From positions 193,735-257,734 of the forward strand of contig CABIXN010000001.1 in the NCBI GenBank assembly GCA_902362715.1: a stretch of 64,000 nt of DNA. The letters are read 5' to 3'. The stretch is from Lachnospiraceae bacterium (GTDB lineage Bacteria > Bacillota > Clostridia > Lachnospirales > Lachnospiraceae). Position numbers and translations under genes: made by a program. Within the stretch, counting starts at the first letter, position 1; every line of letters begins with the position of its first letter. The notes under the pieces were generated by a model, which was not told the origin of the DNA, did no database searches, and was given only the letters and a program-made list of their open reading frames with translations. Shown in pieces: positions 1 through 64,000 of this stretch.

Positions 1-1239
1 TACGGAAGCATTCTGGGACTTATGAGTATTCAGAATCTTATGAGTGAACTGGGAAATGTGCAGGAACAGCTTCCGGTGATTCATGTGGCGGGTACTAACG
101 GAAAAGGTTCTGTTTGTGCCATGCTGTCTTCTGTTTACCAGCAGGCAGGATATCAGGTTGGACGTTTCTGCACGCCGGATGTTTTTTCTTATGAGGAAGA
201 GTTTTTATATAACAATACTCCCATCAGCAGAGAGCGTCTGGCAGAAATTTTTACAACAGTCAGAAATGCCTGCCGGCGTCTCATAGGAAAAGGCTGTCCT
301 CATCCTACCAGGTTTGAGGTGGAGACCGCTGCGGCCTGGCTCTGGATGTGGGAGGAGAAAATAGATCTTGCCATTATTGAGACCGGACTGGGAGGGGAGA
401 CGGATGCTACTAATCTGATAACAAAGCCTTTCGTCAGCGTGTTTTCATCTATAGGAATGGACCACATGCAGTTTCTTGGAAATACATTAGAGAAAATTGC
501 ATCTGTGAAAGCAGGAATTATCAAACAGGGCTGTCCTACAGTTAGTTCCTGGCAGCAGGAGGAGGCAGCCGATGTGATCAGATGCAGGGCCCGGCAGAAG
601 AACAGCCAATGCATTTTTGCAGAAGAAAAATGGATCCGGGGGCTGAAATTTAAAAATGGAATGGCCTCTTTTTCTTATAAAGAACATGAAGATATAAAAC
701 TGCCTCTGGCCGGAGGCTTTCAGGTTCAGAATGCGGCCTGCGTGCTGGAAACTTTGGACTTGCTGAAAGAATATTTTCCGGTGAATGAGGCGCAGATTGT
801 AAAAGGGCTAAAAGACTGTCTCTGGCCGGGAAGACTAGAAAAGATTGGAAGCAGACCAGATGTTTATATTGACGGCGCTCATAATACAGATGCCGCAGAA
901 AAACTAAAAGAAACACTGGAAACCTGCTTTACAGAGAAGAGAATAGTCTATATTATGGGAGTATTAAAAGATAAGGAATATAAAGCGATTTCAGACATTA
1001 TGTTTGGGCCCCATGATAAAGTTTTTCTTATAAAGCCGGAAAACCAAAGAGGGCTTGCTGCCTTTCGTCTGGAAAAAATATTATTGGAAATGCAGGTGGA
1101 GGCGGTAGTGAAAGAGCATGTAAAGGATGCCCTGGAGGCTGCCCTTCAAACGGTGGACAGCGGGGATATGATTCTTGCTTTTGGTTCCCTGTCTTATTTA
1201 AAAGAGGTGAAAGATGCTTATGGTCTGACAGGGCAGTAA
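1..1239 (+). CDS. folC: Bifunctional folylpolyglutamate synthase/dihydrofolate synthase (5' end outside window)
   Basis: Adds L-glutamate to dihydropteroate or to folate polyglutamate chains in the cytosol, using ATP. The reading frame is open from base 1, and the residues before the first visible ATG (base 22) still match the family, so the true start lies upstream of the window. The ATP-binding loop GTNGKGS is at residues 24-30 counted from base 22. An ETGLGGETDATN segment follows near residue 120, then a MDH metal/ATP motif near 146-148 and a DGAHN motif near 290. The 405 visible residues are nearly the full family length of about 420-430. It is followed after 14 bases by an HD hydrolase gene and then folP and folB-folK, so it is the first visible gene of a folate operon. 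Confidence 0.95.
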   Translation, partial: YGSILGLMSIQNLMSELGNVQEQLPVIHVAGTNGKGSVCAMLSSVYQQAGYQVGRFCTPDVFSYEEEFLYNNTPISRERLAEIFTTVRNACRRLIGKGCPHPTRFEVETAAAWLWMWEEKIDLAIIETGLGGETDATNLITKPFVSVFSSIGMDHMQFLGNTLEKIASVKAGIIKQGCPTVSSWQQEEAADVIRCRARQKNSQCIFAEEKWIRGLKFKNGMASFSYKEHEDIKLPLAGGFQVQNAACVLETLDLLKEYFPVNEAQIVKGLKDCLWPGRLEKIGSRPDVYIDGAHNTDAAEKLKETLETCFTEKRIVYIMGVLKDKEYKAISDIMFGPHDKVFLIKPENQRGLAAFRLEKILLEMQVEAVVKEHVKDALEAALQTVDSGDMILAFGSLSYLKEVKDAYGLTGQ

Positions 1240-1253
1240 GCGGCGAGGATATT

Positions 1254-1778
1254 ATGAAATATGCAGAACGAATTATAAAGCATCCTGAATTTACAGCACT
1301 GCAAAAAAAAATCCGCAGGCTGGAAAAGGAAAGGATCTACTGTCATCATGAGCTGGAACACAGTCTGGATGTGGCACGTATGGCATGGATTTATTTTCTG
1401 GAGGATTGTCACAGGCGGGGACAGATTTTTCCGGAAAAGATTCTGGAAGAAAAAAAAGATGATATTTATACAGGGGCCCTGCTGCATGATATTGGGCGGG
1501 CAGGACAGTATGAAAGCGGTGTTCATCATTCTGTAGTGGGCCAGGAGATTGCCCGGCGTATTTTGTCAGATATTGGTTTTCCGAAAGAGCGGGAATTGAA
1601 GATTCTTAAAATGATTTCGGAGCATCACAAAGACGGGGCAGATTTAGAACAAGAATGTTTTTGGGCGGATATTTATATTAAAAAGGCCGATCATGACAGC
1701 AGAAACTGTTTTTTGTGTGAGGCGTCAGATAGCTGTAAATGGCAAGTAGAAGAGAGAAACAAAACCATTCATTGTTAA
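1254..1778 (+). CDS. HD-domain phosphohydrolase of the folate operon
   Basis: A 174-residue protein with an HD metal-dependent phosphohydrolase fold. The paired His-Asp is at residues 78-79, with supporting histidines at 31, 32, 36, 91-92 and 124-125. The C-terminal tail has three cysteines (152, 155, 161) in a C-x2-C-x5-C arrangement, which suggests an extra metal site. It lies between folC and folP. A role in removing phosphates from a pterin precursor (dihydroneopterin triphosphate or monophosphate) is an inference from position only. The start is the ATG at 1254, with a GCGAGG-like ribosome binding site. The HD call is firm; the substrate is unknown. Confidence 0.8.
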   Translation: MKYAERIIKHPEFTALQKKIRRLEKERIYCHHELEHSLDVARMAWIYFLEDCHRRGQIFPEKILEEKKDDIYTGALLHDIGRAGQYESGVHHSVVGQEIARRILSDIGFPKERELKILKMISEHHKDGADLEQECFWADIYIKKADHDSRNCFLCEASDSCKWQVEERNKTIHC

Positions 1779-1832
1779 AACAGCTGTAAATCAGTAAAGT
1801 ATTTGTCTGGTATTTTAGGAGGGCAAAAAGAT

Positions 1833-2639
1833 ATGCTTATTGGAAATAAAGAATTTGATACAGATCATCATACCTATATCATGGGAATCTTAAATGTTAC
1901 ACCGGATTCCTTTTCAGATGGAGGGAAGTTTAACAGTCTTGACCGGGCGCTGGCGCATGTGCAGCAGATGATAGAAGAAGGAGCTGATATAATTGATATA
2001 GGCGGCGAGTCTACAAGGCCCGGATATCAGAAAATTTCTGAGCAGGAAGAAATAGACCGGGCAGTTCCTGTAATCGAGGCTGTCCGGAAAAGATTTGACA
2101 TACCGATCTCTTTGGATACTTATAAAAGTGCCGTTGCCAGAGAAGGACTTGCTGCCGGGGCGGATTTAATCAATGACATCTGGGGACTGAAATATGACAG
2201 CCAGATGGCGGATGTAATTGCGGAATCAAAGGCTGTCTGCTGTCTGATGCACAACAGAGAAACTGCCCGGTACAAAAGGTTTATGCCAGAGCTTTTGGAT
2301 GATATGAAAGAATCTCTGGCAAAAGCCCAAAAAGCAGGGATTTCAAAGGAGAAAATCATTTTGGACCCCGGAATCGGATTTGGTAAAACCTATGAGCAGA
2401 ATCTGACTGCTTTGAATCATCTAGAAGAATTAAAAGGGCTTGGATTTCCCGTTCTTCTTGGCGTTTCCAGAAAGTCTGTGATTGGTCTGACTCTGGATGT
2501 GCCCGCCGGTGACCGGCTGGCCGGGACTTTGGCTGCTACAGTGTTAGGAGTTTTAAAAGGCTGTGCCTTTGTGCGGGTTCATGATGTAAAAGAAAATCTT
2601 CATGCTGTTAAAATGACAGAAGCAATATTGAGAGGATAA
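1833..2639 (+). CDS. folP: Dihydropteroate synthase
   Basis: Condenses 6-hydroxymethyl-dihydropterin pyrophosphate with p-aminobenzoate; this is the sulfonamide target. The protein of 268 residues has a TIM-barrel layout. The signature GILNVTPDSFSDGG is near residues 18-31, followed by DIGGESTRPG, a DTYKS segment, an NDI motif, DPGIGFGKT and a C-terminal LGVSRKS loop. An open TTG lies 30 bases upstream, but a strong AGGAGGG site (1817-1823) sits 9 bases before the ATG at 1833, so that ATG is the start. The gene ends two bases before the folB-folK fusion, which indicates translational coupling. Confidence 0.95.
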   Translation: MLIGNKEFDTDHHTYIMGILNVTPDSFSDGGKFNSLDRALAHVQQMIEEGADIIDIGGESTRPGYQKISEQEEIDRAVPVIEAVRKRFDIPISLDTYKSAVAREGLAAGADLINDIWGLKYDSQMADVIAESKAVCCLMHNRETARYKRFMPELLDDMKESLAKAQKAGISKEKIILDPGIGFGKTYEQNLTALNHLEELKGLGFPVLLGVSRKSVIGLTLDVPAGDRLAGTLAATVLGVLKGCAFVRVHDVKENLHAVKMTEAILRG

Positions 2640-2641
2640 TT

Positions 2642-3478
2642 ATGGATAAAATTAAAATTCAAAATCTGGAAGTTTTCGGGAAGCATGGCGTCTTTCAGGA
2701 GGAAAATACACTGGGACAAAAGTTTTTACTGAATGCAGTATTGTATACCGATGTCAGAAAAGCCGGGATGAGTGATGAACTGGCAGACTCCATTCACTAT
2801 GGAGATATCTGCCACTATATGACAGATTTTATGCGGAATCACACCTTTAAGCTTATTGAATCGGCGGCTGAACATCTGGCAGAAGCGCTGCTGCTGAATA
2901 TTAAGCATCTAAAGGCTATTGATCTGGAAATAAAAAAGCCTTGGGCGCCCATTGGGCTTCCCATCGAGACAGTTTCCGTAGAAATTCATAGAACATGGCA
3001 CGATGTTTGTCTGTCCATCGGATCTAATCTGGGAGACCGCAGAAAAAATCTGGAGTTTGGAATCGGGCAGCTTAGACAGATGCCTTCTGCAAGAAATGTC
3101 AGAGTATCGACTTTTATAGAAACGCAGCCGTATGGTATGACAGACCAGCCTGAGTTTTTTAATGGAGCAGTCCGGTTTGATACGCTGTCAGAGCCAGAAG
3201 AACTGTTAAAGAAGCTGCATGAGATTGAGGCGGCCGCCAACAGGGAGCGGACGATACACTGGGGGCCAAGAACGCTGGATCTTGACATTATTTTTTGGGA
3301 TGATTTGATTTATGAAAGTGATGATCTTATGATTCCCCATACGGATATGCAGAACCGGGACTTCGTGCTTCGTCCTCTGGCGCAGCTGTGCCCGGGAAAG
3401 GTTCATCCGGTTCTTGGTAAAACCGTGTTACAGATGCTTCAGGAAAAGGAGAGGGAAAGTAATGAGCAGACAGTATGA
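2642..3478 (+). CDS. folB-folK: Fused dihydroneopterin aldolase / HPPK
   Basis: A single 278-residue chain joins two consecutive folate steps. Residues 1-116 are a dihydroneopterin aldolase: a GKHGVFQEE motif at 13-21 and a conserved IKKPWAPI segment near 97-104 that carries the catalytic lysine. From about residue 122 it is 6-hydroxymethyl-dihydropterin pyrophosphokinase, with GSNLGDR at 127-133 and the GPRTLDLDII signature in its C-terminal half. The product feeds FolP, encoded directly upstream. The end overlaps the next gene by 17 bases. FolB-FolK fusions are known in Clostridia; both halves look intact. Confidence 0.93.
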   Translation: MDKIKIQNLEVFGKHGVFQEENTLGQKFLLNAVLYTDVRKAGMSDELADSIHYGDICHYMTDFMRNHTFKLIESAAEHLAEALLLNIKHLKAIDLEIKKPWAPIGLPIETVSVEIHRTWHDVCLSIGSNLGDRRKNLEFGIGQLRQMPSARNVRVSTFIETQPYGMTDQPEFFNGAVRFDTLSEPEELLKKLHEIEAAANRERTIHWGPRTLDLDIIFWDDLIYESDDLMIPHTDMQNRDFVLRPLAQLCPGKVHPVLGKTVLQMLQEKERESNEQTV

Positions 3479-4121
3479 TTATATTTTCTGGGATTTGGAT
3501 GGGACCATTATGGATACTTTTGAGGGGATATCTGCGGGACTTCAATATGCACTGGCATTTTTCGGAATCCGGGAAACAGATGAAAGTATAATCAGGACAT
3601 TTATCGGACCGCCGCTTCGGGACTCTATACCTCAAAGATATGCTTTGGATAGATACCAGACGGAAGTTGCAGTTGAAAAATACAGGGAATTTTACGAAGA
3701 CGGGGGGATGTTTTTATGCCGTCCGTACCCGGGAGTTGTGAAGGTTCTGGAAAAATTAAAAAAACAAGGCTATCGGCAGATTGTAACGTCCTCCAAACCG
3801 GAAGTAATGTGCAGAAAAATATTGGAAAAGTTTAAGCTGACAGATTTTTTTGATGCAATTGTGGGAGCCAGCCTGGATGGAAAAATTGATACCAAACAGG
3901 AAGTTTTAGAGGAGGCATTTCGCAGAATGTCTTTGAACGATCGTTCCCGGGTAGTTTTGATTGGAGATACAAAATATGATGCCCAGGGGGCCCGGCTGGC
4001 CGGAATTGCCTGTATTGGAATTACTTATGGATTTGGAAGCAGACAGGATTTCTGTGAATATGAACCGGCAGCAGTATTTGATTCCATTGAAGAGGCAGAA
4101 GGATATATAAATAAAAACTAA
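3462..4121 (+). CDS. HAD-IA hydrolase, phosphoglycolate phosphatase-like
   Basis: A 219-residue phosphatase of the haloacid dehalogenase superfamily. The nucleophile motif DLDGT is at residues 11-15, a TSSKPE motif-II region lies mid-protein, and an IGDTKYD acidic motif lies near the C-terminus. The helical cap domain between motifs I and II resembles phosphoglycolate or pyrophosphate phosphatases. An open frame extends 48 bases upstream, but AGGAGAGGG sits just before the ATG at 3462, so that start is preferred. It overlaps folB-folK and is therefore probably cotranscribed. A dephosphorylation step in folate synthesis is possible but unproven. Confidence 0.85.
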   Translation: MSRQYDYIFWDLDGTIMDTFEGISAGLQYALAFFGIRETDESIIRTFIGPPLRDSIPQRYALDRYQTEVAVEKYREFYEDGGMFLCRPYPGVVKVLEKLKKQGYRQIVTSSKPEVMCRKILEKFKLTDFFDAIVGASLDGKIDTKQEVLEEAFRRMSLNDRSRVVLIGDTKYDAQGARLAGIACIGITYGFGSRQDFCEYEPAAVFDSIEEAEGYINKN

Positions 4122-4164
4122 CAGATTGCTTCTAAAATGAAAAATCTGAATGGAGATCATGCAG

Positions 4165-4938
4165 ATGAAGGATAAATTTACAATTGTAAAAGGAATGTTT
4201 ATCAGCATACTATGCTATGCCCTGGTTACAACCGGAGTTTATACCGCTGTTACCCAGCTGGGCCCTGGCACAGGCAGCGAACATGCCATGCTTGCTCAGA
4301 CCGGGGCTAATGTTTTAGGTCTGGCGGTGCTTCTGGTATGTTACCGGCGGGGAATGTTTTCTTTTTTTAAACAAAAGGCGGCGCCGGGAACAGGAGAGGC
4401 ACTGATCTGGATTGTGATTTGTGTCTGCGCATCTGTTGTGCTGAATGATTTTCTGTCGGTATCGTTCCTTCAGGAGCTGTTTCCCTCCTGGCAGAGTACA
4501 GAGACGCTGATGTATTCAGACCGGCCGGTTTTTATTGTACTTGCGGCCTGTATCACAGGACCTGCGGCGGAGGAATTTTTATACAGAGGTGTTGTTTTTC
4601 AGGGGCTGAAAAAAATTGCAGGGTTCTGGCCGGGGGTATTTTTATCGGCATTTGTGTTTGGGCTGCTGCATATGAATCCTCTTCAGGGATTTTACGCCGG
4701 TATTTTGGGACTTTTATTTGCATTTTTATATCATCGGACCGGAAAGCTTTTGATGGCGGTCCTTGCCCATGCTCTGGTGAATACAATCAGTGTTGTACTG
4801 CATCTTACGGGGCTGTACAGGTATTATGGCAGTGAGAATACGGCTATGATCCTGATTTCATCGGCATCTGCAGCTATCTGCCTTCTGCTTTTATGGAAGC
4901 AGTTAAAAAAATATTTAAAAAGCAGGAAAACAGTTTGA
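4165..4938 (+). CDS. CPBP-family intramembrane metalloprotease
   Basis: A polytopic membrane protein of about 257 residues from the CPBP/Abi (CAAX protease and bacteriocin-processing) family. The catalytic EE-x3-R motif appears as AAEEFLYRG near residue 137. It is followed by FGLLHMN and HALVNT, which carry the two conserved histidine motifs. Around six to seven hydrophobic segments are visible. ATGs at 4150 and 4159 are also in frame, but a GGAG at 4152-4155 best serves the ATG at 4165. Target peptides cannot be named. It sits 43 bases after the HAD gene, at the end of the folate-led gene string. Confidence 0.85.
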   Translation: MKDKFTIVKGMFISILCYALVTTGVYTAVTQLGPGTGSEHAMLAQTGANVLGLAVLLVCYRRGMFSFFKQKAAPGTGEALIWIVICVCASVVLNDFLSVSFLQELFPSWQSTETLMYSDRPVFIVLAACITGPAAEEFLYRGVVFQGLKKIAGFWPGVFLSAFVFGLLHMNPLQGFYAGILGLLFAFLYHRTGKLLMAVLAHALVNTISVVLHLTGLYRYYGSENTAMILISSASAAICLLLLWKQLKKYLKSRKTV

Positions 4939-5024
4939 ATACTTTAAAATCACTTTATCAGACAAGAAGTGTGATAAAAAGATAGATAAAAGAATGGTTA
5001 ACAAAAGAAAGTGAGGGAATGAGA

Positions 5025-5801
5025 ATGGCAGCGATATTTTTTGATATAGACGGAACGCTGTGGGACAGGGAAAACCGGATACCTGAAAGCACAAAAGAGG
5101 CGGTGTTAAGACTTCGGGAAAAGGGGCATCTGTCTTTTTTATGCAGTGGGAGAACGAAAGCTTTGATCAGAGATGAGAAGCTGCTTGGCCTGGGGTTTGA
5201 CGGTATTCTAGGTGGATGCGGCACCCAGATTGTATATCGGGGGGAGCGTCTGTTCTGCCATGAAATTGAAAAAGAGACGCTGATAAAAACCGTGAGGATT
5301 TTAAAAGAATGCAGAATGCCCATTTTGATGGAGGGGGAGACGTATATGTTTATGGATCCTGAAGTTGCTGCCAATCCCTATGGACGATATATTCAGGAGA
5401 CCCTTGGGGAGTTTGTAAAACCTCTCACCGGGAATGAAGATCAGTGGAGGGCCAGCAAGCTTACCGTTATGATTCCGGGAGCGGATGTTGAGCGGGCAGA
5501 GCATCTTTTGAAGGATGATTATCAAATGCTGTGTCATGGGAAATGGGTGATGGAGCTTGTTCCAAAGGGTTTTTCCAAAGCAAAGGGTATTCAGAAGGTT
5601 TGTGAAGCCCTTGGTATTTCACGGGATGATACCGTTGCATTTGGCGACAGCATTAATGACAGAGATATGCTGGAATATGCAGCCTGCGGGATTGCCATGG
5701 GAAATGGTACAGAGGCTGCAAAAGAAGCGGCAGATTACATTACAGATGATATTCATCAGGACGGGATTTATCATGCCCTGGAACATTTTGGGCTGATTTA
5801 G
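5025..5801 (+). CDS. Cof-type HAD-IIB sugar/nucleotide phosphatase
   Basis: A 258-residue HAD-IIB (Cof) phosphatase. Motif I FFDIDGT is at residues 5-11, the cap domain is in the middle, and the closing motif GDSINDRDML is near the C-terminus. Members dephosphorylate sugar phosphates, pyridoxal phosphate or FMN; the substrate cannot be read from the sequence. The in-frame ATG at 5019 lies too close to the GAGGG site (5013-5017), so the ATG at 5025, seven bases behind the site, is chosen. The gene precedes the groE promoter region. Confidence 0.88.
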   Translation: MAAIFFDIDGTLWDRENRIPESTKEAVLRLREKGHLSFLCSGRTKALIRDEKLLGLGFDGILGGCGTQIVYRGERLFCHEIEKETLIKTVRILKECRMPILMEGETYMFMDPEVAANPYGRYIQETLGEFVKPLTGNEDQWRASKLTVMIPGADVERAEHLLKDDYQMLCHGKWVMELVPKGFSKAKGIQKVCEALGISRDDTVAFGDSINDRDMLEYAACGIAMGNGTEAAKEAADYITDDIHQDGIYHALEHFGLI

Positions 5802-5967
5802 TACTAAAAAGAAAGATTGCTGCATAGACTGGAAAGAGAGTCTGCTGTTTGTACAGGCCCGGAGGTTATTTTTGCATAGAAAAATAAAAAAATGAGGAAA
5901 CAAGAGATTAAAAGAGTAAATAAAAGAAATAAATAGAATAAATGCCAAAAAACCGAATATAATCTGT

Positions 5968-5996
5968 TTGCACAAAAGTGGTAAAAAAACTATTAT
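5968..5996 (+). promoter_or_regulatory. SigA-type promoter of groESL
   Basis: TTGCAC (5968-5973) and TATTAT (5991-5996) are separated by exactly 17 bases. The CIRCE operator starts 12 bases downstream. The rest of the 223-base gap between the HAD gene and groES upstream of this (5802-5967) is AT-rich and shows no convincing gene or terminator. Confidence 0.85.
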
Positions 5997-6007
5997 AGGT
6001 TCAACGG

Positions 6008-6034
6008 TTAGCACTCGTGAAAAGTGAGTGCTAA
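6008..6034 (+). promoter_or_regulatory. CIRCE operator (HrcA binding site)
   Basis: A perfect TTAGCACTC, nine-base spacer, GAGTGCTAA inverted repeat, which is the canonical HrcA heat-shock operator. It overlaps the expected transcription start of groES-groEL, so HrcA should repress the operon at normal temperature. hrcA itself is not in the window. Confidence 0.97.
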
Positions 6035-6050
6035 TAAACAGAAGTGATGA

Positions 6051-6365
<315 letters not shown>

Positions 6366-6392
6366 TCCAGGTTTGAATTTATACAAATATAA

Positions 6393-8048
<1,656 letters not shown>

Positions 8049-8076
8049 TCGGTAAAAAACCAGCGACGCACAAAAT

Positions 8077-8137
8077 AAAAGAAAGGGAAATCCCCATCAG
8101 AGAGTTCACTCTCATGAGGGGGATTTCCCTTTCTTTT
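8077..8137 (+). terminator. Intrinsic terminator of groESL
   Basis: A very long, almost perfect inverted repeat of about 28 bases per arm with a four-base loop (TTCA at 8105-8108). The 5' arm starts with an A-run and the 3' arm ends in CTTTCTTTT, so it could act in both directions. Confidence 0.9.
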
Positions 8138-8159
8138 GTTTTCGTATGACGTAGTCATG

Positions 8160-8211
8160 CGGCATCGAGCGTTCTTTGAACGCGAGATAAGCGTCGCGTA
8201 AGTCGTGGCAG
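8160..8211. repeat. 52-bp intergenic repeat, copy 1
   Basis: The first of two 52-base direct repeats, 15 bases apart, that differ at only a few positions. Each contains a hairpin GCGTTC-TTT-GAACGC and a second potential stem CGCGA...TCGCG. No gene is visible. It resembles a REP-like palindromic element placed behind the groESL terminator. Confidence 0.8.
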
Positions 8212-8226
8212 TATACCATGGTTACA

Positions 8227-8278
8227 CGGTATCGAGCGTTCTTTGAACGCGAGATAAGCATCGCGTAAGTTGTGGCAG
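8227..8278. repeat. 52-bp intergenic repeat, copy 2
   Basis: The second copy of the 52-base repeat, with the same internal hairpin GCGTTC-TTT-GAACGC. Differences from copy 1 are C-to-T or G-to-A type changes near the left end, in the middle and near the right end. The start-to-start period is 67 bases. Confidence 0.8.
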
Positions 8279-8445
8279 CAGAGCAAATTTTTACAACCTG
8301 AAGTTACAAATTATTCTCTTTTAACTGTTTTTCAAATAAGCGTTTTTTTGATACACTTTCAGTAAAGGAATCAGGTAACTGAAAAGTTATTATCCAATGA
8401 AGGGTTAACGAATCAAAGACTAGTATAAGAAAAGGAGAATATGTG
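8279..8445. other. AT-rich leader upstream of the first UroD-like gene
   Basis: This stretch completes the 397-base gap after groEL. It is AT-rich, holds no ORF of note, and ends in AAAGGAG (8431-8437), the ribosome binding site of the next gene. A promoter for that gene is expected here, but no well-spaced -35/-10 pair is clear. Confidence 0.5.
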
Positions 8446-9438
8446 ATGCAGACAAACAAAGAAGCTTTACTGGCATTGTTCCGTGGAGAGAAGGCAGATT
8501 TTATTCCGGAAATTTATTCAACCATGAAGGATGTAGTGTTTCCAGGAGAACGTTTTATCGAATTAGGAGATAAGTTTGATCCTTATGGTACCGGTCCTGA
8601 TGCCTGGGGAGTTCTGTGGACCAATCAGGGCCCGAATCCTATGATCGACGGAAATATGGTAGCAAAAGATTTTAAACTGTTTGATGATATGGATGAATGG
8701 AAAGAGAAAGTTAAATTTCCGCCATTGGATTTTATGCCTATTGAAGATATTTTTAAGGGAATGTGTCATGGTATGCATGTAAATCCTGAAACAGATGTGG
8801 TCAGCTGTCTCCTTCTGTCCGGTCAGTTTGAACGTATGAATCAGATGATCGGTATGGAAAATGCACTCTGTGCGTTTTATGAATATCCGGATGAGGTGCA
8901 TAAATTTTTTGACGCTATGTGTGAATATAAGTTAAAATGTATTGATCTGGCATATAAATATCTGCATCCGGATATGATTCACATGCACGATGATTGGGGA
9001 ACAAATGATAATATGTTCTTTTCACCGGATATCTGGAGAGAGTTTATCAAGCCAAATGAGAAAAAATATGCAGACCGGATTCATGAACTTGGCATGATTT
9101 ATATGCATCATTCCTGCGGATATATCCAGCAGATCATTCCTGATCTTGTGGAAATTGGAGTTGACTGTATAGAGCCGGTAATGGTGAAAAATGATGTAGA
9201 CTATATTTTGGATAATTTTGGTGATAAAATTACAGTAGTAGGAGGTCTGGACAACCAGAAAATGGAAGCTCCTGGTTCTACGGAAGAAGAGATTCGGGCT
9301 GAAATTAAAGCAAGAATGGACCGGTATGTAAATAAGGGCAGATACGTTCCATATTATATTCCTACAGACGAATCCAAATTTGGAATTTACATTGATGAAG
9401 TAAATAAATATGGAAGAATGATAGAATTGAAAAAATAA
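8446..9438 (+). CDS. UroD/MtaA-family protein A (putative methyltransferase)
   Basis: A 330-residue member of the uroporphyrinogen decarboxylase superfamily, on the branch that includes corrinoid-dependent methyltransferases (MtaA, CmuA-type) rather than heme enzymes. It has an HDDWGT segment at residues 181-186 and a HHSCG motif with candidate zinc ligands H222 and C224. A second member lies at 16900-17883 on the other strand and shares the NMFFSPDIWRE block. No corrinoid protein gene is visible nearby, so the methyl donor and acceptor are unknown. The in-frame GTG at 8443 is rejected because AAAGGAG fits the ATG at 8446 better. It stands alone, ahead of a terminator. Confidence 0.8.
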   Translation: MQTNKEALLALFRGEKADFIPEIYSTMKDVVFPGERFIELGDKFDPYGTGPDAWGVLWTNQGPNPMIDGNMVAKDFKLFDDMDEWKEKVKFPPLDFMPIEDIFKGMCHGMHVNPETDVVSCLLLSGQFERMNQMIGMENALCAFYEYPDEVHKFFDAMCEYKLKCIDLAYKYLHPDMIHMHDDWGTNDNMFFSPDIWREFIKPNEKKYADRIHELGMIYMHHSCGYIQQIIPDLVEIGVDCIEPVMVKNDVDYILDNFGDKITVVGGLDNQKMEAPGSTEEEIRAEIKARMDRYVNKGRYVPYYIPTDESKFGIYIDEVNKYGRMIELKK

Positions 9439-9503
9439 GCAGCTTTTCGGTTATACGAGACTGTGAAGAGAAGTTTGTAAATAAAATTTCTTCTATGATA
9501 ATG

Positions 9504-9547
9504 AAGGGTAAAAGGCTACAGAAAATAGCACTTTTACCCTTGTTTTA
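9504..9547. terminator. Bidirectional terminator between convergent genes
   Basis: The stem AAGGGTAAAAG (9504-9514) pairs with CTTTTACCCTT (9531-9541) and is followed by TGTTTT. An A-rich 5' side allows use from the minus strand as well, where the PucR-type gene ends. Confidence 0.8.
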
Positions 9548-9572
9548 TATATAGCAGTTATTAAAAGGCATG

Positions 9573-11168
9573 TCAAGAAAAGGAATCTGCCGCCTGCAGG
9601 GTCTCAACATCCAGACAAATCAGACCGAGGTATAGTTGAAGGATATCTGACAGATCTTCAAAATGAATCGAGAATAGATTCTCCATGCGGTTTAGATGAT
9701 ACACAACATTATTGCGATGCATGTGAAGGTGTCCGGCGCAGGAATTTTTCTGGAGGTTGTGTTCTAGATAGCTGCTTAGGATTTTTAGATAATTTGTGTG
9801 TTTTTGCTTGTCGTGCTCCTTTATGTGGAGAATGCGGGAGTCTATGATGGATAAGCGGGAAAGTGCTCCCAGCTGGTGTCTGCAGGAATCATAGAGTCTG
9901 TAGTTTTTGTAAAAATAAAATGGCGGATTGGCCCCTGGGGGAGTCAACAGTAAAGGATTTGTATTTTTAGTAAATTGTGAGACAAGATTCAAGGTGGCAT
10001 CTGTCTGTTTCTGGGCAGAAGAGAGTTCAAGAATCTGACGGAAAGGCAGACTGACTGCACATATTATATGATGTAACTTCAAATCTGCAGAAAATTGTTG
10101 ATAGAGAAGGGGAAAAGATTCTGGATAAGAATGTTCTTGTATAGAGGAGTTATATAATAAAATCAGAATATGATTGTGGTAACGGAATACATAGGCATTT
10201 TCCAGATAATCCTGTATAGAGCGAATAAAGAAATCTTTAGACAGCTGCGAGGCGGCATCAAGTTTTAGCTGCAGAAGGAAAAATTGCGATTCAAAAGGAA
10301 GACCAACATAAGAGAGCCGGTCTTTTAATGAAGTAAGGTCTAAATCAGTTTCATTCATCAGGTCATTGAGCAGAGATTCGTATATATAGGAATGATTGAG
10401 ATAAGATTCCTGTTTTCTAATCAAGAGGATCGAAACATTTTCCAGAAAATTCTCCATGAGATGCTGATAGAACGTAAGATGCTCCATAGAAGGAAGCAGG
10501 AATACGCAATAGCCGCAGCAGCTTTGATTCTTTTCAATTTTGTGAATTATACTGGCATGTGTCAGTTCCGAGTTAGATTCAATGATATATTTTTGATTTT
10601 TGATTCGTTCAATCATGTTCAGACGTTCAAAAGTAGCCAGAGTCTGGGAAGGCAGAGAGCCCAGTGTCGTGGCGCTGGAAAAGACGGGATCTTCCAGATT
10701 GATATTCTGGCTGTATGCAAGTACTTTCAGACTGTTATCATAGATAATGGCGGGTAAATTAAGAAGGGCTTCACTGATATTCATCATATCCTGGAGCTCT
10801 TTTTGCTCAATTAAACAGTTGTTCATATCACGATCCCAATTCTTATAACGGATATAAATGGACTGTAAAGAGTTGAAGATAATCGCAGGTTCTGAATCTG
10901 TCTGAATCGTAATAACTGGAAAACCCTCTGGCGGAAGTATGGTCCTGCATACATAGATAAGTGCCAGGTGAACCGGCACTTCTTCTGAAATAATAGGATG
11001 TCCTTCCTGGGAAAAATACAGGTAGGAAATATCAGTCAGTTCCTTCTGGTAGGGAAGCAGTCGAATTCCTTCGAAGGAGTCTAGGTGATCTGTACAGTTG
11101 TTTGTAATAGCAATATCTTTATGTTCTTTTTGTAATTCTGTTAAAAGCATTGTTAATGTAATCTTCAT
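9573..11168 (-). CDS. PucR-family transcriptional regulator
   Basis: A 531-residue regulator with an N-terminal sensory half of unassigned fold. The C-terminal PucR-type helix-turn-helix lies at about residues 465-515 and contains the HMHRNNVVYHLNRME block that defines the family. Such proteins usually activate catabolic genes in response to a small effector. A 33-base upstream extension to the ATG at 11201 has no ribosome binding site, whereas AAAAGGAAA precedes the ATG at 11168, so the shorter form is chosen. It is divergent from the FabK-like gene, which makes it the obvious candidate regulator of the 11472-15232 operon. Confidence 0.88.
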   Translation of the reverse strand: MKITLTMLLTELQKEHKDIAITNNCTDHLDSFEGIRLLPYQKELTDISYLYFSQEGHPIISEEVPVHLALIYVCRTILPPEGFPVITIQTDSEPAIIFNSLQSIYIRYKNWDRDMNNCLIEQKELQDMMNISEALLNLPAIIYDNSLKVLAYSQNINLEDPVFSSATTLGSLPSQTLATFERLNMIERIKNQKYIIESNSELTHASIIHKIEKNQSCCGYCVFLLPSMEHLTFYQHLMENFLENVSILLIRKQESYLNHSYIYESLLNDLMNETDLDLTSLKDRLSYVGLPFESQFFLLQLKLDAASQLSKDFFIRSIQDYLENAYVFRYHNHILILLYNSSIQEHSYPESFPLLYQQFSADLKLHHIICAVSLPFRQILELSSAQKQTDATLNLVSQFTKNTNPLLLTPPGANPPFYFYKNYRLYDSCRHQLGALSRLSIIDSRILHIKEHDKQKHTNYLKILSSYLEHNLQKNSCAGHLHMHRNNVVYHLNRMENLFSIHFEDLSDILQLYLGLICLDVETLQAADSFS

Positions 11169-11215
11169 GAAATTTTCCTTTTGTCTCATAAATTTATTCA
11201 TAATATACGAAAGAA

Positions 11216-11234
11216 CCTGTATTTATTATACAGG
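11216..11234. promoter_or_regulatory. Inverted repeat near the PucR gene start
   Basis: CCTGTA-N7-TACAGG, a perfect 6+6 inverted repeat about 48 bases before the start of the PucR-type gene. It is a plausible operator half-site pair for autoregulation; function is inferred. Confidence 0.4.
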
Positions 11235-11346
11235 AAAATGGAATAGGAATCAAAACATATGTATTGTTAAAAATAACAAAGTAAGAGAAAAAATCAAAAG
11301 TAATATTTGTTTTTACACATAATGAAAAAAAATAAGGTTCAAACTA

Positions 11347-11360
11347 CAATAAATTTATTG
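11347..11360. promoter_or_regulatory. AT-rich palindrome upstream of the flavoenzyme operon
   Basis: CAATAAATTTATTG, a perfect 14-base palindrome 111 bases before the ATG at 11472. It is a possible regulator site. AT-rich palindromes of this size also arise by chance in such sequence. Confidence 0.3.
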
Positions 11361-11471
11361 AGATAAGTAAACATCATAAAGACTGAAAAATTTGAATTAG
11401 AGCAATGCTGTTACACAAAAAGAAATGAATAGGAAGCAGGACAGTAAAAAGTAGTAGGAGGACAAGAGCAA

Positions 11472-12437
11472 ATGAACAGAGTATGTGAAGTATTAAACAT
11501 TGAAAAACCTGTAATTCAGGGACCAATGGCGTGGATTTCGACTGCACCGTTGGTAGCGGCAGTATCCAATGCAGGGGGACTTGGAATTCTCGGAGTAGGA
11601 TTCGCGCCAGAACCATTTATTCGGGATCAAATTGTACAGACAAGAAAACTGACAGACAAACCATTCGGTATGAATACGATTATGATTCCAGATAATCTGG
11701 AACATATTACAACAATTATCTTAGATGAAAAACCACCAGTGGTTTATGCAGATACCATTGCCGGTCTGGATATGAAATTATGTAAAAAGTATTTTGATTT
11801 GTGGCATAGTGTGGGGTGTAAGGTCGTTGTCAAAGCTTCTTTTATTGAAGATGCTGTGATTGCAGAAAAAGCAGGAGCAGATGTGATGATTGTGAAAGGC
11901 TGGGAAGGCGGCGGGCATGTTACATTTGAAGCAACGACAGTGCTCGTACCACAGGCAGCGGACCTTATGAAAATTCCGGTTATTGCCAGCGGCGGATTAG
12001 CAGATGGAAGAGGTATGGCAGCAGCGATTGCACTTGGCGCAGAAGGATTTGAGATGGGAACTGCATTTATGGCAGCAGTGGAAACGACAGTGCATCCCAA
12101 CGTCAAGAAGGCAGTTATTGAGGCAGGAGATATGTCGACTGTCATTACCGGATACTGTACCGATGAGCCTTGCCGTCAGATTAAGAATAAACTTGCTGAT
12201 GAGATGATTGCAGTAGAAGCAAATAATACGAAGGCTGAGGCTGCTAAGAAGCTTCGTCCAATTGCAGAGAGCTCATTAAAGAAAGCAATGGCAGAAGGAG
12301 ATATGATAGACGGTGCTGTTATGGCGGGTCAGATTACAGCTCTGGTGAAAAAAGAAAGAACCTCAGCAGCAATTATTGACGAGGCATTAGCAGAGGCAAA
12401 AGAGATTTTAGCACATATCAATGAATTTCAGTTTTAG
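11472..12437 (+). CDS. FabK/nitronate monooxygenase-like flavoenzyme
   Basis: A 321-residue FMN-dependent TIM-barrel protein of the 2-nitropropane dioxygenase / enoyl-ACP reductase II family. IQGPMAWIS at residues 15-23 begins the flavin site. KGWEGGGH (142-149) carries the conserved histidine, and IASGGLADGRG (171-181) binds the FMN phosphate. In fatty-acid synthesis FabK reduces enoyl-ACP, but this gene is not beside other fab genes. It opens an operon with a PhlG-family hydrolase, a ferredoxin and a large flavoprotein. Reduction of a conjugated C=C in a catabolic substrate is therefore the favoured inference. GGAGGA precedes the ATG. Confidence 0.85.
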   Translation: MNRVCEVLNIEKPVIQGPMAWISTAPLVAAVSNAGGLGILGVGFAPEPFIRDQIVQTRKLTDKPFGMNTIMIPDNLEHITTIILDEKPPVVYADTIAGLDMKLCKKYFDLWHSVGCKVVVKASFIEDAVIAEKAGADVMIVKGWEGGGHVTFEATTVLVPQAADLMKIPVIASGGLADGRGMAAAIALGAEGFEMGTAFMAAVETTVHPNVKKAVIEAGDMSTVITGYCTDEPCRQIKNKLADEMIAVEANNTKAEAAKKLRPIAESSLKKAMAEGDMIDGAVMAGQITALVKKERTSAAIIDEALAEAKEILAHINEFQF

Positions 12438-12455
12438 ATATAAGGGGGTAAAGTG

Positions 12456-13277
12456 ATGGATAATATGCAGAAGTCAAAAGTTCTGGTCAGTGAAGAAGAT
12501 CAGCAGAAAAGTTATTTTAAATACTATCTGCAGGAACTTGCACAGGCAGAGCCAGAACATTATGAGCGATTTTTAAAGGCACCGATTTCACCAGAACAGG
12601 CATTAGCATTTTCGGACAGAAATGGTCTATTTGAAAATATGGAGGAGAAAGCAGAGATTGGATACTGCATCATGCCGGATGGTACAGGATACATAGCAAA
12701 TCTTACCAAAATGCCTGGAGTAACTACTGAAATGATAGACTGGTGGTTTGCATGGCATGGTCTGGATAATCTGCGTTATAAGATCTGGGATCCGGAAGAC
12801 CATTATAAAGCAGAGACACAAAATAAAGTCCGGGCATTGGATTTAAGCTTAAGCTACCGGGAAAGATTATGGGATACGACACATGAGATTACAGAGGATA
12901 CGGGTATGGGGCCTGACAATATTGTAATTAACTTTAAGTATCCGGGGGATGTAGGATATGATGTATCAAAAATTGGCACAAAAGCTTGTTCAACGCTAAT
13001 TGTTGGAAAAGGATTTGGCAAAGGGCAGCCGCCGCTTGCAACAATTCCAACAATTATGACACATTTTGTACGAGAAGTAGAAGGCGGCATTGAGCTTCGT
13101 TCCAGATTTTGGATGGGATGGACTTATGAAAATGGAAGAGATGTGAAAATACTTCCGGAAGGTATGCGGGTTCCGCCCATGGGACCTATGTCACTGGGGG
13201 CGCATTGTATTAAAGAGTTTACAAATCTTGCAGCAATCCTTCCACAGGTATATGCGGAGGAAAAGGATAACTTTTAA
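12456..13277 (+). CDS. DAPG/phloretin hydrolase-family (PhlG-like) C-C hydrolase
   Basis: A 273-residue protein that I assign to the 2,4-diacetylphloroglucinol hydrolase family. This zinc-dependent family cleaves C-C bonds next to a carbonyl and includes the phloretin hydrolase of the gut bacterium Eubacterium ramulus. The family-like block IDWWFAWHGLD is at 94-104. Candidate metal ligands are H116, E147 (31 residues later, the same spacing as H129 and E160 of PhlG as remembered), and H250 and E254 in an HxxxE arrangement; H203 may match a catalytic histidine. An in-frame GTG at 12453 is passed over for the ATG at 12456 behind a GGGGG site. The true substrate is unknown; acetoacetate decarboxylase is a less good alternative. 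Confidence 0.75.
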   Translation: MDNMQKSKVLVSEEDQQKSYFKYYLQELAQAEPEHYERFLKAPISPEQALAFSDRNGLFENMEEKAEIGYCIMPDGTGYIANLTKMPGVTTEMIDWWFAWHGLDNLRYKIWDPEDHYKAETQNKVRALDLSLSYRERLWDTTHEITEDTGMGPDNIVINFKYPGDVGYDVSKIGTKACSTLIVGKGFGKGQPPLATIPTIMTHFVREVEGGIELRSRFWMGWTYENGRDVKILPEGMRVPPMGPMSLGAHCIKEFTNLAAILPQVYAEEKDNF

Positions 13278-13292
13278 TGAAGGGAGATTCCT

Positions 13293-13556
13293 ATGATTCA
13301 GACAAATCATAAAATTGAATTTGACAGCAGCAGATGCATCGGCTGTCAGATCTGCTATAAAGCTTGTTTTGTGGATGTCATCCGTTGGGATGAAGAAAAT
13401 AAAAAACCAATTTTCAAATATGTAGAGGATTGTGAACATTGTAATTATTGTGAAGTGAAATGTCCTAAGGAATGTATTAAGGTCATACCGGATTATGCAA
13501 GTCAGAGCTTTCGTCAGACTTTCAACCGTTACAGTAAGTATTATAAGGGGGTGTAA
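13293..13556 (+). CDS. 2x[4Fe-4S] ferredoxin-like protein
   Basis: An 87-residue protein with two complete cluster motifs, C15-C18-C21-C25 and C47-C50-C53-C57, both spaced C-x2-C-x2-C-x3-C. The layout resembles the iron-sulfur beta subunit paired with AprA-like flavoproteins. It ends two bases before the flavoprotein gene, so the two are coupled and the protein probably passes electrons to or from that FAD enzyme. It begins 15 bases after the PhlG-like gene with a GGGAG-type ribosome binding site. Confidence 0.9.
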   Translation: MIQTNHKIEFDSSRCIGCQICYKACFVDVIRWDEENKKPIFKYVEDCEHCNYCEVKCPKECIKVIPDYASQSFRQTFNRYSKYYKGV

Positions 13557-13558
13557 GA

Positions 13559-15232
13559 ATGAAGCAGACAAAGATTGTGCAGAAGAAAATAGAGACAGAC
13601 ATTCTGATTGCAGGCGGTGGAATCGGCGGGCTGAGTGCTGCAGTAACAATCAAAGAGAATAATCCGGAGGCAGAAGTTTTGATTGTTGAGAAACAGACAG
13701 CAGGATATGCAGGAAAAGCCAACAAAGGCGGCGGCGTATTACAGTACTTTGATCTTGAGAAAACAACCCCAATGGATTTTGTTGCATATCATGCGAATAT
13801 GGTAGGATGCTATCTTGGTAATCAGAATATGATGCTGAAGTATGTTGCTATGAATAATGAGATGTTAGATAAACTGGAGGAATGGGGCGTCAAGGTTCCA
13901 AAGAACCGCATTCCAACCGGACCAATGACTTACATGGTAGGAGTAGACCTTGATATTACATTACAAGTTCGAAAAGTAGCGGCAAAGCTGGGTGTAAAAT
14001 TTATGGATAAGACAACAATATCTGATTTGCTGGTGACTAACGGAAAGATTGCAGGAGCGGCAGGCTACAATATTCTGGATGGTACATTTTATGAGTTTAA
14101 TAGTAAGCTTGTTATCATGGCTACCGGAAGTCAGAATTATCGTGTTGCATCAATGTGGAGTAATGGAAGAGGAGATGGTATTGCAGCGGCATATCGTGCT
14201 GGAGCGCAGATGAGGAATCCGGAATTTGGGAATTTTTCTCAGCTTTTCCGAGTAAATAGTAACAGAGAATGTGTTTTCGGTGAAAATGTAATGTATGATG
14301 CATATGGAGAAAATATTACGAAAAATTTCCGGCGTTTTCCTGAGGCAGATATCTCTTCTAGTGCAGTTGCGGAATGGTACAATCAGGTATCTGCAGGCAG
14401 AGGTCCAATCTATCTTCATATTGATGAGAACCCTATGACAAGTAATGAAGAAATGATGCTTCATGCATGGGAAAGACCTTATGGTTTGCGTTTCTGGGAG
14501 ATTGACTTTGAGAAAGCATCTACAGTAGATAAAGACTGGGAGGTTGTACCCGGATTTGTTGGGGAGCAGTCCCCTGTTAAAGTGGATGAAGAAATGCGTA
14601 CCACAATTGATGGAATGTATGCGATCGGGGATTTAAGCTATGGTGGATCTGCAGCACCAGGAGCAGTGCCGGCACCTCCGGGACGAAACAGAGGGTCTGG
14701 AATCCTGAACGCTGTATTTGCTGCAATCATTGCAGGAAGAAATGCGGCTTTAGCTGTAAAACAGACAAGTCAACAGCCTGTGGATACAGCACAAGTTAAG
14801 ACCTTGAAAGAGAATGCTTTTGCACCTCTTTTCAGAGAAAAGGGGATTACTGCGAAGGAACTTATCTCACAGGTGCAGGATGTGATCTGTCCGGTAGAGA
14901 ACAGTGTATATATGAGTGGGCATCGTTTAGAATCAGCACTTAGAAAAATAGAACAATTAAAGCCTCTTGTTTCAGAATTAAAAGCAGAAGATCTACATGA
15001 TATGTTGTCTTGTCATGAAGCAGAAGCAATGGTACTTTGCGCAGAAATGCAGTTTCGCGGAGCGCTGATGCGTAAGGAATCCAGAGGCTGGTTTTTAAGA
15101 GAAGATTATCCGCAGATGGATAATGACAATTGGTTAAAGTGGATCGTGTGTAAAAATGAGAATGGAACAATGGTATTTGATACAGAGGAAGTACCTATTG
15201 ATACTTATCCAATCCAGCCACCGAGATTTTAG
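13559..15232 (+). CDS. FAD-dependent oxidoreductase, AprA/fumarate-reductase-like
   Basis: A 557-residue flavoprotein. The N-terminal dinucleotide-binding GGGIGG is at 19-24 and the acidic ribose-binding residue follows at the VEK segment near 45. A second FAD contact, TIDGMYAIGDLS, lies near 350. The C-terminal domain matches the adenylylsulfate reductase alpha / succinate dehydrogenase group. The histidine used for covalent FAD in SdhA is absent (GKANKGGG there), so FAD should be noncovalent. It is coupled to the ferredoxin gene and closes the operon before a terminator. It could reduce or oxidise a C-C bond of the pathway substrate; the reaction is not known. Confidence 0.85.
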   Translation: MKQTKIVQKKIETDILIAGGGIGGLSAAVTIKENNPEAEVLIVEKQTAGYAGKANKGGGVLQYFDLEKTTPMDFVAYHANMVGCYLGNQNMMLKYVAMNNEMLDKLEEWGVKVPKNRIPTGPMTYMVGVDLDITLQVRKVAAKLGVKFMDKTTISDLLVTNGKIAGAAGYNILDGTFYEFNSKLVIMATGSQNYRVASMWSNGRGDGIAAAYRAGAQMRNPEFGNFSQLFRVNSNRECVFGENVMYDAYGENITKNFRRFPEADISSSAVAEWYNQVSAGRGPIYLHIDENPMTSNEEMMLHAWERPYGLRFWEIDFEKASTVDKDWEVVPGFVGEQSPVKVDEEMRTTIDGMYAIGDLSYGGSAAPGAVPAPPGRNRGSGILNAVFAAIIAGRNAALAVKQTSQQPVDTAQVKTLKENAFAPLFREKGITAKELISQVQDVICPVENSVYMSGHRLESALRKIEQLKPLVSELKAEDLHDMLSCHEAEAMVLCAEMQFRGALMRKESRGWFLREDYPQMDNDNWLKWIVCKNENGTMVFDTEEVPIDTYPIQPPRF

Positions 15233-15269
15233 GTATTGAAAGTATCTGATGCGGATATCATCTGCTTAT

Positions 15270-15304
15270 AAATTAGAGCCGCCTTAATGGGTGGCTTTAA
15301 TTTT
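15270..15304 (+). terminator. Intrinsic terminator of the flavoenzyme operon
   Basis: An AAATTAGAGCCGCC arm pairs (with wobble) to GGGTGGCTTTAATTTT across an AAT-type loop. It lies 38 bases after the flavoprotein stop codon. Confidence 0.8.
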
Positions 15305-15476
15305 GACTAAAGGATGTAGTTTGGAGGGAGATTGAAAAAGTAATACGATTGGTTCTATTGTAAGAGGAGAAGATTTAATAAAACTGCAGGTGGAGAGGGA
15401 AAAGGCAGTTTCTGGTATATAAGTGTTTTGGAGTTTGTGTTATAATAATTCCATTATAATACCGGGGGAAAAGAAA

Positions 15477-16409
15477 ATGACAATTGTACAAATCAAGTAT
15501 TTTATAACAGTAGTAAAATGTGCCAGTTATACAAAGGCGGCAGAACAGTTATTTATTTCTCAGCCGGCACTCAGCAGACATATTAAAAATATGGAAGAAG
15601 AATTAAATATTCAGTTGTTTTTGAGAACCAATAACGGCATACGTCTGACTCCGGCAGGCAGTTCGCTTTATGTGGGGATGCTTGATCTGTATGAAAATTA
15701 TATTGAGATGGTAAATAAGGCGGAAAAGATTCAAAAGGGATTAGACGGCACACTAAAAATAGGAATACTGGACCAGACCAATGTTTCTGATTTTATGCCT
15801 ATGATTTATCAGTATTTTCAGGAGAATTATCCCAATGTAGATCTGTGGTTTCAGGAGGGTTCTTTTAACTATCTGGTGTCAGAACTTTACAGCGGCCGGC
15901 TGGATTTGATCTATACACTGAAGTTTGAGATTGAGCGCAAAGAAGGTATTATGTATCAGTATGTTTCCCATTCCAAGGACCATATTGTTATGAGCCGTTT
16001 TCATCCCCTGGCAAAAAAGGATCAGGTAACATTGGATGATGTGAAGGACGAAACTTTTGTTTTGATTTCGGAAGAGGATAATCCGGAGTCGGCGCCTCTG
16101 ATTCTGGCTCTCTGCAAAGAACACGGGTTTGTTCCGCAGGTACATTATGCAAAATCCTTAGCAGAGCAGATTCTCTGGATCGCAGTGGGCATGGGTGTAT
16201 CTATTCTGGATTCACGAACCTATTTAAAGCTGAACCCTGATGTGAAGTTTTTTGAAATCGACAGTAACTGGGATCCGTCGCTTGTAATTGCATGGAACCA
16301 GAATAATTATAATCCGCTGCTGTCTGTTTTCATAAAAAAAATGAATGAGATACTGGGAACGGAAGAGGAAGATATTCACGGTGCCGGTCTGGAAAAGGAC
16401 AGACCATAA
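15477..16409 (+). CDS. LysR-family transcriptional regulator
   Basis: A 310-residue LysR-type regulator. The winged helix-turn-helix occupies residues 1-60 (YTKAAEQLFISQPALSRHI), followed by a periplasmic-binding-protein-like effector domain. The in-frame ATG at 15423 would add 18 unusual residues without a ribosome site. GGGGGAA sits before the ATG at 15477, so the shorter form is used. It lies between the flavoenzyme operon and the second UroD-like gene and symporter, and may control one of them. Confidence 0.9.
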   Translation: MTIVQIKYFITVVKCASYTKAAEQLFISQPALSRHIKNMEEELNIQLFLRTNNGIRLTPAGSSLYVGMLDLYENYIEMVNKAEKIQKGLDGTLKIGILDQTNVSDFMPMIYQYFQENYPNVDLWFQEGSFNYLVSELYSGRLDLIYTLKFEIERKEGIMYQYVSHSKDHIVMSRFHPLAKKDQVTLDDVKDETFVLISEEDNPESAPLILALCKEHGFVPQVHYAKSLAEQILWIAVGMGVSILDSRTYLKLNPDVKFFEIDSNWDPSLVIAWNQNNYNPLLSVFIKKMNEILGTEEEDIHGAGLEKDRP

Positions 16410-16435
16410 CGTTAGTAAAACAGAGCGAGATTTGA

Positions 16436-16464
16436 TTGACAGAAACAGGCTTTCGGAGTAAAAT
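16436..16464 (+). promoter_or_regulatory. SigA-type promoter of the HMA protein gene
   Basis: TTGACA (16436-16441) and TAAAAT (16459-16464) with a 17-base spacer, 49 bases before the ATG at 16513. Confidence 0.7.
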
Positions 16465-16512
16465 TCTGTAAAAAGGTTAGAGAAAACTAACTATAGGAAA
16501 GGACTGACAGAT

Positions 16513-16764
16513 ATGGTTAAAACGACAGTTAAAATTGATGGAATGCAGTGCGGAATGTGTGAAGCTCATATGAATGACGCCGTAAGAAATGAATTTAAAG
16601 TCAAGAAAGTAACTTCATCTCACAGCAAAAATCAGACGGAAATTATTTCAGAGGACGAGCTGGATGTACAGAAATTAAAAGACCTGATTCAAAAGACAGG
16701 CTATACTTACATAGAGTCCAAAACAGAACCCTATGTAAAAAGAGGGTTGTTTCACCGGGGGTAA
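16513..16764 (+). CDS. Small heavy-metal-associated (HMA) domain protein
   Basis: An 83-residue cytosolic protein with one HMA ferredoxin-like fold. The metal-binding loop GMQCGMCEAH contributes C13 and C16. Such proteins usually carry copper(I) or a similar soft metal, often to a P-type ATPase, but no ATPase gene is nearby. The last 15 residues are basic and atypical. It has its own promoter and terminator, so it is probably monocistronic. Confidence 0.85.
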   Translation: MVKTTVKIDGMQCGMCEAHMNDAVRNEFKVKKVTSSHSKNQTEIISEDELDVQKLKDLIQKTGYTYIESKTEPYVKRGLFHRG

Positions 16765-16802
16765 TTCAAAACATGTAAGATGTAATATTTAAGAAAATAA
16801 AA

Positions 16803-16837
16803 AACCTCACCTGCTGTCAGGTGGGTTTTTTATTTTA
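16803..16837 (+). terminator. Intrinsic terminator after the HMA gene
   Basis: ACCTCACCTG and CAGGTGGGT form a stem with one bulged T around a CTGT loop, followed by six T residues. Confidence 0.85.
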
Positions 16838-16899
16838 CAAAGCATCGCTTTTTCCTTGAGAAACTGAACAATATGGAATGTGTCAATGAGAAAGCCTGA

Positions 16900-17883
16900 T
16901 TACTTATCTTGATAAACTGTTTTTCCGCATTTTGCGATTTCATCAATCATAACATCTGTAGTCCATCCGCCGAATGGGAGGAACATAGGGAAGTAGCAGT
17001 AGCCTTCTGCCGTTTTATAAAATACTTCCCGCACTGCTTTGCGGACATCCTCTTCAGTTACAAGCCCTGCAAGAGCATCTGTCTGATATTTCTGATAGTC
17101 CGGTGTTACATGGTATCCCAGGTTCATGCCGGTGAGTTTTTTTAATTTTGGAATGTCATTGATTTCCATTCCCTGCCATGCGTCAATTCCAAGCTCCACA
17201 AATTCCGGAACAATTTCTTCCATTTTACCGCAGGAGTGCATATCAAAAAGCACGCCCAGTTCGTGGCAGCGGTCAACTGCTTTTTTGATCTGAGGTTTAA
17301 TCAGTTCTCTCCAGATATCCGGGGAAAAGAACATATTGTTCTGTGTTCCCCAGTCATCATGGAACATCAGGACATCCGGTTTATAAATTTCAATAACTTT
17401 TTCCATCAGTCTGAGTTTCCATTCCATAAATGCATTCAGAAATGCCTCTACCTCTTCCGGGTCAGTAAGAAGCGCACACAGTGCATTCTCAAATCCCATG
17501 AGCATATGCAGTCTTTCAAATGGTCCGTTTACGAACATCATTTCAAAAACTTTATTTTCACGGTCAATTTCACTGATATGATCAATTTCTTCTACACGGC
17601 TCCAGTCCCAGGCGTCCAGATCTGGGAATTTGACAACCTCCCGCCAGTCGCAGATATCTTCTAGAATCGGATCCTGAGTATGATCCGGTGCAATGGCATC
17701 TACACTTGCTTCATATTTCCACTGTACTCCGAACCAGTCAGTCCCTCCTGTTGTGTGAGGGGGGCGTTCCGCGTAAGTCTCCGGATTAAATAATACGAAA
17801 ATACCATCATCAGTAGGAAGTGCGTCAGTAGGCTCGTGACGGAAAAAGGCCAGAGCGCGTTCTTTTGGTGTCATTTCTTTCAT
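16900..17883 (-). CDS. UroD/MtaA-family protein B (putative methyltransferase)
   Basis: A 327-residue second member of the uroporphyrinogen decarboxylase/MtaA superfamily, paralogous to the gene at 8446-9438. It shares HDDWGT at 175-180, the NMFFSPDIWRE block and a HSCG motif with candidate zinc ligands H216 and C218. The open frame runs 162 bases further upstream, but AAGGAG sits eight bases before the ATG at 17883, which also begins the conserved MTPKERALAFF-type N-terminus. It is divergent from the sodium symporter gene, and the shared gap implies joint control. There is no corrinoid partner in view and the function is unproven. Confidence 0.8.
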   Translation of the reverse strand: MKEMTPKERALAFFRHEPTDALPTDDGIFVLFNPETYAERPPHTTGGTDWFGVQWKYEASVDAIAPDHTQDPILEDICDWREVVKFPDLDAWDWSRVEEIDHISEIDRENKVFEMMFVNGPFERLHMLMGFENALCALLTDPEEVEAFLNAFMEWKLRLMEKVIEIYKPDVLMFHDDWGTQNNMFFSPDIWRELIKPQIKKAVDRCHELGVLFDMHSCGKMEEIVPEFVELGIDAWQGMEINDIPKLKKLTGMNLGYHVTPDYQKYQTDALAGLVTEEDVRKAVREVFYKTAEGYCYFPMFLPFGGWTTDVMIDEIAKCGKTVYQDK

Positions 17884-18243
17884 TATCATTCTCCTTATAA
17901 AAATAATATGATTTGAAGGTACAGTTTTCAAAATAAAACCGGCAGATAAAACGCTGTGGTCTGGTTTGGAAAACTGCAATGAAAAGTCTGCGGTGTTTTT
18001 ATCTGCTTTTATTATAAAAGAGCTGTAATGACAATGCAAATTCAAAACCGGTATGGCGCTATTGAAAAATGGTATGGGGTACAGCAGAAAGACCTATACA
18101 GAAAATGTATATGGGTATTCATTTTTGATATTTGGTTTCTGTTATAGGTATTGCTACAATATAGTTATGAAAAGTTTGCATTTATTTTATCATTAATTTA
18201 CAAAATTTATTAATTATTAATAATTAAAAGAAGGGAGAAAGAG
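17884..18243. other. Divergent intergenic region between UroD-like B and symporter
   Basis: A 360-base non-coding gap. The likely symporter promoter is annotated separately. The rest is AT-rich, with a poly-purine ribosome binding site GAAGGGAG before the ATG at 18244. Apart from these signals nothing further was identified. Confidence 0.6.
18132..18160 (+). promoter_or_regulatory. Likely promoter of the symporter operon
   Basis: TTGGTT (18132-18137), 17-base spacer, TACAAT (18155-18160). The -35 is weak, which is compatible with an activator. Confidence 0.5.
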
Positions 18244-19686
18244 ATGAATTTAGGTATTTTGATCGCGATTGTCATCTATGAAGTGGTTTCAATCGCACTG
18301 GTATCGTGGTTTATTTCGCGTAAGAACAAAAAAGGAGGAGAAGGAGCCGGCGGCTTTGCTTTTGCCGGCGGGGGACTTCCGGCATCTTTGGTGGGCATTA
18401 CGCTGGCACTGACACTGCTTGGTTCGGCTCACAACTGGGGAACCTGTCAGAATGCAGCTTCTATGGGTGTTATTGCAGCATGGTTCGGTATTGCCTGTGT
18501 GGTAATGATGGTAGTTATTACACAGATTACCGGTCCGTGGATGCGCCGTACCGGGGCAAAGACATCCGGAGAATTTTTAGGTAAGATTTTCGGGCCTACA
18601 TCCGGAAGATTAATTTCTGCCATGAACATTGCTCTGATTATTGGCATGTGCTGTCTTGAGATGGAAGCCATTGCGGTTACCATTAATCTTATGACAGGAT
18701 GGTCTTATACAGTATCCGCGATTCTTGGCGGTATTGTTGCTGTATTATACGTGCTGCTTGCCGGCATGAAAGAGATTGCATGGCTGAATCTGATCAATGC
18801 GATTTTAATGTATCTGGCTCTGATTTTAGTATTTATCAGTCTGATTTTTGAATTGCCGGGTGGATGGGATGCCGTGGAAACTACAATGAAAGCATCTGCG
18901 GAAACCAGCTGGATGACAGATCTGTTTGGAAATCCTGCTCTGATTGTCGGTTTTGCAATTCCGTCAGCACTGGGAGCATCTTTGTTCCACGGTATGGCTC
19001 AGACTGGATATCAGCCTGTTGTAACTGCTAAAAATAACAAAGAAGTAAAGAAATCTATCTGGTTTGCAGGACCTATCAATGGATGTTTCTGTATCCTTCC
19101 GGCTTTAATCGGATTAGCTGCATTTTCCATTATTGCATACCGAAATGCAGGAGATATGATGATGACACCGGCCATGATGGCTGATCTCCTTCCAAAACCG
19201 GTTCTGGGACTCTTGCTGGCAGGATTCTTGGGTGTAGACCTTTCCTCCTTTGCAGTAATGGCTCTGGCACCTGCAACCATTATCTCACATGATATCTATC
19301 CTCTGAAAAATCCAAAAGTAACAGAGGAGCAGAAGACAAAACTGACACGTATTATCATTGTGATTATTGGTATTGTTTCTATCTTAATCTGTAATATGCA
19401 GCCGGCGGTTGTTAACATGGTTAACTGGAGTTTTGCATTTGGTGTTCCGGTATTTATTATGGGTATCATCGGACTGTGGTGGAAACGTTCCATGAAAGCT
19501 TCTATTATAACCTTTATTGTTACCTGGATTGCAGTGTGTATCTGGTCAACCTTTGGTTTACAGGATTATCTGCAGCTGCCAAACTTCCACGTTACATACA
19601 TTGCAACCATTTTCTCTGTAGTATTTGGTGTTATTACAACGGCAGTCTGCAAAGGGAAAAAAGGTTTATTTGTAAAGAAGAAATAG
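18244..19686 (+). CDS. Sodium:solute symporter (SSS family)
   Basis: A 480-residue integral membrane protein with about 13 hydrophobic segments and the SSS-family layout. It has an N-terminal short helix, a GSAHNWGT stretch after the first core helix, and an AGFLGVDLSSFAVMALAP segment in the conserved sodium-site region. It would import an organic solute with Na+. It is divergent from UroD-like B and followed by two tiny membrane proteins, so it is the probable uptake system for the substrate of this island. The substrate cannot be read from sequence. Confidence 0.88.
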   Translation: MNLGILIAIVIYEVVSIALVSWFISRKNKKGGEGAGGFAFAGGGLPASLVGITLALTLLGSAHNWGTCQNAASMGVIAAWFGIACVVMMVVITQITGPWMRRTGAKTSGEFLGKIFGPTSGRLISAMNIALIIGMCCLEMEAIAVTINLMTGWSYTVSAILGGIVAVLYVLLAGMKEIAWLNLINAILMYLALILVFISLIFELPGGWDAVETTMKASAETSWMTDLFGNPALIVGFAIPSALGASLFHGMAQTGYQPVVTAKNNKEVKKSIWFAGPINGCFCILPALIGLAAFSIIAYRNAGDMMMTPAMMADLLPKPVLGLLLAGFLGVDLSSFAVMALAPATIISHDIYPLKNPKVTEEQKTKLTRIIIVIIGIVSILICNMQPAVVNMVNWSFAFGVPVFIMGIIGLWWKRSMKASIITFIVTWIAVCIWSTFGLQDYLQLPNFHVTYIATIFSVVFGVITTAVCKGKKGLFVKKK

Positions 19687-19714
19687 ATTGTTTCGATAGA
19701 TAGGAGGGATCTCT

Positions 19715-19843
19715 ATGCATATGTGCATTGTTTCAATCGTTCAGGTAGTAGTTATTGTATTTGCAATTACCGGAATCGGTTTTGCCATTGGCAAGTTCAA
19801 TAAATTTGGCTCATCAGATGATATCTGGAAGGAGGATAAGTAG
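19715..19843 (+). CDS. 42-residue single-span membrane protein (symporter accessory candidate)
   Basis: ATG at 19715 preceded by TAGGAGGGA. It encodes 42 residues: one hydrophobic helix (about residues 4-26) ending in GIGFAIGKFNK, then an acidic, tryptophan-containing tail. The stop is immediately followed by the ATG of the next small ORF. Small single-span partners of sodium symporters are known as symporter small accessory proteins; this assignment rests on size, topology and position. It is too short for routine ORF calling. Confidence 0.65.
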   Translation: MHMCIVSIVQVVVIVFAITGIGFAIGKFNKFGSSDDIWKEDK

Positions 19844-19957
19844 ATGACATTAACACAGGCCTGGATGCTGATCATTATTCTGGTAATGGCTGCTTTTATG
19901 GTAGTATCGACTGTCTGGGGGAAGAACAGTGATCAAAAGGACGAGGATCAGAATTAA
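19844..19957 (+). CDS. 37-residue single-span membrane protein (symporter accessory candidate)
   Basis: It starts at the base after the previous stop codon, with GGAGG at 19831-19835 inside the previous gene as its ribosome site. It encodes 37 residues: a hydrophobic helix at about 6-25 and a charged KNSDQKDEDQN tail. It forms a coupled pair with the 42-residue ORF downstream of the symporter. The role is inferred to be symporter stabilisation or regulation. Confidence 0.6.
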   Translation: MTLTQAWMLIIILVMAAFMVVSTVWGKNSDQKDEDQN

Positions 19958-20007
19958 AAAGACAATATCAGAAAGATGAAAAACAAGTAAAACATTAGTA
20001 AATGATC

Positions 20008-20035
20008 TTGACATTAAATTTATAACAGATATAAT
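20008..20035 (+). promoter_or_regulatory. Consensus SigA promoter of the marR-ABC operon
   Basis: Perfect TTGACA (20008-20013) and perfect TATAAT (20030-20035), 16-base spacer. The palindrome of the next feature begins at the very next base. This is the strongest promoter read in the window. Confidence 0.9.
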
Positions 20036-20071
20036 GAATAGCACGCTATGAATTTTCATAGCGTGCTATTC
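20036..20071. promoter_or_regulatory. Perfect 17+17 palindrome covering the marR transcription start
   Basis: GAATAGCACGCTATGAA, a two-base TT centre, then its exact reverse complement. It abuts the -10 box and covers the expected start site. There is no T-run after it, so it is more likely the operator of the MarR protein than a terminator. In RNA it would form a strong 5' hairpin. Confidence 0.8.
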
Positions 20072-20097
20072 ATTGTTCTTGGGAAGGAGAAATTTAT

Positions 20098-20586
20098 GTG
20101 GAGGAAACAAAAGAATACAGTCTGCGGTCTTTAATCTGCCGTAATTTAAAGATATTTGACTGTATGATGAATGACCACCGCAACAAAGATATGGAAGGCA
20201 GCGGTATGACAGGGCGTCAGTTCGAAGTCCTATCCTATTTGGTGGAGCATCAGAATGAAAATGTGAAGCAGGTGATGATTGAAAAGGATTTTCAGTTAAG
20301 CAATCCAACTGTCAGCGGTATTTTAAAACGTCTGGAGCAAAACGGACTTATCTGCAGAATATCAGAGGATACAGATAAACGCTGCAACCGGATTGTGGTA
20401 ACCAAAAAAGCACAAAGAGCGCTGATTCAGGCGGGCGAGAAATGGGAGATTCTGGAAGAGAAGCTATTTGACGGGATAGCAAAGGAAGAGGAACAGATCT
20501 TTGATGAAATTCTCGGCAAACTGTGCAGAAACATAACAAAAATGAGAATTGAACAGGAAAAGGAGTTAAAGAATATTTATGATTAA
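20098..20586 (+). CDS. MarR-family transcriptional regulator
   Basis: A 162-residue winged-helix regulator. The recognition region includes LSNPTVSGILKRLEQNGLI near residues 65-83, followed by a wing with the family's D-x-R-type DTDKRCNR segment. It starts at a GTG (20098) behind GAAGGAG. The gene overlaps the first ABC exporter gene by 8 bases, so it is the local repressor of that exporter. It probably binds the palindrome at 20036-20071 and releases on binding an exported drug-like ligand. Confidence 0.92.
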   Translation: MEETKEYSLRSLICRNLKIFDCMMNDHRNKDMEGSGMTGRQFEVLSYLVEHQNENVKQVMIEKDFQLSNPTVSGILKRLEQNGLICRISEDTDKRCNRIVVTKKAQRALIQAGEKWEILEEKLFDGIAKEEEQIFDEILGKLCRNITKMRIEQEKELKNIYD

Positions 20587-22312
20587 AACGTTAGCGAAAA
20601 GTATCCGTGAATACAAGCTGGCATCAGTTCTGGCAGCAGTATTTATGGTGGGCGAGGTTTTGATGGAAGTTCTGGTGACCTTCATGATGGCAAAAATGAT
20701 TGATGAAGGTTTCTCAAGCAATGATCTTGGATATGTAATCCAGATCGGTGCGGGAATGCTGATTATGGCAGCGGCAGGACTTGTATGCGGTCTTCTTTCC
20801 GGGCGATATGCGGCAGTTGCTTCCGGAGGGCTGGCCAAAAATCTCAGAAAAGATATATTTTACAATATTCAGGAATTTTCCTTCCAGAATATTGACAAAT
20901 TTTCAACTGCCAGTCTTGTTACAAGGCTGACAACAGATATAACCAACGTACAGATGGCGTATATGATGATTATCCGTCTGCTGGTGCGTTCCCCGATTAT
21001 GATTGTATTTTCACTGGTCATGGCCTTTATGCTCAGTGCAAAGCTGTCATTGATTTTTGTGATTTTAGTACCGGTGCTGGCATTTTTACTGTTTGTGATT
21101 ATTAAATCCGCCCACGGTTACTTTGTAAAATTATTTAAAAAGTACGATCACTTAAATTCCGTTGTTCAGGAGAACTTAACAGGAATCCGTACGGTAAAAG
21201 CATATATAAGAGAATCCCACGAAATAGGAAAATTTGAAAAAACCTCCAAAAGGATTCTGGATCTGTCAAAGAGTGCGGAAAAGAGATTGATTCTTACAAC
21301 TCCGTGCATGTTTGCCATGGTATTTATCTGCATTATGTATTTTTGTTATACAGGTGCAAATATGATCGTGTCAGAGACATTGACGACAGGTGCGCTGATG
21401 AGTCTGATTACTTATTCTATTCAGATTTTATCCAGCCTGATGATGGCTTCCATGGTACTTGTTATGTGTGTTATGGCCAAAGCATCAGGAGAACGTATTG
21501 CAGAAGTGCTGGATGAGAAGAGTTCTCTGACAAACCAGGCACAGCCGGATTTTGATATTCCGGATGGGTCCATTGTGTTTGACCATGTATCTTTCGCATA
21601 CAGCGACGGGGAAAATAAAGAGATTTTAAAGGATATTAATCTCAATATAAAATCCGGGGAAACTGTGGGAATTATCGGCGGAACCGGATCTGCAAAAACA
21701 ACGCTGGTACAGCTGATACCGAGACTTTATGACGTGACCGGCGGGAAACTGCTGATCGGCGGAAAAGATGTCAGAACCTATGACTTAAAAACACTGCGTG
21801 ACTCTGTTTCTATGGTACTGCAGAAAAATGTCCTGTTTTCAGGCACCATCAGCAGTAATCTTCGCTGGGGCAATAAAGAGGCCTCGCAGGAAGAGATTGA
21901 GCATGCGGCGCAGCTGGCTCAGGCAGATGAATTTGTATCAAAATTCCCTAAAAAATATGAGACTGTTCTAGATCAGGGCGGAACAAATGTTTCCGGCGGC
22001 CAGAAACAGCGTCTCTGCATAGCAAGAGCGCTGCTGAAAAAACCGAAAATTCTGATTCTGGATGATTCTACCAGCGCGGTAGATACGAAAACAGATGCAC
22101 TGATAAGAAAAGCTTTTGCAGAGGAGATTCCCGATACTACAAAGCTGATTATTGCTCAGAGAATTTCTTCTGTGGAACATGCAGATAAAATTCTTGTAAT
22201 GCAGGATGGATGTATCTGCGATATAGGAACTCATGAAGAATTATTAAGGACCAGCCACGTATACCAGGAAGTATATGAATCCCAGCAGAAAGGAGGAATC
22301 GGAGATGAATAA
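20579..22312 (+). CDS. ABC exporter half-transporter, degenerate-site subunit
   Basis: A 577-residue exporter subunit: six-helix ABC transmembrane domain (1-310) then nucleotide-binding domain. The P-loop reads GGTGSAKTT, with alanine where glycine is usual, and the Walker B is LILDDSTSAVD, with aspartate instead of the catalytic glutamate. The signature is VSGGQ. These changes mark the non-catalytic site of heterodimeric multidrug exporters. It overlaps marR upstream and its partner gene downstream by 8 bases each. Confidence 0.9.
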   Translation: MIKTLAKSIREYKLASVLAAVFMVGEVLMEVLVTFMMAKMIDEGFSSNDLGYVIQIGAGMLIMAAAGLVCGLLSGRYAAVASGGLAKNLRKDIFYNIQEFSFQNIDKFSTASLVTRLTTDITNVQMAYMMIIRLLVRSPIMIVFSLVMAFMLSAKLSLIFVILVPVLAFLLFVIIKSAHGYFVKLFKKYDHLNSVVQENLTGIRTVKAYIRESHEIGKFEKTSKRILDLSKSAEKRLILTTPCMFAMVFICIMYFCYTGANMIVSETLTTGALMSLITYSIQILSSLMMASMVLVMCVMAKASGERIAEVLDEKSSLTNQAQPDFDIPDGSIVFDHVSFAYSDGENKEILKDINLNIKSGETVGIIGGTGSAKTTLVQLIPRLYDVTGGKLLIGGKDVRTYDLKTLRDSVSMVLQKNVLFSGTISSNLRWGNKEASQEEIEHAAQLAQADEFVSKFPKKYETVLDQGGTNVSGGQKQRLCIARALLKKPKILILDDSTSAVDTKTDALIRKAFAEEIPDTTKLIIAQRISSVEHADKILVMQDGCICDIGTHEELLRTSHVYQEVYESQQKGGIGDE

Positions 22313-24203
22313 CGGACAGAATACATCAGGAATGAAAAAAGAAGCAAGAAAAAGCATGATGAAAACCCTTGGCCGTTTGATGAAATATGTAACGGGAATT
22401 TACAAGTTCCAGTTTGTGATTGTTGTTATCAGTATTCTTCTGGCTGCGGTAGGGCAGGTTATTGGTATTATGGAAATGCGGTATTTGATTGACGATTATA
22501 TTGTACCGTTTATCGGCCAGGACCATCCGGTGATGTCAGAGCTTGTTACAATTATACTGACTATGGCGGCGGCATATGTAGTAGTTATCTTTTTCTCATA
22601 TCTGTACAGCCGTCTGATGATTAATATAGCCCAGGGAACGTTAAAGACGATCAGAGACGAGATGTTTAAGCATATGCAGTCTCTGCCCATCCGTTATTTC
22701 GACACCAACGCTCACGGAGATCTTATGAGCCGTTATACAAATGATACGGATACGTTACGGCAGATGATCAGCCAGGCAATTCCTCAGATTTTGTCTTCTG
22801 TAATTACAATGGTTTCCGTATTTATATCTATGCTGATGCTCAGTGTTCCAATGACTATCATCGTAGTTTTGATGCTGATTTTGATGCTGTGGATTACAAA
22901 AAATATCGGAGGCAAAAGCGCAAGATACTTTGTAGAGCAGCAGATGTCTTTAGGCGCTGTCAACGGCTATATTGAAGAAATGATGGAAGGCCAGAAAGTA
23001 ATCAAGGTGTTCAATCATGAAAAAGAGAGTAAAGAAGGGTTTGACCGCCTGAATGATAAACTGTGCGATCATGTGATCAGGGCCAATACATTTGCAAATA
23101 TTCTGATGCCTATGCTGTTTCAGATCGGGAATCTGACATACCTTGTAGTAGCGGTGATCGGCGCGGCATTATCCATTACAGGCGTTGCCCCCATTACCCT
23201 TGGGGTATTAGCTTCCTTCCTTACCTTTACAAGAAGCTTTACTCAGCCCATTTCTCAGGTATCCCAGCAGGTCAGCTACATTGTAATGGCTCTTGCAGGT
23301 GCGCAGCGTATTTTTAACCTCATGGACGAAGAGCCGGAAGAGGATCAGGGAACAGTGACACTTGTGCGGGCCAATGTTTCGGATGACGGAACTATTACAG
23401 AGTCAGAGGGCAGAACCGGCCAGTGGGCGTGGAGGGAAGTTCAGGATGGAAAAACCATTTATACCCAGCTGAAAGGGGACGTCCGTTTTAAAGATGTAAA
23501 CTTTGGATATAATGAAGATAAAATGATATTAAAGCATATGTCGCTGTTTGCAAAGCCAGGACAAAAGATTGCCTTTGTAGGACCTACCGGAGCGGGTAAG
23601 ACTACAATTACAAATCTGATTAACCGTTTTTATGATATCCAGAACGGACAGATTCTGTATGACGGAATTGATATTAAAAAGATCAGAAAATATGATCTGC
23701 GCCGTTCTCTTGGGATTGTACTTCAGGATACCCATCTGTTTACAGGGAGCATCGAGGATAACATCCGATACGGACGTTTAGATGCCACCCATGAGGATGT
23801 AGTGGCTGCGGCGAAACTTGCCAATGCGGATTTCTTTATCCGTCATCTTCCGGATGGATACGATACGATCATTTCCGGGGACGGCTCTAACCTATCCCAG
23901 GGGCAGCGTCAGCTGCTGGCTATTGCCAGAGCGGCCATTGCCAATCCGCCGGTTCTGATTCTAGATGAAGCCACATCCAGCATTGATACAAGAACAGAAG
24001 GGATTATTCAGGACGGTATGGATCAGCTTATGAAAGGCAGAACCGTATTTGTGATTGCCCACCGGCTTTCTACTGTCCGCAATTCAGAAGCCATTATGGT
24101 ACTGGAGCAGGGAGAAATCATAGAACGGGGAAGTCATGATGAACTGATTGAACAGAAAGGTAAATATTATCAGCTGTATACAGGGGCTTTTGAACTGTCA
24201 TAA
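22305..24203 (+). CDS. ABC exporter half-transporter, partner subunit
   Basis: A 632-residue subunit: cytosolic N-terminal extension, six-helix transmembrane domain, and a nucleotide-binding domain with canonical GPTGAGKTT P-loop, LSQGQ signature and LILDEATSSID Walker B. An insertion of about 50 residues separates the two domains. The frame is open from 22275, but AAAGGAGG precedes the ATG at 22305. With the preceding subunit it should form a heterodimeric multidrug or lipid exporter under MarR control. Confidence 0.92.
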   Translation: MNNGQNTSGMKKEARKSMMKTLGRLMKYVTGIYKFQFVIVVISILLAAVGQVIGIMEMRYLIDDYIVPFIGQDHPVMSELVTIILTMAAAYVVVIFFSYLYSRLMINIAQGTLKTIRDEMFKHMQSLPIRYFDTNAHGDLMSRYTNDTDTLRQMISQAIPQILSSVITMVSVFISMLMLSVPMTIIVVLMLILMLWITKNIGGKSARYFVEQQMSLGAVNGYIEEMMEGQKVIKVFNHEKESKEGFDRLNDKLCDHVIRANTFANILMPMLFQIGNLTYLVVAVIGAALSITGVAPITLGVLASFLTFTRSFTQPISQVSQQVSYIVMALAGAQRIFNLMDEEPEEDQGTVTLVRANVSDDGTITESEGRTGQWAWREVQDGKTIYTQLKGDVRFKDVNFGYNEDKMILKHMSLFAKPGQKIAFVGPTGAGKTTITNLINRFYDIQNGQILYDGIDIKKIRKYDLRRSLGIVLQDTHLFTGSIEDNIRYGRLDATHEDVVAAAKLANADFFIRHLPDGYDTIISGDGSNLSQGQRQLLAIARAAIANPPVLILDEATSSIDTRTEGIIQDGMDQLMKGRTVFVIAHRLSTVRNSEAIMVLEQGEIIERGSHDELIEQKGKYYQLYTGAFELS

Positions 24204-24263
24204 ACATCAGTTTTTGGACTGAAATAAATTTTGAATGCCGGGGCAGGTTTCCGGGACAGGAAC

Positions 24264-24292
24264 TTGTCTCAGTATTCAAACTATGATAGAAT
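24264..24292 (+). promoter_or_regulatory. Promoter of the degV gene
   Basis: TTGTCT (24264-24269), 17-base spacer, TAGAAT (24287-24292), 42 bases before the ATG. Confidence 0.55.
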
Positions 24293-24333
24293 AAACTCAT
24301 ATATGTAGTTTTAGCATAGACAGGAGAGAATAT

Positions 24334-25200
24334 ATGAGTAAAATTGCGGTAATAACTGACAGTAACAGTGGAATTACACAGGCGGAAGGAAAAGAACTTG
24401 GGATCTATGTTGTTCCGATGCCGTTTTATATTAATGGAGAAATGTTTCTTGAGGATATTGACCTGAGTCAGGAACAGTTTTATGAAAGGCTGACAGAAGG
24501 CGCGGAGATAAAAACTTCCACTCCCACGCTGGCGACTTTTACTGAACTTTGGGATAGCCTTTTAAAAGAATATGACGAAATTGTCCATATTCCCATGTCA
24601 AGCGGTCTTTCTAGCACCTGCTCTACAGCAGCCATGCTGGCCGCAGATTATGACGGCAAAGTGCAGGTTGTTGACAATCAGCGGATTTCCGTTACTCAGC
24701 GCCAGTCTGTGCTGGATGCTAAGATGCTGGCTAAGGCAGGGAAAACGGCAAAAGAGATTTATGATATATTAATGGAATGTAAAATGGAATCCAGTATTTA
24801 TATTATGCTGGATACCCTGTATTATCTGAAAAAGGGCGGCCGTATTACACCGGCTGCAGCAGCTCTTGGGACGCTGCTGAAGCTAAAGCCGGTTCTTCAG
24901 ATTCAGGGAGAAAAGCTGGATGCCTTTGCCAAGGCCAGAACTGTAAAACAGGCGAAAAGCATTATGATCAAACAGATCAAAGATGACTGTGAGAAGCGGT
25001 TTGGAGGCGCGGACGGCAGCCATGTGCATATTTCCATGGCCTATACAAAAGATCTGGAGGCAGCAGAAGAATTTAAAAAAGAGGTTCAGGCGGCTTTTCC
25101 AAATCATGATATTGTATTAAATCCATTGTCTTTGAGTGTTGCCTGCCATATTGGACCGGGCTCCCTGGCAGTGACTGCTTCAAAAATTGTAGAATCCTAG
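24334..25200 (+). CDS. DegV-family fatty-acid binding protein (FakB-like)
   Basis: A 288-residue DegV-fold protein. The N-terminal VITDSNSGI motif lies near residues 6-14. The TSTPT motif (near 60) and the SSGLSSTCSTA segment form the carboxylate-binding site, and the KKGGRITPAAAALG helix-capping block lies near 170. Such proteins hold a fatty acid for phosphorylation by FakA; no fakA is present here. It is monocistronic, with a promoter and a terminator. Confidence 0.9.
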   Translation: MSKIAVITDSNSGITQAEGKELGIYVVPMPFYINGEMFLEDIDLSQEQFYERLTEGAEIKTSTPTLATFTELWDSLLKEYDEIVHIPMSSGLSSTCSTAAMLAADYDGKVQVVDNQRISVTQRQSVLDAKMLAKAGKTAKEIYDILMECKMESSIYIMLDTLYYLKKGGRITPAAAALGTLLKLKPVLQIQGEKLDAFAKARTVKQAKSIMIKQIKDDCEKRFGGADGSHVHISMAYTKDLEAAEEFKKEVQAAFPNHDIVLNPLSLSVACHIGPGSLAVTASKIVES

Positions 25201-25212
25201 TAAAATTTACCG

Positions 25213-25255
25213 GAAAGCTGATTGATTCCATGGAGTTTGATCAGCTTTCTTTTTT
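25213..25255 (+). terminator. Intrinsic terminator of degV
   Basis: GAAAGCTGAT pairs with ATCAGCTTTC, followed by six T residues. A repeat-family element begins directly behind the T-run. Confidence 0.85.
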
Positions 25256-25256
25256 A

Positions 25257-25346
25257 CTCTGCAGGAAATACCGTATTGTGATAAAGCTGAAAAGTGCCGA
25301 TTTCTATAGAGCAAAAAACGCTTTGCTGTGGCCCGCACTGCGGCGG
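25257..25346. repeat. Terminator-linked palindromic repeat, copy 1
   Basis: A diverged copy of the family best seen at 28196-28482. The 55-base core with imperfect terminal inverted repeats (CTCTGCAGG ... TTTCTATAGAG) is 25257-25311. It is followed by the family's GCAAAAAACGCT flank and a CACTGCGGCGGA segment that runs into the ribosome binding site of the thioesterase gene. Confidence 0.75.
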
Positions 25347-25360
25347 AAAGGAATGAATAT

Positions 25361-25804
25361 ATGATTGATTTTGAACAGATAAAAAAAGACAGAAATATGC
25401 AGAATGGATTTATTAATCAAATTGGATTTGTAGTAACAGATGTAAAGAAGGGATATGCCAAGGGTGAGATTGCGCTGACAGAAATGCATGGAAATCCAAT
25501 CGGCTCCATCCATGGGGGCGTGCTGTTTTCCCTGGCGGATTCAGTGGGAGGCGTTGCGGCCACAACGGCAGGATCCTTTTGTACAACAGTAAATGGTACG
25601 ATTAATTACTTAAATCCGGCTATCGGATGCAAAAAACTGGCAGGAGAGGCCAGGCCCATAAAAATAGGACGCAGGCTGGCTGTGATTCAGGTGACGATTA
25701 CAGACGAAACAGAACGGATCATTGCCTGTGCTACAATGACTTATCAGTATCTGGGAGATAAAATACCATTTCCTTATAAAGATGAGAAAGAAAGCGAATC
25801 GTAG
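25361..25804 (+). CDS. PaaI-type hotdog thioesterase
   Basis: A 147-residue hotdog-fold acyl-CoA thioesterase. The catalytic helix block GSIHGGVLFSLADSVGG lies at about 48-64, including H51 and D60. An upstream GTG (25328) is in frame but lies inside the repeat. The ATG at 25361, nine bases behind GGAAAGG, is chosen. It is followed after three bases by a LysR gene, with which it is probably cotranscribed. The substrate is likely an aromatic or medium acyl-CoA, not determined. Confidence 0.88.
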   Translation: MIDFEQIKKDRNMQNGFINQIGFVVTDVKKGYAKGEIALTEMHGNPIGSIHGGVLFSLADSVGGVAATTAGSFCTTVNGTINYLNPAIGCKKLAGEARPIKIGRRLAVIQVTITDETERIIACATMTYQYLGDKIPFPYKDEKESES

Positions 25805-25807
25805 GAT

Positions 25808-26692
25808 ATGAATCTGAATCTGGAATACTATAAGGTATTTTATTATGTAGGCAAATGCCAGAGTATTACTTTGGCGGCAGAAGAACTGTCCTTATCTCAG
25901 CCGGCAGTCAGCCAGTCCATCCGGAATCTGGAGGATATGCTTGGAACGGCGCTGTTTGTGCGGACAGCCAAAGGGGTGCGCCTGAGCGCGGAGGGCGCGG
26001 TTCTTTATCCGTACGTGGCCAGAGGATATGAATACTTCTGCCAGGGAGAGAGAAAGCTTCGGGAACAGCTGGACCTGGAGTCGGGAGAGATCAGAATCGG
26101 TGCCAGCGATATGACGCTGCAGTTTTATCTGCTGGATTATCTGGAAACATTTCATGAGAAGTATCCCGGGATAAAAGTTCAGGTAACCAATGCGCCCACG
26201 CCTGAGACCCTGCGGTGTCTTTGGGAGGGCAGAATTGATTTTGGCGTGGTTACAGCTCCCGTGTTTCACAAGTCCCATCTGAAGCTGAAAAAGGTCAGAA
26301 CGGTAAGAGATATTTTTGTGGCGGGGGAAAAATACAGCGCATATCGGGACCGGAGGGTAAGCTTAAAAGAGTTAGAGGAACTTCCGCTTATCTGTTTGGA
26401 GGGGGAAACTTCCTCCAGAAAATATGTGGAGATGTTTTTAAAGGACCAGCAGATACAGCTGCATCCGGAGTTTGAGCTGGCTACCAGTGATATGCTGGTT
26501 CAGTTTGCCCGCCGGGGCCTTGGCATGGCTTCGGTAGTGGAGGATTTTGCCCGCCGGGAACTTTTAGAAGGGACGTTATTTGAGCTGAAGCTGGAGAAAG
26601 AAATACCGGAAAGGGCCATGTATGTAGTCACGGATGACCGGATTCCGGTATCCGCCTGCGCCAGCCGGCTTTTAAGTATTTTAGGGTGCTGA
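25808..26692 (+). CDS. LysR-family transcriptional regulator
   Basis: A 294-residue LysR regulator with an N-terminal helix-turn-helix (LAAEELSLSQPAVSQSIRNL near residues 18-37) and a substrate-binding domain. It begins three bases after the thioesterase gene, an unusual arrangement for LysR proteins, which more often diverge from their target. This suggests control of the thioesterase or of a distant set. GC content is higher than in the neighbours. Confidence 0.9.
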   Translation: MNLNLEYYKVFYYVGKCQSITLAAEELSLSQPAVSQSIRNLEDMLGTALFVRTAKGVRLSAEGAVLYPYVARGYEYFCQGERKLREQLDLESGEIRIGASDMTLQFYLLDYLETFHEKYPGIKVQVTNAPTPETLRCLWEGRIDFGVVTAPVFHKSHLKLKKVRTVRDIFVAGEKYSAYRDRRVSLKELEELPLICLEGETSSRKYVEMFLKDQQIQLHPEFELATSDMLVQFARRGLGMASVVEDFARRELLEGTLFELKLEKEIPERAMYVVTDDRIPVSACASRLLSILGC

Positions 26693-26730
26693 TATAATTA
26701 ATACTTATGCTTAATATAATTAATATTGAT

Positions 26731-26811
26731 TTTACTTATGAGAGGTTATTGTGTATAATCAGAAAGTAAAACAGGCGATGTTTGGACAGGTTTTGCGGCC
26801 TGTCCTTTTTT
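26731..26811 (+). promoter_or_regulatory. purA promoter and leader with terminator hairpin
   Basis: TTTACT (26731-26736), 17-base spacer, TATAAT (26754-26759). The short leader then forms GGACAGG (26784-26790) paired with CCTGTCC (26799-26805) followed by T6, a complete intrinsic terminator just before the purA ribosome site. ACAGGC at 26771-26776 can pair with GCCTGT in the same 3' arm, giving an alternative fold. It is a candidate attenuator; a plain terminator for the upstream LysR gene is the alternative. Confidence 0.55.
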
Positions 26812-26827
26812 AAGGAGGATTCTTATC

Positions 26828-28105
26828 ATGGTAAAAGCAGTAGTCGGAGCCAACTGGGGAGATGAAGGAAAAGGTAAAATTACGGATATGCTTGCAAAGG
26901 AAGCGGATATTATCGTCCGGTTTCAGGGCGGAGCCAATGCGGGACATACAATTGTAAATGATTATGGTAAATTTGCACTTCATACACTGCCTTCCGGTTG
27001 TTTTTATGAACACACTACAAGCATTATCGGCAACGGGGTGGCCCTTAATATTCCGGTTCTGTTCCAGGAGATTTGTGATATTACAGCAAAAGGGGTACCG
27101 GCTCCAAAGATACTTGTATCAGACAGAGCACAGATGGTGATGCCGTATCACATTTTATTTGACCAGTATGAAGAGGAGCGTCTGGGAGGAAAATCTTTCG
27201 GTTCTACAAAATCCGGAATTGCTCCGTTTTATTCGGATAAATATGCAAAGATCGGCATTCAGGTCAGCGAACTTTTTGACGAAGAGTTTTTAAAGGAAAA
27301 AGTTGTCAGCATCTGTGAAACAAAAAATGTACTTCTGGAGCATTTATATCATAAGCCGCTGCTGAAACCGGAAGAGCTGTTAGAGACGCTGCACAAATAC
27401 CGGGAAATGATTGCACCGTATGTCTGCGATGTATCGGCATACCTTGCACAGGCTATTGGTGAAGGAAAAGAAATTCTGCTGGAAGGACAGCTTGGAACAT
27501 TAAAAGATCCGGATCACGGAATTTACCCAATGGTTACTTCCTCATCCACACTGGCTGCTTATGGGGCCATCGGAGCGGGAATTCCTCCTTATGAGATTAA
27601 AAAAATTATTGTAGTCTGCAAAGCATATTCAAGTGCAGTAGGTGCAGGCGCCTTTGTCAGCGAGATTTTCGGGGAAGAGGCAGATGAATTAAGACGCCGG
27701 GGCGGCGACGGCGGAGAATATGGAGCTACCACAGGACGCCCCAGACGGATGGGATGGTTTGACTGTGTGGCAAGCAAGTATGGCTGCCGGCTTCAGGGTG
27801 CTACTGACGTGGCCTTTACAGTACTGGATGTTCTGGGCTATCTGGATGAAATTCCGGTTTGTGTGGGGTATGAAATTGACGGTGAGGTTACAACTGATTT
27901 CCCGGTAACACCAAAGCTTGAAAAGGCAAAACCGGTATTAAAGACACTGCCTGGCTGGAAAAGTGATATCCGGGGAATCAAAACCTATGAAGAGCTTCCG
28001 GAGAACTGCAGAAAGTATATTGAATTTGTGGAAGAACAGATTGGATATCCCATTACGATGATTTCTAACGGACCGGGAAGAAATGACATTATCTACAGAA
28101 AATAA
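26828..28105 (+). CDS. purA: Adenylosuccinate synthetase
   Basis: A 425-residue GTP-dependent enzyme that joins IMP and aspartate, the first step from IMP to AMP. The N-terminal GANWGDEGKGKITD is the phosphate-binding loop with the catalytic Asp and Lys. GGANAGHT follows near residues 38-45, and TTGRPRRMGWFD lies in the C-terminal half. AAGGAGG precedes the ATG. It is monocistronic with its own terminator, and perhaps attenuated in its leader. Confidence 0.97.
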   Translation: MVKAVVGANWGDEGKGKITDMLAKEADIIVRFQGGANAGHTIVNDYGKFALHTLPSGCFYEHTTSIIGNGVALNIPVLFQEICDITAKGVPAPKILVSDRAQMVMPYHILFDQYEEERLGGKSFGSTKSGIAPFYSDKYAKIGIQVSELFDEEFLKEKVVSICETKNVLLEHLYHKPLLKPEELLETLHKYREMIAPYVCDVSAYLAQAIGEGKEILLEGQLGTLKDPDHGIYPMVTSSSTLAAYGAIGAGIPPYEIKKIIVVCKAYSSAVGAGAFVSEIFGEEADELRRRGGDGGEYGATTGRPRRMGWFDCVASKYGCRLQGATDVAFTVLDVLGYLDEIPVCVGYEIDGEVTTDFPVTPKLEKAKPVLKTLPGWKSDIRGIKTYEELPENCRKYIEFVEEQIGYPITMISNGPGRNDIIYRK

Positions 28106-28136
28106 GAGAATACGCATTTAAAAGCGGTGTGATATC

Positions 28137-28194
28137 ATCCCTTCCGGGGAGGCAGGTAAAGAAATAAAAACCTGCTGCCCGGAAGGGATTTTTT
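28137..28194 (+). terminator. Intrinsic terminator of purA
   Basis: ATCCCTTCCGGG pairs with CCCGGAAGGGAT, with further pairing of GCAGGT with ACCTGC inside, followed by T6. The palindromic repeat starts one or two bases after the T-run. Confidence 0.92.
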
Positions 28195-28195
28195 G

Positions 28196-28327
28196 CTCTA
28201 TAGGGATACTATGTTGTGATGAAGCAGAAAAGTACCGATTCCTATAGAGCAAAAAACGCTCCGCTGATTATCGCACTGCGGCGGAGTGGAGTCATATCGC
28301 AGAAGCGACCCGCCGCAGGCGGAGAAT
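28196..28327. repeat. Terminator-linked palindromic repeat, copy 2 (132 bp)
   Basis: A full-length copy. The 54-base core (28196-28249) has imperfect terminal inverted repeats CTCTATAGG ... TTCCTATAGAG. The flank holds several GC-rich mini-hairpins such as CTCCGC/GCGGAG and CGCC-type stems. It repeats almost identically 155 bases further on. Confidence 0.9.
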
Positions 28328-28349
28328 CTCGCAAGCGAGATTCTTTTTT
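28324..28349. terminator. GAATCTCGC hairpin joining the two repeat copies
   Basis: GAATCTCGC-AA-GCGAGATTC followed by T6: a terminator-like hairpin between repeat copies 2 and 3. The same hairpin with a TG-type centre occurs at 54039-54066 after argS. Confidence 0.7.
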
Positions 28350-28350
28350 A

Positions 28351-28482
28351 CGCTACAGGAATACTATGTTGTGATGAAGCAGAAAAGTACCGATTCCTAT
28401 AGAGCAAAAAACGCTCCGCTGATTATCGCACTGCGGCGGAGTGGAGTCATGTCGCAGAAGCGACCCGCCGCAGGCGGAGAAT
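28351..28482. repeat. Terminator-linked palindromic repeat, copy 3 (132 bp)
   Basis: Nearly identical to copy 2, with a few base changes such as CGCTACAGG for CTCTATAGG at the left end and ATG for ATA inside. It too begins right after a hairpin and T6. The gap from 28483 to 28644 holds no gene. It ends in the CAGGAGGT ribosome site of the next gene. Confidence 0.9.
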
Positions 28483-28644
28483 GTGCTGAAAATTTTAAGG
28501 ACACAGATCGGACACATTTTGAACAGATTTCTTTCACATTTTTATCAGACTAGTTTCACATTTGGGGCATATGATTTTATATACACAGCTGAAAACACAG
28601 ATATGTGAAACCGTTGTAATAAAAGTGTGTCAGGAGGTATTTGC

Positions 28645-29589
28645 GTGATAGAGATACAGCATCTTGTAAAAAAATATGGGAACAATACGGCCGTAAACGA
28701 TTTGAGCATGGTACTAAAAGCAGGAAAAGTTTACGGCTTTTTGGGGCCTAACGGGGCCGGAAAATCTACTACAATGAATATGATTACCGGTTATATTGGT
28801 GCTACATCAGGAGAAATAATAATTAATGGACATGATATCAGAAAAGAGCCGGCGGCTGCTAAAAAATGTATTGGGTACCTGCCGGAGGTTCCGCCTCTTT
28901 ATATGGATATGACGGTGGAAGAATATCTGAAATTTGCGGCGGAATTAAAGCAGCTCAACAAACATACGCGATATGCGGATATGAAGCAGGCCATGGAGCT
29001 GACAAAGATTACAGATGTAAAAAACAGAATGATCCGGAATCTGTCTAAAGGGTATCGCCAGAGAGTGGGGCTGGCTCAGGCAATTCTTGGCTTCCCGGAA
29101 ATTATTATACTGGATGAACCAACAGCAGGGCTGGATCCGAAACAGATTATTGAAATCCGGGACCTGATAAAGTCATTGTCCCAGAAACATACCGTTATTT
29201 TGAGTTCCCATATCCTGTCGGAAATCAGCGAAGTGTGTGATTATGTATTTATTATTTCCAAAGGAAGGCTGGCAGCAGATGATACAGTTGAGAATCTGAA
29301 ACAGAAGCTTTCAGGTGATGCCGTTTTTGAATTGATTTTGAAAGCGTCAGAAGAGGAGGTATCATTTCTGCAGGATTTAAAAGGCGTGGCATCCTGTCAT
29401 GTGACGGCCGGGCGGCAGGAGGGAACGGTGAATGTGAAGATGGCGGCAAAAAGCGGGGAAGATTTCCGGGAAGACTTGTTTTATGCCTGTGTGCAGAATG
29501 ATACCCCTATTTTACAGATGCAGCCGGTGAGCCATTCTCTAGAAGAGGTATTTCTGGAAGTAACCGGGGAGAAGGAGGAACAAAAATAA
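28645..29589 (+). CDS. ABC transporter ATP-binding protein (GldA-like)
   Basis: A 314-residue ATPase of the ABC-2 type: Walker A GPNGAGKST near residues 34-42, signature LSKGYRQRVGLAQ, Walker B IIILDEPTAGLD and H-loop SSHIL. The C-terminal extension of about 90 residues is typical of the gliding-type GldA/CcmA group. The start is GTG 28645, six bases behind CAGGAGGT; the in-frame GTG at 28627 would place the ribosome site inside the gene. Its stop overlaps the ATG of the membrane partner (TAATG). Confidence 0.92.
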   Translation: MIEIQHLVKKYGNNTAVNDLSMVLKAGKVYGFLGPNGAGKSTTMNMITGYIGATSGEIIINGHDIRKEPAAAKKCIGYLPEVPPLYMDMTVEEYLKFAAELKQLNKHTRYADMKQAMELTKITDVKNRMIRNLSKGYRQRVGLAQAILGFPEIIILDEPTAGLDPKQIIEIRDLIKSLSQKHTVILSSHILSEISEVCDYVFIISKGRLAADDTVENLKQKLSGDAVFELILKASEEEVSFLQDLKGVASCHVTAGRQEGTVNVKMAAKSGEDFREDLFYACVQNDTPILQMQPVSHSLEEVFLEVTGEKEEQK

Positions 29590-31694
29590 TGAAGGCAGTT
29601 TTTAAAAGGGAATTGAAAGCATTTTTCACATCTGTTACAGGCTGGATTTTTATTGCGGCCTTTTTGTTTTTGTTTAATCTTTATTTTTTTGTATATAATT
29701 TAAGTTACGGATATGCTTATTTATCCTACCCGCTGTCCAGCATTACTTTTATTTTCCTGATCCTTGTTCCAATTTTGACCATGCGGATTTTATCAGAGGA
29801 CCGGAAGCTGAAAACAGATCAGTTGATATTTACAGCACCCATATCTATATGGAAGGTAGTGTTTGGAAAGTTTTTATCTATGACGGCAGTGTTCTCTATT
29901 GTTATGGGTGTTATTTGTCTTTGCCCGCCGTTTTTATCATTATTTGGAACCGTTCCTATGGCAGAGTCTTATACTGCGATTCTTGGGACCTGGCTGTTTG
30001 GTATTTTATCCATCGCTGTGGGATTATTTGTTTCCTCTCTGACGGAAAATCAGGTGATTTCCGCGATCTTAACCTTTGCCTTTTTGTTTCTTGGGTATAT
30101 GATGAACAGTATCTGCACGCTGATTTCTTCTAACGGAAATCTGCTGACGAAAGTTCTTGGTACGTTGTCTATTTCTGATTATATGAATCAGTTTTTGACA
30201 GGAACCTTTGATCTTGCGGGAATTGTATATTATTTAAGCGGCTGCGGATTGTTTTTGTTTCTTACCTGTCAGGTGCTGCAAAAATCCCGTTTCCATGCGG
30301 CGGTGAAGAAAGTGAAAGCCGGGGTGTTTAGTACCGGACTGATTGTACTGGGACTTGCGGCTGCAGCAGGACTGAACCTTGGGGTTTCAAAGCTTCCGGA
30401 ACAGTTTACCAGTCTGGATGTGACCTATAATGATCTTTATTCACTGACAAAAGAAACCAAAGAATATATCAGCGGCATTGAAGATGACATTACAATCTAT
30501 GTGCTGGTCAGCAGCTCTGAAAAGGATGAGACGCTGGATAAAACCCTTAAGATGTATCAGTCTCAGTCAAAACATATCAAAGTAAAATATATTGATCCGG
30601 CTTCCTCGCCGCAGTTTTACAGTACCTATACAGATACAGAACCTGCGTCTAACAGTTTGATCGTAGTAAAAGGTGAGAAATCAAAAGTCGTTGATTATTC
30701 TAAAATATATGAGACATCCTTTGATTCTTCTACTTACAGTTCACAGACAACGGGATATGATGGAGAAGGCCAGATTACAAGTGCACTAAGCTATGTAACC
30801 AGTGAGAATCTGCCTCAGGTTTATGTGATACAGGGGCATGGGGAGGCGGATTTAGAAACAGAATATCTGGATGCAGTGGAAAAAATGAATCTGGAAGTAA
30901 AAGAGGTGAATCTGTTAAAGACAGATGAAATTCCAAAAGAGACGGCCGGAATTATTATCAATGGACCTACGTCAGATTTTTCCAAAGATGATGCAAAGAA
31001 AGTAAGAGACTACCTGTCAGGCGGCGGGAAGGCTTTGATTACCACAAATTATGCCGCTGACAGCAGTATGGAAAATTTTAATGCTATTTTGTCCGATTTT
31101 GATATTCGTGTGGAAACGGGGGTTGTCATGGAAGGAAGCAGCAAAAATTATTATCAGTATCCTTTTTATCTGCTGCCGGATATTCAGACTGCTGATGCCA
31201 CGGCATCTCTTGACAACTATGTATTTGTTCCTGACGGGCAGGCTTTAACGAATCTTGGGAAAAAAGAAGATGAGCTTACGTGGACGAAGCTTCTGACAAC
31301 CTCAGATTCTGCGTATATAAAAGAAAACATACAGGAGATGACAACCTATGAAAAAGAAGAGGGCGATAAAACCGGACAGTATACCATAGCCGCAAATGTT
31401 GTAAATAATGAAACAAAAGCGGAAGTAACGGTAATGTCATCCATCTATACCTTCACCAGTGATATTGATACCATGGTTTCCGGAAATAACAGGAAGATGT
31501 TTACCAATATTACCAGCACATTTCAGTCAGAAGATTCCAATGCAGTATCCGTGCCGGTGAAATCGTATACCCTGGGAGCTTTGACGGTAAATCAGCTGAC
31601 AGCAGTTACCTGCGCGCTGCTTCTGGTCATTGTGCTTCCGGTTGTACTTCTTGTTACGGGGATCGTCATCTGGCTCAGAAGAAGAAAGCGGTAA
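29589..31694 (+). CDS. Fused ABC-2 permease and GldG-like auxiliary domain
   Basis: A 701-residue membrane protein. Residues 1-240 hold about six helices of an ABC-2 permease (GldF-like). A helix near 250 is followed by an extracytoplasmic region of about 420 residues related to the ABC_transp_aux/GldG domain. A final helix near 675 is followed by a basic IWLRRRKR anchor. It works with the ATPase encoded upstream; substrate unknown. In Clostridia these GldFG fusions are common and not linked to gliding. There is a one-base overlap with the ATPase gene. Confidence 0.88.
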   Translation: MKAVFKRELKAFFTSVTGWIFIAAFLFLFNLYFFVYNLSYGYAYLSYPLSSITFIFLILVPILTMRILSEDRKLKTDQLIFTAPISIWKVVFGKFLSMTAVFSIVMGVICLCPPFLSLFGTVPMAESYTAILGTWLFGILSIAVGLFVSSLTENQVISAILTFAFLFLGYMMNSICTLISSNGNLLTKVLGTLSISDYMNQFLTGTFDLAGIVYYLSGCGLFLFLTCQVLQKSRFHAAVKKVKAGVFSTGLIVLGLAAAAGLNLGVSKLPEQFTSLDVTYNDLYSLTKETKEYISGIEDDITIYVLVSSSEKDETLDKTLKMYQSQSKHIKVKYIDPASSPQFYSTYTDTEPASNSLIVVKGEKSKVVDYSKIYETSFDSSTYSSQTTGYDGEGQITSALSYVTSENLPQVYVIQGHGEADLETEYLDAVEKMNLEVKEVNLLKTDEIPKETAGIIINGPTSDFSKDDAKKVRDYLSGGGKALITTNYAADSSMENFNAILSDFDIRVETGVVMEGSSKNYYQYPFYLLPDIQTADATASLDNYVFVPDGQALTNLGKKEDELTWTKLLTTSDSAYIKENIQEMTTYEKEEGDKTGQYTIAANVVNNETKAEVTVMSSIYTFTSDIDTMVSGNNRKMFTNITSTFQSEDSNAVSVPVKSYTLGALTVNQLTAVTCALLLVIVLPVVLLVTGIVIWLRRRKR

Positions 31695-31703
31695 TCATAA
31701 TTT

Positions 31704-31910
31704 TTAATGGGAGTCTTTATGTTTCATTAATTTATAGATGTATGAATAGACCCATAAAAGAACCGGTACGATAATGGTAAAAATCAGCGAAACTTTTAAA
31801 AGCTCCATGGATTGACTGCTGCCTATCAGTGCAAAGATTAACGTGGATATATAAAGTCCTGCCAGCAGGAGAACCCCTAAAAGGGCAAGAAGCTGTTTTA
31901 TTTTTTTCAT
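31704..31910 (-). CDS. Small two-helix membrane protein, unknown function
   Basis: 68 residues starting MKKIKQLLALLG, with hydrophobic stretches at about 6-27 and 38-58 and a basic HKDSH-type end. The frame is open to a TTG at 31946. The only strong Shine-Dalgarno-like AAAGGAG lies about 20 bases before the ATG at 31910, separated by an AGGAA-TTT-TTCCT mini-hairpin that could shorten the distance. The start is therefore uncertain. It is convergent with the GldFG-type gene. I recognise no function. Confidence 0.6.
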   Translation of the reverse strand: MKKIKQLLALLGVLLLAGLYISTLIFALIGSSQSMELLKVSLIFTIIVPVLLWVYSYIYKLMKHKDSH

Positions 31911-31988
31911 ATTATATATAGTAGGAAAAATTCCTCTCCTTTCCAATTAGATAGTTCTATTAAAAAACATTTTGTGGAAAAAGTCAAT

Positions 31989-32019
31989 AAAACCACCGGG
32001 TTTTGGGCCCGGTGGTTTT
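31989..32019. terminator. Strong intrinsic terminator hairpin
   Basis: AAAACCACCGGG and CCCGGTGGTTTT form a perfect 12-base stem around TTTTGGG, with A-run and T-run on opposite sides, so it is usable in both directions. It lies upstream of the minus-strand small gene and far ahead of the SEC-C gene. Confidence 0.8.
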
Positions 32020-32050
32020 ATAAGGGGAGGATAAGTTAAAACTTGTCTTT

Positions 32051-32104
32051 GGTACCGGAAATTTCATCCGGTATCCCGGTGATAAGATGGGGGTTTATCA
32101 CCGG
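32051..32104. other. Two adjacent hairpins in the gap before the SEC-C gene
   Basis: Hairpin one pairs GGTACCGGA with TCCGGTATCC. Hairpin two pairs CCGGTGATAA with TTATCACCGG. They abut and share the CCGGT motif, and no T-run follows either. They lie upstream of the mapped promoter, so they are not a leader of the SEC-C gene from that promoter. The 325-base gap 31911-32234 otherwise holds only the terminator and promoter noted. Confidence 0.5.
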
Positions 32105-32146
32105 TCTGATGTTATTATTGCCCCTGTGAAAGAATTTATTCAAAGA

Positions 32147-32175
32147 TTGAAAAAAAAATTAAAGTGAGTTATACT
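32147..32175 (+). promoter_or_regulatory. Promoter of the SEC-C/thrS unit
   Basis: TTGAAA (32147-32152), 17-base spacer, TATACT (32170-32175), 60 bases before the ATG at 32235. Confidence 0.75.
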
Positions 32176-32234
32176 AAATAACAATATGCGTAAATAGCGC
32201 AAAACAATAAGAAAAAATCAAAGGTGGTATAAAG

Positions 32235-32735
32235 ATGGCATTATTAGAACAGTGGCAGGCAATTGCCTACAATGAACAGGCGGATCGCGGGGAGCTTCAG
32301 AATTTCTGGACGAGATATTTTGCACTGGAGAAAAGCGTTTATGAAAAACTGCTGGAGCATCCGGATGAGGCTGTGGAAGGAACTGTGAAAGAGCTGGCAG
32401 AAAAATATGATCTGGAACTGATGGCTATGGTTGGTTTTCTGGATGGAATCAATGACAGTCTGATTACGCCCAATCCCATAGAGACCATGGAAGAGGATAC
32501 CATGGTAAGCCTTGCTTTTGATAAAGAAAAACTTTATAAAAATATGGTGGATGCCAAGGCTGACTGGCTGTATGAGCTTCCTCAGTGGAAAGAGATTTTT
32601 ACAGAAGATAAATTAAAAGCTCTGTATAAAGAGCAGAAAAATGCGGGAACAATCCGTAAAGAAAAGAAAATCGGTCGCAATGATCCGTGTCCATGCGGAA
32701 GCGGTAAAAAATATAAACATTGCTGCGGCAGATAA
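32235..32735 (+). CDS. SEC-C metal-binding domain protein
   Basis: A 166-residue protein with an all-helical, acidic N-terminal 130 residues and a C-terminal SEC-C zinc motif: [17 protein letters not shown] at about 148-164, C-x-C-x8-C-C. SEC-C tails occur on SecA and on many small proteins of uncertain role. It lies 18 bases upstream of thrS and is probably cotranscribed with it. The specific function is unknown. Confidence 0.85.
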
Positions 32736-32753
32736 AAAGGAGATGCAGATGTT

Positions 32754-34712
32754 ATGAAAATTACATTAAAAGATGGATCTGTAAAGGAATATGACAGCGC
32801 AAAAACCATTTATGAAATTGCTGCTGATATCAGTGAAGGGCTTGCCCGGGCGGCTTGTGCTGGCGAAGTAGATGGAGAAGTGAAAGATCTTCGGACTGTT
32901 ATTGACAGGGACTGCAGTTTAAATATTTTAACTGCAAACGATAAAGAAGGACTGGCTGTCATCCGTCATACGGCGTCTCATGTAATGGCTGAGGCAGTAA
33001 AGCGTCTGTATCCGGAGGCAAAGATCGCTATTGGACCAGCTATTGAAAATGGTTTTTATTATGATTTTCAGTGTGAACCTTTTTCCAGAGAGGATCTGGA
33101 TGCTATTGAAAAAGAGATGAAAAAAATCATCAAAGAAGGAACACCTCTGAATAAGTTCACGCTTCCAAGAAAAGAAGCAATTCAGTATATGAAGGACCGC
33201 CAGGAGCCATTTAAAGTGGAGCTGATCGAAGACCTTCCGGAAGGCTCAGAGATTTCCTTTTATGAGCAGGGAGAATTCACAGATCTTTGTGCAGGTCCCC
33301 ATCTGATGAATACAAAAGGGATTAAGGCATTTAAATTGCTGTCTTCTTCTATGGCATACTGGAGAGGCGATGAGCGTAGAGAGCAGCTGCAGCGGATTTA
33401 TGCAACTGCCTTTTCAAAAAAGGACGAGCTTGCTGCTTATCTGGAACACCTGGAGGATATTAAGAAACGGGATCACAATAAGCTGGGGCGCGAGATGGAG
33501 CTGTTTGCTACTGTTGATGTAGTGGGACAGGGACTGCCCCTCCTCCTTCCAAAGGGAGTAAAGATGGTGATGAAGCTTCAGAGATGGATTGAAGATCTGG
33601 AGGATAAAGAGTGGGGATATGTCCGCACGAAAACGCCTCTTATGGCTAAAAGTGATATGTATAAAATATCCGGACACTGGGATCATTACAAAGAGGGCAT
33701 GTTTGTTCTGGGAGATGAACAGAAGGATAAAGAGGTTTTTGCTCTTCGCCCTATGACCTGCCCGTTCCAGTATTATGTGTATAAAAATGCCCAGAGATCT
33801 TACCGGGATCTTCCTTACCGTATGGGAGAGACTTCTACCTTATTTAGAAAAGAGGAATCCGGAGAGATGCATGGTCTTACCAGAGTAAGACAGTTTACCA
33901 TTTCGGAAGGACATCTGGTTGTCCGTCCAGATCAGGCAGAAGAGGAATTAAAGGGATGTCTGGATTTGGCAAATTACTGCCTGAGGACACTGGGCCTGCA
34001 GGAGGATGTTACGTACCGCCTGTCCAAATGGGATCCGAATAATAAAGAAAAGTATCTGGGTGATGAGCACTACTGGGAGTCCACCCAGGGCAAGATCCGT
34101 GAAATTCTTGTGGAGAACGGCGTTGAATTTGTGGAAGCCGACGGAGAAGCGGCGTTTTACGGTCCGAAGATTGACATTCAGGCGAAAAATGTATATGGAA
34201 AAGAAGATACTATGATTACCATTCAGCTTGACTGTGCAATTGCTGAGAATTTTGACATGTATTATATTGACCAGAACGGAGATAAGATCAGACCTTATAT
34301 TATTCACAGAACCTCCATCGGCTGCTATGAGCGTACGCTGGCATGGCTCATTGAAAAATATGCAGGTTTATTCCCAACCTGGCTTTGTCCGGAGCAGGTG
34401 CGCGTTCTGCCGATTTCTGAAAAATATGCAGATTACGCAGAACAGGTAAGAAAAGAACTGGCAAGAAATGATGTGGATGTTACCGTGGACAACCGCTCTG
34501 AAAAGATTGGATTTAAAATCCGTGAAGCAAGACTTTCCAAGGTTCCTTATATGCTGGTGGTTGGCCAGAAAGAGGAAGAAGAGGGAACCGTTTCTGTGAG
34601 AAGCAGATATGCAGGAGACGAAGGAACGAAAGCTTTGGAAGATTTTACAGATGCTATCTGTAAAGAAATACGGACAAAAGAAATTCGAAAAATTGAAAAT
34701 CAGGAATCTTAG
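32754..34712 (+). CDS. thrS: Threonyl-tRNA synthetase
   Basis: A 652-residue class II synthetase. The TGS domain is at residues 1-60 and the N2 editing domain follows, with RHTASHVMAEAVKRL near 73. The catalytic core contains MTCPFQYYVYK with the zinc-binding cysteine, and the C-terminal anticodon-binding domain has KIGFKIREARLSKVPYMLVVG. The length is usual. No T-box leader is present in the 18-base gap to the SEC-C gene or before that gene, unlike many Firmicute thrS genes. A stem-loop follows. Confidence 0.97.
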   Translation: MKITLKDGSVKEYDSAKTIYEIAADISEGLARAACAGEVDGEVKDLRTVIDRDCSLNILTANDKEGLAVIRHTASHVMAEAVKRLYPEAKIAIGPAIENGFYYDFQCEPFSREDLDAIEKEMKKIIKEGTPLNKFTLPRKEAIQYMKDRQEPFKVELIEDLPEGSEISFYEQGEFTDLCAGPHLMNTKGIKAFKLLSSSMAYWRGDERREQLQRIYATAFSKKDELAAYLEHLEDIKKRDHNKLGREMELFATVDVVGQGLPLLLPKGVKMVMKLQRWIEDLEDKEWGYVRTKTPLMAKSDMYKISGHWDHYKEGMFVLGDEQKDKEVFALRPMTCPFQYYVYKNAQRSYRDLPYRMGETSTLFRKEESGEMHGLTRVRQFTISEGHLVVRPDQAEEELKGCLDLANYCLRTLGLQEDVTYRLSKWDPNNKEKYLGDEHYWESTQGKIREILVENGVEFVEADGEAAFYGPKIDIQAKNVYGKEDTMITIQLDCAIAENFDMYYIDQNGDKIRPYIIHRTSIGCYERTLAWLIEKYAGLFPTWLCPEQVRVLPISEKYADYAEQVRKELARNDVDVTVDNRSEKIGFKIREARLSKVPYMLVVGQKEEEEGTVSVRSRYAGDEGTKALEDFTDAICKEIRTKEIRKIENQES

Positions 34713-34726
34713 GATTTCTAACGGCA

Positions 34727-34776
34727 GGCAGCACCCGCCCGGATACAAGTCATCAGTATCCAGGCGGGTGTTCTGC
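34727..34776 (+). terminator. Stem-loop after thrS, probable terminator
   Basis: CACCCGCC (34732-34739) pairs with GGCGGGTG (34763-34770), with GGATAC/GTATCC inside and GCAG/CTGC outside. The following T-run is short, so termination may be incomplete. Confidence 0.65.
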
Positions 34777-34875
34777 GTCAAAAAATGTAAAAAAATGTTG
34801 TATAAAATATCTGAATAGATTGCAGGAAATTACTTATACTAACTTTGTTAAAATGTTCAGAAAGGAGTCTGTATT

Positions 34876-35190
34876 ATGACACAATTAGATTGTACAGTAT
34901 CAAGCTGTATGTATAACAAAGAGAATTACTGCAGTAAAGGGGATATTATGGTAGGAGGACGCAATGCGTCTCATATCAGCGAAACATGCTGTGAAAGCTT
35001 TCGTGACAAAAAAGATGGCGGCGCAAGCAACTCAACAGCTCATCCATCTCCCACGATTGACGTAGACTGCGAAGCAGAAAAATGCAGATACAATGATAAC
35101 TGCAAATGTCAGGCAGGCCATATTGGAATTTCCGGAAGCCAGGCCTGTACCTGCCAGGAGACAGAGTGTACAAGTTTTTGCTGTAAATAG
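34876..35190 (+). CDS. DUF1540 cysteine-rich protein (two repeats)
   Basis: A 104-residue protein with two DUF1540 modules, at about 4-42 and 62-103. Each has the pattern C-x5-C-x-YN-x4-C with further C/CC near the end. It is probably a small metal-binding protein; the family has no established function and is common in spore-forming Clostridia. AGAAAGGAG precedes the ATG. Confidence 0.88.
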   Translation: MTQLDCTVSSCMYNKENYCSKGDIMVGGRNASHISETCCESFRDKKDGGASNSTAHPSPTIDVDCEAEKCRYNDNCKCQAGHIGISGSQACTCQETECTSFCCK

Positions 35191-35606
35191 TTAAACTTGT
35201 CGAAATGTGTCGATGAAAAGTCCTCTGAATTGTTTGCTTTTTGTCGTATAACAGAGTAAAATATCAGTTGTACAGAAGCAACAAACAGGGGACTGTTTTT
35301 TAGTGAGGGATTATTGAATGTGTTTACATAGAAATAGGGTTTTGATTGCTATAAGAAGATAAAACTGCCTGTACAATAATACGACTGTTACTGTAAATAG
35401 CTGAAAATCTCAAAAAGAAGGGTGAAGAGTATTTGCTTATGTCATGGGATCCAATATCAAAAAACTAAGTTTCAGGGGTTATGAGTATCACCAGGCTGGC
35501 TGAACAACATGAAAATATTGTATTGTAACTGCCAGTTTATGATAGGCAGTAATCACCTTTAATGGGATTGGTTTGCCGGAGAAAATCAAATGAAGAGAGG
35601 CAGAAA
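35191..35606. other. Intergenic region with Spo0A-like boxes
   Basis: A 416-base gap between the DUF1540 and Spo0E-like genes. Its left part carries three TGTCG-type boxes (next entry) and a possible promoter TTGCTT (35234-35239), 17 bases, TAAAAT (35257-35262). The remainder, 35263-35590, has no ORF or clear structure and would be a long untranslated leader if that promoter serves the Spo0E-like gene. Confidence 0.5.
35198..35248 (+). promoter_or_regulatory. Cluster of three Spo0A-box-like sites
   Basis: TGTCGAA (35198-35204) is an exact 0A-box core. TGTCGAT (35208-35214) and TGTCGTA (35242-35248) differ in the last positions. The third lies between a possible -35 and -10, where bound Spo0A-P would repress. 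Confidence 0.5.
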
Positions 35607-35768
35607 ATGAGTAGAATTTCACAGTTAGAGGAAATGATTGAACACGAAAGACGCATTTTGAACGGGGCCATTTTGGAAGGAAAAGATTTTGAGGCATACT
35701 ATGAGCAGAGCAAAAAATTAGATGAACTAATTGAAAAGTATTATCAGGTTGTACTGGGTGGACAATAA
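35607..35768 (+). CDS. Spo0E-like aspartyl-phosphate phosphatase
   Basis: A 53-residue all-helical protein with the family motif S-x2-LD-x-LI in EQSKKLDELIEKYY near residues 33-46. Spo0E-type proteins remove phosphate from Spo0A-P and so delay sporulation. An in-frame ATG at 35562 would add 15 residues without a proper ribosome site; GAGAGG before the ATG at 35607 decides the start. It is too short for confident family subtyping. Confidence 0.82.
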   Translation: MSRISQLEEMIEHERRILNGAILEGKDFEAYYEQSKKLDELIEKYYQVVLGGQ

Positions 35769-35828
35769 TCCCCCACCTGTGCACCACTTTGGCAGAAAAA
35801 AGATGGAAATATATGGAAACAGTATCTG

Positions 35829-35875
35829 GGCCGGAACTTACGGAGGTTGAAAAACCCCGTAATTCCGGCCTTTTT
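35829..35875 (+). terminator. Intrinsic terminator after the Spo0E-like gene
   Basis: GGCCGGAA and TTCCGGCC form the outer stem, with TTACGG/CCGTAA inside, followed by T5. Confidence 0.88.
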
Positions 35876-35891
35876 CGTTATTTTAAAGTAT

Positions 35892-35935
35892 AAACCGGTA
35901 TGGAAAAATTAAGAATTTTTCATACCGGTTTTTCT
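35892..35935. terminator. Second, bidirectional terminator hairpin upstream of the dcw cluster
   Basis: AAACCGGTATGGAAAAATT and AATTTTTCATACCGGTTT form a 19-base arm pair around AAG, with T-run after it. It insulates the dcw cluster. Confidence 0.82.
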
Positions 35936-35983
35936 GTGTAGTCTATTGCTTTTCCATGAGAAATACTATAGAATGTATCTATG

Positions 35984-36018
35984 AGTGGCGGAAAGTGGTG
36001 TCAAGTGTCATAAAGTGG
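35984..36018 (+). promoter_or_regulatory. MraZ operator repeats
   Basis: AGTGG, AGTGG, AGTGT and AGTGG occur at 35984, 35994, 36004 and 36014, an exact 10-base period, so the motifs fall on one DNA face. Evenly spaced GTG-type repeats upstream of mraZ are the known binding pattern of MraZ. The 322-base gap 35769-36089 otherwise holds the two terminators and an AT-rich promoter region. Confidence 0.75.
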
Positions 36019-36089
36019 TGGATAAGTTTATAACTTTGTGGATAACTGAAGATGACACACAAAAAGATACGGGAAGAAGGTGATTTTCG

Positions 36090-36521
36090 ATGTTCATGGG
36101 AGAATACAACCATACAGTAGATGCAAAGGGACGATTGATCGTACCGGCAAAGTTTCGTGAATCACTGGGCGAAGAGTTCGTTGTAACGAAAGGACTGGAT
36201 GGCTGTCTGTTCGTATACCCAATGGAAGAATGGAAGAACATCGAAGAGAAGTTCCGTAATATACCGCTGACTACCAAAGATGCAAGAAAATTCTCCCGTT
36301 TCTTCTTCTCAGGCGCCGCTGCCTGTGAAGTGGACAAGCAAGGGAGAATTTTAATCCCTACAGTACTAAGAGAGTTTGCAGATTTACAAAAAGAAGCTGT
36401 CCTGGCAGGTGTTTTTAACAGAATTGAGATCTGGAGCAAAGAGCGCTGGCAGGATGAGAGTGAATATGATGATATGGATGAAGTTGCTGAACATATGGCG
36501 GAACTTGGTCTTGGAATTTAG
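36090..36521 (+). CDS. mraZ: Transcriptional regulator MraZ
   Basis: A 143-residue double SpoVT/AbrB-like DNA-binding protein. The two DxKGR-type motifs are DAKGRLIVP near residue 11 and DKQGRILIP near residue 82. It represses the dcw operon through spaced repeats upstream, seen here at 35984-36018. AAGGTGA precedes the ATG. It ends 14 bases before rsmH. Confidence 0.96.
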
Positions 36522-36535
36522 AAATGGAGAGATCT

Positions 36536-37474
36536 ATGGAATTTAAACATATTTCAGTGCTGCTGAAAGAGACAGTGGACAACCTTATAACGAAACCGGA
36601 AGGCATCTATGTGGATGGAACCCTGGGAGGGGGAGGCCACAGTTTTGAAATCTGCAGCCGGCTTCATGGGCCGGGACGCCTCATTGGTCTTGACCAGGAT
36701 GCGGATGCCATCGCGGCAGCTTCTCAAAGACTGGCTCCTTTTAAAGACCGGGTAACCATTGTCCGGAGCAATTATCAGGATATGGTATCACAGCTTCAGA
36801 GTCTTGGAATTGATAAAGCAGACGGGATTATGCTGGACCTTGGTGTGTCTTCTTTTCAGCTGGATACGCCGTCTAGAGGATTTACCTACAAAGATGAACA
36901 GGCGCCGCTAGATATGCGGATGGATCAAAGGCAGCAGATGACGGCCAAGGATATTCTGGAAACATACAGTGAGATGGAGCTGTTTAGAGTCATCCGGGAT
37001 TACGGTGAAGATAAATTTGCCAAAAATATTGCTAAGCATATTGCCGCGGCAAGGCAGAAGAAACCAATAGAAACCACCGGAGAATTAAATGAAATTATCA
37101 GAAATGCTATTCCGGCAAAAATAAGGGCCACAGGGGGACACCCGGCCAAACGAACCTATCAGGCACTTCGGATTGAACTAAATCGGGAGCTTGAGGTTTT
37201 GGAACATTCGCTGGATGCCATGATTGATCTTTTAAATCCTGGCGGAAGACTTTGCGTCATTACGTTTCAGTCTCTAGAAGACAGAATCGTAAAGACAAAT
37301 TTTAAACGAAATGAAAACCCGTGTACTTGTCCAAGTAATTTCCCGGTTTGTATCTGTGGAAATATTTCAAAGGGCAGAGTAATCACAAGAAAGCCGATTC
37401 TGCCTTCCCAGGCGGAGCTTGCGGCAAACAAGCGTTCCAAAAGCGCGAAGCTTAGAGTATTTGAGCGCAGGTAG
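36536..37474 (+). CDS. rsmH: 16S rRNA m4C1402 methyltransferase
   Basis: A 312-residue SAM-dependent N4-cytosine methyltransferase that modifies C1402 in the ribosomal decoding centre. The start block [11 protein letters not shown] is followed by the SAM loop [10 protein letters not shown] near residues 28-37, [11 protein letters not shown] and [18 protein letters not shown]. An ATG at 36524 is in frame, but GGAGAG at 36526-36531 serves the ATG at 36536. It lies in the usual dcw place between mraZ and ftsL. Confidence 0.96.
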
Positions 37475-37500
37475 TAAATGAAAGGAAAAAGTGGAAAATA

Positions 37501-38004
37501 ATGGGCGACTATAATAGAAGAACATCAAACAAAAGAGTATCAGATCGTTATACATATATTCAGGGGAATACCGTAAGAAAGCTGGAAACAGCGCCCAAAC
37601 GCGTGCCGGTAAGAACAAGGGAAGAGGAATTAAGGCTTAGAGAGAAGCAGCGCTCTGCAAAAAGAAATCGTCAGAATGCCTTGCTGATGAATAAGGGATA
37701 TGTTATCTTCTTAACAGCGGCTACCATTGTCTGTGCCATGGTGTGCGGAATGTATATTCATATGCAGGCAAGTATGACAATCAATATGAAACAGGTTTCG
37801 TCTCTGGAAACTCAGATTTCAGAATTAAAAACAGATAATGACGCCGCCGAAAAACGTCTGGATACTACCATGAATCTGGACCAGGTGAAAGATAAAGCGC
37901 AGAGTGATCTGGGAATGTCTTATCCTGCATCCGGACAGATTAAATATTATTCAGTGGATAGCTCTGATTATATGAATCAGTATGGAAGTATTCCGGGCAA
38001 GTAG
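37501..38004 (+). CDS. ftsL: FtsL-like cell-division protein
   Basis: A 167-residue bitopic protein: a basic cytosolic part of about 65 residues, one membrane helix at 66-86, and an extracytoplasmic coiled coil (about 95-135, SLETQISELKTDND) ending in a short tail. It is expected to form a complex with DivIB and DivIC at the septum. FtsL is poorly conserved in sequence, so the call rests on topology and its place between rsmH and the PBP genes. The cytosolic arm is longer than usual. Confidence 0.82.
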   Translation: MGDYNRRTSNKRVSDRYTYIQGNTVRKLETAPKRVPVRTREEELRLREKQRSAKRNRQNALLMNKGYVIFLTAATIVCAMVCGMYIHMQASMTINMKQVSSLETQISELKTDNDAAEKRLDTTMNLDQVKDKAQSDLGMSYPASGQIKYYSVDSSDYMNQYGSIPGK

Positions 38005-38083
38005 GAGCGGACCGGCGAAAGCTGAAAAGAATTGCGTATCGGGACCCTGAAGAAGGGGACAAAAACAGATTGACAGGTGAAAT

Positions 38084-40045
38084 ATGAGTCAGATAAAAAA
38101 GAAAAAAAAGATTTCAATGGGGATGAGGAAGAAACTGTTTATTGTATTTCTGCTCATCCTCGCACTTGTATTTGTATTAATCGGCCGGCTGGCGGCTATT
38201 GAGCTTAGAAGCGGTGAAAAATACGAAAAAATTGTTTTAGGACAGCAGGAATACAGCAGTCAGACAATTCCCTTCCGCAGAGGGGATATTGTGGACCGCA
38301 AGGGAACAATCCTGGCTGCCAGCACAGAGGTTTACAATGTGATTTTAGACTGCAGTGTCCTTACTGCCAAAGAGGAGTACTTAGAACCCACGGTTTCGGC
38401 CCTGGTAAAATATTTTGAACTAGATGAGACAGATCTTCGGCAGAAAATAAAGGATAATCCCAAGAAGCAGTACATTGTGCTTGCAAAGAAACTTTCTTAT
38501 GATAAAGTCCAGCCCTTTGAAGAGCTTCAGGAAGATGAGAAAAAGGGAGCCAATATCAAAGGTGTCTGGTTTGAAAAGGAGTATATCAGAAACTATCCAT
38601 ATAACAGTCTGGCCAGCACAATTCTTGGATTTACCACTTCCGGTAATGTGGGGATCGGCGGCATTGAAGACTATTATAATGAAACATTAAATGGAACAGA
38701 CGGAAGAAAATACGGGTATCTTAATTCTGATTCCAACTTTGAGCAGACCGTAAAAGAGGCTGTAAGTGGTCAGAATGTAGTTTCCACCATTGATGTGAAT
38801 ATTCAGTCTATTGTAGAAGAAAAGATAAAAGAATTTAATGATGCCTACAAAGATAATCATGTAAAAGGAAATGGAGCTCTCCATATTGGCGTGATTTTAA
38901 TGAATCCCAATAACGGAGAAGTGCTTGCCATGGCCAATTATCCCAATTTTGACTGCAACAATGCGTGGGATCTGACTCCCTATTATTCCCAGAAAGAAAT
39001 TGATGCCATGTCAGAAGAAGAAACATTAGACGCATTAAATACCATCTGGAATAATTTCTGCACCACCTATACTTATGAACCGGGTTCCACTGCAAAACCA
39101 TTTACCATTGCGTCGGGTCTGGAAACAGGCTCCCTCACCGGAAATGAAACCTTTGTTTGTGACGGCGGGGAAAAGATCGGCGGACACAATATCCGCTGTG
39201 TAAACAGAAGCGGTCACGGCACGGAAACCATCAAGAAAGCGCTGATGGATTCCTGCAATGACGCCCTGATGCAGATGTCCTATAAAATTGGAGCGAATAA
39301 TTTCTGTAAGTATCAGCAGGTGTTTAATTTCGGTTTGAAAACAAATATAGATCTGCCTGGAGAGGCCCGCACCAGCGAGCTGATTTATACCCTGGACAAG
39401 ATGAATGACACTTCTCTTGCAACCAATGCTTTTGGCCAGAACTTTAATGTGACCATGATCCAGATGATCAGCGCATACAGTTCCCTTGTAAATGGAGGAT
39501 CCTATTATCAGCCTCATGTAGTCAGCAAAATTACAGATGAAAATGGAAATACAGTAAAGACCATGGAACCTACCCTGTTAAAGGAAACGGTATCTAAAGG
39601 AACCAGCGAGACCATTAACAGCTATCTTGAGTCTACGGTGGCAGAAGGGACTGCAAAAACTGCCAAAGTAGACGGATATTCCATGGGCGGCAAAACCGGT
39701 ACGGCTCAGAAACTGCCCCGAAAGGACCGCAATTACCTTGTTTCTTTTATTGGACATGTTCCTGCTAAAGATCCGGAGCTGGTAGCGTATGTAGTTGTAG
39801 ATCAGCCAAATGTAGCAGATCAGCCCCACAGTACTTATGCTCAGCATATTGCAAGAGAAATTCTAGAAGAAGTACTTCCTTATATGAATATTTATCCGGA
39901 TGAAGAGAAAAAAGGTACCAATGCAAATCTGGATATCACCGGTAATATAGAAAAAAATTCTGATTCCAAAAATACAAATTCCGGCAAGTCAAAAGAGACT
40001 GCAGCGGAGCAGGAAAACTACACAGGTGATATTTTTGAAGAATAA
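38084..40045 (+). CDS. Class B penicillin-binding protein (FtsI/PBP2-like)
   Basis: A 653-residue septal peptidoglycan transpeptidase. It has one N-terminal membrane anchor (about 15-37), a dimerisation domain starting RRGDIVDRKG, and a transpeptidase domain with S335-T-A-K338 (in YEPGSTAKPF), S390-C-N392 and K537-T-G539. No PASTA repeats are present; the C-terminal tail is Asn/Ser/Lys-rich. It is one of two consecutive class B PBPs here, one expected to serve vegetative division and the other spore cortex. Which one does which cannot be settled from sequence. Confidence 0.92.
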   Translation: MSQIKKKKKISMGMRKKLFIVFLLILALVFVLIGRLAAIELRSGEKYEKIVLGQQEYSSQTIPFRRGDIVDRKGTILAASTEVYNVILDCSVLTAKEEYLEPTVSALVKYFELDETDLRQKIKDNPKKQYIVLAKKLSYDKVQPFEELQEDEKKGANIKGVWFEKEYIRNYPYNSLASTILGFTTSGNVGIGGIEDYYNETLNGTDGRKYGYLNSDSNFEQTVKEAVSGQNVVSTIDVNIQSIVEEKIKEFNDAYKDNHVKGNGALHIGVILMNPNNGEVLAMANYPNFDCNNAWDLTPYYSQKEIDAMSEEETLDALNTIWNNFCTTYTYEPGSTAKPFTIASGLETGSLTGNETFVCDGGEKIGGHNIRCVNRSGHGTETIKKALMDSCNDALMQMSYKIGANNFCKYQQVFNFGLKTNIDLPGEARTSELIYTLDKMNDTSLATNAFGQNFNVTMIQMISAYSSLVNGGSYYQPHVVSKITDENGNTVKTMEPTLLKETVSKGTSETINSYLESTVAEGTAKTAKVDGYSMGGKTGTAQKLPRKDRNYLVSFIGHVPAKDPELVAYVVVDQPNVADQPHSTYAQHIAREILEEVLPYMNIYPDEEKKGTNANLDITGNIEKNSDSKNTNSGKSKETAAEQENYTGDIFEE

Positions 40046-40051
40046 CAACAT

Positions 40052-40100
40052 AACCTCATAAAAAGCGTAATAGATTATAATAACTGCTTTTATGAGGTTT
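40052..40100 (+). promoter_or_regulatory. Hairpin burying the ribosome site of the second PBP gene
   Basis: AACCTCATAAAAAGC (40052-40066) pairs with GCTTTTATGAGGTT (40086-40099), 14 base pairs with one bulged A. The 3' arm contains GAGG (40094-40097), the only good Shine-Dalgarno sequence for the ATG at 40107. It could act as a translational lock or, with the following TTT, as a weak terminator. Confidence 0.65.
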
Positions 40101-40106
40101 TGCTGT

Positions 40107-41987
40107 ATGCAGAGACTTCGAAAATATCAACGAAAAAAAATGCTGGTGTTTCTGCTTTTAATTGTTCTTGGACTTTGTGCCGTATCCGGAAAATTAGTTT
40201 ATTTAATGATTTTTAAATCTGAATTTTACGGGGAAAAGGCGGAAAATCTCCATGAAAGAGAACGAAGCATCAAAGCGGCCAGAGGAAAAATACTAGACAG
40301 AAACGGAACGGTATTAGCCTCCAATAAATCTGTCTGCACGATTTCAGTAATACATAATCAGATCGAAGATGAGGAAGCAGTCATTGATATGCTTGTAAAA
40401 GAACTTGGACTGGAAGAAAAAGATGTGCGCAAACGAGTGGAGAAAGTCAGTTCCATTGAGCGCATCAAAACAAATGTAGATAAAGAAACCGGTGATAAAA
40501 TACTGGAATACGGAATGGCAGGCGTTAAAGTGGATGCGGATTATAAGCGGTATTATCCTTATGATGAGCTTGCGTCCAGGGTACTTGGCTTTACCGGAAG
40601 TGATAATCAGGGCATTGTAGGTCTGGAGGTAAAATATGACCAGTGGCTTTCAGGAACTAATGGAAAAATACTGACCCTTACAGACGCAAGAGGCATAGAA
40701 GTGGAAGCGGCAGGAGAACGCCGTCAGGAGCCAAAAGACGGAAATGATGTGGTTGTGAGTTTAGATCACAATATTCAGGAATATTGTCAGCAGGCGGCGG
40801 AAAAAGTAATGGAAGAAAAGAAGGCGGATGCCGTTGGAATGATACTGATGAATCCTCAGAACGGGGAAATCTATGCCATGGTAAATGTACCTGAATTTAA
40901 TTTGAATGAACCATTTACACTCACCGATGAGGTGATCAGTCAGGGGGAAGAGGCATTTCAGGAGAAGAAGAAAAAGGAACAGGAGGCCAAAGAAAAAGAA
41001 GACAGTCAGGATACTTCCACTGAAGACAAGGAGGAGAAAAAAGAAGAAACATTTGATCCGGAAAATAATTCCAAACAGAAACAGGAATTGTTAAACCAGA
41101 TGTGGAGAAACATGTGTATTAACGATACTTATGAGCCGGGTTCCACATTTAAAATTATAACAACATCAGCAGCCTTAGAAGAAGGTGTTGTGACCACAGA
41201 ATCACAGTTTTACTGCCCTGGTTATAAAATGGTGGAAGATAGAAGAATCCGATGCCATAAAACAACCGGACACGGAGCGGAGACGTTTACAGAAGGAATT
41301 ATGAACAGCTGTAACCCGGTGTTTATAGAACTGGGCCTTCGCCTTGGAGTAGATAATTTTTATAAATATTTTAAACAGTTTGGACTGCTTCAAAAGACTA
41401 ATATTGATCTGCCCGGTGAAGCGTCCACAATTATGCATGACCCGAAAAATATGGGGCAGGTGGAGCTGGCAACGGTAGCTTTTGGCCAGTCATTTCAGAT
41501 TACCCCGGTTCAGCTGGTAACAACGGTATCTTCTCTGATTAACGGAGGAACAAGAATTACCCCGCATTTTGGAGTACAGGTCCAGGATTCCAATGAGCAG
41601 GTTCTAGAGACATTTCAATATGACCAGACAGAAGATATTGTCAGTGAAGAGACCTCTAAAACGCTGCGGTCACTTCTCGAGAAGGTTGTTTCAGAAGGAA
41701 CCGGAAGAAAGGGCGGTGTAGAAGGATTCTCAGTGGGAGGAAAGACGGCAACTTCCCAGACACTGCCAAGAAGCGAACATAAATATATCTCATCCTTCCT
41801 TGGATTTGCTCCGGCGGATGATCCGAAAGTCATCGGGCTTGTGGTGATCTATGATCCCCAGGGGATTTATTATGGAGGGACCATTGCGGCTCCTGTTATG
41901 CAGGAAGTGTTTGAGGATGTTCTTCCTTACCTTGGAATCGAAGAGCAGCCGGCAGAGGAGACAAAGGATACGGAAAATGAGCAGTAA
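40107..41987 (+). CDS. Class B penicillin-binding protein (SpoVD/FtsI-like)
   Basis: A 626-residue second transpeptidase with an N-terminal membrane anchor, dimerisation domain and transpeptidase domain. Motifs are S346-T-F-K349 (YEPGSTFK), S401-C-N403 and K546-T-A548, where the family normally has KTG. A highly charged Lys/Glu insertion of about 40 residues (around 285-325) lies in the transpeptidase region ahead of the active-site serine. The ATG at 40092 is in frame but lies inside a hairpin; GAGG at 40094-40097 serves 40107. No PASTA domain is present. Its position next to mraY and the SpoVE-like gene fits a SpoVD role. Confidence 0.9.
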   Translation: MQRLRKYQRKKMLVFLLLIVLGLCAVSGKLVYLMIFKSEFYGEKAENLHERERSIKAARGKILDRNGTVLASNKSVCTISVIHNQIEDEEAVIDMLVKELGLEEKDVRKRVEKVSSIERIKTNVDKETGDKILEYGMAGVKVDADYKRYYPYDELASRVLGFTGSDNQGIVGLEVKYDQWLSGTNGKILTLTDARGIEVEAAGERRQEPKDGNDVVVSLDHNIQEYCQQAAEKVMEEKKADAVGMILMNPQNGEIYAMVNVPEFNLNEPFTLTDEVISQGEEAFQEKKKKEQEAKEKEDSQDTSTEDKEEKKEETFDPENNSKQKQELLNQMWRNMCINDTYEPGSTFKIITTSAALEEGVVTTESQFYCPGYKMVEDRRIRCHKTTGHGAETFTEGIMNSCNPVFIELGLRLGVDNFYKYFKQFGLLQKTNIDLPGEASTIMHDPKNMGQVELATVAFGQSFQITPVQLVTTVSSLINGGTRITPHFGVQVQDSNEQVLETFQYDQTEDIVSEETSKTLRSLLEKVVSEGTGRKGGVEGFSVGGKTATSQTLPRSEHKYISSFLGFAPADDPKVIGLVVIYDPQGIYYGGTIAAPVMQEVFEDVLPYLGIEEQPAEETKDTENEQ

Positions 41988-42101
41988 AAAATAAATGATA
42001 GCAGTTGTCAAGTAATAAAAAAAGACGTATACTACTTAAGTTAGTGAAAAATACAATACAGTGGGATACTCTGTCCGCTGGTTATAGAAGAGGTGTGAAA
42101 A

Positions 42102-43052
42102 ATGACAATACAGGTAATTCTTCCAGTATTGATCGCATTTGCAGTCAGTGCTGTATTAGGCCCGGTGATGATTCCGGTGCTGCGGAGATTGAAGGTAGGA
42201 AATACAGAGAGAAAGGAATTAGAATCCCATCAGAAGAAGAACGGGACCCCCACAATGGGCGGTATCATGATTTTGATTGCCATAACTGTGACGGCGTTGA
42301 TTTATGTTAAGGACTATCCAAAGCTGATCCCGATTCTCTTTGTTACAGTAGGATTTGGAATTATCGGATTTCTGGATGATTATCTAAAAGTGGTTCTCAG
42401 GCGGTCTGACGGGCTGCTTGCCTGGCAGAAAATGATCTGTGAAATTATTGTAACGGCGGTGTTTGCCGTATATCTTGTGAAAACGCATATACCAATGTCC
42501 ATGCTGATTCCTTTTTCCGGAGGGAAGTATCTGGAACTGGGATGGCTGGCGCTGCCGGTGATGTTCCTGGCAGTGATCGGAACAGTAAATGGCGTAAACT
42601 TTACGGACGGCCTTGATGGTCTGGCTTCTAGCGTCACCATTCTGGTGGCCACGTTCTTTTCTGTGGTTGCCATCGGTACCTCGGCAGGAGTAGAGCCAAT
42701 CACCTGTGCGGTAGTAGGCGCGCTGCTTGGTTTCCTTTTGTTTAATGTATATCCTGCCAGTGTATTTATGGGGGATACCGGTTCCTTAGCGCTGGGCGGT
42801 TTTGTGGCTTCTACCGCCTATGTACTGCAGATGCCGATCTTCATACTGATTGTAGGGCTGATTTACTGGATTGAAATCTTTTCTGTTATTATCCAGGTGC
42901 TCTATTTTAAAAAGACCGGAGGGAAAAGATTTTTCCGGATGGCGCCTATTCATCATCATTTTGAACTGGGCGGCTGGTCAGAGACAAGAGTTGTGGCGGT
43001 ATTTTCTATTATTACGGCGATTCTGTGTCTGGTAGCATTTATCGGGATGTAG
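42102..43052 (+). CDS. mraY: Phospho-N-acetylmuramoyl-pentapeptide transferase
   Basis: A 316-residue membrane enzyme that makes lipid I from UDP-MurNAc-pentapeptide and undecaprenyl phosphate. About ten helices are present. Signature segments are the cytosolic PTMGGIMIL near residue 48, the DDYLK catalytic aspartates near 93, NFTDGLDGLA near 166 and the HHHFELGG histidine block near 287. A GAAGAGGTG site precedes the ATG. It lies 17 bases before murD. Confidence 0.97.
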   Translation: MTIQVILPVLIAFAVSAVLGPVMIPVLRRLKVGNTERKELESHQKKNGTPTMGGIMILIAITVTALIYVKDYPKLIPILFVTVGFGIIGFLDDYLKVVLRRSDGLLAWQKMICEIIVTAVFAVYLVKTHIPMSMLIPFSGGKYLELGWLALPVMFLAVIGTVNGVNFTDGLDGLASSVTILVATFFSVVAIGTSAGVEPITCAVVGALLGFLLFNVYPASVFMGDTGSLALGGFVASTAYVLQMPIFILIVGLIYWIEIFSVIIQVLYFKKTGGKRFFRMAPIHHHFELGGWSETRVVAVFSIITAILCLVAFIGM

Positions 43053-43069
43053 AAAGGTGGACGGAATAT

Positions 43070-44431
43070 ATGGAACTGAAAGACAAAAATGTGCTTGTAT
43101 TTGGAGCCGGTAAAAGCGGCGCGGCGGCGGCAGAACTTCTTTTAAAACATCATGCAAAGGTGATTCTTTTTGACGGAAATGAAAATGCAGATGTAAAAGC
43201 AGTAACCCATCAGCTGAAAAAGCCGGTTGATGTAAGGGTTTATCTTGGAAACCTTCCGAAAGACATAATCAAGGAACTGGATCTGGCTGTTTTAAGTCCC
43301 GGTGTCCCTGTGGAGCTTCCGGTTGTGGCAGAACTGAAAAACCAGGGAGTGAAGATCTGGGGTGAAATAGAGCTGGCATATGAGTTAAGCCGGGGAAGGG
43401 TTCTGGCAGTTACCGGTACAAACGGAAAGACCACCACCACAGCTCTGCTGGGTGAGATTATGAAAAACTGGTGCAAAGATGTAAAAGTAGTTGGAAATAT
43501 CGGGATTCCATATACAAGCGTGGCAGATGAAACCACAGAAGAAACAGTAACGGTTGCTGAAATCAGCAGTTTTCAGCTGGAGACCATTGATAAGTTCAGA
43601 CCTGATGTTTCGGCGGTGCTGAATATAACACCGGATCATTTAAACCGTCATCATACCATGGAAAATTACATAGCAGCGAAACTGGATATTACGAAAAATC
43701 AGACAAAAGAACAGACCTGCGTGTTGAATTATGAAGATGAAGTATTGAGAAAATTTGCAGGGACTGCGGGAGTAAACGTATTATTTTTCAGCAGCAGAAG
43801 AGTTCTTAAGGGGGGGCTGTATTTAAACGGTGGAAGTATTTATTACTCTGACGGCACTAAGGTACAGGAAGTCATCCCTGTAGATGAGCTTAAGATACTG
43901 GGGCTTCACAATTACGAAAATGTTATGGCTGCATCGGGAATGGCTTTAAGCTTTGGTGTGCCGCTGGAAAAAATCCGTGAAGTGCTGAAAAGTTTTCAGG
44001 CGGTGGAGCATAGAATAGAATATGTAACAGAAAAAAGAGGAGTTAAATTTTACAATGATTCCAAAGGAACAAATCCGGATGCGGCCATCAAAGGGATTCA
44101 GGCTATGAACCGGCCCACGCTGCTGATCGGAGGCGGTTATGATAAGCAGTCAGAGTACGGCGGATGGATCGACAGTTTTGACGGAAAAGTAAAAAAGCTG
44201 GTATTAATCGGACAGACAAAGGAGAAAATAGCCCGGACAGCAAAAGAGCACGGTTTTAAGAATTGTGTCTTTGCCAAAAGTCTGGAGGAAGCGGTGCAGA
44301 TTTGTTATGAACATGCAGTCAGCGGAGACGCGGTGCTTTTGTCTCCTGCCTGTGCAAGCTGGGGAATGTTTCCCAACTATGAAGTTAGAGGAAAGATGTT
44401 TAAAGATATTGTGTATGCATTAAAGGAGTAG
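43070..44431 (+). CDS. murD: UDP-N-acetylmuramoylalanine--D-glutamate ligase
   Basis: A 453-residue cytosolic Mur ligase that adds D-Glu to UDP-MurNAc-L-Ala. The N-terminal Rossmann part has VFGAGKSG. The central ATPase site is TGTNGKTTTTALLG near 119-132, followed by NITPDHLNRH. The C-terminal domain has YNDSKGTNPDA. The frame is open from 43025 inside mraY, but AAAGGTGG at 43053-43060 serves the ATG at 43070. Confidence 0.97.
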   Translation: MELKDKNVLVFGAGKSGAAAAELLLKHHAKVILFDGNENADVKAVTHQLKKPVDVRVYLGNLPKDIIKELDLAVLSPGVPVELPVVAELKNQGVKIWGEIELAYELSRGRVLAVTGTNGKTTTTALLGEIMKNWCKDVKVVGNIGIPYTSVADETTEETVTVAEISSFQLETIDKFRPDVSAVLNITPDHLNRHHTMENYIAAKLDITKNQTKEQTCVLNYEDEVLRKFAGTAGVNVLFFSSRRVLKGGLYLNGGSIYYSDGTKVQEVIPVDELKILGLHNYENVMAASGMALSFGVPLEKIREVLKSFQAVEHRIEYVTEKRGVKFYNDSKGTNPDAAIKGIQAMNRPTLLIGGGYDKQSEYGGWIDSFDGKVKKLVLIGQTKEKIARTAKEHGFKNCVFAKSLEEAVQICYEHAVSGDAVLLSPACASWGMFPNYEVRGKMFKDIVYALKE

Positions 44432-44437
44432 TGAAAT

Positions 44438-45571
44438 ATGGGCAGAAACAGTCGGACCGGAAAACCAGAAAAAATTAAATATTTTGATTATAGCTTATTG
44501 TTCATCATTATTTTTCTGGTGGGATTTGGATTGGTGATGTTGTACAGTGTCAGTTCCTATGAGGCACAGAGCACCTTCGGCAATTCTGCTTATTATCTAA
44601 AAAAACAGCTGGGTTCTGTGGTACTTGGACTGATCGCCATGTTTATTGTTTCAAGAATTGAATACCATTTCTGGCAGCGGTTCAGTCTGCTGTTTTATGC
44701 CATTGCCCTTCTTTTATGCCTTGCGGTTATTTTTGTAGGCGAGGATATCAACGGGTCCAAACGGTGGCTTCGGGTTGGGGGCGTTTCCCTGCAGCCTTCG
44801 GAGCTTGCTAAGATTGGAATTATTATTTTTGTGGCGGCTGTGCTGTGCAAAACAGTGAAACAGGTATCAAAATTAAAAAATGTGATTAAAGTTTTCTGCT
44901 TTGCAGCCCCGATTATTCTGGTTATCGCCATTAACAACTTAAGTACAGCTATTATTGTTGCGGGAATTGCCTTTATTATGGTTTTTGTAGTAAGTCCCAA
45001 GTATTCTCATTTTATCGGCATGATTGTCATCGCCGCGGTGGGAGTTGTGGGGGTTACCATTATGCAGGGGTCGTATCGTGCGGTGCGTATTACCGCCTGG
45101 CTTCATCCGGAGCAGTATCCGGACGATGCTTATCAGACGCTGCAGGGGCTTTATGCCATAGGTTCAGGTGGACTGTTTGGCAAAGGCTTAGGAGCCAGTA
45201 TGCAAAAGCTTGGCTATGTTCCGGAAGCGCAGAATGATATGATTTTTACAATTATTTGTGAAGAGCTGGGATTATTTGGTGCCATCTGTGTCATTTTGTT
45301 ATTTATATTAATGATCTGGCGGTTTATGGTAATTGCAAATAATGCCGCTGATTTGTACGGGTCTTTGCTGGTAATCGGAATTATGGCTCATATTTCCCTG
45401 CAGGTGCTTTTGAATATTTCTGTAGTTACCAATACGATTCCAAATACCGGTATTACGCTGCCCTTTATCAGTTACGGAGGGACGTCAGTGGCCATTCTTC
45501 TTACGGAAATGGGAGTTGCCTTAAGTGTTTCTAGGGGGATACGTTTTGATGAAAATAAACAGATAGAGTAA
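44438..45571 (+). CDS. SEDS glycosyltransferase FtsW/SpoVE
   Basis: A 377-residue SEDS-family peptidoglycan polymerase with about ten helices. It has the GSKRWLRVGGVSLQPSELAK block near 110, the NNLSTA segment, the EAQNDMIFTIICEELG loop and the closing PFISYGGTS. It works with a class B PBP, two of which are encoded just upstream. FtsW and SpoVE cannot be told apart here. Only seven bases separate it from murD. murG is not in its usual place after this gene. Confidence 0.95.
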   Translation: MGRNSRTGKPEKIKYFDYSLLFIIIFLVGFGLVMLYSVSSYEAQSTFGNSAYYLKKQLGSVVLGLIAMFIVSRIEYHFWQRFSLLFYAIALLLCLAVIFVGEDINGSKRWLRVGGVSLQPSELAKIGIIIFVAAVLCKTVKQVSKLKNVIKVFCFAAPIILVIAINNLSTAIIVAGIAFIMVFVVSPKYSHFIGMIVIAAVGVVGVTIMQGSYRAVRITAWLHPEQYPDDAYQTLQGLYAIGSGGLFGKGLGASMQKLGYVPEAQNDMIFTIICEELGLFGAICVILLFILMIWRFMVIANNAADLYGSLLVIGIMAHISLQVLLNISVVTNTIPNTGITLPFISYGGTSVAILLTEMGVALSVSRGIRFDENKQIE

Positions 45572-45595
45572 GGTTCATGAAATAGGAGCGGATAA

Positions 45596-46519
45596 ATGAT
45601 AAGAGAAAAACGAAGGAGACGGCGAAAGAGAAAAAGAATACTGCGCATTATACTGACGATTCTGGTCATTGCTGCTCTGGCTGCACTGATTGTGTTTAAA
45701 GTGTTTACCGTTGAAAAGGTTGAAATTACCGGAAATGAGCTATATACAAATCAGCAGATTGAAGACTGGGTCCTCAATGATGAACATTCCTGGAATTCCC
45801 TTTATGTATACTTTAAATATAAACTGAAAGAAACCAAAGAGCTCCCTTTTGTAGATTCTATGGATATTTCCCTGAAATCACCTCATACTGTTAAAATAAA
45901 TGTTTATGAAAAAGGTGTGCTGGGGTATCTGTATGTGCCCTCTCTTGGGAAAAATGCATATTTTGATAAAGATGGATTTGTAGTGGAGCTGTCTTCCGAT
46001 ATCATCGAAGGCACTACAAAAATCAGCGGGATTTCTGTGGAAACGGCGCAGCTTTATAAAAAGCTCCCCCTGGAAAATGAATCTATTTTAAAAACACTGC
46101 TGAATGTATCGCAGCTTCTAAAAAAGTATGAGCTGGAACCTGAGATTATATATGTGACACCTGAGGATCAGGTACTGTTAAGTTACGGAAATATACAGGT
46201 AAATGTCGGCGGAAACGTAAACTTAAATGAAAAGATTGTTCGGCTTCAGAAGATTATGCCGGAGGTTGCCAAAATGAAAGGCACACTGCATTTAGAAGAC
46301 TGGAGCGAAACGAATACAGATATTTATTTTGAGAAGAATGAACTGACTGAGATTCCCAAGGATGTACAGCAGGTTCCAAAGTCCGGCAGTACGGAAGAAA
46401 ACAGTAAAAAGGAAGAAAATTCCAATGCAGAGGATTCTGCACAAAAGGACTCCGGACAGAAGGCGTCTGACAGCAAAAAGGACGATCAGAGCAGCGATAA
46501 AAAAGATACTGCAAATTAA
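45596..46519 (+). CDS. divIB: FtsQ/DivIB-type division protein
   Basis: A 307-residue bitopic protein with a strongly basic cytosolic start (14 of the first 16 residues charged), a membrane helix at about 17-38, a POTRA domain (VEKVEITGNELYTNQQIEDWV near 40-60, read in two parts) and the FtsQ beta domain. The last 50 residues are low-complexity Ser/Lys/Asp-rich. It stabilises FtsL-DivIC at the septum. It sits between the FtsW/SpoVE gene and ftsZ. Confidence 0.9.
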   Translation: MIREKRRRRRKRKRILRIILTILVIAALAALIVFKVFTVEKVEITGNELYTNQQIEDWVLNDEHSWNSLYVYFKYKLKETKELPFVDSMDISLKSPHTVKINVYEKGVLGYLYVPSLGKNAYFDKDGFVVELSSDIIEGTTKISGISVETAQLYKKLPLENESILKTLLNVSQLLKKYELEPEIIYVTPEDQVLLSYGNIQVNVGGNVNLNEKIVRLQKIMPEVAKMKGTLHLEDWSETNTDIYFEKNELTEIPKDVQQVPKSGSTEENSKKEENSNAEDSAQKDSGQKASDSKKDDQSSDKKDTAN

Positions 46520-46530
46520 AAAAATATAGG

Positions 46531-46559
46531 TTGATTATTTATTGAAAAAATTATATTAT
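46531..46559 (+). promoter_or_regulatory. Possible ftsZ promoter
   Basis: TTGATT (46531-46536), 17-base spacer, TATTAT (46554-46559) in the 132-base gap between divIB and ftsZ. The region is very AT-rich, so alternative pairings exist. Confidence 0.45.
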
Positions 46560-46651
46560 TATAACTATATTGGCAAAATTGAATCCTGCTGCGAAAAATG
46601 GCAGTATGATTTGTATATAAAATCAGATGAGGGATAGAAGGAGGAACTGTC

Positions 46652-47812
46652 GTGCTTGAAATTATGTCAACAGAAGCTGAGTCCAGCGCAAAAATTATTG
46701 TAATTGGTGTAGGTGGCGCTGGAAATAACGCTGTTAACCGAATGATAGATGAAAATATTGGAGGGGTAGAATTTATAGGTATTAATACGGACAAGCAGGC
46801 ATTAGTACTCTGTAAAGCGCCTACTCTGATTCAGATTGGAGAGAAACTTACCAAAGGACTTGGAGCCGGAGCAAAGCCTGAGATCGGCCAGAAAGCTGCA
46901 GAGGAAAGCTCTGAGGAGCTGGCGGCAGCCATTGAAGGCGCTGATATGGTATTTGTCACCTGCGGTATGGGCGGAGGAACCGGGACCGGAGCAGCCCCTG
47001 TTGTGGCAAAGCTGGCAAAGGATATGGGTATCCTTACCGTTGGTGTTGTTACAAAGCCTTTCAAGTTTGAGGCAAAAACGCGTATGGTAAATGCGGTAAC
47101 CGGAATCGACAACCTAAGGGAGAGTGTGGATACCTTAATTGTAATTCCAAATGACAAGCTTCTTGAGATCGTTGACAGAAGAACTACAATGCCGGATGCA
47201 TTGAAAAAAGCAGATGAAGTATTGCAGCAGGCAGTTCAGGGTATTACGGATCTGATCAATGTTCCTGCACTGATTAATCTGGATTTTGCGGATGTTCAGA
47301 CTGTTATGAAGGACAAAGGCATGGCTCATATCGGTATCGGAGCGGCTACCGGAGATGATAAAGCTATTGAAGCAGTTAAAATTGCTGTTGCCAGTCCGCT
47401 TCTGGAAACGAATATTGCAGGTGCGTCTCACGTAATTATTAATATTTCCGGAGACATTTCTCTGATGGATGCAAATGATGCCGCAAGCTATGTTCAGGAT
47501 CTTGCCGGAGATGACGCAAATATTATTTTTGGAGCTAAGTATGATGAAAATTGCCAGGATTCTGCTACTATTACGGTAATTGCAACAGGTCTTGAGAGTC
47601 CTGCAGCATCAGCAGCCTCCAAAATTATGCCGGGACTGAAAATTGCAGGAGCGCCTCAGACAGGCGGACTTGGCTTAAACCGTACATCATCGGGACAGGC
47701 CGGGGTCGTTGGCAGTGCGCCTGCTGGAATTAAGACTCCAAAGCCTCCGGTGAGCAGTGTGCCTCAGAAGGATATTAAGATTCCGGATTTTCTGAAAAAT
47801 TCTAAAAGATAG
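46652..47812 (+). CDS. ftsZ: Cell-division GTPase FtsZ
   Basis: A 386-residue tubulin-like GTPase forming the division ring. The N-terminal [13 protein letters not shown] loop is followed by the GTP signature GGGTGTG at residues 107-113, the T7 loop region DFADVQTVM, and a variable linker ending in the conserved IPDFLKN partner-binding tail. The start is a GTG (46652) directly behind GAAGGAGGA. A terminator follows about 100 bases downstream and separates it from spoIIGA. Confidence 0.98.
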
Positions 47813-47916
47813 CAAAAGACGGAAAAAAGATAGCAGCAGCACAATTTGACATAATTCGTGCTGTTTCTTCTTGATATTGCCTGGAAAGACTATAAATTCA
47901 AAGAAAAAAAGTTGAA

Positions 47917-47957
47917 AAGAACCGAGATTTTGACAAAAAAATCACGGTTCTTTTTTT
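47917..47957 (+). terminator. Intrinsic terminator between ftsZ and spoIIGA
   Basis: AAGAACCGAGATTT pairs with AAATCACGGTTCTT (one mismatch), followed by a T-run. Confidence 0.88.
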
Positions 47958-48032
47958 ATAATGTACAAGGAAAGAATTTGTCAGCCCGATTTGTTTTGTG
48001 TAAGAATTAAAAAAACAGGCAGGGGGTGGAAT

Positions 48033-48851
48033 GTGCAATATGAATGGTATATAGATGCTTTCTGGCTGACCTCTTTTTTCATAGACAGCATAGCTTTTCT
48101 GACGGCCGTCCTGGTAATGGGAAAGCAGGTCAGAGCTTTTAGATGCATACTGGCGGCCCTTTTGGGAGCCAGCGCAGAGACGGCATGTTTTCTGCTGATG
48201 TCAGATTATTTTCTGTATCGGATTACGGTTATGGCAGTGATAAATCCTCTGCTGCTTTTTATTTTGATGAAACCCGGAAGATGGAAAGAGTTTCTAAAAG
48301 GCTACCTGACTGTCTGCGGGGTAATATTGTTTATTGGAGGCGTTCAGACCTGCTTTATGCAGTATGTTCCTATCCGTTCCCGTCAGAATATCTGGTATGT
48401 GATTCTGGCTGCAGCGGCAGCTGTCATAATCTGTTACATAAAGTGCCGCAGAAATTACAGTCAGAACCTGTGTGAGGCAAAGCTGATTTATGGAAAAAGA
48501 CAAGTATTGCTGAAAGCATTCTGTGATACTGGAAATCTGTTAAAAGATCCTTTTACAGCCAAACCGGTCAGCATTGCAGATTTTTGCGTTTTCGGGCCGG
48601 ATTTTCCAAATGAGGATGTCAAGATACGATATATCCCTTACCGTACACTGGGAATGGAACATGGATTATTAAAAGTACTGACTATTGATAAAATGTATAT
48701 TTATTTACCCGGGAAGAAACTGGAAGTAGAAAAACCCGTCATCGGACTAAAAGAAAGTGGTCTGATGGGGCAGGGAAATGTGCAGCTCATTTTAAATGGA
48801 GCGCTGCTTTCAGAAAATAATGAAATGGGAAAGGGAACAACACAGCGTTGA
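48033..48851 (+). CDS. spoIIGA: Sporulation sigma-E processing protease SpoIIGA
   Basis: A 272-residue membrane aspartic protease that activates pro-sigma-E in the mother cell. The N-terminal half holds about five helices. The C-terminal cytosolic half contains the catalytic D165-T-G-N motif followed by LLKDPFTAKPV. The frame is open from 47961, but GGGGGTGGA precedes the GTG at 48033, whose product begins like the family (VQYEWYIDAFW). It ends 14 bases before sigE, the classic arrangement. Confidence 0.93.
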   Translation: MQYEWYIDAFWLTSFFIDSIAFLTAVLVMGKQVRAFRCILAALLGASAETACFLLMSDYFLYRITVMAVINPLLLFILMKPGRWKEFLKGYLTVCGVILFIGGVQTCFMQYVPIRSRQNIWYVILAAAAAVIICYIKCRRNYSQNLCEAKLIYGKRQVLLKAFCDTGNLLKDPFTAKPVSIADFCVFGPDFPNEDVKIRYIPYRTLGMEHGLLKVLTIDKMYIYLPGKKLEVEKPVIGLKESGLMGQGNVQLILNGALLSENNEMGKGTTQR

Positions 48852-48865
48852 TATGGTGAAATAAA

Positions 48866-49606
48866 ATGTATATTAAAGTCTCAGTACCGGGACGGTTTCA
48901 GTTTCGGATTGTACCTACTCTGCAGAATCTGATTTTTCAGAATGCAAAAGATGTCCATTATATAGGGGGAGCGGAAGTACTGCCGCCGCCGCTGGAAGCA
49001 GAGGCCGAGAGCGCCTGCATCGAAAAACTTGGCACCGATGATTTTGAGGAAGCAAGAGGGATGCTTATTGAGCATAATCTCAGGCTGGTAGTTTACATAG
49101 CAAAAAAATTTGATAATACCGGGATTGTGGTGGAAGATCTGATTTCCATCGGAACCATCGGACTGATAAAGTCCATCAATACTTATAATCCGGCAAAAAA
49201 CATAAAGCTTGCCACTTACGCGTCCCGCTGTATTGAAAATGAAATTTTGATGTATTTAAGAAGAACAAGTAAAATGAAACTGGAAGTTTCCATTGACGAA
49301 CCGCTGAATGTGGACTGGGATGGCAATGAGCTTCTTTTATCTGACATTCTGGGAACGGAAGAGGATATTATTTACAAAGACATGGAACTGGAAGTGGAGA
49401 AAAAACTGCTGAAGAAGGCGGTAGATAAGCTTCCGCCCAGAGAACGGAAAATTATAGAACTGCGCTATGGACTGACTTCTGCGGACGGAGAAGAGATGAC
49501 ACAAAAAGAAGTGGCAGATCTTATGGGAATTTCCCAGTCCTATATTTCAAGACTGGAAAAAAAGATTATGAAGCGTCTGAAAAAAGAAATTGTAAAGTAT
49601 GAATAG
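48866..49606 (+). CDS. sigE: RNA polymerase sporulation factor sigma-E
   Basis: A 246-residue pro-protein. The N-terminal pro-region is followed by the processing site [12 protein letters not shown] at 32-43. Sigma region 2 contains [18 protein letters not shown] and regions 3-4 end with a helix-turn-helix ([18 protein letters not shown]). It drives early mother-cell gene expression. It is made inactive and cut by SpoIIGA, encoded directly upstream. Confidence 0.97.
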
Positions 49607-49729
49607 AGATTGTAATAGTTTTTACAATATCATTAATTTTAAGTGAAAAGGGTTGATGAAATAAAAAAAGAGTATACAATTATAAACTAAGCGCGTATAG
49701 TATGAAACAAAATACAAGGAAGTGAAAGT

Positions 49730-51118
49730 GTGAAGAAAACAAAAGAAAAACATCAGTTGTTAACTCCAAAAAGAATCCTGCTGCTGGCAGTTCTTGTGCT
49801 GGCAGTTATTTATGTCATAGGAGCCGTTTTTTATTCCAGGCATATGTATGGAAAGGATACGGTGTTTGGAGTAAGTGTAAGAAATAAAACTGTCAGCGAG
49901 GTCAAGGACAAAATAGAAGAGAATATCAAAGACTATAAGCTGACAGTGAAAACACGGACCGGGGATGAATCAATTGGCGCTTCTGATATCGGTCTTGTCT
50001 ATGATGATAAGGGAACCGTTGACAATCTGAAAAAAAGCCAGCGGGCATTATTGTGGTTTACCGCTCCTTTTTCCGGAAAAGATGATCTTCCGGCAGAGGT
50101 ATCCTATGATGAGGAAAAGCTTCGTCAGGCAGTCAGTGCCTTAAATTGTATGGATGAATCAAAAATGGAAAAGCCCAAAGATGCGCATCTTTCATACAGT
50201 GACGGAAGCTTTCAGATTGTAAAAGAGACGGAAGGTACATGGCTGGAGAATGATACCGTGCTAAAAGCTCTGCAGCAGGCGGTAACAGAGGGCCAAGAGA
50301 TGCTGGATCTGGATGCAGACGGCTGTTATACTGCTCCCGCTGTATACGAAGACTCTAAAGAACTGAAAAGCCAGCAGAGTAAGGTAAATAAGCTTCTTGA
50401 AGTAAAGATTACCTATGATTTCGGAGACCGCAGTGAGGTTGTGGACAGTGACCTGATTTCTCAGTGGATTACCTTTGGGGATAATTTTACCTTTGATCTA
50501 GATCAGGAAAAGGTGGAAGCTTATGAGAAAGAGCTTGGCTACAAATATGATACTTTTGGTTTAAGCCGTCAGTTTAAAACAAGTACCGGTGAAACCATTA
50601 CCCTAAAGGGCGGCGATTATGGCTGGTGTATCCATAAAAGCAAATCCGCAGAAGCTTTAATTGAGAAGATTCTGGCCGGTGAAAGCGGTACGATAGAACC
50701 TGAGTATCTGTACAAGGGAAAAGACAGAAATACCAATGATATTGGAGGAACTTACATAGAAGTAAGCATTGCCCGGCAGAGAATGTGGTGCTACAAGGAC
50801 GGAAAGCTGATTGTAGATACTCCTGTTGTAACCGGCAATATTAATATCAAAGGGCGTGCCACTCCTTCCGGAGGTGTCTGGGCCATTGATGCCAGAACAA
50901 CAGACTATTATCTTACCGGAGAGGGTTATCGTTCCCATGTAAATTTCTGGCTTCCATTTAATGGCAATGTGGGAATCCATGATGCAACCTGGAGAGATAC
51001 CTTTGGAGGCAGCATTTATAAAACCAATGGCTCCCATGGCTGTGTAAATACGCCTTATGAAAATGCGAAAAAAATATATGAGGCCGTAACAATCGGAACA
51101 CCGGTTGTAGTATATTAA
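49730..51118 (+). CDS. L,D-transpeptidase (YkuD) with PG-binding_4 domain
   Basis: A 462-residue exported cell-wall enzyme with one membrane anchor at about 15-37 and a VanW-like PG-binding_4 region (about 60-310). The C-terminal YkuD domain has IHDATWRDTFGG and the catalytic SHGCVN with C438. It makes 3-3 peptide cross-links. It starts at a GTG behind AAGGAAG. Position after sigE suggests, but does not prove, sporulation control; TATACAAT at 49673-49680 could be a sigma-E-type -10. Confidence 0.9.
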   Translation: MKKTKEKHQLLTPKRILLLAVLVLAVIYVIGAVFYSRHMYGKDTVFGVSVRNKTVSEVKDKIEENIKDYKLTVKTRTGDESIGASDIGLVYDDKGTVDNLKKSQRALLWFTAPFSGKDDLPAEVSYDEEKLRQAVSALNCMDESKMEKPKDAHLSYSDGSFQIVKETEGTWLENDTVLKALQQAVTEGQEMLDLDADGCYTAPAVYEDSKELKSQQSKVNKLLEVKITYDFGDRSEVVDSDLISQWITFGDNFTFDLDQEKVEAYEKELGYKYDTFGLSRQFKTSTGETITLKGGDYGWCIHKSKSAEALIEKILAGESGTIEPEYLYKGKDRNTNDIGGTYIEVSIARQRMWCYKDGKLIVDTPVVTGNINIKGRATPSGGVWAIDARTTDYYLTGEGYRSHVNFWLPFNGNVGIHDATWRDTFGGSIYKTNGSHGCVNTPYENAKKIYEAVTIGTPVVVY

Positions 51119-51123
51119 AAAAT

Positions 51124-51188
51124 ACCTGTGAAAATACCCTGGAAATCATTGGAGTTTTGATTTTAAGGGAATTTCACAGGTGTTTTTT
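51124..51188 (+). terminator. Intrinsic terminator of the L,D-transpeptidase gene
   Basis: ACCTGTGAAAATACCCT pairs with AGGGAATTTCACAGGT, followed by T6. Repeat copy 4 begins one base after the T-run. Confidence 0.88.
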
Positions 51189-51189
51189 A

Positions 51190-51244
51190 CTCTACAGGAA
51201 AGACTGTGTTGTAATAAAGCTGAAAAGTACCGATTCCTATAGTG
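51190..51244. repeat. Terminator-linked palindromic repeat, copy 4 (core only)
   Basis: A 55-base core starting CTCTACAGG and ending TTCCTATAGTG, lacking the longer GC-rich flank of copies 2 and 3. It lies between the convergent L,D-transpeptidase and sigG genes. Confidence 0.8.
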
Positions 51245-51273
51245 CAAAATATAACAATAGAAAATGTCATTCC

Positions 51274-52056
51274 TTATCTTACTGACAGAAACTGCTTCAT
51301 GTTTTTTAGAGCGGCTTTTTCTAGGCGGCTGACCTGGGCCTGGGAGATGTGGATTTCATTTGCTACTTCCATCTGTGTTTTGCCCTCAAAAAAACGCAGG
51401 CGGATAATCCGGTTTTCACGTTCGTTTAAGCGCTTCATAGCGTCGGAAAGAGAAAGCTCCTCTACCCATTTTTCTTCCTTGTTTTTCTTATCGCTGATCT
51501 GGTCCATCACGTAGAGTGTATCCCCGCCGTCTGTATAGATGGGATCATACAGGCTGACAGGACTTTGTATGGCGTCTAGGGCAAAGACAATGTCTTCTTC
51601 CGGAATACCGATTTCTTCTGCGATTTCTGAAAGTGTGGGATCCTGGTTGTTTTTCCGGGTCATAAGCTCCTGGGCATGTATAGCCTTGTATGCGGTATCA
51701 CGCATAGAGCGGCTGACCCTGACACTGTTGTTGTCCCGCAGATACCGGCGGATTTCCCCGATAATCATGGGAACCGCATAGGTTGAGAATTTAACATTCA
51801 TGGTAGGATCAAAGTTATCAATAGATTTGATCAAACCGATACATCCGATTTGAAACAAATCGTCAACGTTTTCATTGCTTCCTGCAAAGCGGCGGATAAC
51901 GCTTAAAACAAGACGCAGGTTTCCTTTGATGTATTCTTCGCGTGCTGCTTTATCTCCTTCCTGAATCCGCTGAAAGAGGGATGCTTTTTCTTCTTCTTTC
52001 AGTATGGGAAGTGTGGATGTATTTACTCCGCAGATTTCTACCTTATAAGCGGCCAT
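51274..52056 (-). CDS. sigG: RNA polymerase sporulation factor sigma-G
   Basis: A 260-residue late forespore sigma factor. The N-terminal KVEICGVNTSTLPILK block is diagnostic for sigma-G. Region 2 has NVDDLFQIGCIGLIKSIDNF and region 4 ends HISQAQVSRLEKAALKNMK. In Bacillus and many Clostridia sigG follows sigE on the same strand; here it is inverted and separated by an L,D-transpeptidase gene, so it cannot be read through from sigE. Confidence 0.96.
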   Translation of the reverse strand: MAAYKVEICGVNTSTLPILKEEEKASLFQRIQEGDKAAREEYIKGNLRLVLSVIRRFAGSNENVDDLFQIGCIGLIKSIDNFDPTMNVKFSTYAVPMIIGEIRRYLRDNNSVRVSRSMRDTAYKAIHAQELMTRKNNQDPTLSEIAEEIGIPEEDIVFALDAIQSPVSLYDPIYTDGGDTLYVMDQISDKKNKEEKWVEELSLSDAMKRLNERENRIIRLRFFEGKTQMEVANEIHISQAQVSRLEKAALKNMKQFLSVR

Positions 52057-52172
52057 ATAAATTTAATACCTCCAGATGAGTTGTTAATAAGAGAATGCAC
52101 GTTTTTGGTGGAATCTATTCACGCCGGAAGCAAAAATTATTTGACAAAATATGTGGAGAGGGGATGAAAGGC

Positions 52173-52201
52173 TTGCGCCCTCTGAAAAAAAGCATTATAC
52201 T
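52173..52201 (+). promoter_or_regulatory. Promoter of argS
   Basis: TTGCGC (52173-52178), 17-base spacer, TATACT (52196-52201), 31 bases before the ATG at 52232. No T-box leader fits in this distance. Confidence 0.7.
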
Positions 52202-52231
52202 AAAAAAAGTTGTGACAGAAAGGAAAGACAG

Positions 52232-53998
52232 ATGAAAAAAATCCTTGATTTGATAACAGAAGAAGTGACAAAGGCTTTCAAAGAAGCCGGCTATGAAGAA
52301 AAATACGGAAAAGTGACCTTGTCTAACCGGCCAGATCTGTGTGAGTTTCAGTGTAATGGAGCAATGGCGGCGGCAAAACAGTATAAGATGGCACCCTTTA
52401 TGATTGCGGACGCAGTTGCCGCAAAGCTTTGCGGACATTCCATGTTTTCTGCTGCAGATTCTGTAAAACCCGGATTTTTAAACCTGAAATTAAGGGAAGA
52501 GTATCTGGCAGAGTATTTGAATCAGATGCAGAAGGAGAGCAGATACGGAACAGAGCAGGCACAGCATCCGCAGACGATTATGATTGATTACGGCGGACCA
52601 AATGTGGCCAAGCCGCTGCATGTGGGACATCTGCGGTCTGCGGTGATTGGAGAGTCCATCAAACGTATCGGAACATATATGGGGCATCATATGATTGGCG
52701 ATGTGCATCTTGGAGACTGGGGGCTGCAGATGGGGCTGATTATTACAGAGCTTAAGCTGCGAAGACCGGATCTTGTTTATTTTGATGAAAGCTTTGGGGG
52801 GGAATATCCCAAAGAAGCTCCCTTTACAATTTCTGAGCTGGAGGAGATTTATCCTACTGCAAGCAGGAAATCAAAAGAAGATGAGTCATATAAAGAAGCG
52901 GCAATGCAGGCGACCTTTGAGCTGCAGCATGGCAGAGCGGGATACCAGGCGCTGCTTTCCCATATTCTCAATGTTTCCGTTACGGATTTAAAGAAAAATT
53001 ATGAACATCTGAATGTTTCTTTTGAGCTGTGGAAAGGGGAGTCAGACGCCCAGCCATTTATTCCTGATATGGTAGATAAGATGAAAAAAGACGGGTTTGC
53101 CTATATCAGTGACGGTGCCCTTGTAGTAGATGTGAAAGAAGAGACAGATACAAAGGAAATACCGCCGTGTATGATTTTAAAATCAGATGGGGCTTCCTTG
53201 TACAATACGACCGATCTGGCTACCATTGTCTGGAGAATGCGGGACTATCATCCGGACCAGATTATATATGTGGTGGACAAGCGCCAGGAACTCTATTTCA
53301 CACAGGTGTTTCGATGCGCCAGGAAAACAGGTCTGGTGAAGGATGATACAAAACTGACCTTTATCGGTTTTGGAACTATGAACGGGAAAGACGGAAAACC
53401 TTTTAAAACCCGGGAGGGCGGTGTGATGCGCCTGGAAAAGCTGGTGCATGATATCAATGAGCAGATGTATCAGAAAATCAAAGATAATCAGTCCATGTCT
53501 GAGGACGAAGCTCAAAAGACTGCAGAAGTGGTAGCGCTTTCTGCTATTAAGTATGGAGATCTTTCTAATCAGGCTTCCAAAGATTATATTTTTGATATTG
53601 ACCGTTTTACATCTTTTGAGGGGAATACCGGGCCATACATTCTGTACACAATTGTACGGATGAAATCTATTTTAAATAAATACCAGGAAAGCGGAAAATC
53701 CGCTTCCGGAAAGCAGATTCTGGCTGCAAAGTCTGAAAGTGAAAAGGGACTAATGCTGGAGCTTGCAAGATTTAACGGTGTGATGGAAAATGCTTTCCAG
53801 GAACTTGCGCCTCACAAAGTATGTTCTTATATTTATGATCTGGCAAATGCGCTGAACCATTTTTATCATGAGACTAAGATTATGACAGAAGAAGATGCTG
53901 ACATACAGGCAGGATATATTAAATTGCTGGAGCTTACCAAAGGGATTTTAGAAACCTGTATTGACGTACTGGGATTTTCGGCTCCGGACCGGATGTAG
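52232..53998 (+). CDS. argS: Arginyl-tRNA synthetase
   Basis: A 588-residue class I synthetase: N-terminal additional domain (1-110), the HIGH-type HVGHLRSAVIGE block near residues 129-140, a TREGGVMRLEKL segment in place of KMSKS, and a DALR anticodon-binding domain at the C-terminus. The frame is open from 52151, but GAAAGGAAAG precedes the ATG at 52232. It is followed by a convergent LUD gene. Confidence 0.96.
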   Translation: MKKILDLITEEVTKAFKEAGYEEKYGKVTLSNRPDLCEFQCNGAMAAAKQYKMAPFMIADAVAAKLCGHSMFSAADSVKPGFLNLKLREEYLAEYLNQMQKESRYGTEQAQHPQTIMIDYGGPNVAKPLHVGHLRSAVIGESIKRIGTYMGHHMIGDVHLGDWGLQMGLIITELKLRRPDLVYFDESFGGEYPKEAPFTISELEEIYPTASRKSKEDESYKEAAMQATFELQHGRAGYQALLSHILNVSVTDLKKNYEHLNVSFELWKGESDAQPFIPDMVDKMKKDGFAYISDGALVVDVKEETDTKEIPPCMILKSDGASLYNTTDLATIVWRMRDYHPDQIIYVVDKRQELYFTQVFRCARKTGLVKDDTKLTFIGFGTMNGKDGKPFKTREGGVMRLEKLVHDINEQMYQKIKDNQSMSEDEAQKTAEVVALSAIKYGDLSNQASKDYIFDIDRFTSFEGNTGPYILYTIVRMKSILNKYQESGKSASGKQILAAKSESEKGLMLELARFNGVMENAFQELAPHKVCSYIYDLANALNHFYHETKIMTEEDADIQAGYIKLLELTKGILETCIDVLGFSAPDRM

Positions 53999-54038
53999 AG
54001 AAGATCAGGACGGCTCCTTATTAGTTTTTGCATAAAAA

Positions 54039-54066
54039 AGAATCTCGCATGCGAGATTCTTTTTTA
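54039..54066. terminator. GAATCTCGC hairpin between convergent argS and LUD genes
   Basis: AAGAATCTCGC-AT-GCGAGATTCTT followed by T-run and ACTCT. It is the same hairpin that links repeat copies 2 and 3, and the following T6-A-CTCT matches the left edge of the repeat family. A-runs on the other side allow bidirectional use. Confidence 0.8.
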
Positions 54067-54076
54067 CTCTTTAACA

Positions 54077-54715
54077 TTAATACCCAAGCTCTTCTCCAAC
54101 CAGAATTACTTTGATACGTCCCACAATTCCGCTTCTGCGGGTAATGACTGTCTGGCTGCAGATGGAGTCATCACCGAGACAGTTTCCGCAGATGCCTGTG
54201 ACAGAACAGGGAGTTTTTTTGTTCAGCCGGATGCAGTTGGGTGAGGAAGCGGTTCCACGGACGCGTTTCACAGCGCTGTGTACATCGGGAGTAACTTTGT
54301 TCATGCCTGCAATGATAATAACATTTTTGGGACCGTAGATCAAAGCAGATACCCGGTTGCCGCTTCCGTCTATGTTTATCAGTTCGCCGTCCATGGTGAT
54401 GGCATTCGTGCTCATAAAGAAATAATCACTGAAAAATGCATGGCGCTGTAGATCCAGCATTTCTTCCGGATTTTTTCCGGTTTCCCGGTCAATAAATTTA
54501 ATATCCGGATCAGCTCTTAAGGCATCCATAAGACCGATCTGGTTTAGCGTCATGGAACCGCCGGAAGATGCACAGTCACCGGGAGAAAGAAAGCTTAAGG
54601 CTTTTTTTAGGGCTTCCTGGCGGGTTTTGCAGTAAAAACCTTCCATGCGGCGTTTCTGCAGATTTTTAATAATGGTATCGGCAGCCCTTTCAAAATAAAT
54701 AAGTTTTGGATCCAT
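54077..54715 (-). CDS. LUD-domain protein (LutC/YkgG-like)
   Basis: A 212-residue protein of the lactate-utilisation LUD fold (DUF162). It has an SSGGSMTLNQIGL segment near 51-63 and a ISTN-like MSTNAIT motif. The C-terminal part has four cysteines in CSVTGICGNC and CSQTV, suggesting a metal site. The frame is open to 54754, but AAGGAGG sits eight bases before the ATG at 54715. It stands alone, without lutA or lutB, so lactate oxidation is not supported; its role is uncertain. Confidence 0.85.
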   Translation of the reverse strand: MDPKLIYFERAADTIIKNLQKRRMEGFYCKTRQEALKKALSFLSPGDCASSGGSMTLNQIGLMDALRADPDIKFIDRETGKNPEEMLDLQRHAFFSDYFFMSTNAITMDGELINIDGSGNRVSALIYGPKNVIIIAGMNKVTPDVHSAVKRVRGTASSPNCIRLNKKTPCSVTGICGNCLGDDSICSQTVITRRSGIVGRIKVILVGEELGY

Positions 54716-54817
54716 GTAAATAACCTCCTTTTTGTACTGAAACCATCTTAACATAAATGAGAAAAGGTTTCAAAATGATCTGTGATACCATTAGATATTT
54801 AACTGAGGTGAAAAATA

Positions 54818-56551
54818 ATGATAAAGAATCTGAAAAAAATGTTTTCTTATTACAGGCCCTATAAAGGAATTTTCTGGGCCGATATGATATTTGCCCTGGG
54901 AGCGGCGGCAGTATCTTTGGTGATTCCGCTGCTGGTGCGGTATATTACCTCTGATGTTGTTTACCGTGGGGTGAAAGATGCGCTGGATACTATTATTCAG
55001 CTTGGAATTTTTATGCTGGTTTTAATTGCCATTCAGGCATTCTGCAATTTTTTTATTACCAATTACGGTCATGTGATGGGGGCAAAGATCGAGTATGATA
55101 TGCGGGCGGAAATTTTTTCTCATTATCAAAAACTTTCTTTTCGCTTTTATGATGATCAGAAGGTAGGTCAGCTGATGTCTAGAATTACTTCGGATTTGTT
55201 TGACATCAGTGAACTGCTGCATCATGGCCCTGAAAATATTGTAATCTCCATAATAAAACTGGCGGGAGCGTTTGTAATTATGCTTACTATAAGCCCCAGG
55301 CTTACGCTGGCAGCTTTTGCCTTAGTTCCTGTGATGTTGATCTATGCCTTTTTGTTTAATATCCGTATGAAACGGGCGTTTAAGGAAAACAGAGTAAAAA
55401 TTGCCGAGATTAACGGTCAGATAGAAGATAATCTTTCGGGAATCCGTGTTGTAAAATCCTTTGCCAATGAAGAAGTAGAGCGAAAAAAATTTAAGAAGGG
55501 CAATGATGGTTTTCTGACAGCCAAGAAAAACAGTTACCGGTATATGGGCGGTTATCACGCCGGATTGAATGCATTTACCATGGCAATCACTGTAGTTGTG
55601 ATTATGTCAGGGGGCGTTATGATTACCCGGGGAAGCTGTCAGGTAACCGATCTGATTGCCTTTCTTTTATATATCAATGTATTTACCGAGCCGGTAAAAA
55701 CGCTGATTGATTTTACGGAACAGTTTCAAAACGGATATTCGGGATTTGAGCGTTTTTTAGAAATTCTTGCCATAGAACCGGATATACAGGATCGAAAAGG
55801 TGCCAAAGAGCTGACTGCGGTTCGGGGAGATATTACATTTGAGAATGTTTCCTTTCATTATGCCGGCCATGACCAGCAGGTATTGAATCATGTGTCTTTA
55901 GATGTGAAGGCGGGTGAGTATATTGCGCTGGTGGGTCCGTCAGGAGCAGGAAAAACCACCCTTTGCAGCCTGATTCCAAGATTTTATGAAGCGAATGAGG
56001 GGAATATTAAAATAGATGGTCGGGATATACGGGAACTGAAACTGAAAAGCTTAAGAAGTCATATCGGAATTGTACAGCAGGATGTATATTTGTTTGCAGG
56101 CAGCATATTGGATAATATCCGTTATGGAAAGCCGGAGGCATCCGAGGCAGAGGTTATTGCCGCCGCGAAAAATGCAAATGCTCATGAATTTATTATGGGA
56201 CTTCCCGACGGATATGATACAGATATCGGGCAGCGGGGGGTGAAGCTTTCCGGAGGACAAAAACAGCGCCTGTCCATTGCCAGAGTGTTTTTAAAAAATC
56301 CGCCCATACTAATTTTTGATGAGGCGACATCTGCACTTGACAACGAGAGTGAAAAAGTGGTACAGGATTCCTTAGAGCATCTTGCCAGAAACAGGACTAC
56401 TTTCGTAATAGCCCATCGCCTGTCTACCATCAGGAATGCGAAACGGATTCTTGTGCTGACGGAGAATGGAATTGAAGAGAGTGGAAATCATGAAACACTG
56501 ATGAAGCAGGATGGTGTTTACAAAAAATTGTATACCATGCAGTTTCAGTAA
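54818..56551 (+). CDS. ABC exporter (MsbA/BmrA-like half-transporter)
   Basis: A 577-residue exporter subunit: six-helix transmembrane domain (1-310) and a nucleotide-binding domain with GPSGAGKTT, LSGGQKQRLSIARVFL and LIFDEATSALD, all canonical. It is probably a homodimer, since no partner gene adjoins. It could move drugs or lipids; substrate unknown. It starts at an ATG behind GAGGTG. Confidence 0.92.
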   Translation: MIKNLKKMFSYYRPYKGIFWADMIFALGAAAVSLVIPLLVRYITSDVVYRGVKDALDTIIQLGIFMLVLIAIQAFCNFFITNYGHVMGAKIEYDMRAEIFSHYQKLSFRFYDDQKVGQLMSRITSDLFDISELLHHGPENIVISIIKLAGAFVIMLTISPRLTLAAFALVPVMLIYAFLFNIRMKRAFKENRVKIAEINGQIEDNLSGIRVVKSFANEEVERKKFKKGNDGFLTAKKNSYRYMGGYHAGLNAFTMAITVVVIMSGGVMITRGSCQVTDLIAFLLYINVFTEPVKTLIDFTEQFQNGYSGFERFLEILAIEPDIQDRKGAKELTAVRGDITFENVSFHYAGHDQQVLNHVSLDVKAGEYIALVGPSGAGKTTLCSLIPRFYEANEGNIKIDGRDIRELKLKSLRSHIGIVQQDVYLFAGSILDNIRYGKPEASEAEVIAAAKNANAHEFIMGLPDGYDTDIGQRGVKLSGGQKQRLSIARVFLKNPPILIFDEATSALDNESEKVVQDSLEHLARNRTTFVIAHRLSTIRNAKRILVLTENGIEESGNHETLMKQDGVYKKLYTMQFQ

Positions 56552-56582
56552 ACAAAATACAAAAGGGAAAGAGAAAAATCGT

Positions 56583-57470
56583 ATGGAATTGAAGAAAGTA
56601 GAATTAAGTGACAGAGATCTGATGAATCAGTATCTGAATTTGAAACAGGATAAATGCTGTGATATGTCTTTTGCAGATATTTATCTTTGGAGCAGGAAGT
56701 ATAAAGTCGGCTATACATTTCTAGAGGGCTGTCTTGTCTTTGGAGACCCGGGAGAGGACTTTAGCTATGCCTTTCCTTTTGGAACCGATGAAAACAGAAA
56801 AAAAGCCGTGGAAGCATTAGAGGCAGAGGCAAAAGCAGAGCAGAAGCCTTTCCGTCTGCATCTTGTGACGCCTAGTGATTTTGAAAAGCTAAACAGCTGG
56901 TTTCCGGGACGTTATAAGATTGCCTATGACAGAGATATGGCGGATTACGTTTATGAAACAGAAAAGCTTGCCAGTCTGTCGGGAAAAAAATATCACGGTA
57001 AAAAAAATCACGTAAACAAATTTAAAAAGCTGTATCCGGACTGGAGCTATGAAGCAATTACAGATAATAACGTGGAAGAATGTTTTCAGATGGCTTTGAA
57101 ATGGCGCCATATCAATGAATGTGATCTGGATGATGAAAAAAGGGATGAGATGTGTGTGACCCTTAATGCACTGCGGCTGATGAATGAACTAAAGCTTACC
57201 GGGGGATTGATTCGTGCCGACGGAGAGGTAGTAGCTTTTTGCATTGGGGAAGAGTTAAATCCGGATATGTATGTGGTTCATATTGAGAAGGCATTTCCAG
57301 ATGTTCCGGGAGCATATCCCATGATTAATCAGCAGTTTGTACTGCATGAGGCAATGAATTATCCATATGTGAACCGGGAAGAGGATACCGGTGCAGAAGG
57401 ACTGCGGCGGGCAAAGGAATCCTATCATCCTGTATTTCTGATGGAAAAAGGGGTAGTAACTCTCGCATAG
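56583..57470 (+). CDS. DUF2156 protein (LPG-synthase C-terminal-like, GNAT fold)
   Basis: A 295-residue cytosolic protein matching the phosphatidylglycerol lysyltransferase C-terminal domain (DUF2156). It has the YETEKLASLSGKKYHGKKNH block in the middle and a MYVVHIEKAF acyltransferase strand. It lacks the membrane domain of MprF, so it is probably a soluble aminoacyl or acyl transferase; the substrate is unknown. The frame opens at 56511 inside the ABC gene, but AGGGAAAGAG serves the ATG at 56583. Confidence 0.85.
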   Translation: MELKKVELSDRDLMNQYLNLKQDKCCDMSFADIYLWSRKYKVGYTFLEGCLVFGDPGEDFSYAFPFGTDENRKKAVEALEAEAKAEQKPFRLHLVTPSDFEKLNSWFPGRYKIAYDRDMADYVYETEKLASLSGKKYHGKKNHVNKFKKLYPDWSYEAITDNNVEECFQMALKWRHINECDLDDEKRDEMCVTLNALRLMNELKLTGGLIRADGEVVAFCIGEELNPDMYVVHIEKAFPDVPGAYPMINQQFVLHEAMNYPYVNREEDTGAEGLRRAKESYHPVFLMEKGVVTLA

Positions 57471-57525
57471 AAATAATTGCAGCGGCAATAAGAAACAGAT
57501 TTAGGCGGCAGAATCCCCGGGCTGC

Positions 57526-57554
57526 TTGACATTTTATGCAGGGGGGATTACTCT
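57526..57554 (+). promoter_or_regulatory. Promoter of the CobW-type GTPase pair
   Basis: Perfect TTGACA (57526-57531), 17-base spacer, TACTCT (57549-57554), 63 bases before the ATG at 57618. Confidence 0.75.
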
Positions 57555-57617
57555 ACTGTGTAAAAGCAGAAGACAGCGGTGGATTTTATGAGCTGATACA
57601 AGAAAGGAGAAATCAAC

Positions 57618-58703
57618 ATGACAAAAATAGATATTATTTCCGGATTTTTAGGAGCAGGAAAAACAACTTTTATTAAAAAGATGCTGGAAGAGGTATTCAA
57701 GGATGAAAAGGTAGTTCTTGTTGAAAATGAATATGGTGAAGTAGGAATCGACGGCGGATTTTTAAAAGATGCCGGAATCGAAATCAAGGAATTAAACTCA
57801 GGCTGTATCTGCTGTACGCTGGTAGGGGATTTCAGCAGAAGCTTAAATGAAGTGATTGAAACCTATCATCCGGACCGGATTTTGATAGAACCCTCCGGCG
57901 TTGGAAAACTGTCTGATGTGCTCACCTCTGTACAGGAAATGGAAAAAACCCACGACGTAAAAGTAAATGCAGTTGTGACAGTTGCCAATGTTTTAAAGGT
58001 TTCTAAACAGATGCGGGCTTTTGGAGAATTTTTCAAAAATCAGGTGGAGCATGCAGCAGTCATTGTATTGAGCCGTACACAGAATGCGGATCCAAAGAAG
58101 CTTGAGGCAAGTGTCCGGGAGCTTCAGGCTGTAAATAAAAAGGCTGCAATTATTACAACTCCCTGGGATGATATCAGTGGTGAACAGATATTAAAGGTGA
58201 TTGAACAACAGGATGATCTGCTGGAGGAAATGTTAAAAGAGGCGGAGCACGCACAGGAATGCGGATGTGGTCATCATGATCACGACCATCACCATCACCA
58301 TGACCATGACCATGACCATGACCATCATCATGACCATGATCATGACCATGATCATGACCATCACCATGATCACGACCATCATCATGACCACGATCATCAT
58401 CATGGCCATGATCACCATCATGCAGATGAAGTTTTCACCAGCTGGGGAAAAGAAACTCCTCACAAATATACAAAAGAAACGATAGAGAACATTTTGAATA
58501 CACTTAGTGATACAGAAGATTATGGTGTGATACTCCGGGCGAAAGGAATGGTTCCGGCAGAGGATGGAACTTGGATTTATTTTGATATGGTACCGGGGGA
58601 AGTAGAGATCCGTCAGGGAGAGCCGGATTATACCGGCCGTCTGTGCGTTATTGGAACAGATGTAAAAGAAGAAGACCTTGGCAGACTGTTTGGCATTGAA
58701 TAA
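57618..58703 (+). CDS. CobW-type G3E GTPase with His-rich metal-binding tract
   Basis: A 361-residue metallochaperone-type GTPase. The P-loop GFLGAGKTT is at 9-17 and the metal motif GCICC is at 62-66 (C63, C65, C66). A histidine/aspartate tract covers about residues 213-268 and includes over 30 histidines, followed by the CobW C-terminal domain. The family delivers Zn, Co or Ni; the tract probably stores or buffers metal. It is followed by a second G3E GTPase 34 bases downstream. Which metal it handles cannot be read from sequence. Confidence 0.92.
   Translation: MTKIDIISGFLGAGKTTFIKKMLEEVFKDEKVVLVENEYGEVGIDGGFLKDAGIEIKELNSGCICCTLVGDFSRSLNEVIETYHPDRILIEPSGVGKLSDVLTSVQEMEKTHDVKVNAVVTVANVLKVSKQMRAFGEFFKNQVEHAAVIVLSRTQNADPKKLEASVRELQAVNKKAAIITTPWDDISGEQILKVIEQQDDLLEEMLKEAEHAQECGCGHHDHDHHHHHDHDHDHDHHHDHDHDHDHDHHHDHDHHHDHDHHHGHDHHHADEVFTSWGKETPHKYTKETIENILNTLSDTEDYGVILRAKGMVPAEDGTWIYFDMVPGEVEIRQGEPDYTGRLCVIGTDVKEEDLGRLFGIE
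58262..58425 (+). repeat. CAT/GAC-rich tandem tract coding His-Asp repeats
   Basis: A low-complexity run of CAT, CAC and GAC/GAT codons inside the CobW-type gene, arranged as near-tandem six-base units. Such tracts are prone to slippage, so its length may vary between strains. Confidence 0.9.
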
Positions 58704-58737
58704 CGAAACAGAAGAAACAATGCAGAGAGGGAAAGAT

Positions 58738-59682
58738 ATGGAGATTCCAGTATATTTATTTACCGGATTTATGGATAGCGGGAAGACGTCTCTGATTATG
58801 GAAACCCTGCTGGAAAATGATTTTGGCACAGGGAATCGTAATCTGATTATAGCCTGTGAAGATGGTGAAACGGAATACGATGAAGAAAAGCTTGCCGAAA
58901 TTCAGACTACAGTAGTTGCGGCAGGGGAAGAAGAGACTTTTACGAAAGCGTATTTGCAGGCCTGTGATACGGAATTTAAACCGGATCAGGTGTTTATTGA
59001 ATACAATGGCACCTGGGATTCTGCGACGATTCTGGAAATGGATCTTCCGAAAGACTGGGTATTGGTACAGTCTCTTGCCACAGTAGATGCATCTACCTAT
59101 GAAATGTATTTAAATAATATGCGCCCCATGATGATGGAACAGGTATTTCATACTGATGTGGTTATTTTTAACCGGTGCACGGATGATACGCCAAAGGGCA
59201 AGTTCCGCCGGAGCGTAAAGGCAGTAAACAGGAAAGCCCAGATTGTTTATGAGCGGGAGGACGGAACCGTTGATCAAAATGATATGGAGGAACTTCCCTA
59301 TGATATCAACCAGGATTTCATTCACATAACAGATGAGGATTATGGCATCTTCTATCTGGATGTGCAGGATCATCCTCAAAAATATGAAGGCAAAACGATC
59401 CGGTTTCTAGGGCTTGTATACCGGCCTGACAAATATGGGAGGAAGCCGTTTTTTGTACCCGGCCGTTTCGCAATGACCTGCTGCGAGGAGGATATCCAGT
59501 TTGTAGGATTTAAGTGTAAATATGAAAATGCAAAAGAAATTTCTCACAAATCCTGGGTAGATTTAACTGCAGAAGTGCATTATGAATTTGCGAAAGAGTA
59601 CCGTGGAAAGGGGCCTGTGCTGTATGCTAAAGAAGTAAAGCTGACACAGGCGCCCCAGGAAGAACTGGTTTACTTTAACTAA
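58738..59682 (+). CDS. G3E-like GTPase fused to a TIGR03943/DUF1980-like domain
   Basis: A 314-residue protein. The N-terminal part is a CobW-like G domain with P-loop GFMDSGKTS at 10-18, but no CxCC metal motif; IACEDGETEYDEE occupies that place. From about residue 215 the C-terminal part resembles the OB-fold-like domain of TIGR03943/DUF1980 proteins, including a GRFAMTCC segment with two cysteines. These partners are linked to YcgR/YcgQ-type permeases. It is co-operonic with the His-rich GTPase, so a joint metal-homeostasis role is likely. AGAGGG before the ATG decides the start. Confidence 0.8.
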   Translation: MEIPVYLFTGFMDSGKTSLIMETLLENDFGTGNRNLIIACEDGETEYDEEKLAEIQTTVVAAGEEETFTKAYLQACDTEFKPDQVFIEYNGTWDSATILEMDLPKDWVLVQSLATVDASTYEMYLNNMRPMMMEQVFHTDVVIFNRCTDDTPKGKFRRSVKAVNRKAQIVYEREDGTVDQNDMEELPYDINQDFIHITDEDYGIFYLDVQDHPQKYEGKTIRFLGLVYRPDKYGRKPFFVPGRFAMTCCEEDIQFVGFKCKYENAKEISHKSWVDLTAEVHYEFAKEYRGKGPVLYAKEVKLTQAPQEELVYFN

Positions 59683-59709
59683 ACCGGAAATGAAAAATAA
59701 AAAACAGGG

Positions 59710-59738
59710 TTGACAAATCTGAAAAAAAGGATTATCTT
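59710..59738 (+). promoter_or_regulatory. Promoter of the T-box/trpXYZ unit
   Basis: Perfect TTGACA (59710-59715), 17-base spacer, TATCTT (59733-59738). The T-box leader begins a few bases downstream. Confidence 0.8.
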
Positions 59739-59744
59739 AAATAG

Positions 59745-60023
59745 CACATAGAACAAACCGTTGAGAAAGAGTAGTAAGCTTCTTAGCTGAAATCACAGAG
59801 AGCTGCAGGTGGTGGGATTGCAGTATGGATGCATTAGCTGAATGGACTTTTGAGGGCAGTGCCGAATGCCGCAGGCAGTAGGTGTTGCCGGGAACCGAAC
59901 CCGTTATCAATCCGGCATGTATGATAGTACATGAGAGAGAGGACAACTTTGTCAATTTGAGTGGTACCGCGATAATAAGTATTTTATTACCGTCTCAAGC
60001 ATTATGCTTGAGGCGGTTTTTTT
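59745..60023 (+). promoter_or_regulatory. Tryptophan-specific T-box riboswitch with terminator
   Basis: A complete T-box leader. Stem I has the distal AGAGA...GGTGG loop elements near 59800. The specifier segment is GAA-TGG-A-CTTTTGAG, giving the codon TGG at 59843-59845 (Trp). The T-box motif GAGTGGTACCGCG is at 59959-59971. The terminator pairs ACCGTCTCAAGC (59989-60000) with GCTTGAGGCGGT (60006-60017), then T7. Uncharged tRNA-Trp should stabilise the antiterminator and switch on the downstream transporter. This explains the gap of 485 bases between 59682 and 60168. Confidence 0.95.
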
Positions 60024-60066
60024 ATACACCAGGAAATTTCATTTCCTGGTGTATGAAAAAAACCGC
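60013..60066. other. Long hairpin overlapping the T-box terminator
   Basis: GCGG plus T7 plus ATACACCAGGAAAT pairs with ATTTCCTGGTGTAT, G, A7, CCGC: about 25 base pairs with one bulge and a TTC loop. Its 5' arm is shared with the 3' arm and T-run of the T-box terminator. Behind it lies a smaller stem ACCGC...GCGGT with GCGC-ATTG-GCGC inside (60062-60100). Confidence 0.75.
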
Positions 60067-60167
60067 GAGGAAGCGCATTGGCGCGAAAATATGGCGGTCC
60101 CTTGATAAACACTGACTCAACATACTTTGTTCTGTAATTTTAAGAAGAAAGAAAAGAGGAAAAGAAG

Positions 60168-61217
60168 ATGAAAAAAAGAATTTTAGCATGTGTATTAACA
60201 GGATTAGCTGCTGCAGCAGCTCTTACAGGATGCCAGGGCGCATCTGACAACAAAGGAAATACCTCTGCTTCCAATGAAGGAAGTAAAGTATATAAGGTAG
60301 GAATTGTGCAGTATGTGGATGATGCATCTTTAAATCAGATTGTAGCATCTGTGCAGGATGAATTGGATGCTAAAGGGAAAGAACTTGGGGTGACATTTGA
60401 TTACGGTGATTACACTTATAACGGCCAGGCTGACGCCACTGTGATGAATCAGATTGCTTCCGATCTGGAAGCTGAAGATGTGGACGCTGTTGTACCGGTT
60501 GCTACTCCGGTAGCAATGGTAATTCAGGCATCCACAGCGGAATCGCAGACACCGGTTGTCTTCTCTGCTGTTTCTGATCCGGTAAGCGCCGGGCTGGTGG
60601 AAAGTATGGAAAAACCCGGAAGCAATATTACGGGAACGTCAGATGCCCTGGATACAGAGGCTATTTTGAATCTGATGCTGGCGGCAGACCCTGATATTAA
60701 AACGGTAGGACTTTTATATGACAAAGGCCAGGATTCTTCTCTGGTTCCAATCAAGGAAGCAAAAGAATATTTGGATGAGAAAGGCATTAAATATATAGAA
60801 AAAACCGGTAATACCACAGATGAAATTTCTCTTGGGGCAGATGCATTGATTGCAGCCGGATGTGAAGCAGTATTTACCCCTACAGATAATACGGTTATGA
60901 CTGCACAGCTGGCGATTTTTGAAAAATTCCAGGAAGCGAAAGTTCCCCAGTACTGCGGTGCCGATTCCTTTGCTTTAAACGGCGCCTTCTGTGGATATGG
61001 AGTAAATTATGAAGAGCTTGGAAAAGCAACGGCAGATATGGTAGTGGATATTCTTGTAAATGGAAAGAATCCGTCAGAGATGCCGGTTCAGACACTAGAC
61101 AATGGTATCGCTACAATTAATACAGATACCGCAGAAGCTATTGGACTGGATTACAGTAAGTTTAAAGATATGTGTGAGGCGGTAAAGGAAACTGTTACAG
61201 CAGAAGAGTTTGAATAA
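60168..61217 (+). CDS. trpX: Tryptophan ABC transporter substrate-binding lipoprotein (TrpX-like)
   Basis: A 349-residue exported lipoprotein with signal peptide at 1-21 and lipobox LTGC (C22 acylated). It is followed by a low-complexity Ser/Asn linker and a two-lobed ABC_sub_bind (PF04392) domain starting KVGIVQYVDDASLNQIV. The Trp T-box upstream indicates that the ligand is tryptophan or a precursor. It is the first gene of a three-gene importer operon. Confidence 0.9.
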   Translation: MKKRILACVLTGLAAAAALTGCQGASDNKGNTSASNEGSKVYKVGIVQYVDDASLNQIVASVQDELDAKGKELGVTFDYGDYTYNGQADATVMNQIASDLEAEDVDAVVPVATPVAMVIQASTAESQTPVVFSAVSDPVSAGLVESMEKPGSNITGTSDALDTEAILNLMLAADPDIKTVGLLYDKGQDSSLVPIKEAKEYLDEKGIKYIEKTGNTTDEISLGADALIAAGCEAVFTPTDNTVMTAQLAIFEKFQEAKVPQYCGADSFALNGAFCGYGVNYEELGKATADMVVDILVNGKNPSEMPVQTLDNGIATINTDTAEAIGLDYSKFKDMCEAVKETVTAEEFE

Positions 61218-61302
61218 TACAAACAGGGGGCGCGGTAAAGGGCGCTCCCGTTTGCGGCTTTTTGCCGGAAGGTCTGAGAACTGAGAGGAGAGAGTATAAG
61301 TT

Positions 61303-62232
61303 ATGTTATCATCTATATTTACAGTGTCCCTGGCCCAGAGCGCCATTGAGCTGGGATGTATTTACGGGCTTGTAGCCCTGGCGCTGTTTGTATCTTTTTC
61401 TATATTAAATATTGCGGATTTGTCTACAGATGGCTGTTTTACATTGGGATGCGCGGTTTGTGCTATTGTAACTTTAAATGGGCATCCGATTCTGGGACTG
61501 TTTGCGGCTATGGGGGCCGGGATTCTTTCTGGCTATATTACGGCATTTCTGCAGACAAGACTGGGGGTTCAGTCGATTCTGGCGGGAATTATTGTCAACA
61601 CCGGATTGTACACAATTAATATTGCTGTCATGGGATTTGCATCCAATGTCAATTTATTTGCAAGTAATACGATCTTTAAAGGAGCAAAAAAGGTGTTTGA
61701 TTCTGACTGGACAGAACTGATGGTGATTTTGCTTATCGTTATTGTAATTGCCCTGATTCTGATCTGGTTTTTAGGTACAAGACTGGGGCTTTCCATCCGG
61801 GCAACCGGTGATAATGAATTTATGATCCGGGCCTCCTCCATTAGTTCTGTATTTACCATTACAGTAGGACTTTGCATTGCCAATGCCATGACCGGACTTT
61901 CCGGCGGGCTTTTAGCTCAGTATCAGAAATCCTGCGACATCAATATCGGAACTGGCCAGGTAACCATTGCACTGGCCAGCCTGATAATCGGGGAGACTCT
62001 GGTGGGAAAAGGAAAAATCGGAAAGCGGGTGTTTGGCGTGATTTTAGGCAGCTGTCTGTACCGGTTTATTGTGGCAATTGCGCTGCGGCTGAATGTTCCG
62101 GCGGAGTGTTTAAAGCTTGTATCGGCAATTATTGTAGCGGTGGCCATTTCCCTTCCGTATTTAAAACAGAAAGCGGCTTTTTTGAAAGTAAAACGGGCAG
62201 CCATAAAAAAAAGAAAAAGGGGGATGGTATAA
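61303..62232 (+). CDS. trpY: Tryptophan ABC transporter permease (TrpY-like)
   Basis: A 309-residue permease of the branched-chain/LivH-like type with about eight helices. It includes an NIADLSTDGCFTLGCAV segment near 32-48 and a TGLSGGLLAQYQK cytosolic coupling region. The C-terminus is strongly basic (AAIKKRKRG). GGAGAG precedes the ATG. It ends one base before the ATPase gene. Confidence 0.9.
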   Translation: MLSSIFTVSLAQSAIELGCIYGLVALALFVSFSILNIADLSTDGCFTLGCAVCAIVTLNGHPILGLFAAMGAGILSGYITAFLQTRLGVQSILAGIIVNTGLYTINIAVMGFASNVNLFASNTIFKGAKKVFDSDWTELMVILLIVIVIALILIWFLGTRLGLSIRATGDNEFMIRASSISSVFTITVGLCIANAMTGLSGGLLAQYQKSCDINIGTGQVTIALASLIIGETLVGKGKIGKRVFGVILGSCLYRFIVAIALRLNVPAECLKLVSAIIVAVAISLPYLKQKAAFLKVKRAAIKKRKRGMV

Positions 62233-62233
62233 C

Positions 62234-63043
62234 ATGTTGGAATTGCTTGATGTTTCAAAAACCTTTTATCCGGGTACAGTAAATGAAAAGAAAGCATTGA
62301 ATCAGATAAATCTGAAAATGGAAAGCGGTGATTTTGCTACTATAATAGGTAGTAACGGAGCCGGAAAATCTACAATGTTTAACGCCATCTGCGGAACTTT
62401 TTATGTAGATGAAGGAAGCGTATTGCTGGACGGTGAAGATATTACTTATGTAAAAGAACACCACAGAAGCAAATATATCGGCCATCTGTTTCAGGATCCC
62501 ATGAAAGGAACCGCTCCTCATATGAGTATTGAAGAAAATCTGGCCTTGGCATATCTGCGTGCGTCTTCCGTTGGAGGGAAGTTTTTTGGCAGGATATCAA
62601 AACGGGAAAAAGAGATGTTTCGGGAAAAGCTCTCACTTCTTGATATGGGGCTGGAAGACCGGATGAAAAATCCCGTGGGGCTGCTGTCCGGAGGGCAGAG
62701 ACAGGCACTGACATTATTAATGGCTACTGTAGTGACACCTAAAATTCTGCTGCTGGATGAGCACACGGCAGCTCTAGATCCGGGAACAGCTAAAAAAGTG
62801 CTGGAACTGACAAAACGGATCGTAAAGGAAAATAAAATTACCTGCCTGATGATTACCCACAATATGCAGTCCGCACTAGAGCTTGGAAACCGTACATTAA
62901 TGATGGATTCCGGAAATATCATTTTAGATGTACGAGGAGAGGAGCGGGATAAAATGACTGTAGATGATATGCTTGATAAATTCCGGGAGGGGATTGGAAA
63001 GCAGTTTGACAATGACAGGATTCTGCTGTCAAAAGTTGAATAG
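62234..63043 (+). CDS. trpZ: Tryptophan ABC transporter ATPase (TrpZ-like)
   Basis: A 269-residue ATP-binding subunit: Walker A GSNGAGKST near residues 38-46, signature LSGGQRQALTLLMA, and Walker B ILLLDEHTAALD, with His following the catalytic Glu (DEHT), which is common in this subfamily. It completes the trpXYZ importer. The start has GGGGGATGG just upstream. Confidence 0.92.
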   Translation: MLELLDVSKTFYPGTVNEKKALNQINLKMESGDFATIIGSNGAGKSTMFNAICGTFYVDEGSVLLDGEDITYVKEHHRSKYIGHLFQDPMKGTAPHMSIEENLALAYLRASSVGGKFFGRISKREKEMFREKLSLLDMGLEDRMKNPVGLLSGGQRQALTLLMATVVTPKILLLDEHTAALDPGTAKKVLELTKRIVKENKITCLMITHNMQSALELGNRTLMMDSGNIILDVRGEERDKMTVDDMLDKFREGIGKQFDNDRILLSKVE

Positions 63044-63107
63044 ATTTTTAATTTTTAGAAGTATACTAAAAAAGAATTATAGCATGTAATTCTGTACATG
63101 AAAAGAT

Positions 63108-63140
63108 GGGGCTATCCATTAACCGATGGCCCTCTTTTTG
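63108..63140 (+). terminator. Intrinsic terminator of trpXYZ
   Basis: GGGGCTATC pairs with GATGGCCCT (wobble included) around CATTAACC, followed by CTTTTTG. Confidence 0.8.
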
Positions 63141-63471
63141 TTTTATAAAGGCATGGAGAATGTGTGACAAAAGAAACCGGAAAAACATAGAAAAAGATAC
63201 TTAGTTTCTATTTCGGAAAGTTAAAATACAAATTATACAAAATAGACAAAAAAAGAACGTTTAATTTTTGACAGATAGCAAAAAAAATAGTAAAAAATGT
63301 ATAAAATTCACAAAAAATTAAATAAATGGGAGAGTTACCAAAAGGTTCCTAGATAACATTATTGTATGTATTGCATAAAAACGGAAATTCTTCTATACTA
63401 AAGATAACGAATTTTGCTAAATGATTTGGCAGAATTCAAATAGTATCGAATACCGAAAGGAGATAGTAATT
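63141..63471. other. AT-rich gap upstream of the cupin gene
   Basis: Very AT-rich, without ORFs of note. Besides the promoter given separately, a second pair TTGACA (63268-63273) and TAAAAA (63291-63296) with 17-base spacing could start a longer leader. No riboswitch fold was recognised. Confidence 0.5.
63371..63399 (+). promoter_or_regulatory. Promoter of the cupin-SDR operon
   Basis: TTGCAT (63371-63376), 17-base spacer, TATACT (63394-63399), 73 bases before the ATG at 63472. Confidence 0.7.
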
Positions 63472-63822
63472 ATGGTAAAGAATTCATTTGAAACCGCAAC
63501 AGTTTATGAGGCACCAGGACATCATGGAGTTGTTTTAAGAAGATTCCACGGTAAAGAAGAGACAGGCGCAGAGAAATTCTGGGTAGGTCTTTCTCACTTT
63601 GAGCCACACGGCGGTGCAGGCTGGGGCTATAAAGATAATGGTTGTGAAAAAGTTTATTTTATGCTTCAGGGCCAGATGACTGTAAAAGACAGAGAAGGCA
63701 ATGAATGGAAATTAAATCCGGGTGATTCTTTCTCTATGGGACCTTATGAAGAGCGTTATTTCGAAAATGAAACAGATTATCCTGTATTCGTACTTGTAAT
63801 TATTACATATCCAGGAGTTTAA
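63472..63822 (+). CDS. Small cupin-domain protein
   Basis: A 116-residue single cupin barrel. Cupin motif 1 is represented by SHFEPHGGAGWGY...GCEKVYFMLQG (H44-type histidines and Glu) and motif 2 by PGDSFSMGPYEERYFEN. It probably binds a metal; whether it is an enzyme or a sensor is unknown. The frame opens at 63421, but GAAAGGAG serves the ATG at 63472. It is followed by an SDR gene, so the two probably act in one oxidation or isomerisation pathway. Confidence 0.85.
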   Translation: MVKNSFETATVYEAPGHHGVVLRRFHGKEETGAEKFWVGLSHFEPHGGAGWGYKDNGCEKVYFMLQGQMTVKDREGNEWKLNPGDSFSMGPYEERYFENETDYPVFVLVIITYPGV

Positions 63823-63891
63823 TAGGAGCTTTTTAGATCATCAGACACATCCCTGCCGGAGGTTTGGCAGCAATTCAGGAGGATTTTAAAA

Positions 63892-64000
63892 ATGGTTAGT
63901 GTAAAAAAAGATTTTGTTGATAATATGTTTTCCGTAAAAGGAAAAGTTGCTTTAGTAACAGGCGCTACAGGAGCACTTGGTAAAGTTCTTGCAAAAGCAT
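63892..64000 (+). CDS. Short-chain dehydrogenase/reductase (3' end outside window)
   Basis: Only the first 36 residues are visible. After a 16-residue lead they contain [19 protein letters not shown], the TGxxxGxG NAD(P)-binding motif of short-chain dehydrogenases. AGGAGG sits seven or so bases before the ATG. Substrate cannot be judged. It continues beyond the window in the same operon as the cupin gene. Confidence 0.85.

Follow-up and report, generated by a model that had tools for sequence, protein, structure and literature searches.

We found that, in a stretch of 64,000 nucleotides from a Lachnospiraceae bacterium (hereafter the window), a gene for a PhlG-like C-C hydrolase belongs to a conserved four-gene core, together with the genes for a FabK-like FMN enzyme, a ferredoxin and an FAD flavoprotein related to adenylylsulfate and PAPS reductases. 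The arrangement of the core genes exceeds chance. The link between hydrolase and flavoprotein, through their natural fusion in relatives, is well supported, as is the coupling of a redox step to hydrolysis, whereas we infer the chemistry and the substrate of the coupled module. We give about an even chance to the reading of the locus as an anaerobic catabolic module that couples a redox step to PhlG-type C-C hydrolysis, and the conserved hydrolase and flavoprotein set points to an uncharacterised, oxygen-free breakdown of plant-type compounds.

The genes that the preliminary description had named between positions 8446 and 19957 were all recovered with Pfam as intact frames at their positions. 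The core, on the forward strand, consists of the FabK/nitronate-monooxygenase-like enzyme (11472..12437; NMO, 183.4 bits; GGH motif at 147), the PhlG-like hydrolase (12456..13277; DAPG_hydrolase PF18089, 259.6 bits against a cut-off of 22.7), an 87-residue 2x[4Fe-4S] ferredoxin (13293..13556; Fer4, 37.8 bits; two CxxCxxCxxxC motifs) and the AprA/PAPS-reductase-like flavoprotein (13559..15232; FAD_binding_2 and Succ_DH_flav_C in Pfam), separated by gaps of 18, 15 and 2 bases and provided with sequences resembling ribosome-binding sites. A PucR-type regulator is divergent from this operon (9573..11201, reverse strand; PucR C-terminal HTH, PF13556, 44.5 bits), and a LysR regulator (HTH_1 and LysR_substrate in Pfam) lies downstream on the forward strand in the frame 15423-16409, of which 15477..16409 is retained, the methionine at 15477 being by eye the likelier start. 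Two proteins of the UroD/MtaA-like methyltransferase family flank these genes, UroD1 (8446..9438, forward strand; URO-D, 58.2 bits; HSC at residue 222) and UroD2 (16900..17883, reverse strand; URO-D, 52 bits, assigned to 16903-17910; HSC at residue 216). A sodium:solute symporter (18244..19686; SSF, 94.9 bits) is followed on the same forward strand by two tiny proteins of 42 and 37 residues (19715..19843 and 19844..19957), each with one membrane span by eye and each preceded by a sequence like a ribosome-binding site (AGGAGGG and GGAGGA, respectively).

The same description had treated the four core genes as a unit, and this was borne out. The ferredoxin and AprA-like flavoprotein genes adjoin PhlG, within 6 kb and on the same strand, in all 11 loci outside the window whose PhlG is at least 56% identical, and a FabK-like gene is found in 9 of them, the two others being L108, which is cut by a contig end, and L109, with none within 6 kb; as L001, L003 and L077 are near-identical, the 11 loci are not all independent. 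The core is thus conserved as a unit, which disposes of the first half of the doubt that the preliminary description had raised about itself, namely that such a core might never be conserved. The neighbourhood comparison set aside L002, L026 and L076, whose PhlG genes are covered by L077 and L093, and the short loci L035-L074 and L098-L107. The more distant PhlG relatives examined mostly lack the pair, which speaks against the coupled reading: both partners lie within 6 kb in only 6 of 32 at 40-55% identity and in only 9 of 47 below 40%, counts in which each band holds one exact copy (L112, L128), both without the pair, and in which some contigs end early. On the PhlG tree, the loci with both ferredoxin and flavoprotein nearby group together: this label changes 8 times, no fewer than 5 of the changes being forced, where shuffling gives a mean of 22.8. 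The window protein falls within a clade of 14 rows (support 97/94), and in every one of them ferredoxin and flavoprotein lie near PhlG. This tree was built without 11 hits shorter than 650 bases (L108, L031, L033, L034, L144 and two each of L029, L088 and L142) and without the exact copies L112 and L128. The pair also accompanies some of the remoter PhlG genes, five Acidobacteria loci among them. As in L109, no gene like FabK turned up within 6 kb at these five (L021 and L031 being short or cut), which again counts against the coupled reading. A search of the genus around G229 gave no new PhlG gene, the matches in one of its two genomes being G229 itself.

The link between flavoprotein and hydrolase is most direct in 78 protein clusters in which the two are fused in one chain, some of these proteins being labelled Oscillospiraceae or Ruminococcaceae. 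In an alignment of 66 of the 78 clusters (12 fragments or near-copies omitted), the six metal-site residues scored were intact in 66 of 66, and the loop GAVPAPPGRNRGSG is conserved in these fusions. An AlphaFold2 model of one fusion reached a mean pLDDT of 87 and a pTM of 0.82, and the best match of its flavoprotein part is the PAPS reductase 8a8o. We know of no flavoprotein partner for the characterised PhlG and phloretin hydrolase enzymes. In the open-licence PMC literature, we found no paper joining phloretin hydrolase with fumarate reductase and ferredoxin, with an anaerobic flavoprotein or with nitronate monooxygenase, nor any paper giving the accession PF18089.

The PhlG-like protein of the window scores 91.7 bits with the PhlG equivalog model NF047887, below its cut-off of 600. 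An alignment with PhlG and the Mycobacteroides abscessus enzyme showed that all four metal ligands are kept (H116, E147, H250 and E254), the two histidines and two glutamates being those which we take to bind the metal from the structure of PhlG. Among solved structures, its relatives are the phloretin hydrolase of M. abscessus (5xe5, E 7.4e-33) and Pseudomonas PhlG (3hwp, E 4.8e-23), with which it shares the PF18089 family and the four ligands but only 32% and 28% identity, respectively. It lies outside the supported clade formed by these two enzymes, the only characterised members in the tree, whose joining is possibly a long-branch effect. Some proteins of the clade of the window protein carry the name phloretin hydrolase in public records.

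An alternative is a flavonoid pathway with substituted reductases, in which the FabK-like enzyme would act on flavones, reducing their C2-C3 bond. Reduction of the chalcone C=C bond would fall to the flavoprotein and ferredoxin instead of the known cleaving reductase, and phloroglucinol would be released by the PhlG-like protein acting as a phloretin hydrolase. The membership of the PhlG-like protein in the family and its intact metal site fit this reading, as does the published route from flavone reductase through chalcone isomerase and a reductase to phloretin hydrolase, as outlined in excerpts of PMC7862272 and PMC8084988. We consider it unlikely all the same, given that the window protein does not fall within the supported clade that holds the M. 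abscessus and Pseudomonas enzymes, and that none of the 25 solved structures related to the FabK-like protein bears the name flavone reductase. Moreover, an excerpt of PMC8084988 reports phloretin hydrolase in the metagenome-assembled genomes CTSoil_080, CTSoil_081 and Holophagaceae CTSoil_007, and in L006, L007 and L012, apparently these same genomes, PhlG has no such flavoprotein and ferredoxin within 6 kb. As far as these excerpts describe them, the flavonoid systems of Eubacterium ramulus, Flavonifractor and Catenibacillus (FLR, CHI, Fcr, Phy) share with the window the logic of reduction followed by C-C hydrolysis, but the reductase genes beside the window hydrolase seem to belong to different families.

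The flavoprotein of the window has 8a8o as its best solved relative (E 7.5e-26) and falls far short of the cut-off of the AprA equivalog TIGR02061 (74.7 against 641.75 bits). Flavoproteins of adenylylsulfate and PAPS reductases have a two-cluster iron-sulfur partner. The window protein shares with them (1jnr, 8a8o) the FAD fold and a two-cluster ferredoxin encoded next door, but differs in the linkage of its type to a hydrolase and in the loop conserved in the fusions. In fumarate reductase, succinate dehydrogenase and aspartate oxidase, catalysis depends on the His of FHPT and the Arg of EALRGEG; over the aligned stretch of aspartate oxidase, these correspond in the window protein to FSQL and to Val. 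The absence of these residues rules out a fumarate reductase, and it means that the substrate and direction of the flavoprotein are not readable from known enzymes. The FabK-like protein has FabK as its best solved relative (7l00, E 7.6e-72), and shares the sequence family and the GGH motif of FabK enoyl-ACP reductase and nitronate monooxygenase, but falls below the cut-off of its best NCBIfam model, the FabK equivalog TIGR03151 (297 against 453.1 bits). Of the 9 related genomes searched, 8 hold another FabK-like copy (36-42%) elsewhere, and in G464 there are copies at 47% and 30%, neither adjoining its PhlG.

The direction of the redox step might be the reverse of what we propose, an improbable alternative that we rate slightly below the flavonoid pathway. 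Flavoprotein and ferredoxin would then form a dehydrogenase that oxidises the substrate to a ketone or 1,3-dicarbonyl, with electrons passing to ferredoxin, before hydrolysis by the PhlG-like protein. A second FAD_binding_2 family, present on 12 stretches with PhlG genes (L112 being a copy of L005), lends it some plausibility: it matches best vinyl phenol reductase, and also ketosteroid and oxocyclohexene dehydrogenases, all below cut-offs. However, the FabK-like partner is nearest to a reductase family, and low-potential ferredoxin is a natural electron donor in a fermenter.

The hydrolase family also contains a clade of 53 rows (support 1.0), made up of 50 database proteins with Arg at position 101 and three loci, in which two to four metal ligands are lost and 0 to 2 remain. 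Arg-101 occurs in 50 of the 52 database proteins in which at least two ligands are missing, the exceptions being P0078 and the truncated P0101. We reject the idea that these proteins are assembly errors, in view of the 53 rows, 50 of which are separate database clusters, and of their grouping in one clade. The three members of known context all adjoin ferredoxin and flavoprotein, so that these genes can stay together for reasons other than hydrolysis. This gives some weight to the idea that the PhlG-like protein serves the flavoprotein chiefly as a structural or substrate-binding subunit, its hydrolysis being secondary or lost. We regard this as very improbable for the locus, as the four ligands are intact in the window protein, in every aligned fusion and in 122 of 176 PhlG-type proteins examined, a share that is not a natural frequency because the set was partly drawn by a degenerate query. 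From the 1160 homologues the ligand count draws on the best 120, and it leaves out P0218, P0253 and P0257, all shorter than 225 residues.

The surrounding genes give a looser picture. The preliminary description had placed UroD-like and symporter genes with the core; the core does co-occur across genomes, and UroD1 (in L081) and the symporter (in L111 and, weakly, L032) recur, but the outer genes are only loosely shared. A relative of UroD1 (67% identical) lies beside the same operon type in L081, and there were no UroD1 matches at E 1e-60 among 392 genomes of the order, a set in which no genome is shown to hold UroD1; for UroD2, a 40% identical UroD lies near PhlG in L143. In L111, a PhlG gene (48%) has, 1.5 kb away, a relative of the symporter (43-45% identical), which is followed by two small frames of 33 and 39 residues, as in the window, the second of which resembles by eye the 37-residue tiny protein; the relative near PhlG in L032 is weak (35%, opposite strand, 5.8 kb away). 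PucR-like genes (23-25%) are found beside FabK, PhlG and flavoprotein genes in L077, L081 and L089. This loose sharing of UroD1, UroD2, the HMA protein (see below) and the symporter is what one would expect of chance neighbours with unrelated functions, an explanation that the conservation and fusion already contradict for the core and that we hold to be extremely improbable. The region also contains, beyond the genes listed previously, a small heavy-metal-associated-domain (HMA) protein (16513..16764, forward strand; HMA, 25.6 bits), with a 65% match 1.5 kb from a PhlG gene in L123; it is at most a possible member of the system.

Demethylation of the substrate by the UroD-like proteins, as suggested previously, is possible. 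UroD-like genes lie near 6 of 34 PhlG genes, against 1.73 expected from their density (P 0.009), a count that covers 10 hand-chosen genomes and misses at least two UroD-like genes detected with Pfam (L081:8533-9795 and L089:12810-14078). This enrichment, together with a corrinoid O-demethylase-like set that adjoins PhlG and symporter in L111, makes a prior demethylation plausible. Both proteins fall below the cut-off of the MtaA/CmuA model TIGR01463 (59.3 bits for UroD1 and 35.7 for UroD2, against 235.4). Unlike corrinoid O-demethylases, the window combines its UroD-like proteins with no match at E 1e-4 (tblastn, whole 64 kb) to corrinoid proteins from L029, L110 and L111 or to the pterin-binding methyltransferase from L111; besides the UroD-like genes, only CobW-like matches at 57.6-59.3 kb were found with the L111 set. 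The Pfam scan covered part of the window genes.

We propose that the ferredoxin and the flavoprotein would form a two-subunit FAD/2x[4Fe-4S] reductase which, aided by the FabK-like FMN enzyme, would act on a cyclic or aryl ketone and saturate a conjugated C=C bond in it. Once this bond is reduced, the PhlG-like metalloenzyme, presumably bound to the reductase in this strain, would hydrolyse the C-C bond adjoining the ketone. The substrate, perhaps of a plant-phenol type, would be imported by the symporter and sensed by PucR and LysR, and the UroD-like proteins may strip methyl groups first. The preliminary description had likewise seen reduction and C-C hydrolysis here, and the gene content, conserved core, fusion in relatives and intact metal site observed in this work sustain it in part, but nothing indicates flavonoids or phloretin as the substrate. 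One might speculate further, and quite tentatively, that we are dealing with a new enzyme class of Clostridia and Acidobacteria, a ferredoxin-linked flavoprotein and metallohydrolase unit (separate subunits in the window, a single chain in relatives) that would reduce a cyclic or aryl ketone and hydrolyse the adjacent C-C bond while keeping the intermediate, one branch having given up the metal and taken on a new role as a subunit. As the natural fusion brings both active sites into one purified protein, the coupling is directly testable.

Surveys of the gut count phloretin hydrolase homologues as flavonoid-converting enzymes, according to excerpts of PMC8398226 and PMC8824206. If the enzymes in the clade of the window protein work on other substrates in partnership with a flavoprotein, or if the clade has metal-free members, such counts of flavonoid enzymes in the gut mislead. 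More generally, the coupled module could reveal a general anaerobic route to C-C cleavage beside the ketones of plant-derived compounds.

The core operon of the window (11472-15232), which comprises FabK-like, PhlG-like, ferredoxin and AprA-like flavoprotein genes, is a real and conserved unit. Eleven loci outside the window have a PhlG at least 56% identical (three are near-identical to one another); all 11 carry the ferredoxin and flavoprotein genes within 6 kb and on the same strand as PhlG, and 9 carry the FabK-like gene, none being seen within 6 kb in locus L109 and L108 ending early at a contig end. This bears out the preliminary description, which had placed the four genes in one operon. 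Both partners, ferredoxin and flavoprotein, lie within 6 kb of 6 of 32 PhlG genes at 40-55% identity and of 9 of 47 below 40%; Acidobacteria loci with both partners by PhlG are L013, L014, L021, L023 and L031. In a 90-row PhlG tree the window falls inside supported clades of 10, 13 and 14 rows, every row having both partners, and the partner label changes 8 times (at least 5 forced) versus a mean of 22.8 after shuffling. At E 1e-20, PhlG homologues are present in 22 of the 397 genomes sampled in the family of genome G002 and in 8 of the 391 sampled in its class; the two samples overlap, and both count G002 itself. Searches of open-licence PMC papers brought up no description of the core, and its closest filing is among the PF18089 hydrolase systems, as a variant new to them.

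The surrounding genes reported earlier were also all located. The UroD/MtaA-like UroD1 (8446-9438) is followed by a PucR regulator on the minus strand (9573-11201), divergent from the core, whose genes are separated by 18, 15 and 2 bases and each have a ribosome-binding-site-like sequence. Downstream come a LysR gene ending at 16409, a small heavy-metal-associated (HMA) domain protein, UroD2 on the minus strand, and finally, at 18244-19957, a sodium symporter accompanied by two tiny frames, an arrangement that recurs in L111. Elsewhere in the window 20 genes were scanned against Pfam, and all are of ordinary kinds: genes for folate, the cell wall, cell division and tRNA synthetases, transporters and similar ones. 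Upstream of the MarR gene, a consensus sigma-70-like promoter (20008-20035) is overlapped at its end by a 19-pair palindrome (20033-20074), a likely operator, and a T-box leader (59752-60000, 106.8 bits) lies ahead of the gene at 60168 for an ABC substrate-binding protein. Compared with 19 genomes that carry PhlG, 18 of which gave a match, the window GroEL shares 90-92% identity with four, 89% with the genome of L001 (G001) and 79% with the genome of L081 (G229); as L001 is a Lachnospiraceae record, membership of that family is likely.

The PhlG-like protein matches PF18089 with 259.6 bits and scores 91.7 bits, below the cut-off of 600, with the PhlG equivalog model. Its solved relatives are the M. 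abscessus phloretin hydrolase (E 7.4e-33, 32% identity) and Pseudomonas PhlG (E 4.8e-23, 28%), which form their own supported clade apart from it, a long-branch warning being attached to their joining each other. In the alignment, H116, E147, H250 and E254 match the four residues of PhlG that we take, from its structure, to be the metal ligands, and all seven scored conserved sites are kept in 79 of the 90 rows. The best solved relatives of the flavoprotein are PAPS reductase and AprA; a fumarate-type identity was rejected, because against the aspartate oxidase stretch FHPT is replaced by FSQL and the arginine of EALRGEG by valine. Ferredoxin and flavoprotein would form a two-subunit FAD/2x[4Fe-4S] enzyme, putatively a reductase. 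Other flavoproteins also occur on stretches with PhlG genes: a second FAD_binding_2 family (L131, 8914-10464, and 11 other stretches), whose best model is vinyl phenol reductase, below cut-off, and, directly before PhlG in L091, a 922-aa NADH/Fe-S/FAD protein.

A conserved core, fusion in relatives and an intact metal site are the observed parts of a coupled reading, in which the FabK-like enzyme would act with ferredoxin and flavoprotein to reduce a conjugated ketone and the PhlG-like enzyme would hydrolyse the adjacent C-C bond. The flavonoid route, as outlined in PMC7862272 and PMC8084988, likewise proceeds from reduction to a phloretin hydrolase, but the reductases of the window appear to be of other families. 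Plant phenols are our best guess for the substrate, given the hydrolase family.

Methyl removal ahead of C-C cleavage is plausible, since URO-D hits lie within 6 kb of 6 of 34 PhlG genes versus 1.73 expected from density (P 0.009; 10 chosen genomes, URO-D hit list incomplete) and since two PhlG loci include corrinoid protein genes. In L111 (712-9669) a symporter precedes two tiny frames; the locus also holds LysR, PhlG and a set resembling a corrinoid O-demethylase, made up of URO-D, corrinoid protein, pterin-binding protein and CobW, and a further URO-D stands past PhlG. In L110, PhlG is accompanied by a corrinoid protein, two members of the L111 UroD family and another flavoprotein of FAD_binding_2 type. 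From the L111 set, the 64-kb window matches only CobW-like genes (57.6-59.3 kb) besides its UroD-like genes. Along the operon, L081 has in order a 420-aa UroD-like gene, divergent PucR, FabK, PhlG, ferredoxin, flavoprotein, LysR and a UroD1 relative (67%); the window has the same layout, yet here UroD1 is the gene next to PucR and UroD2 the one past LysR and HMA, and its PucR and LysR are only 23-26% identical to those of L081. Elsewhere, L093 (4828-13472) and L138 (1184-13899) combine PhlG with phosphate acetyl/butyryltransferase-family and butyrate-kinase-family genes (the latter assigned from the L137 member), MFS-type transporters, and PucR-like and UroD-like genes. Among PhlG stretches from Pseudomonadota, Acidobacteriota and Actinomycetota records, 9 loci hold an EthD-domain protein and 7 a 364-aa family that matches nothing in Pfam (noted at L010, 9112-9903, and L011, 9911-11005).

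The core itself is rearranged among loci. The FabK-like gene comes first in the window, L075 and L078, and last in L001 and L077; L086 and L087 hold a second four-gene operon, its flavoprotein 36-37% identical to that of the window. The FabK-like enzyme pairs with different flavoprotein-hydrolase sets, as its identity remains at 82% and 78% in L088 and L089 while that of flavoprotein and PhlG (split in two pieces in L088) is only 35-38%. Flavoprotein and PhlG are a single chain, with the ferredoxin gene upstream, in L084 (9926-12367, 813 residues) and L085 (8177-10633, 818 residues). A search using the PhlG part alone, run over 799 candidates as long as a full fusion, gave 78 protein clusters at E 0.001 or better, all listed with PF18089 plus at least the flavoprotein C-terminal domain; five bear Oscillospiraceae or Ruminococcaceae names. 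The six scored metal-site residues (four ligands and two further histidines) are intact in all 66 aligned fusions. In the AlphaFold2 model of fusion P0126 the placement of the two parts relative to each other is probably meaningful, given a mean pLDDT of 87 and a pTM of 0.82; the model is poor in the loop that carries the invariant GAVPAPPGRNRGSG motif. The 50 Foldseek matches listed for this model include no PhlG entry, the top match of the flavoprotein part being PAPS reductase 8a8o, followed by fumarate reductases.

Together with these fusions, the most surprising part of our findings is a metal-less PhlG branch. Three or all four ligands are gone in PhlG proteins of L082 (9859-10689), L083 (6632-7426) and L132 (8439-9131), all three with arginine at window position 101 and each encoded directly before ferredoxin and flavoprotein; in L132 these are followed by a FabK-like gene, a gene for an MFS-type transporter and a second PhlG, this one intact. 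The ligand alignment has 184 rows, 8 of them references and 176 database proteins; at least two ligands are missing in 52 of the 176, a share that is not a natural frequency, the proteins having been drawn partly with a degenerate query. Fifty of the 52 have arginine at position 101 (the exceptions being P0078 and the truncated P0101), and these 50 and the three loci make up one clade of 53 rows (FastTree, support 1.0) that keeps 0 to 2 ligands. In the three loci, the only ones whose gene neighbourhood is known, the degenerate PhlG has been kept beside ferredoxin and flavoprotein; the PhlG fold therefore has, next to this flavoprotein, a use for which the metal is not required.
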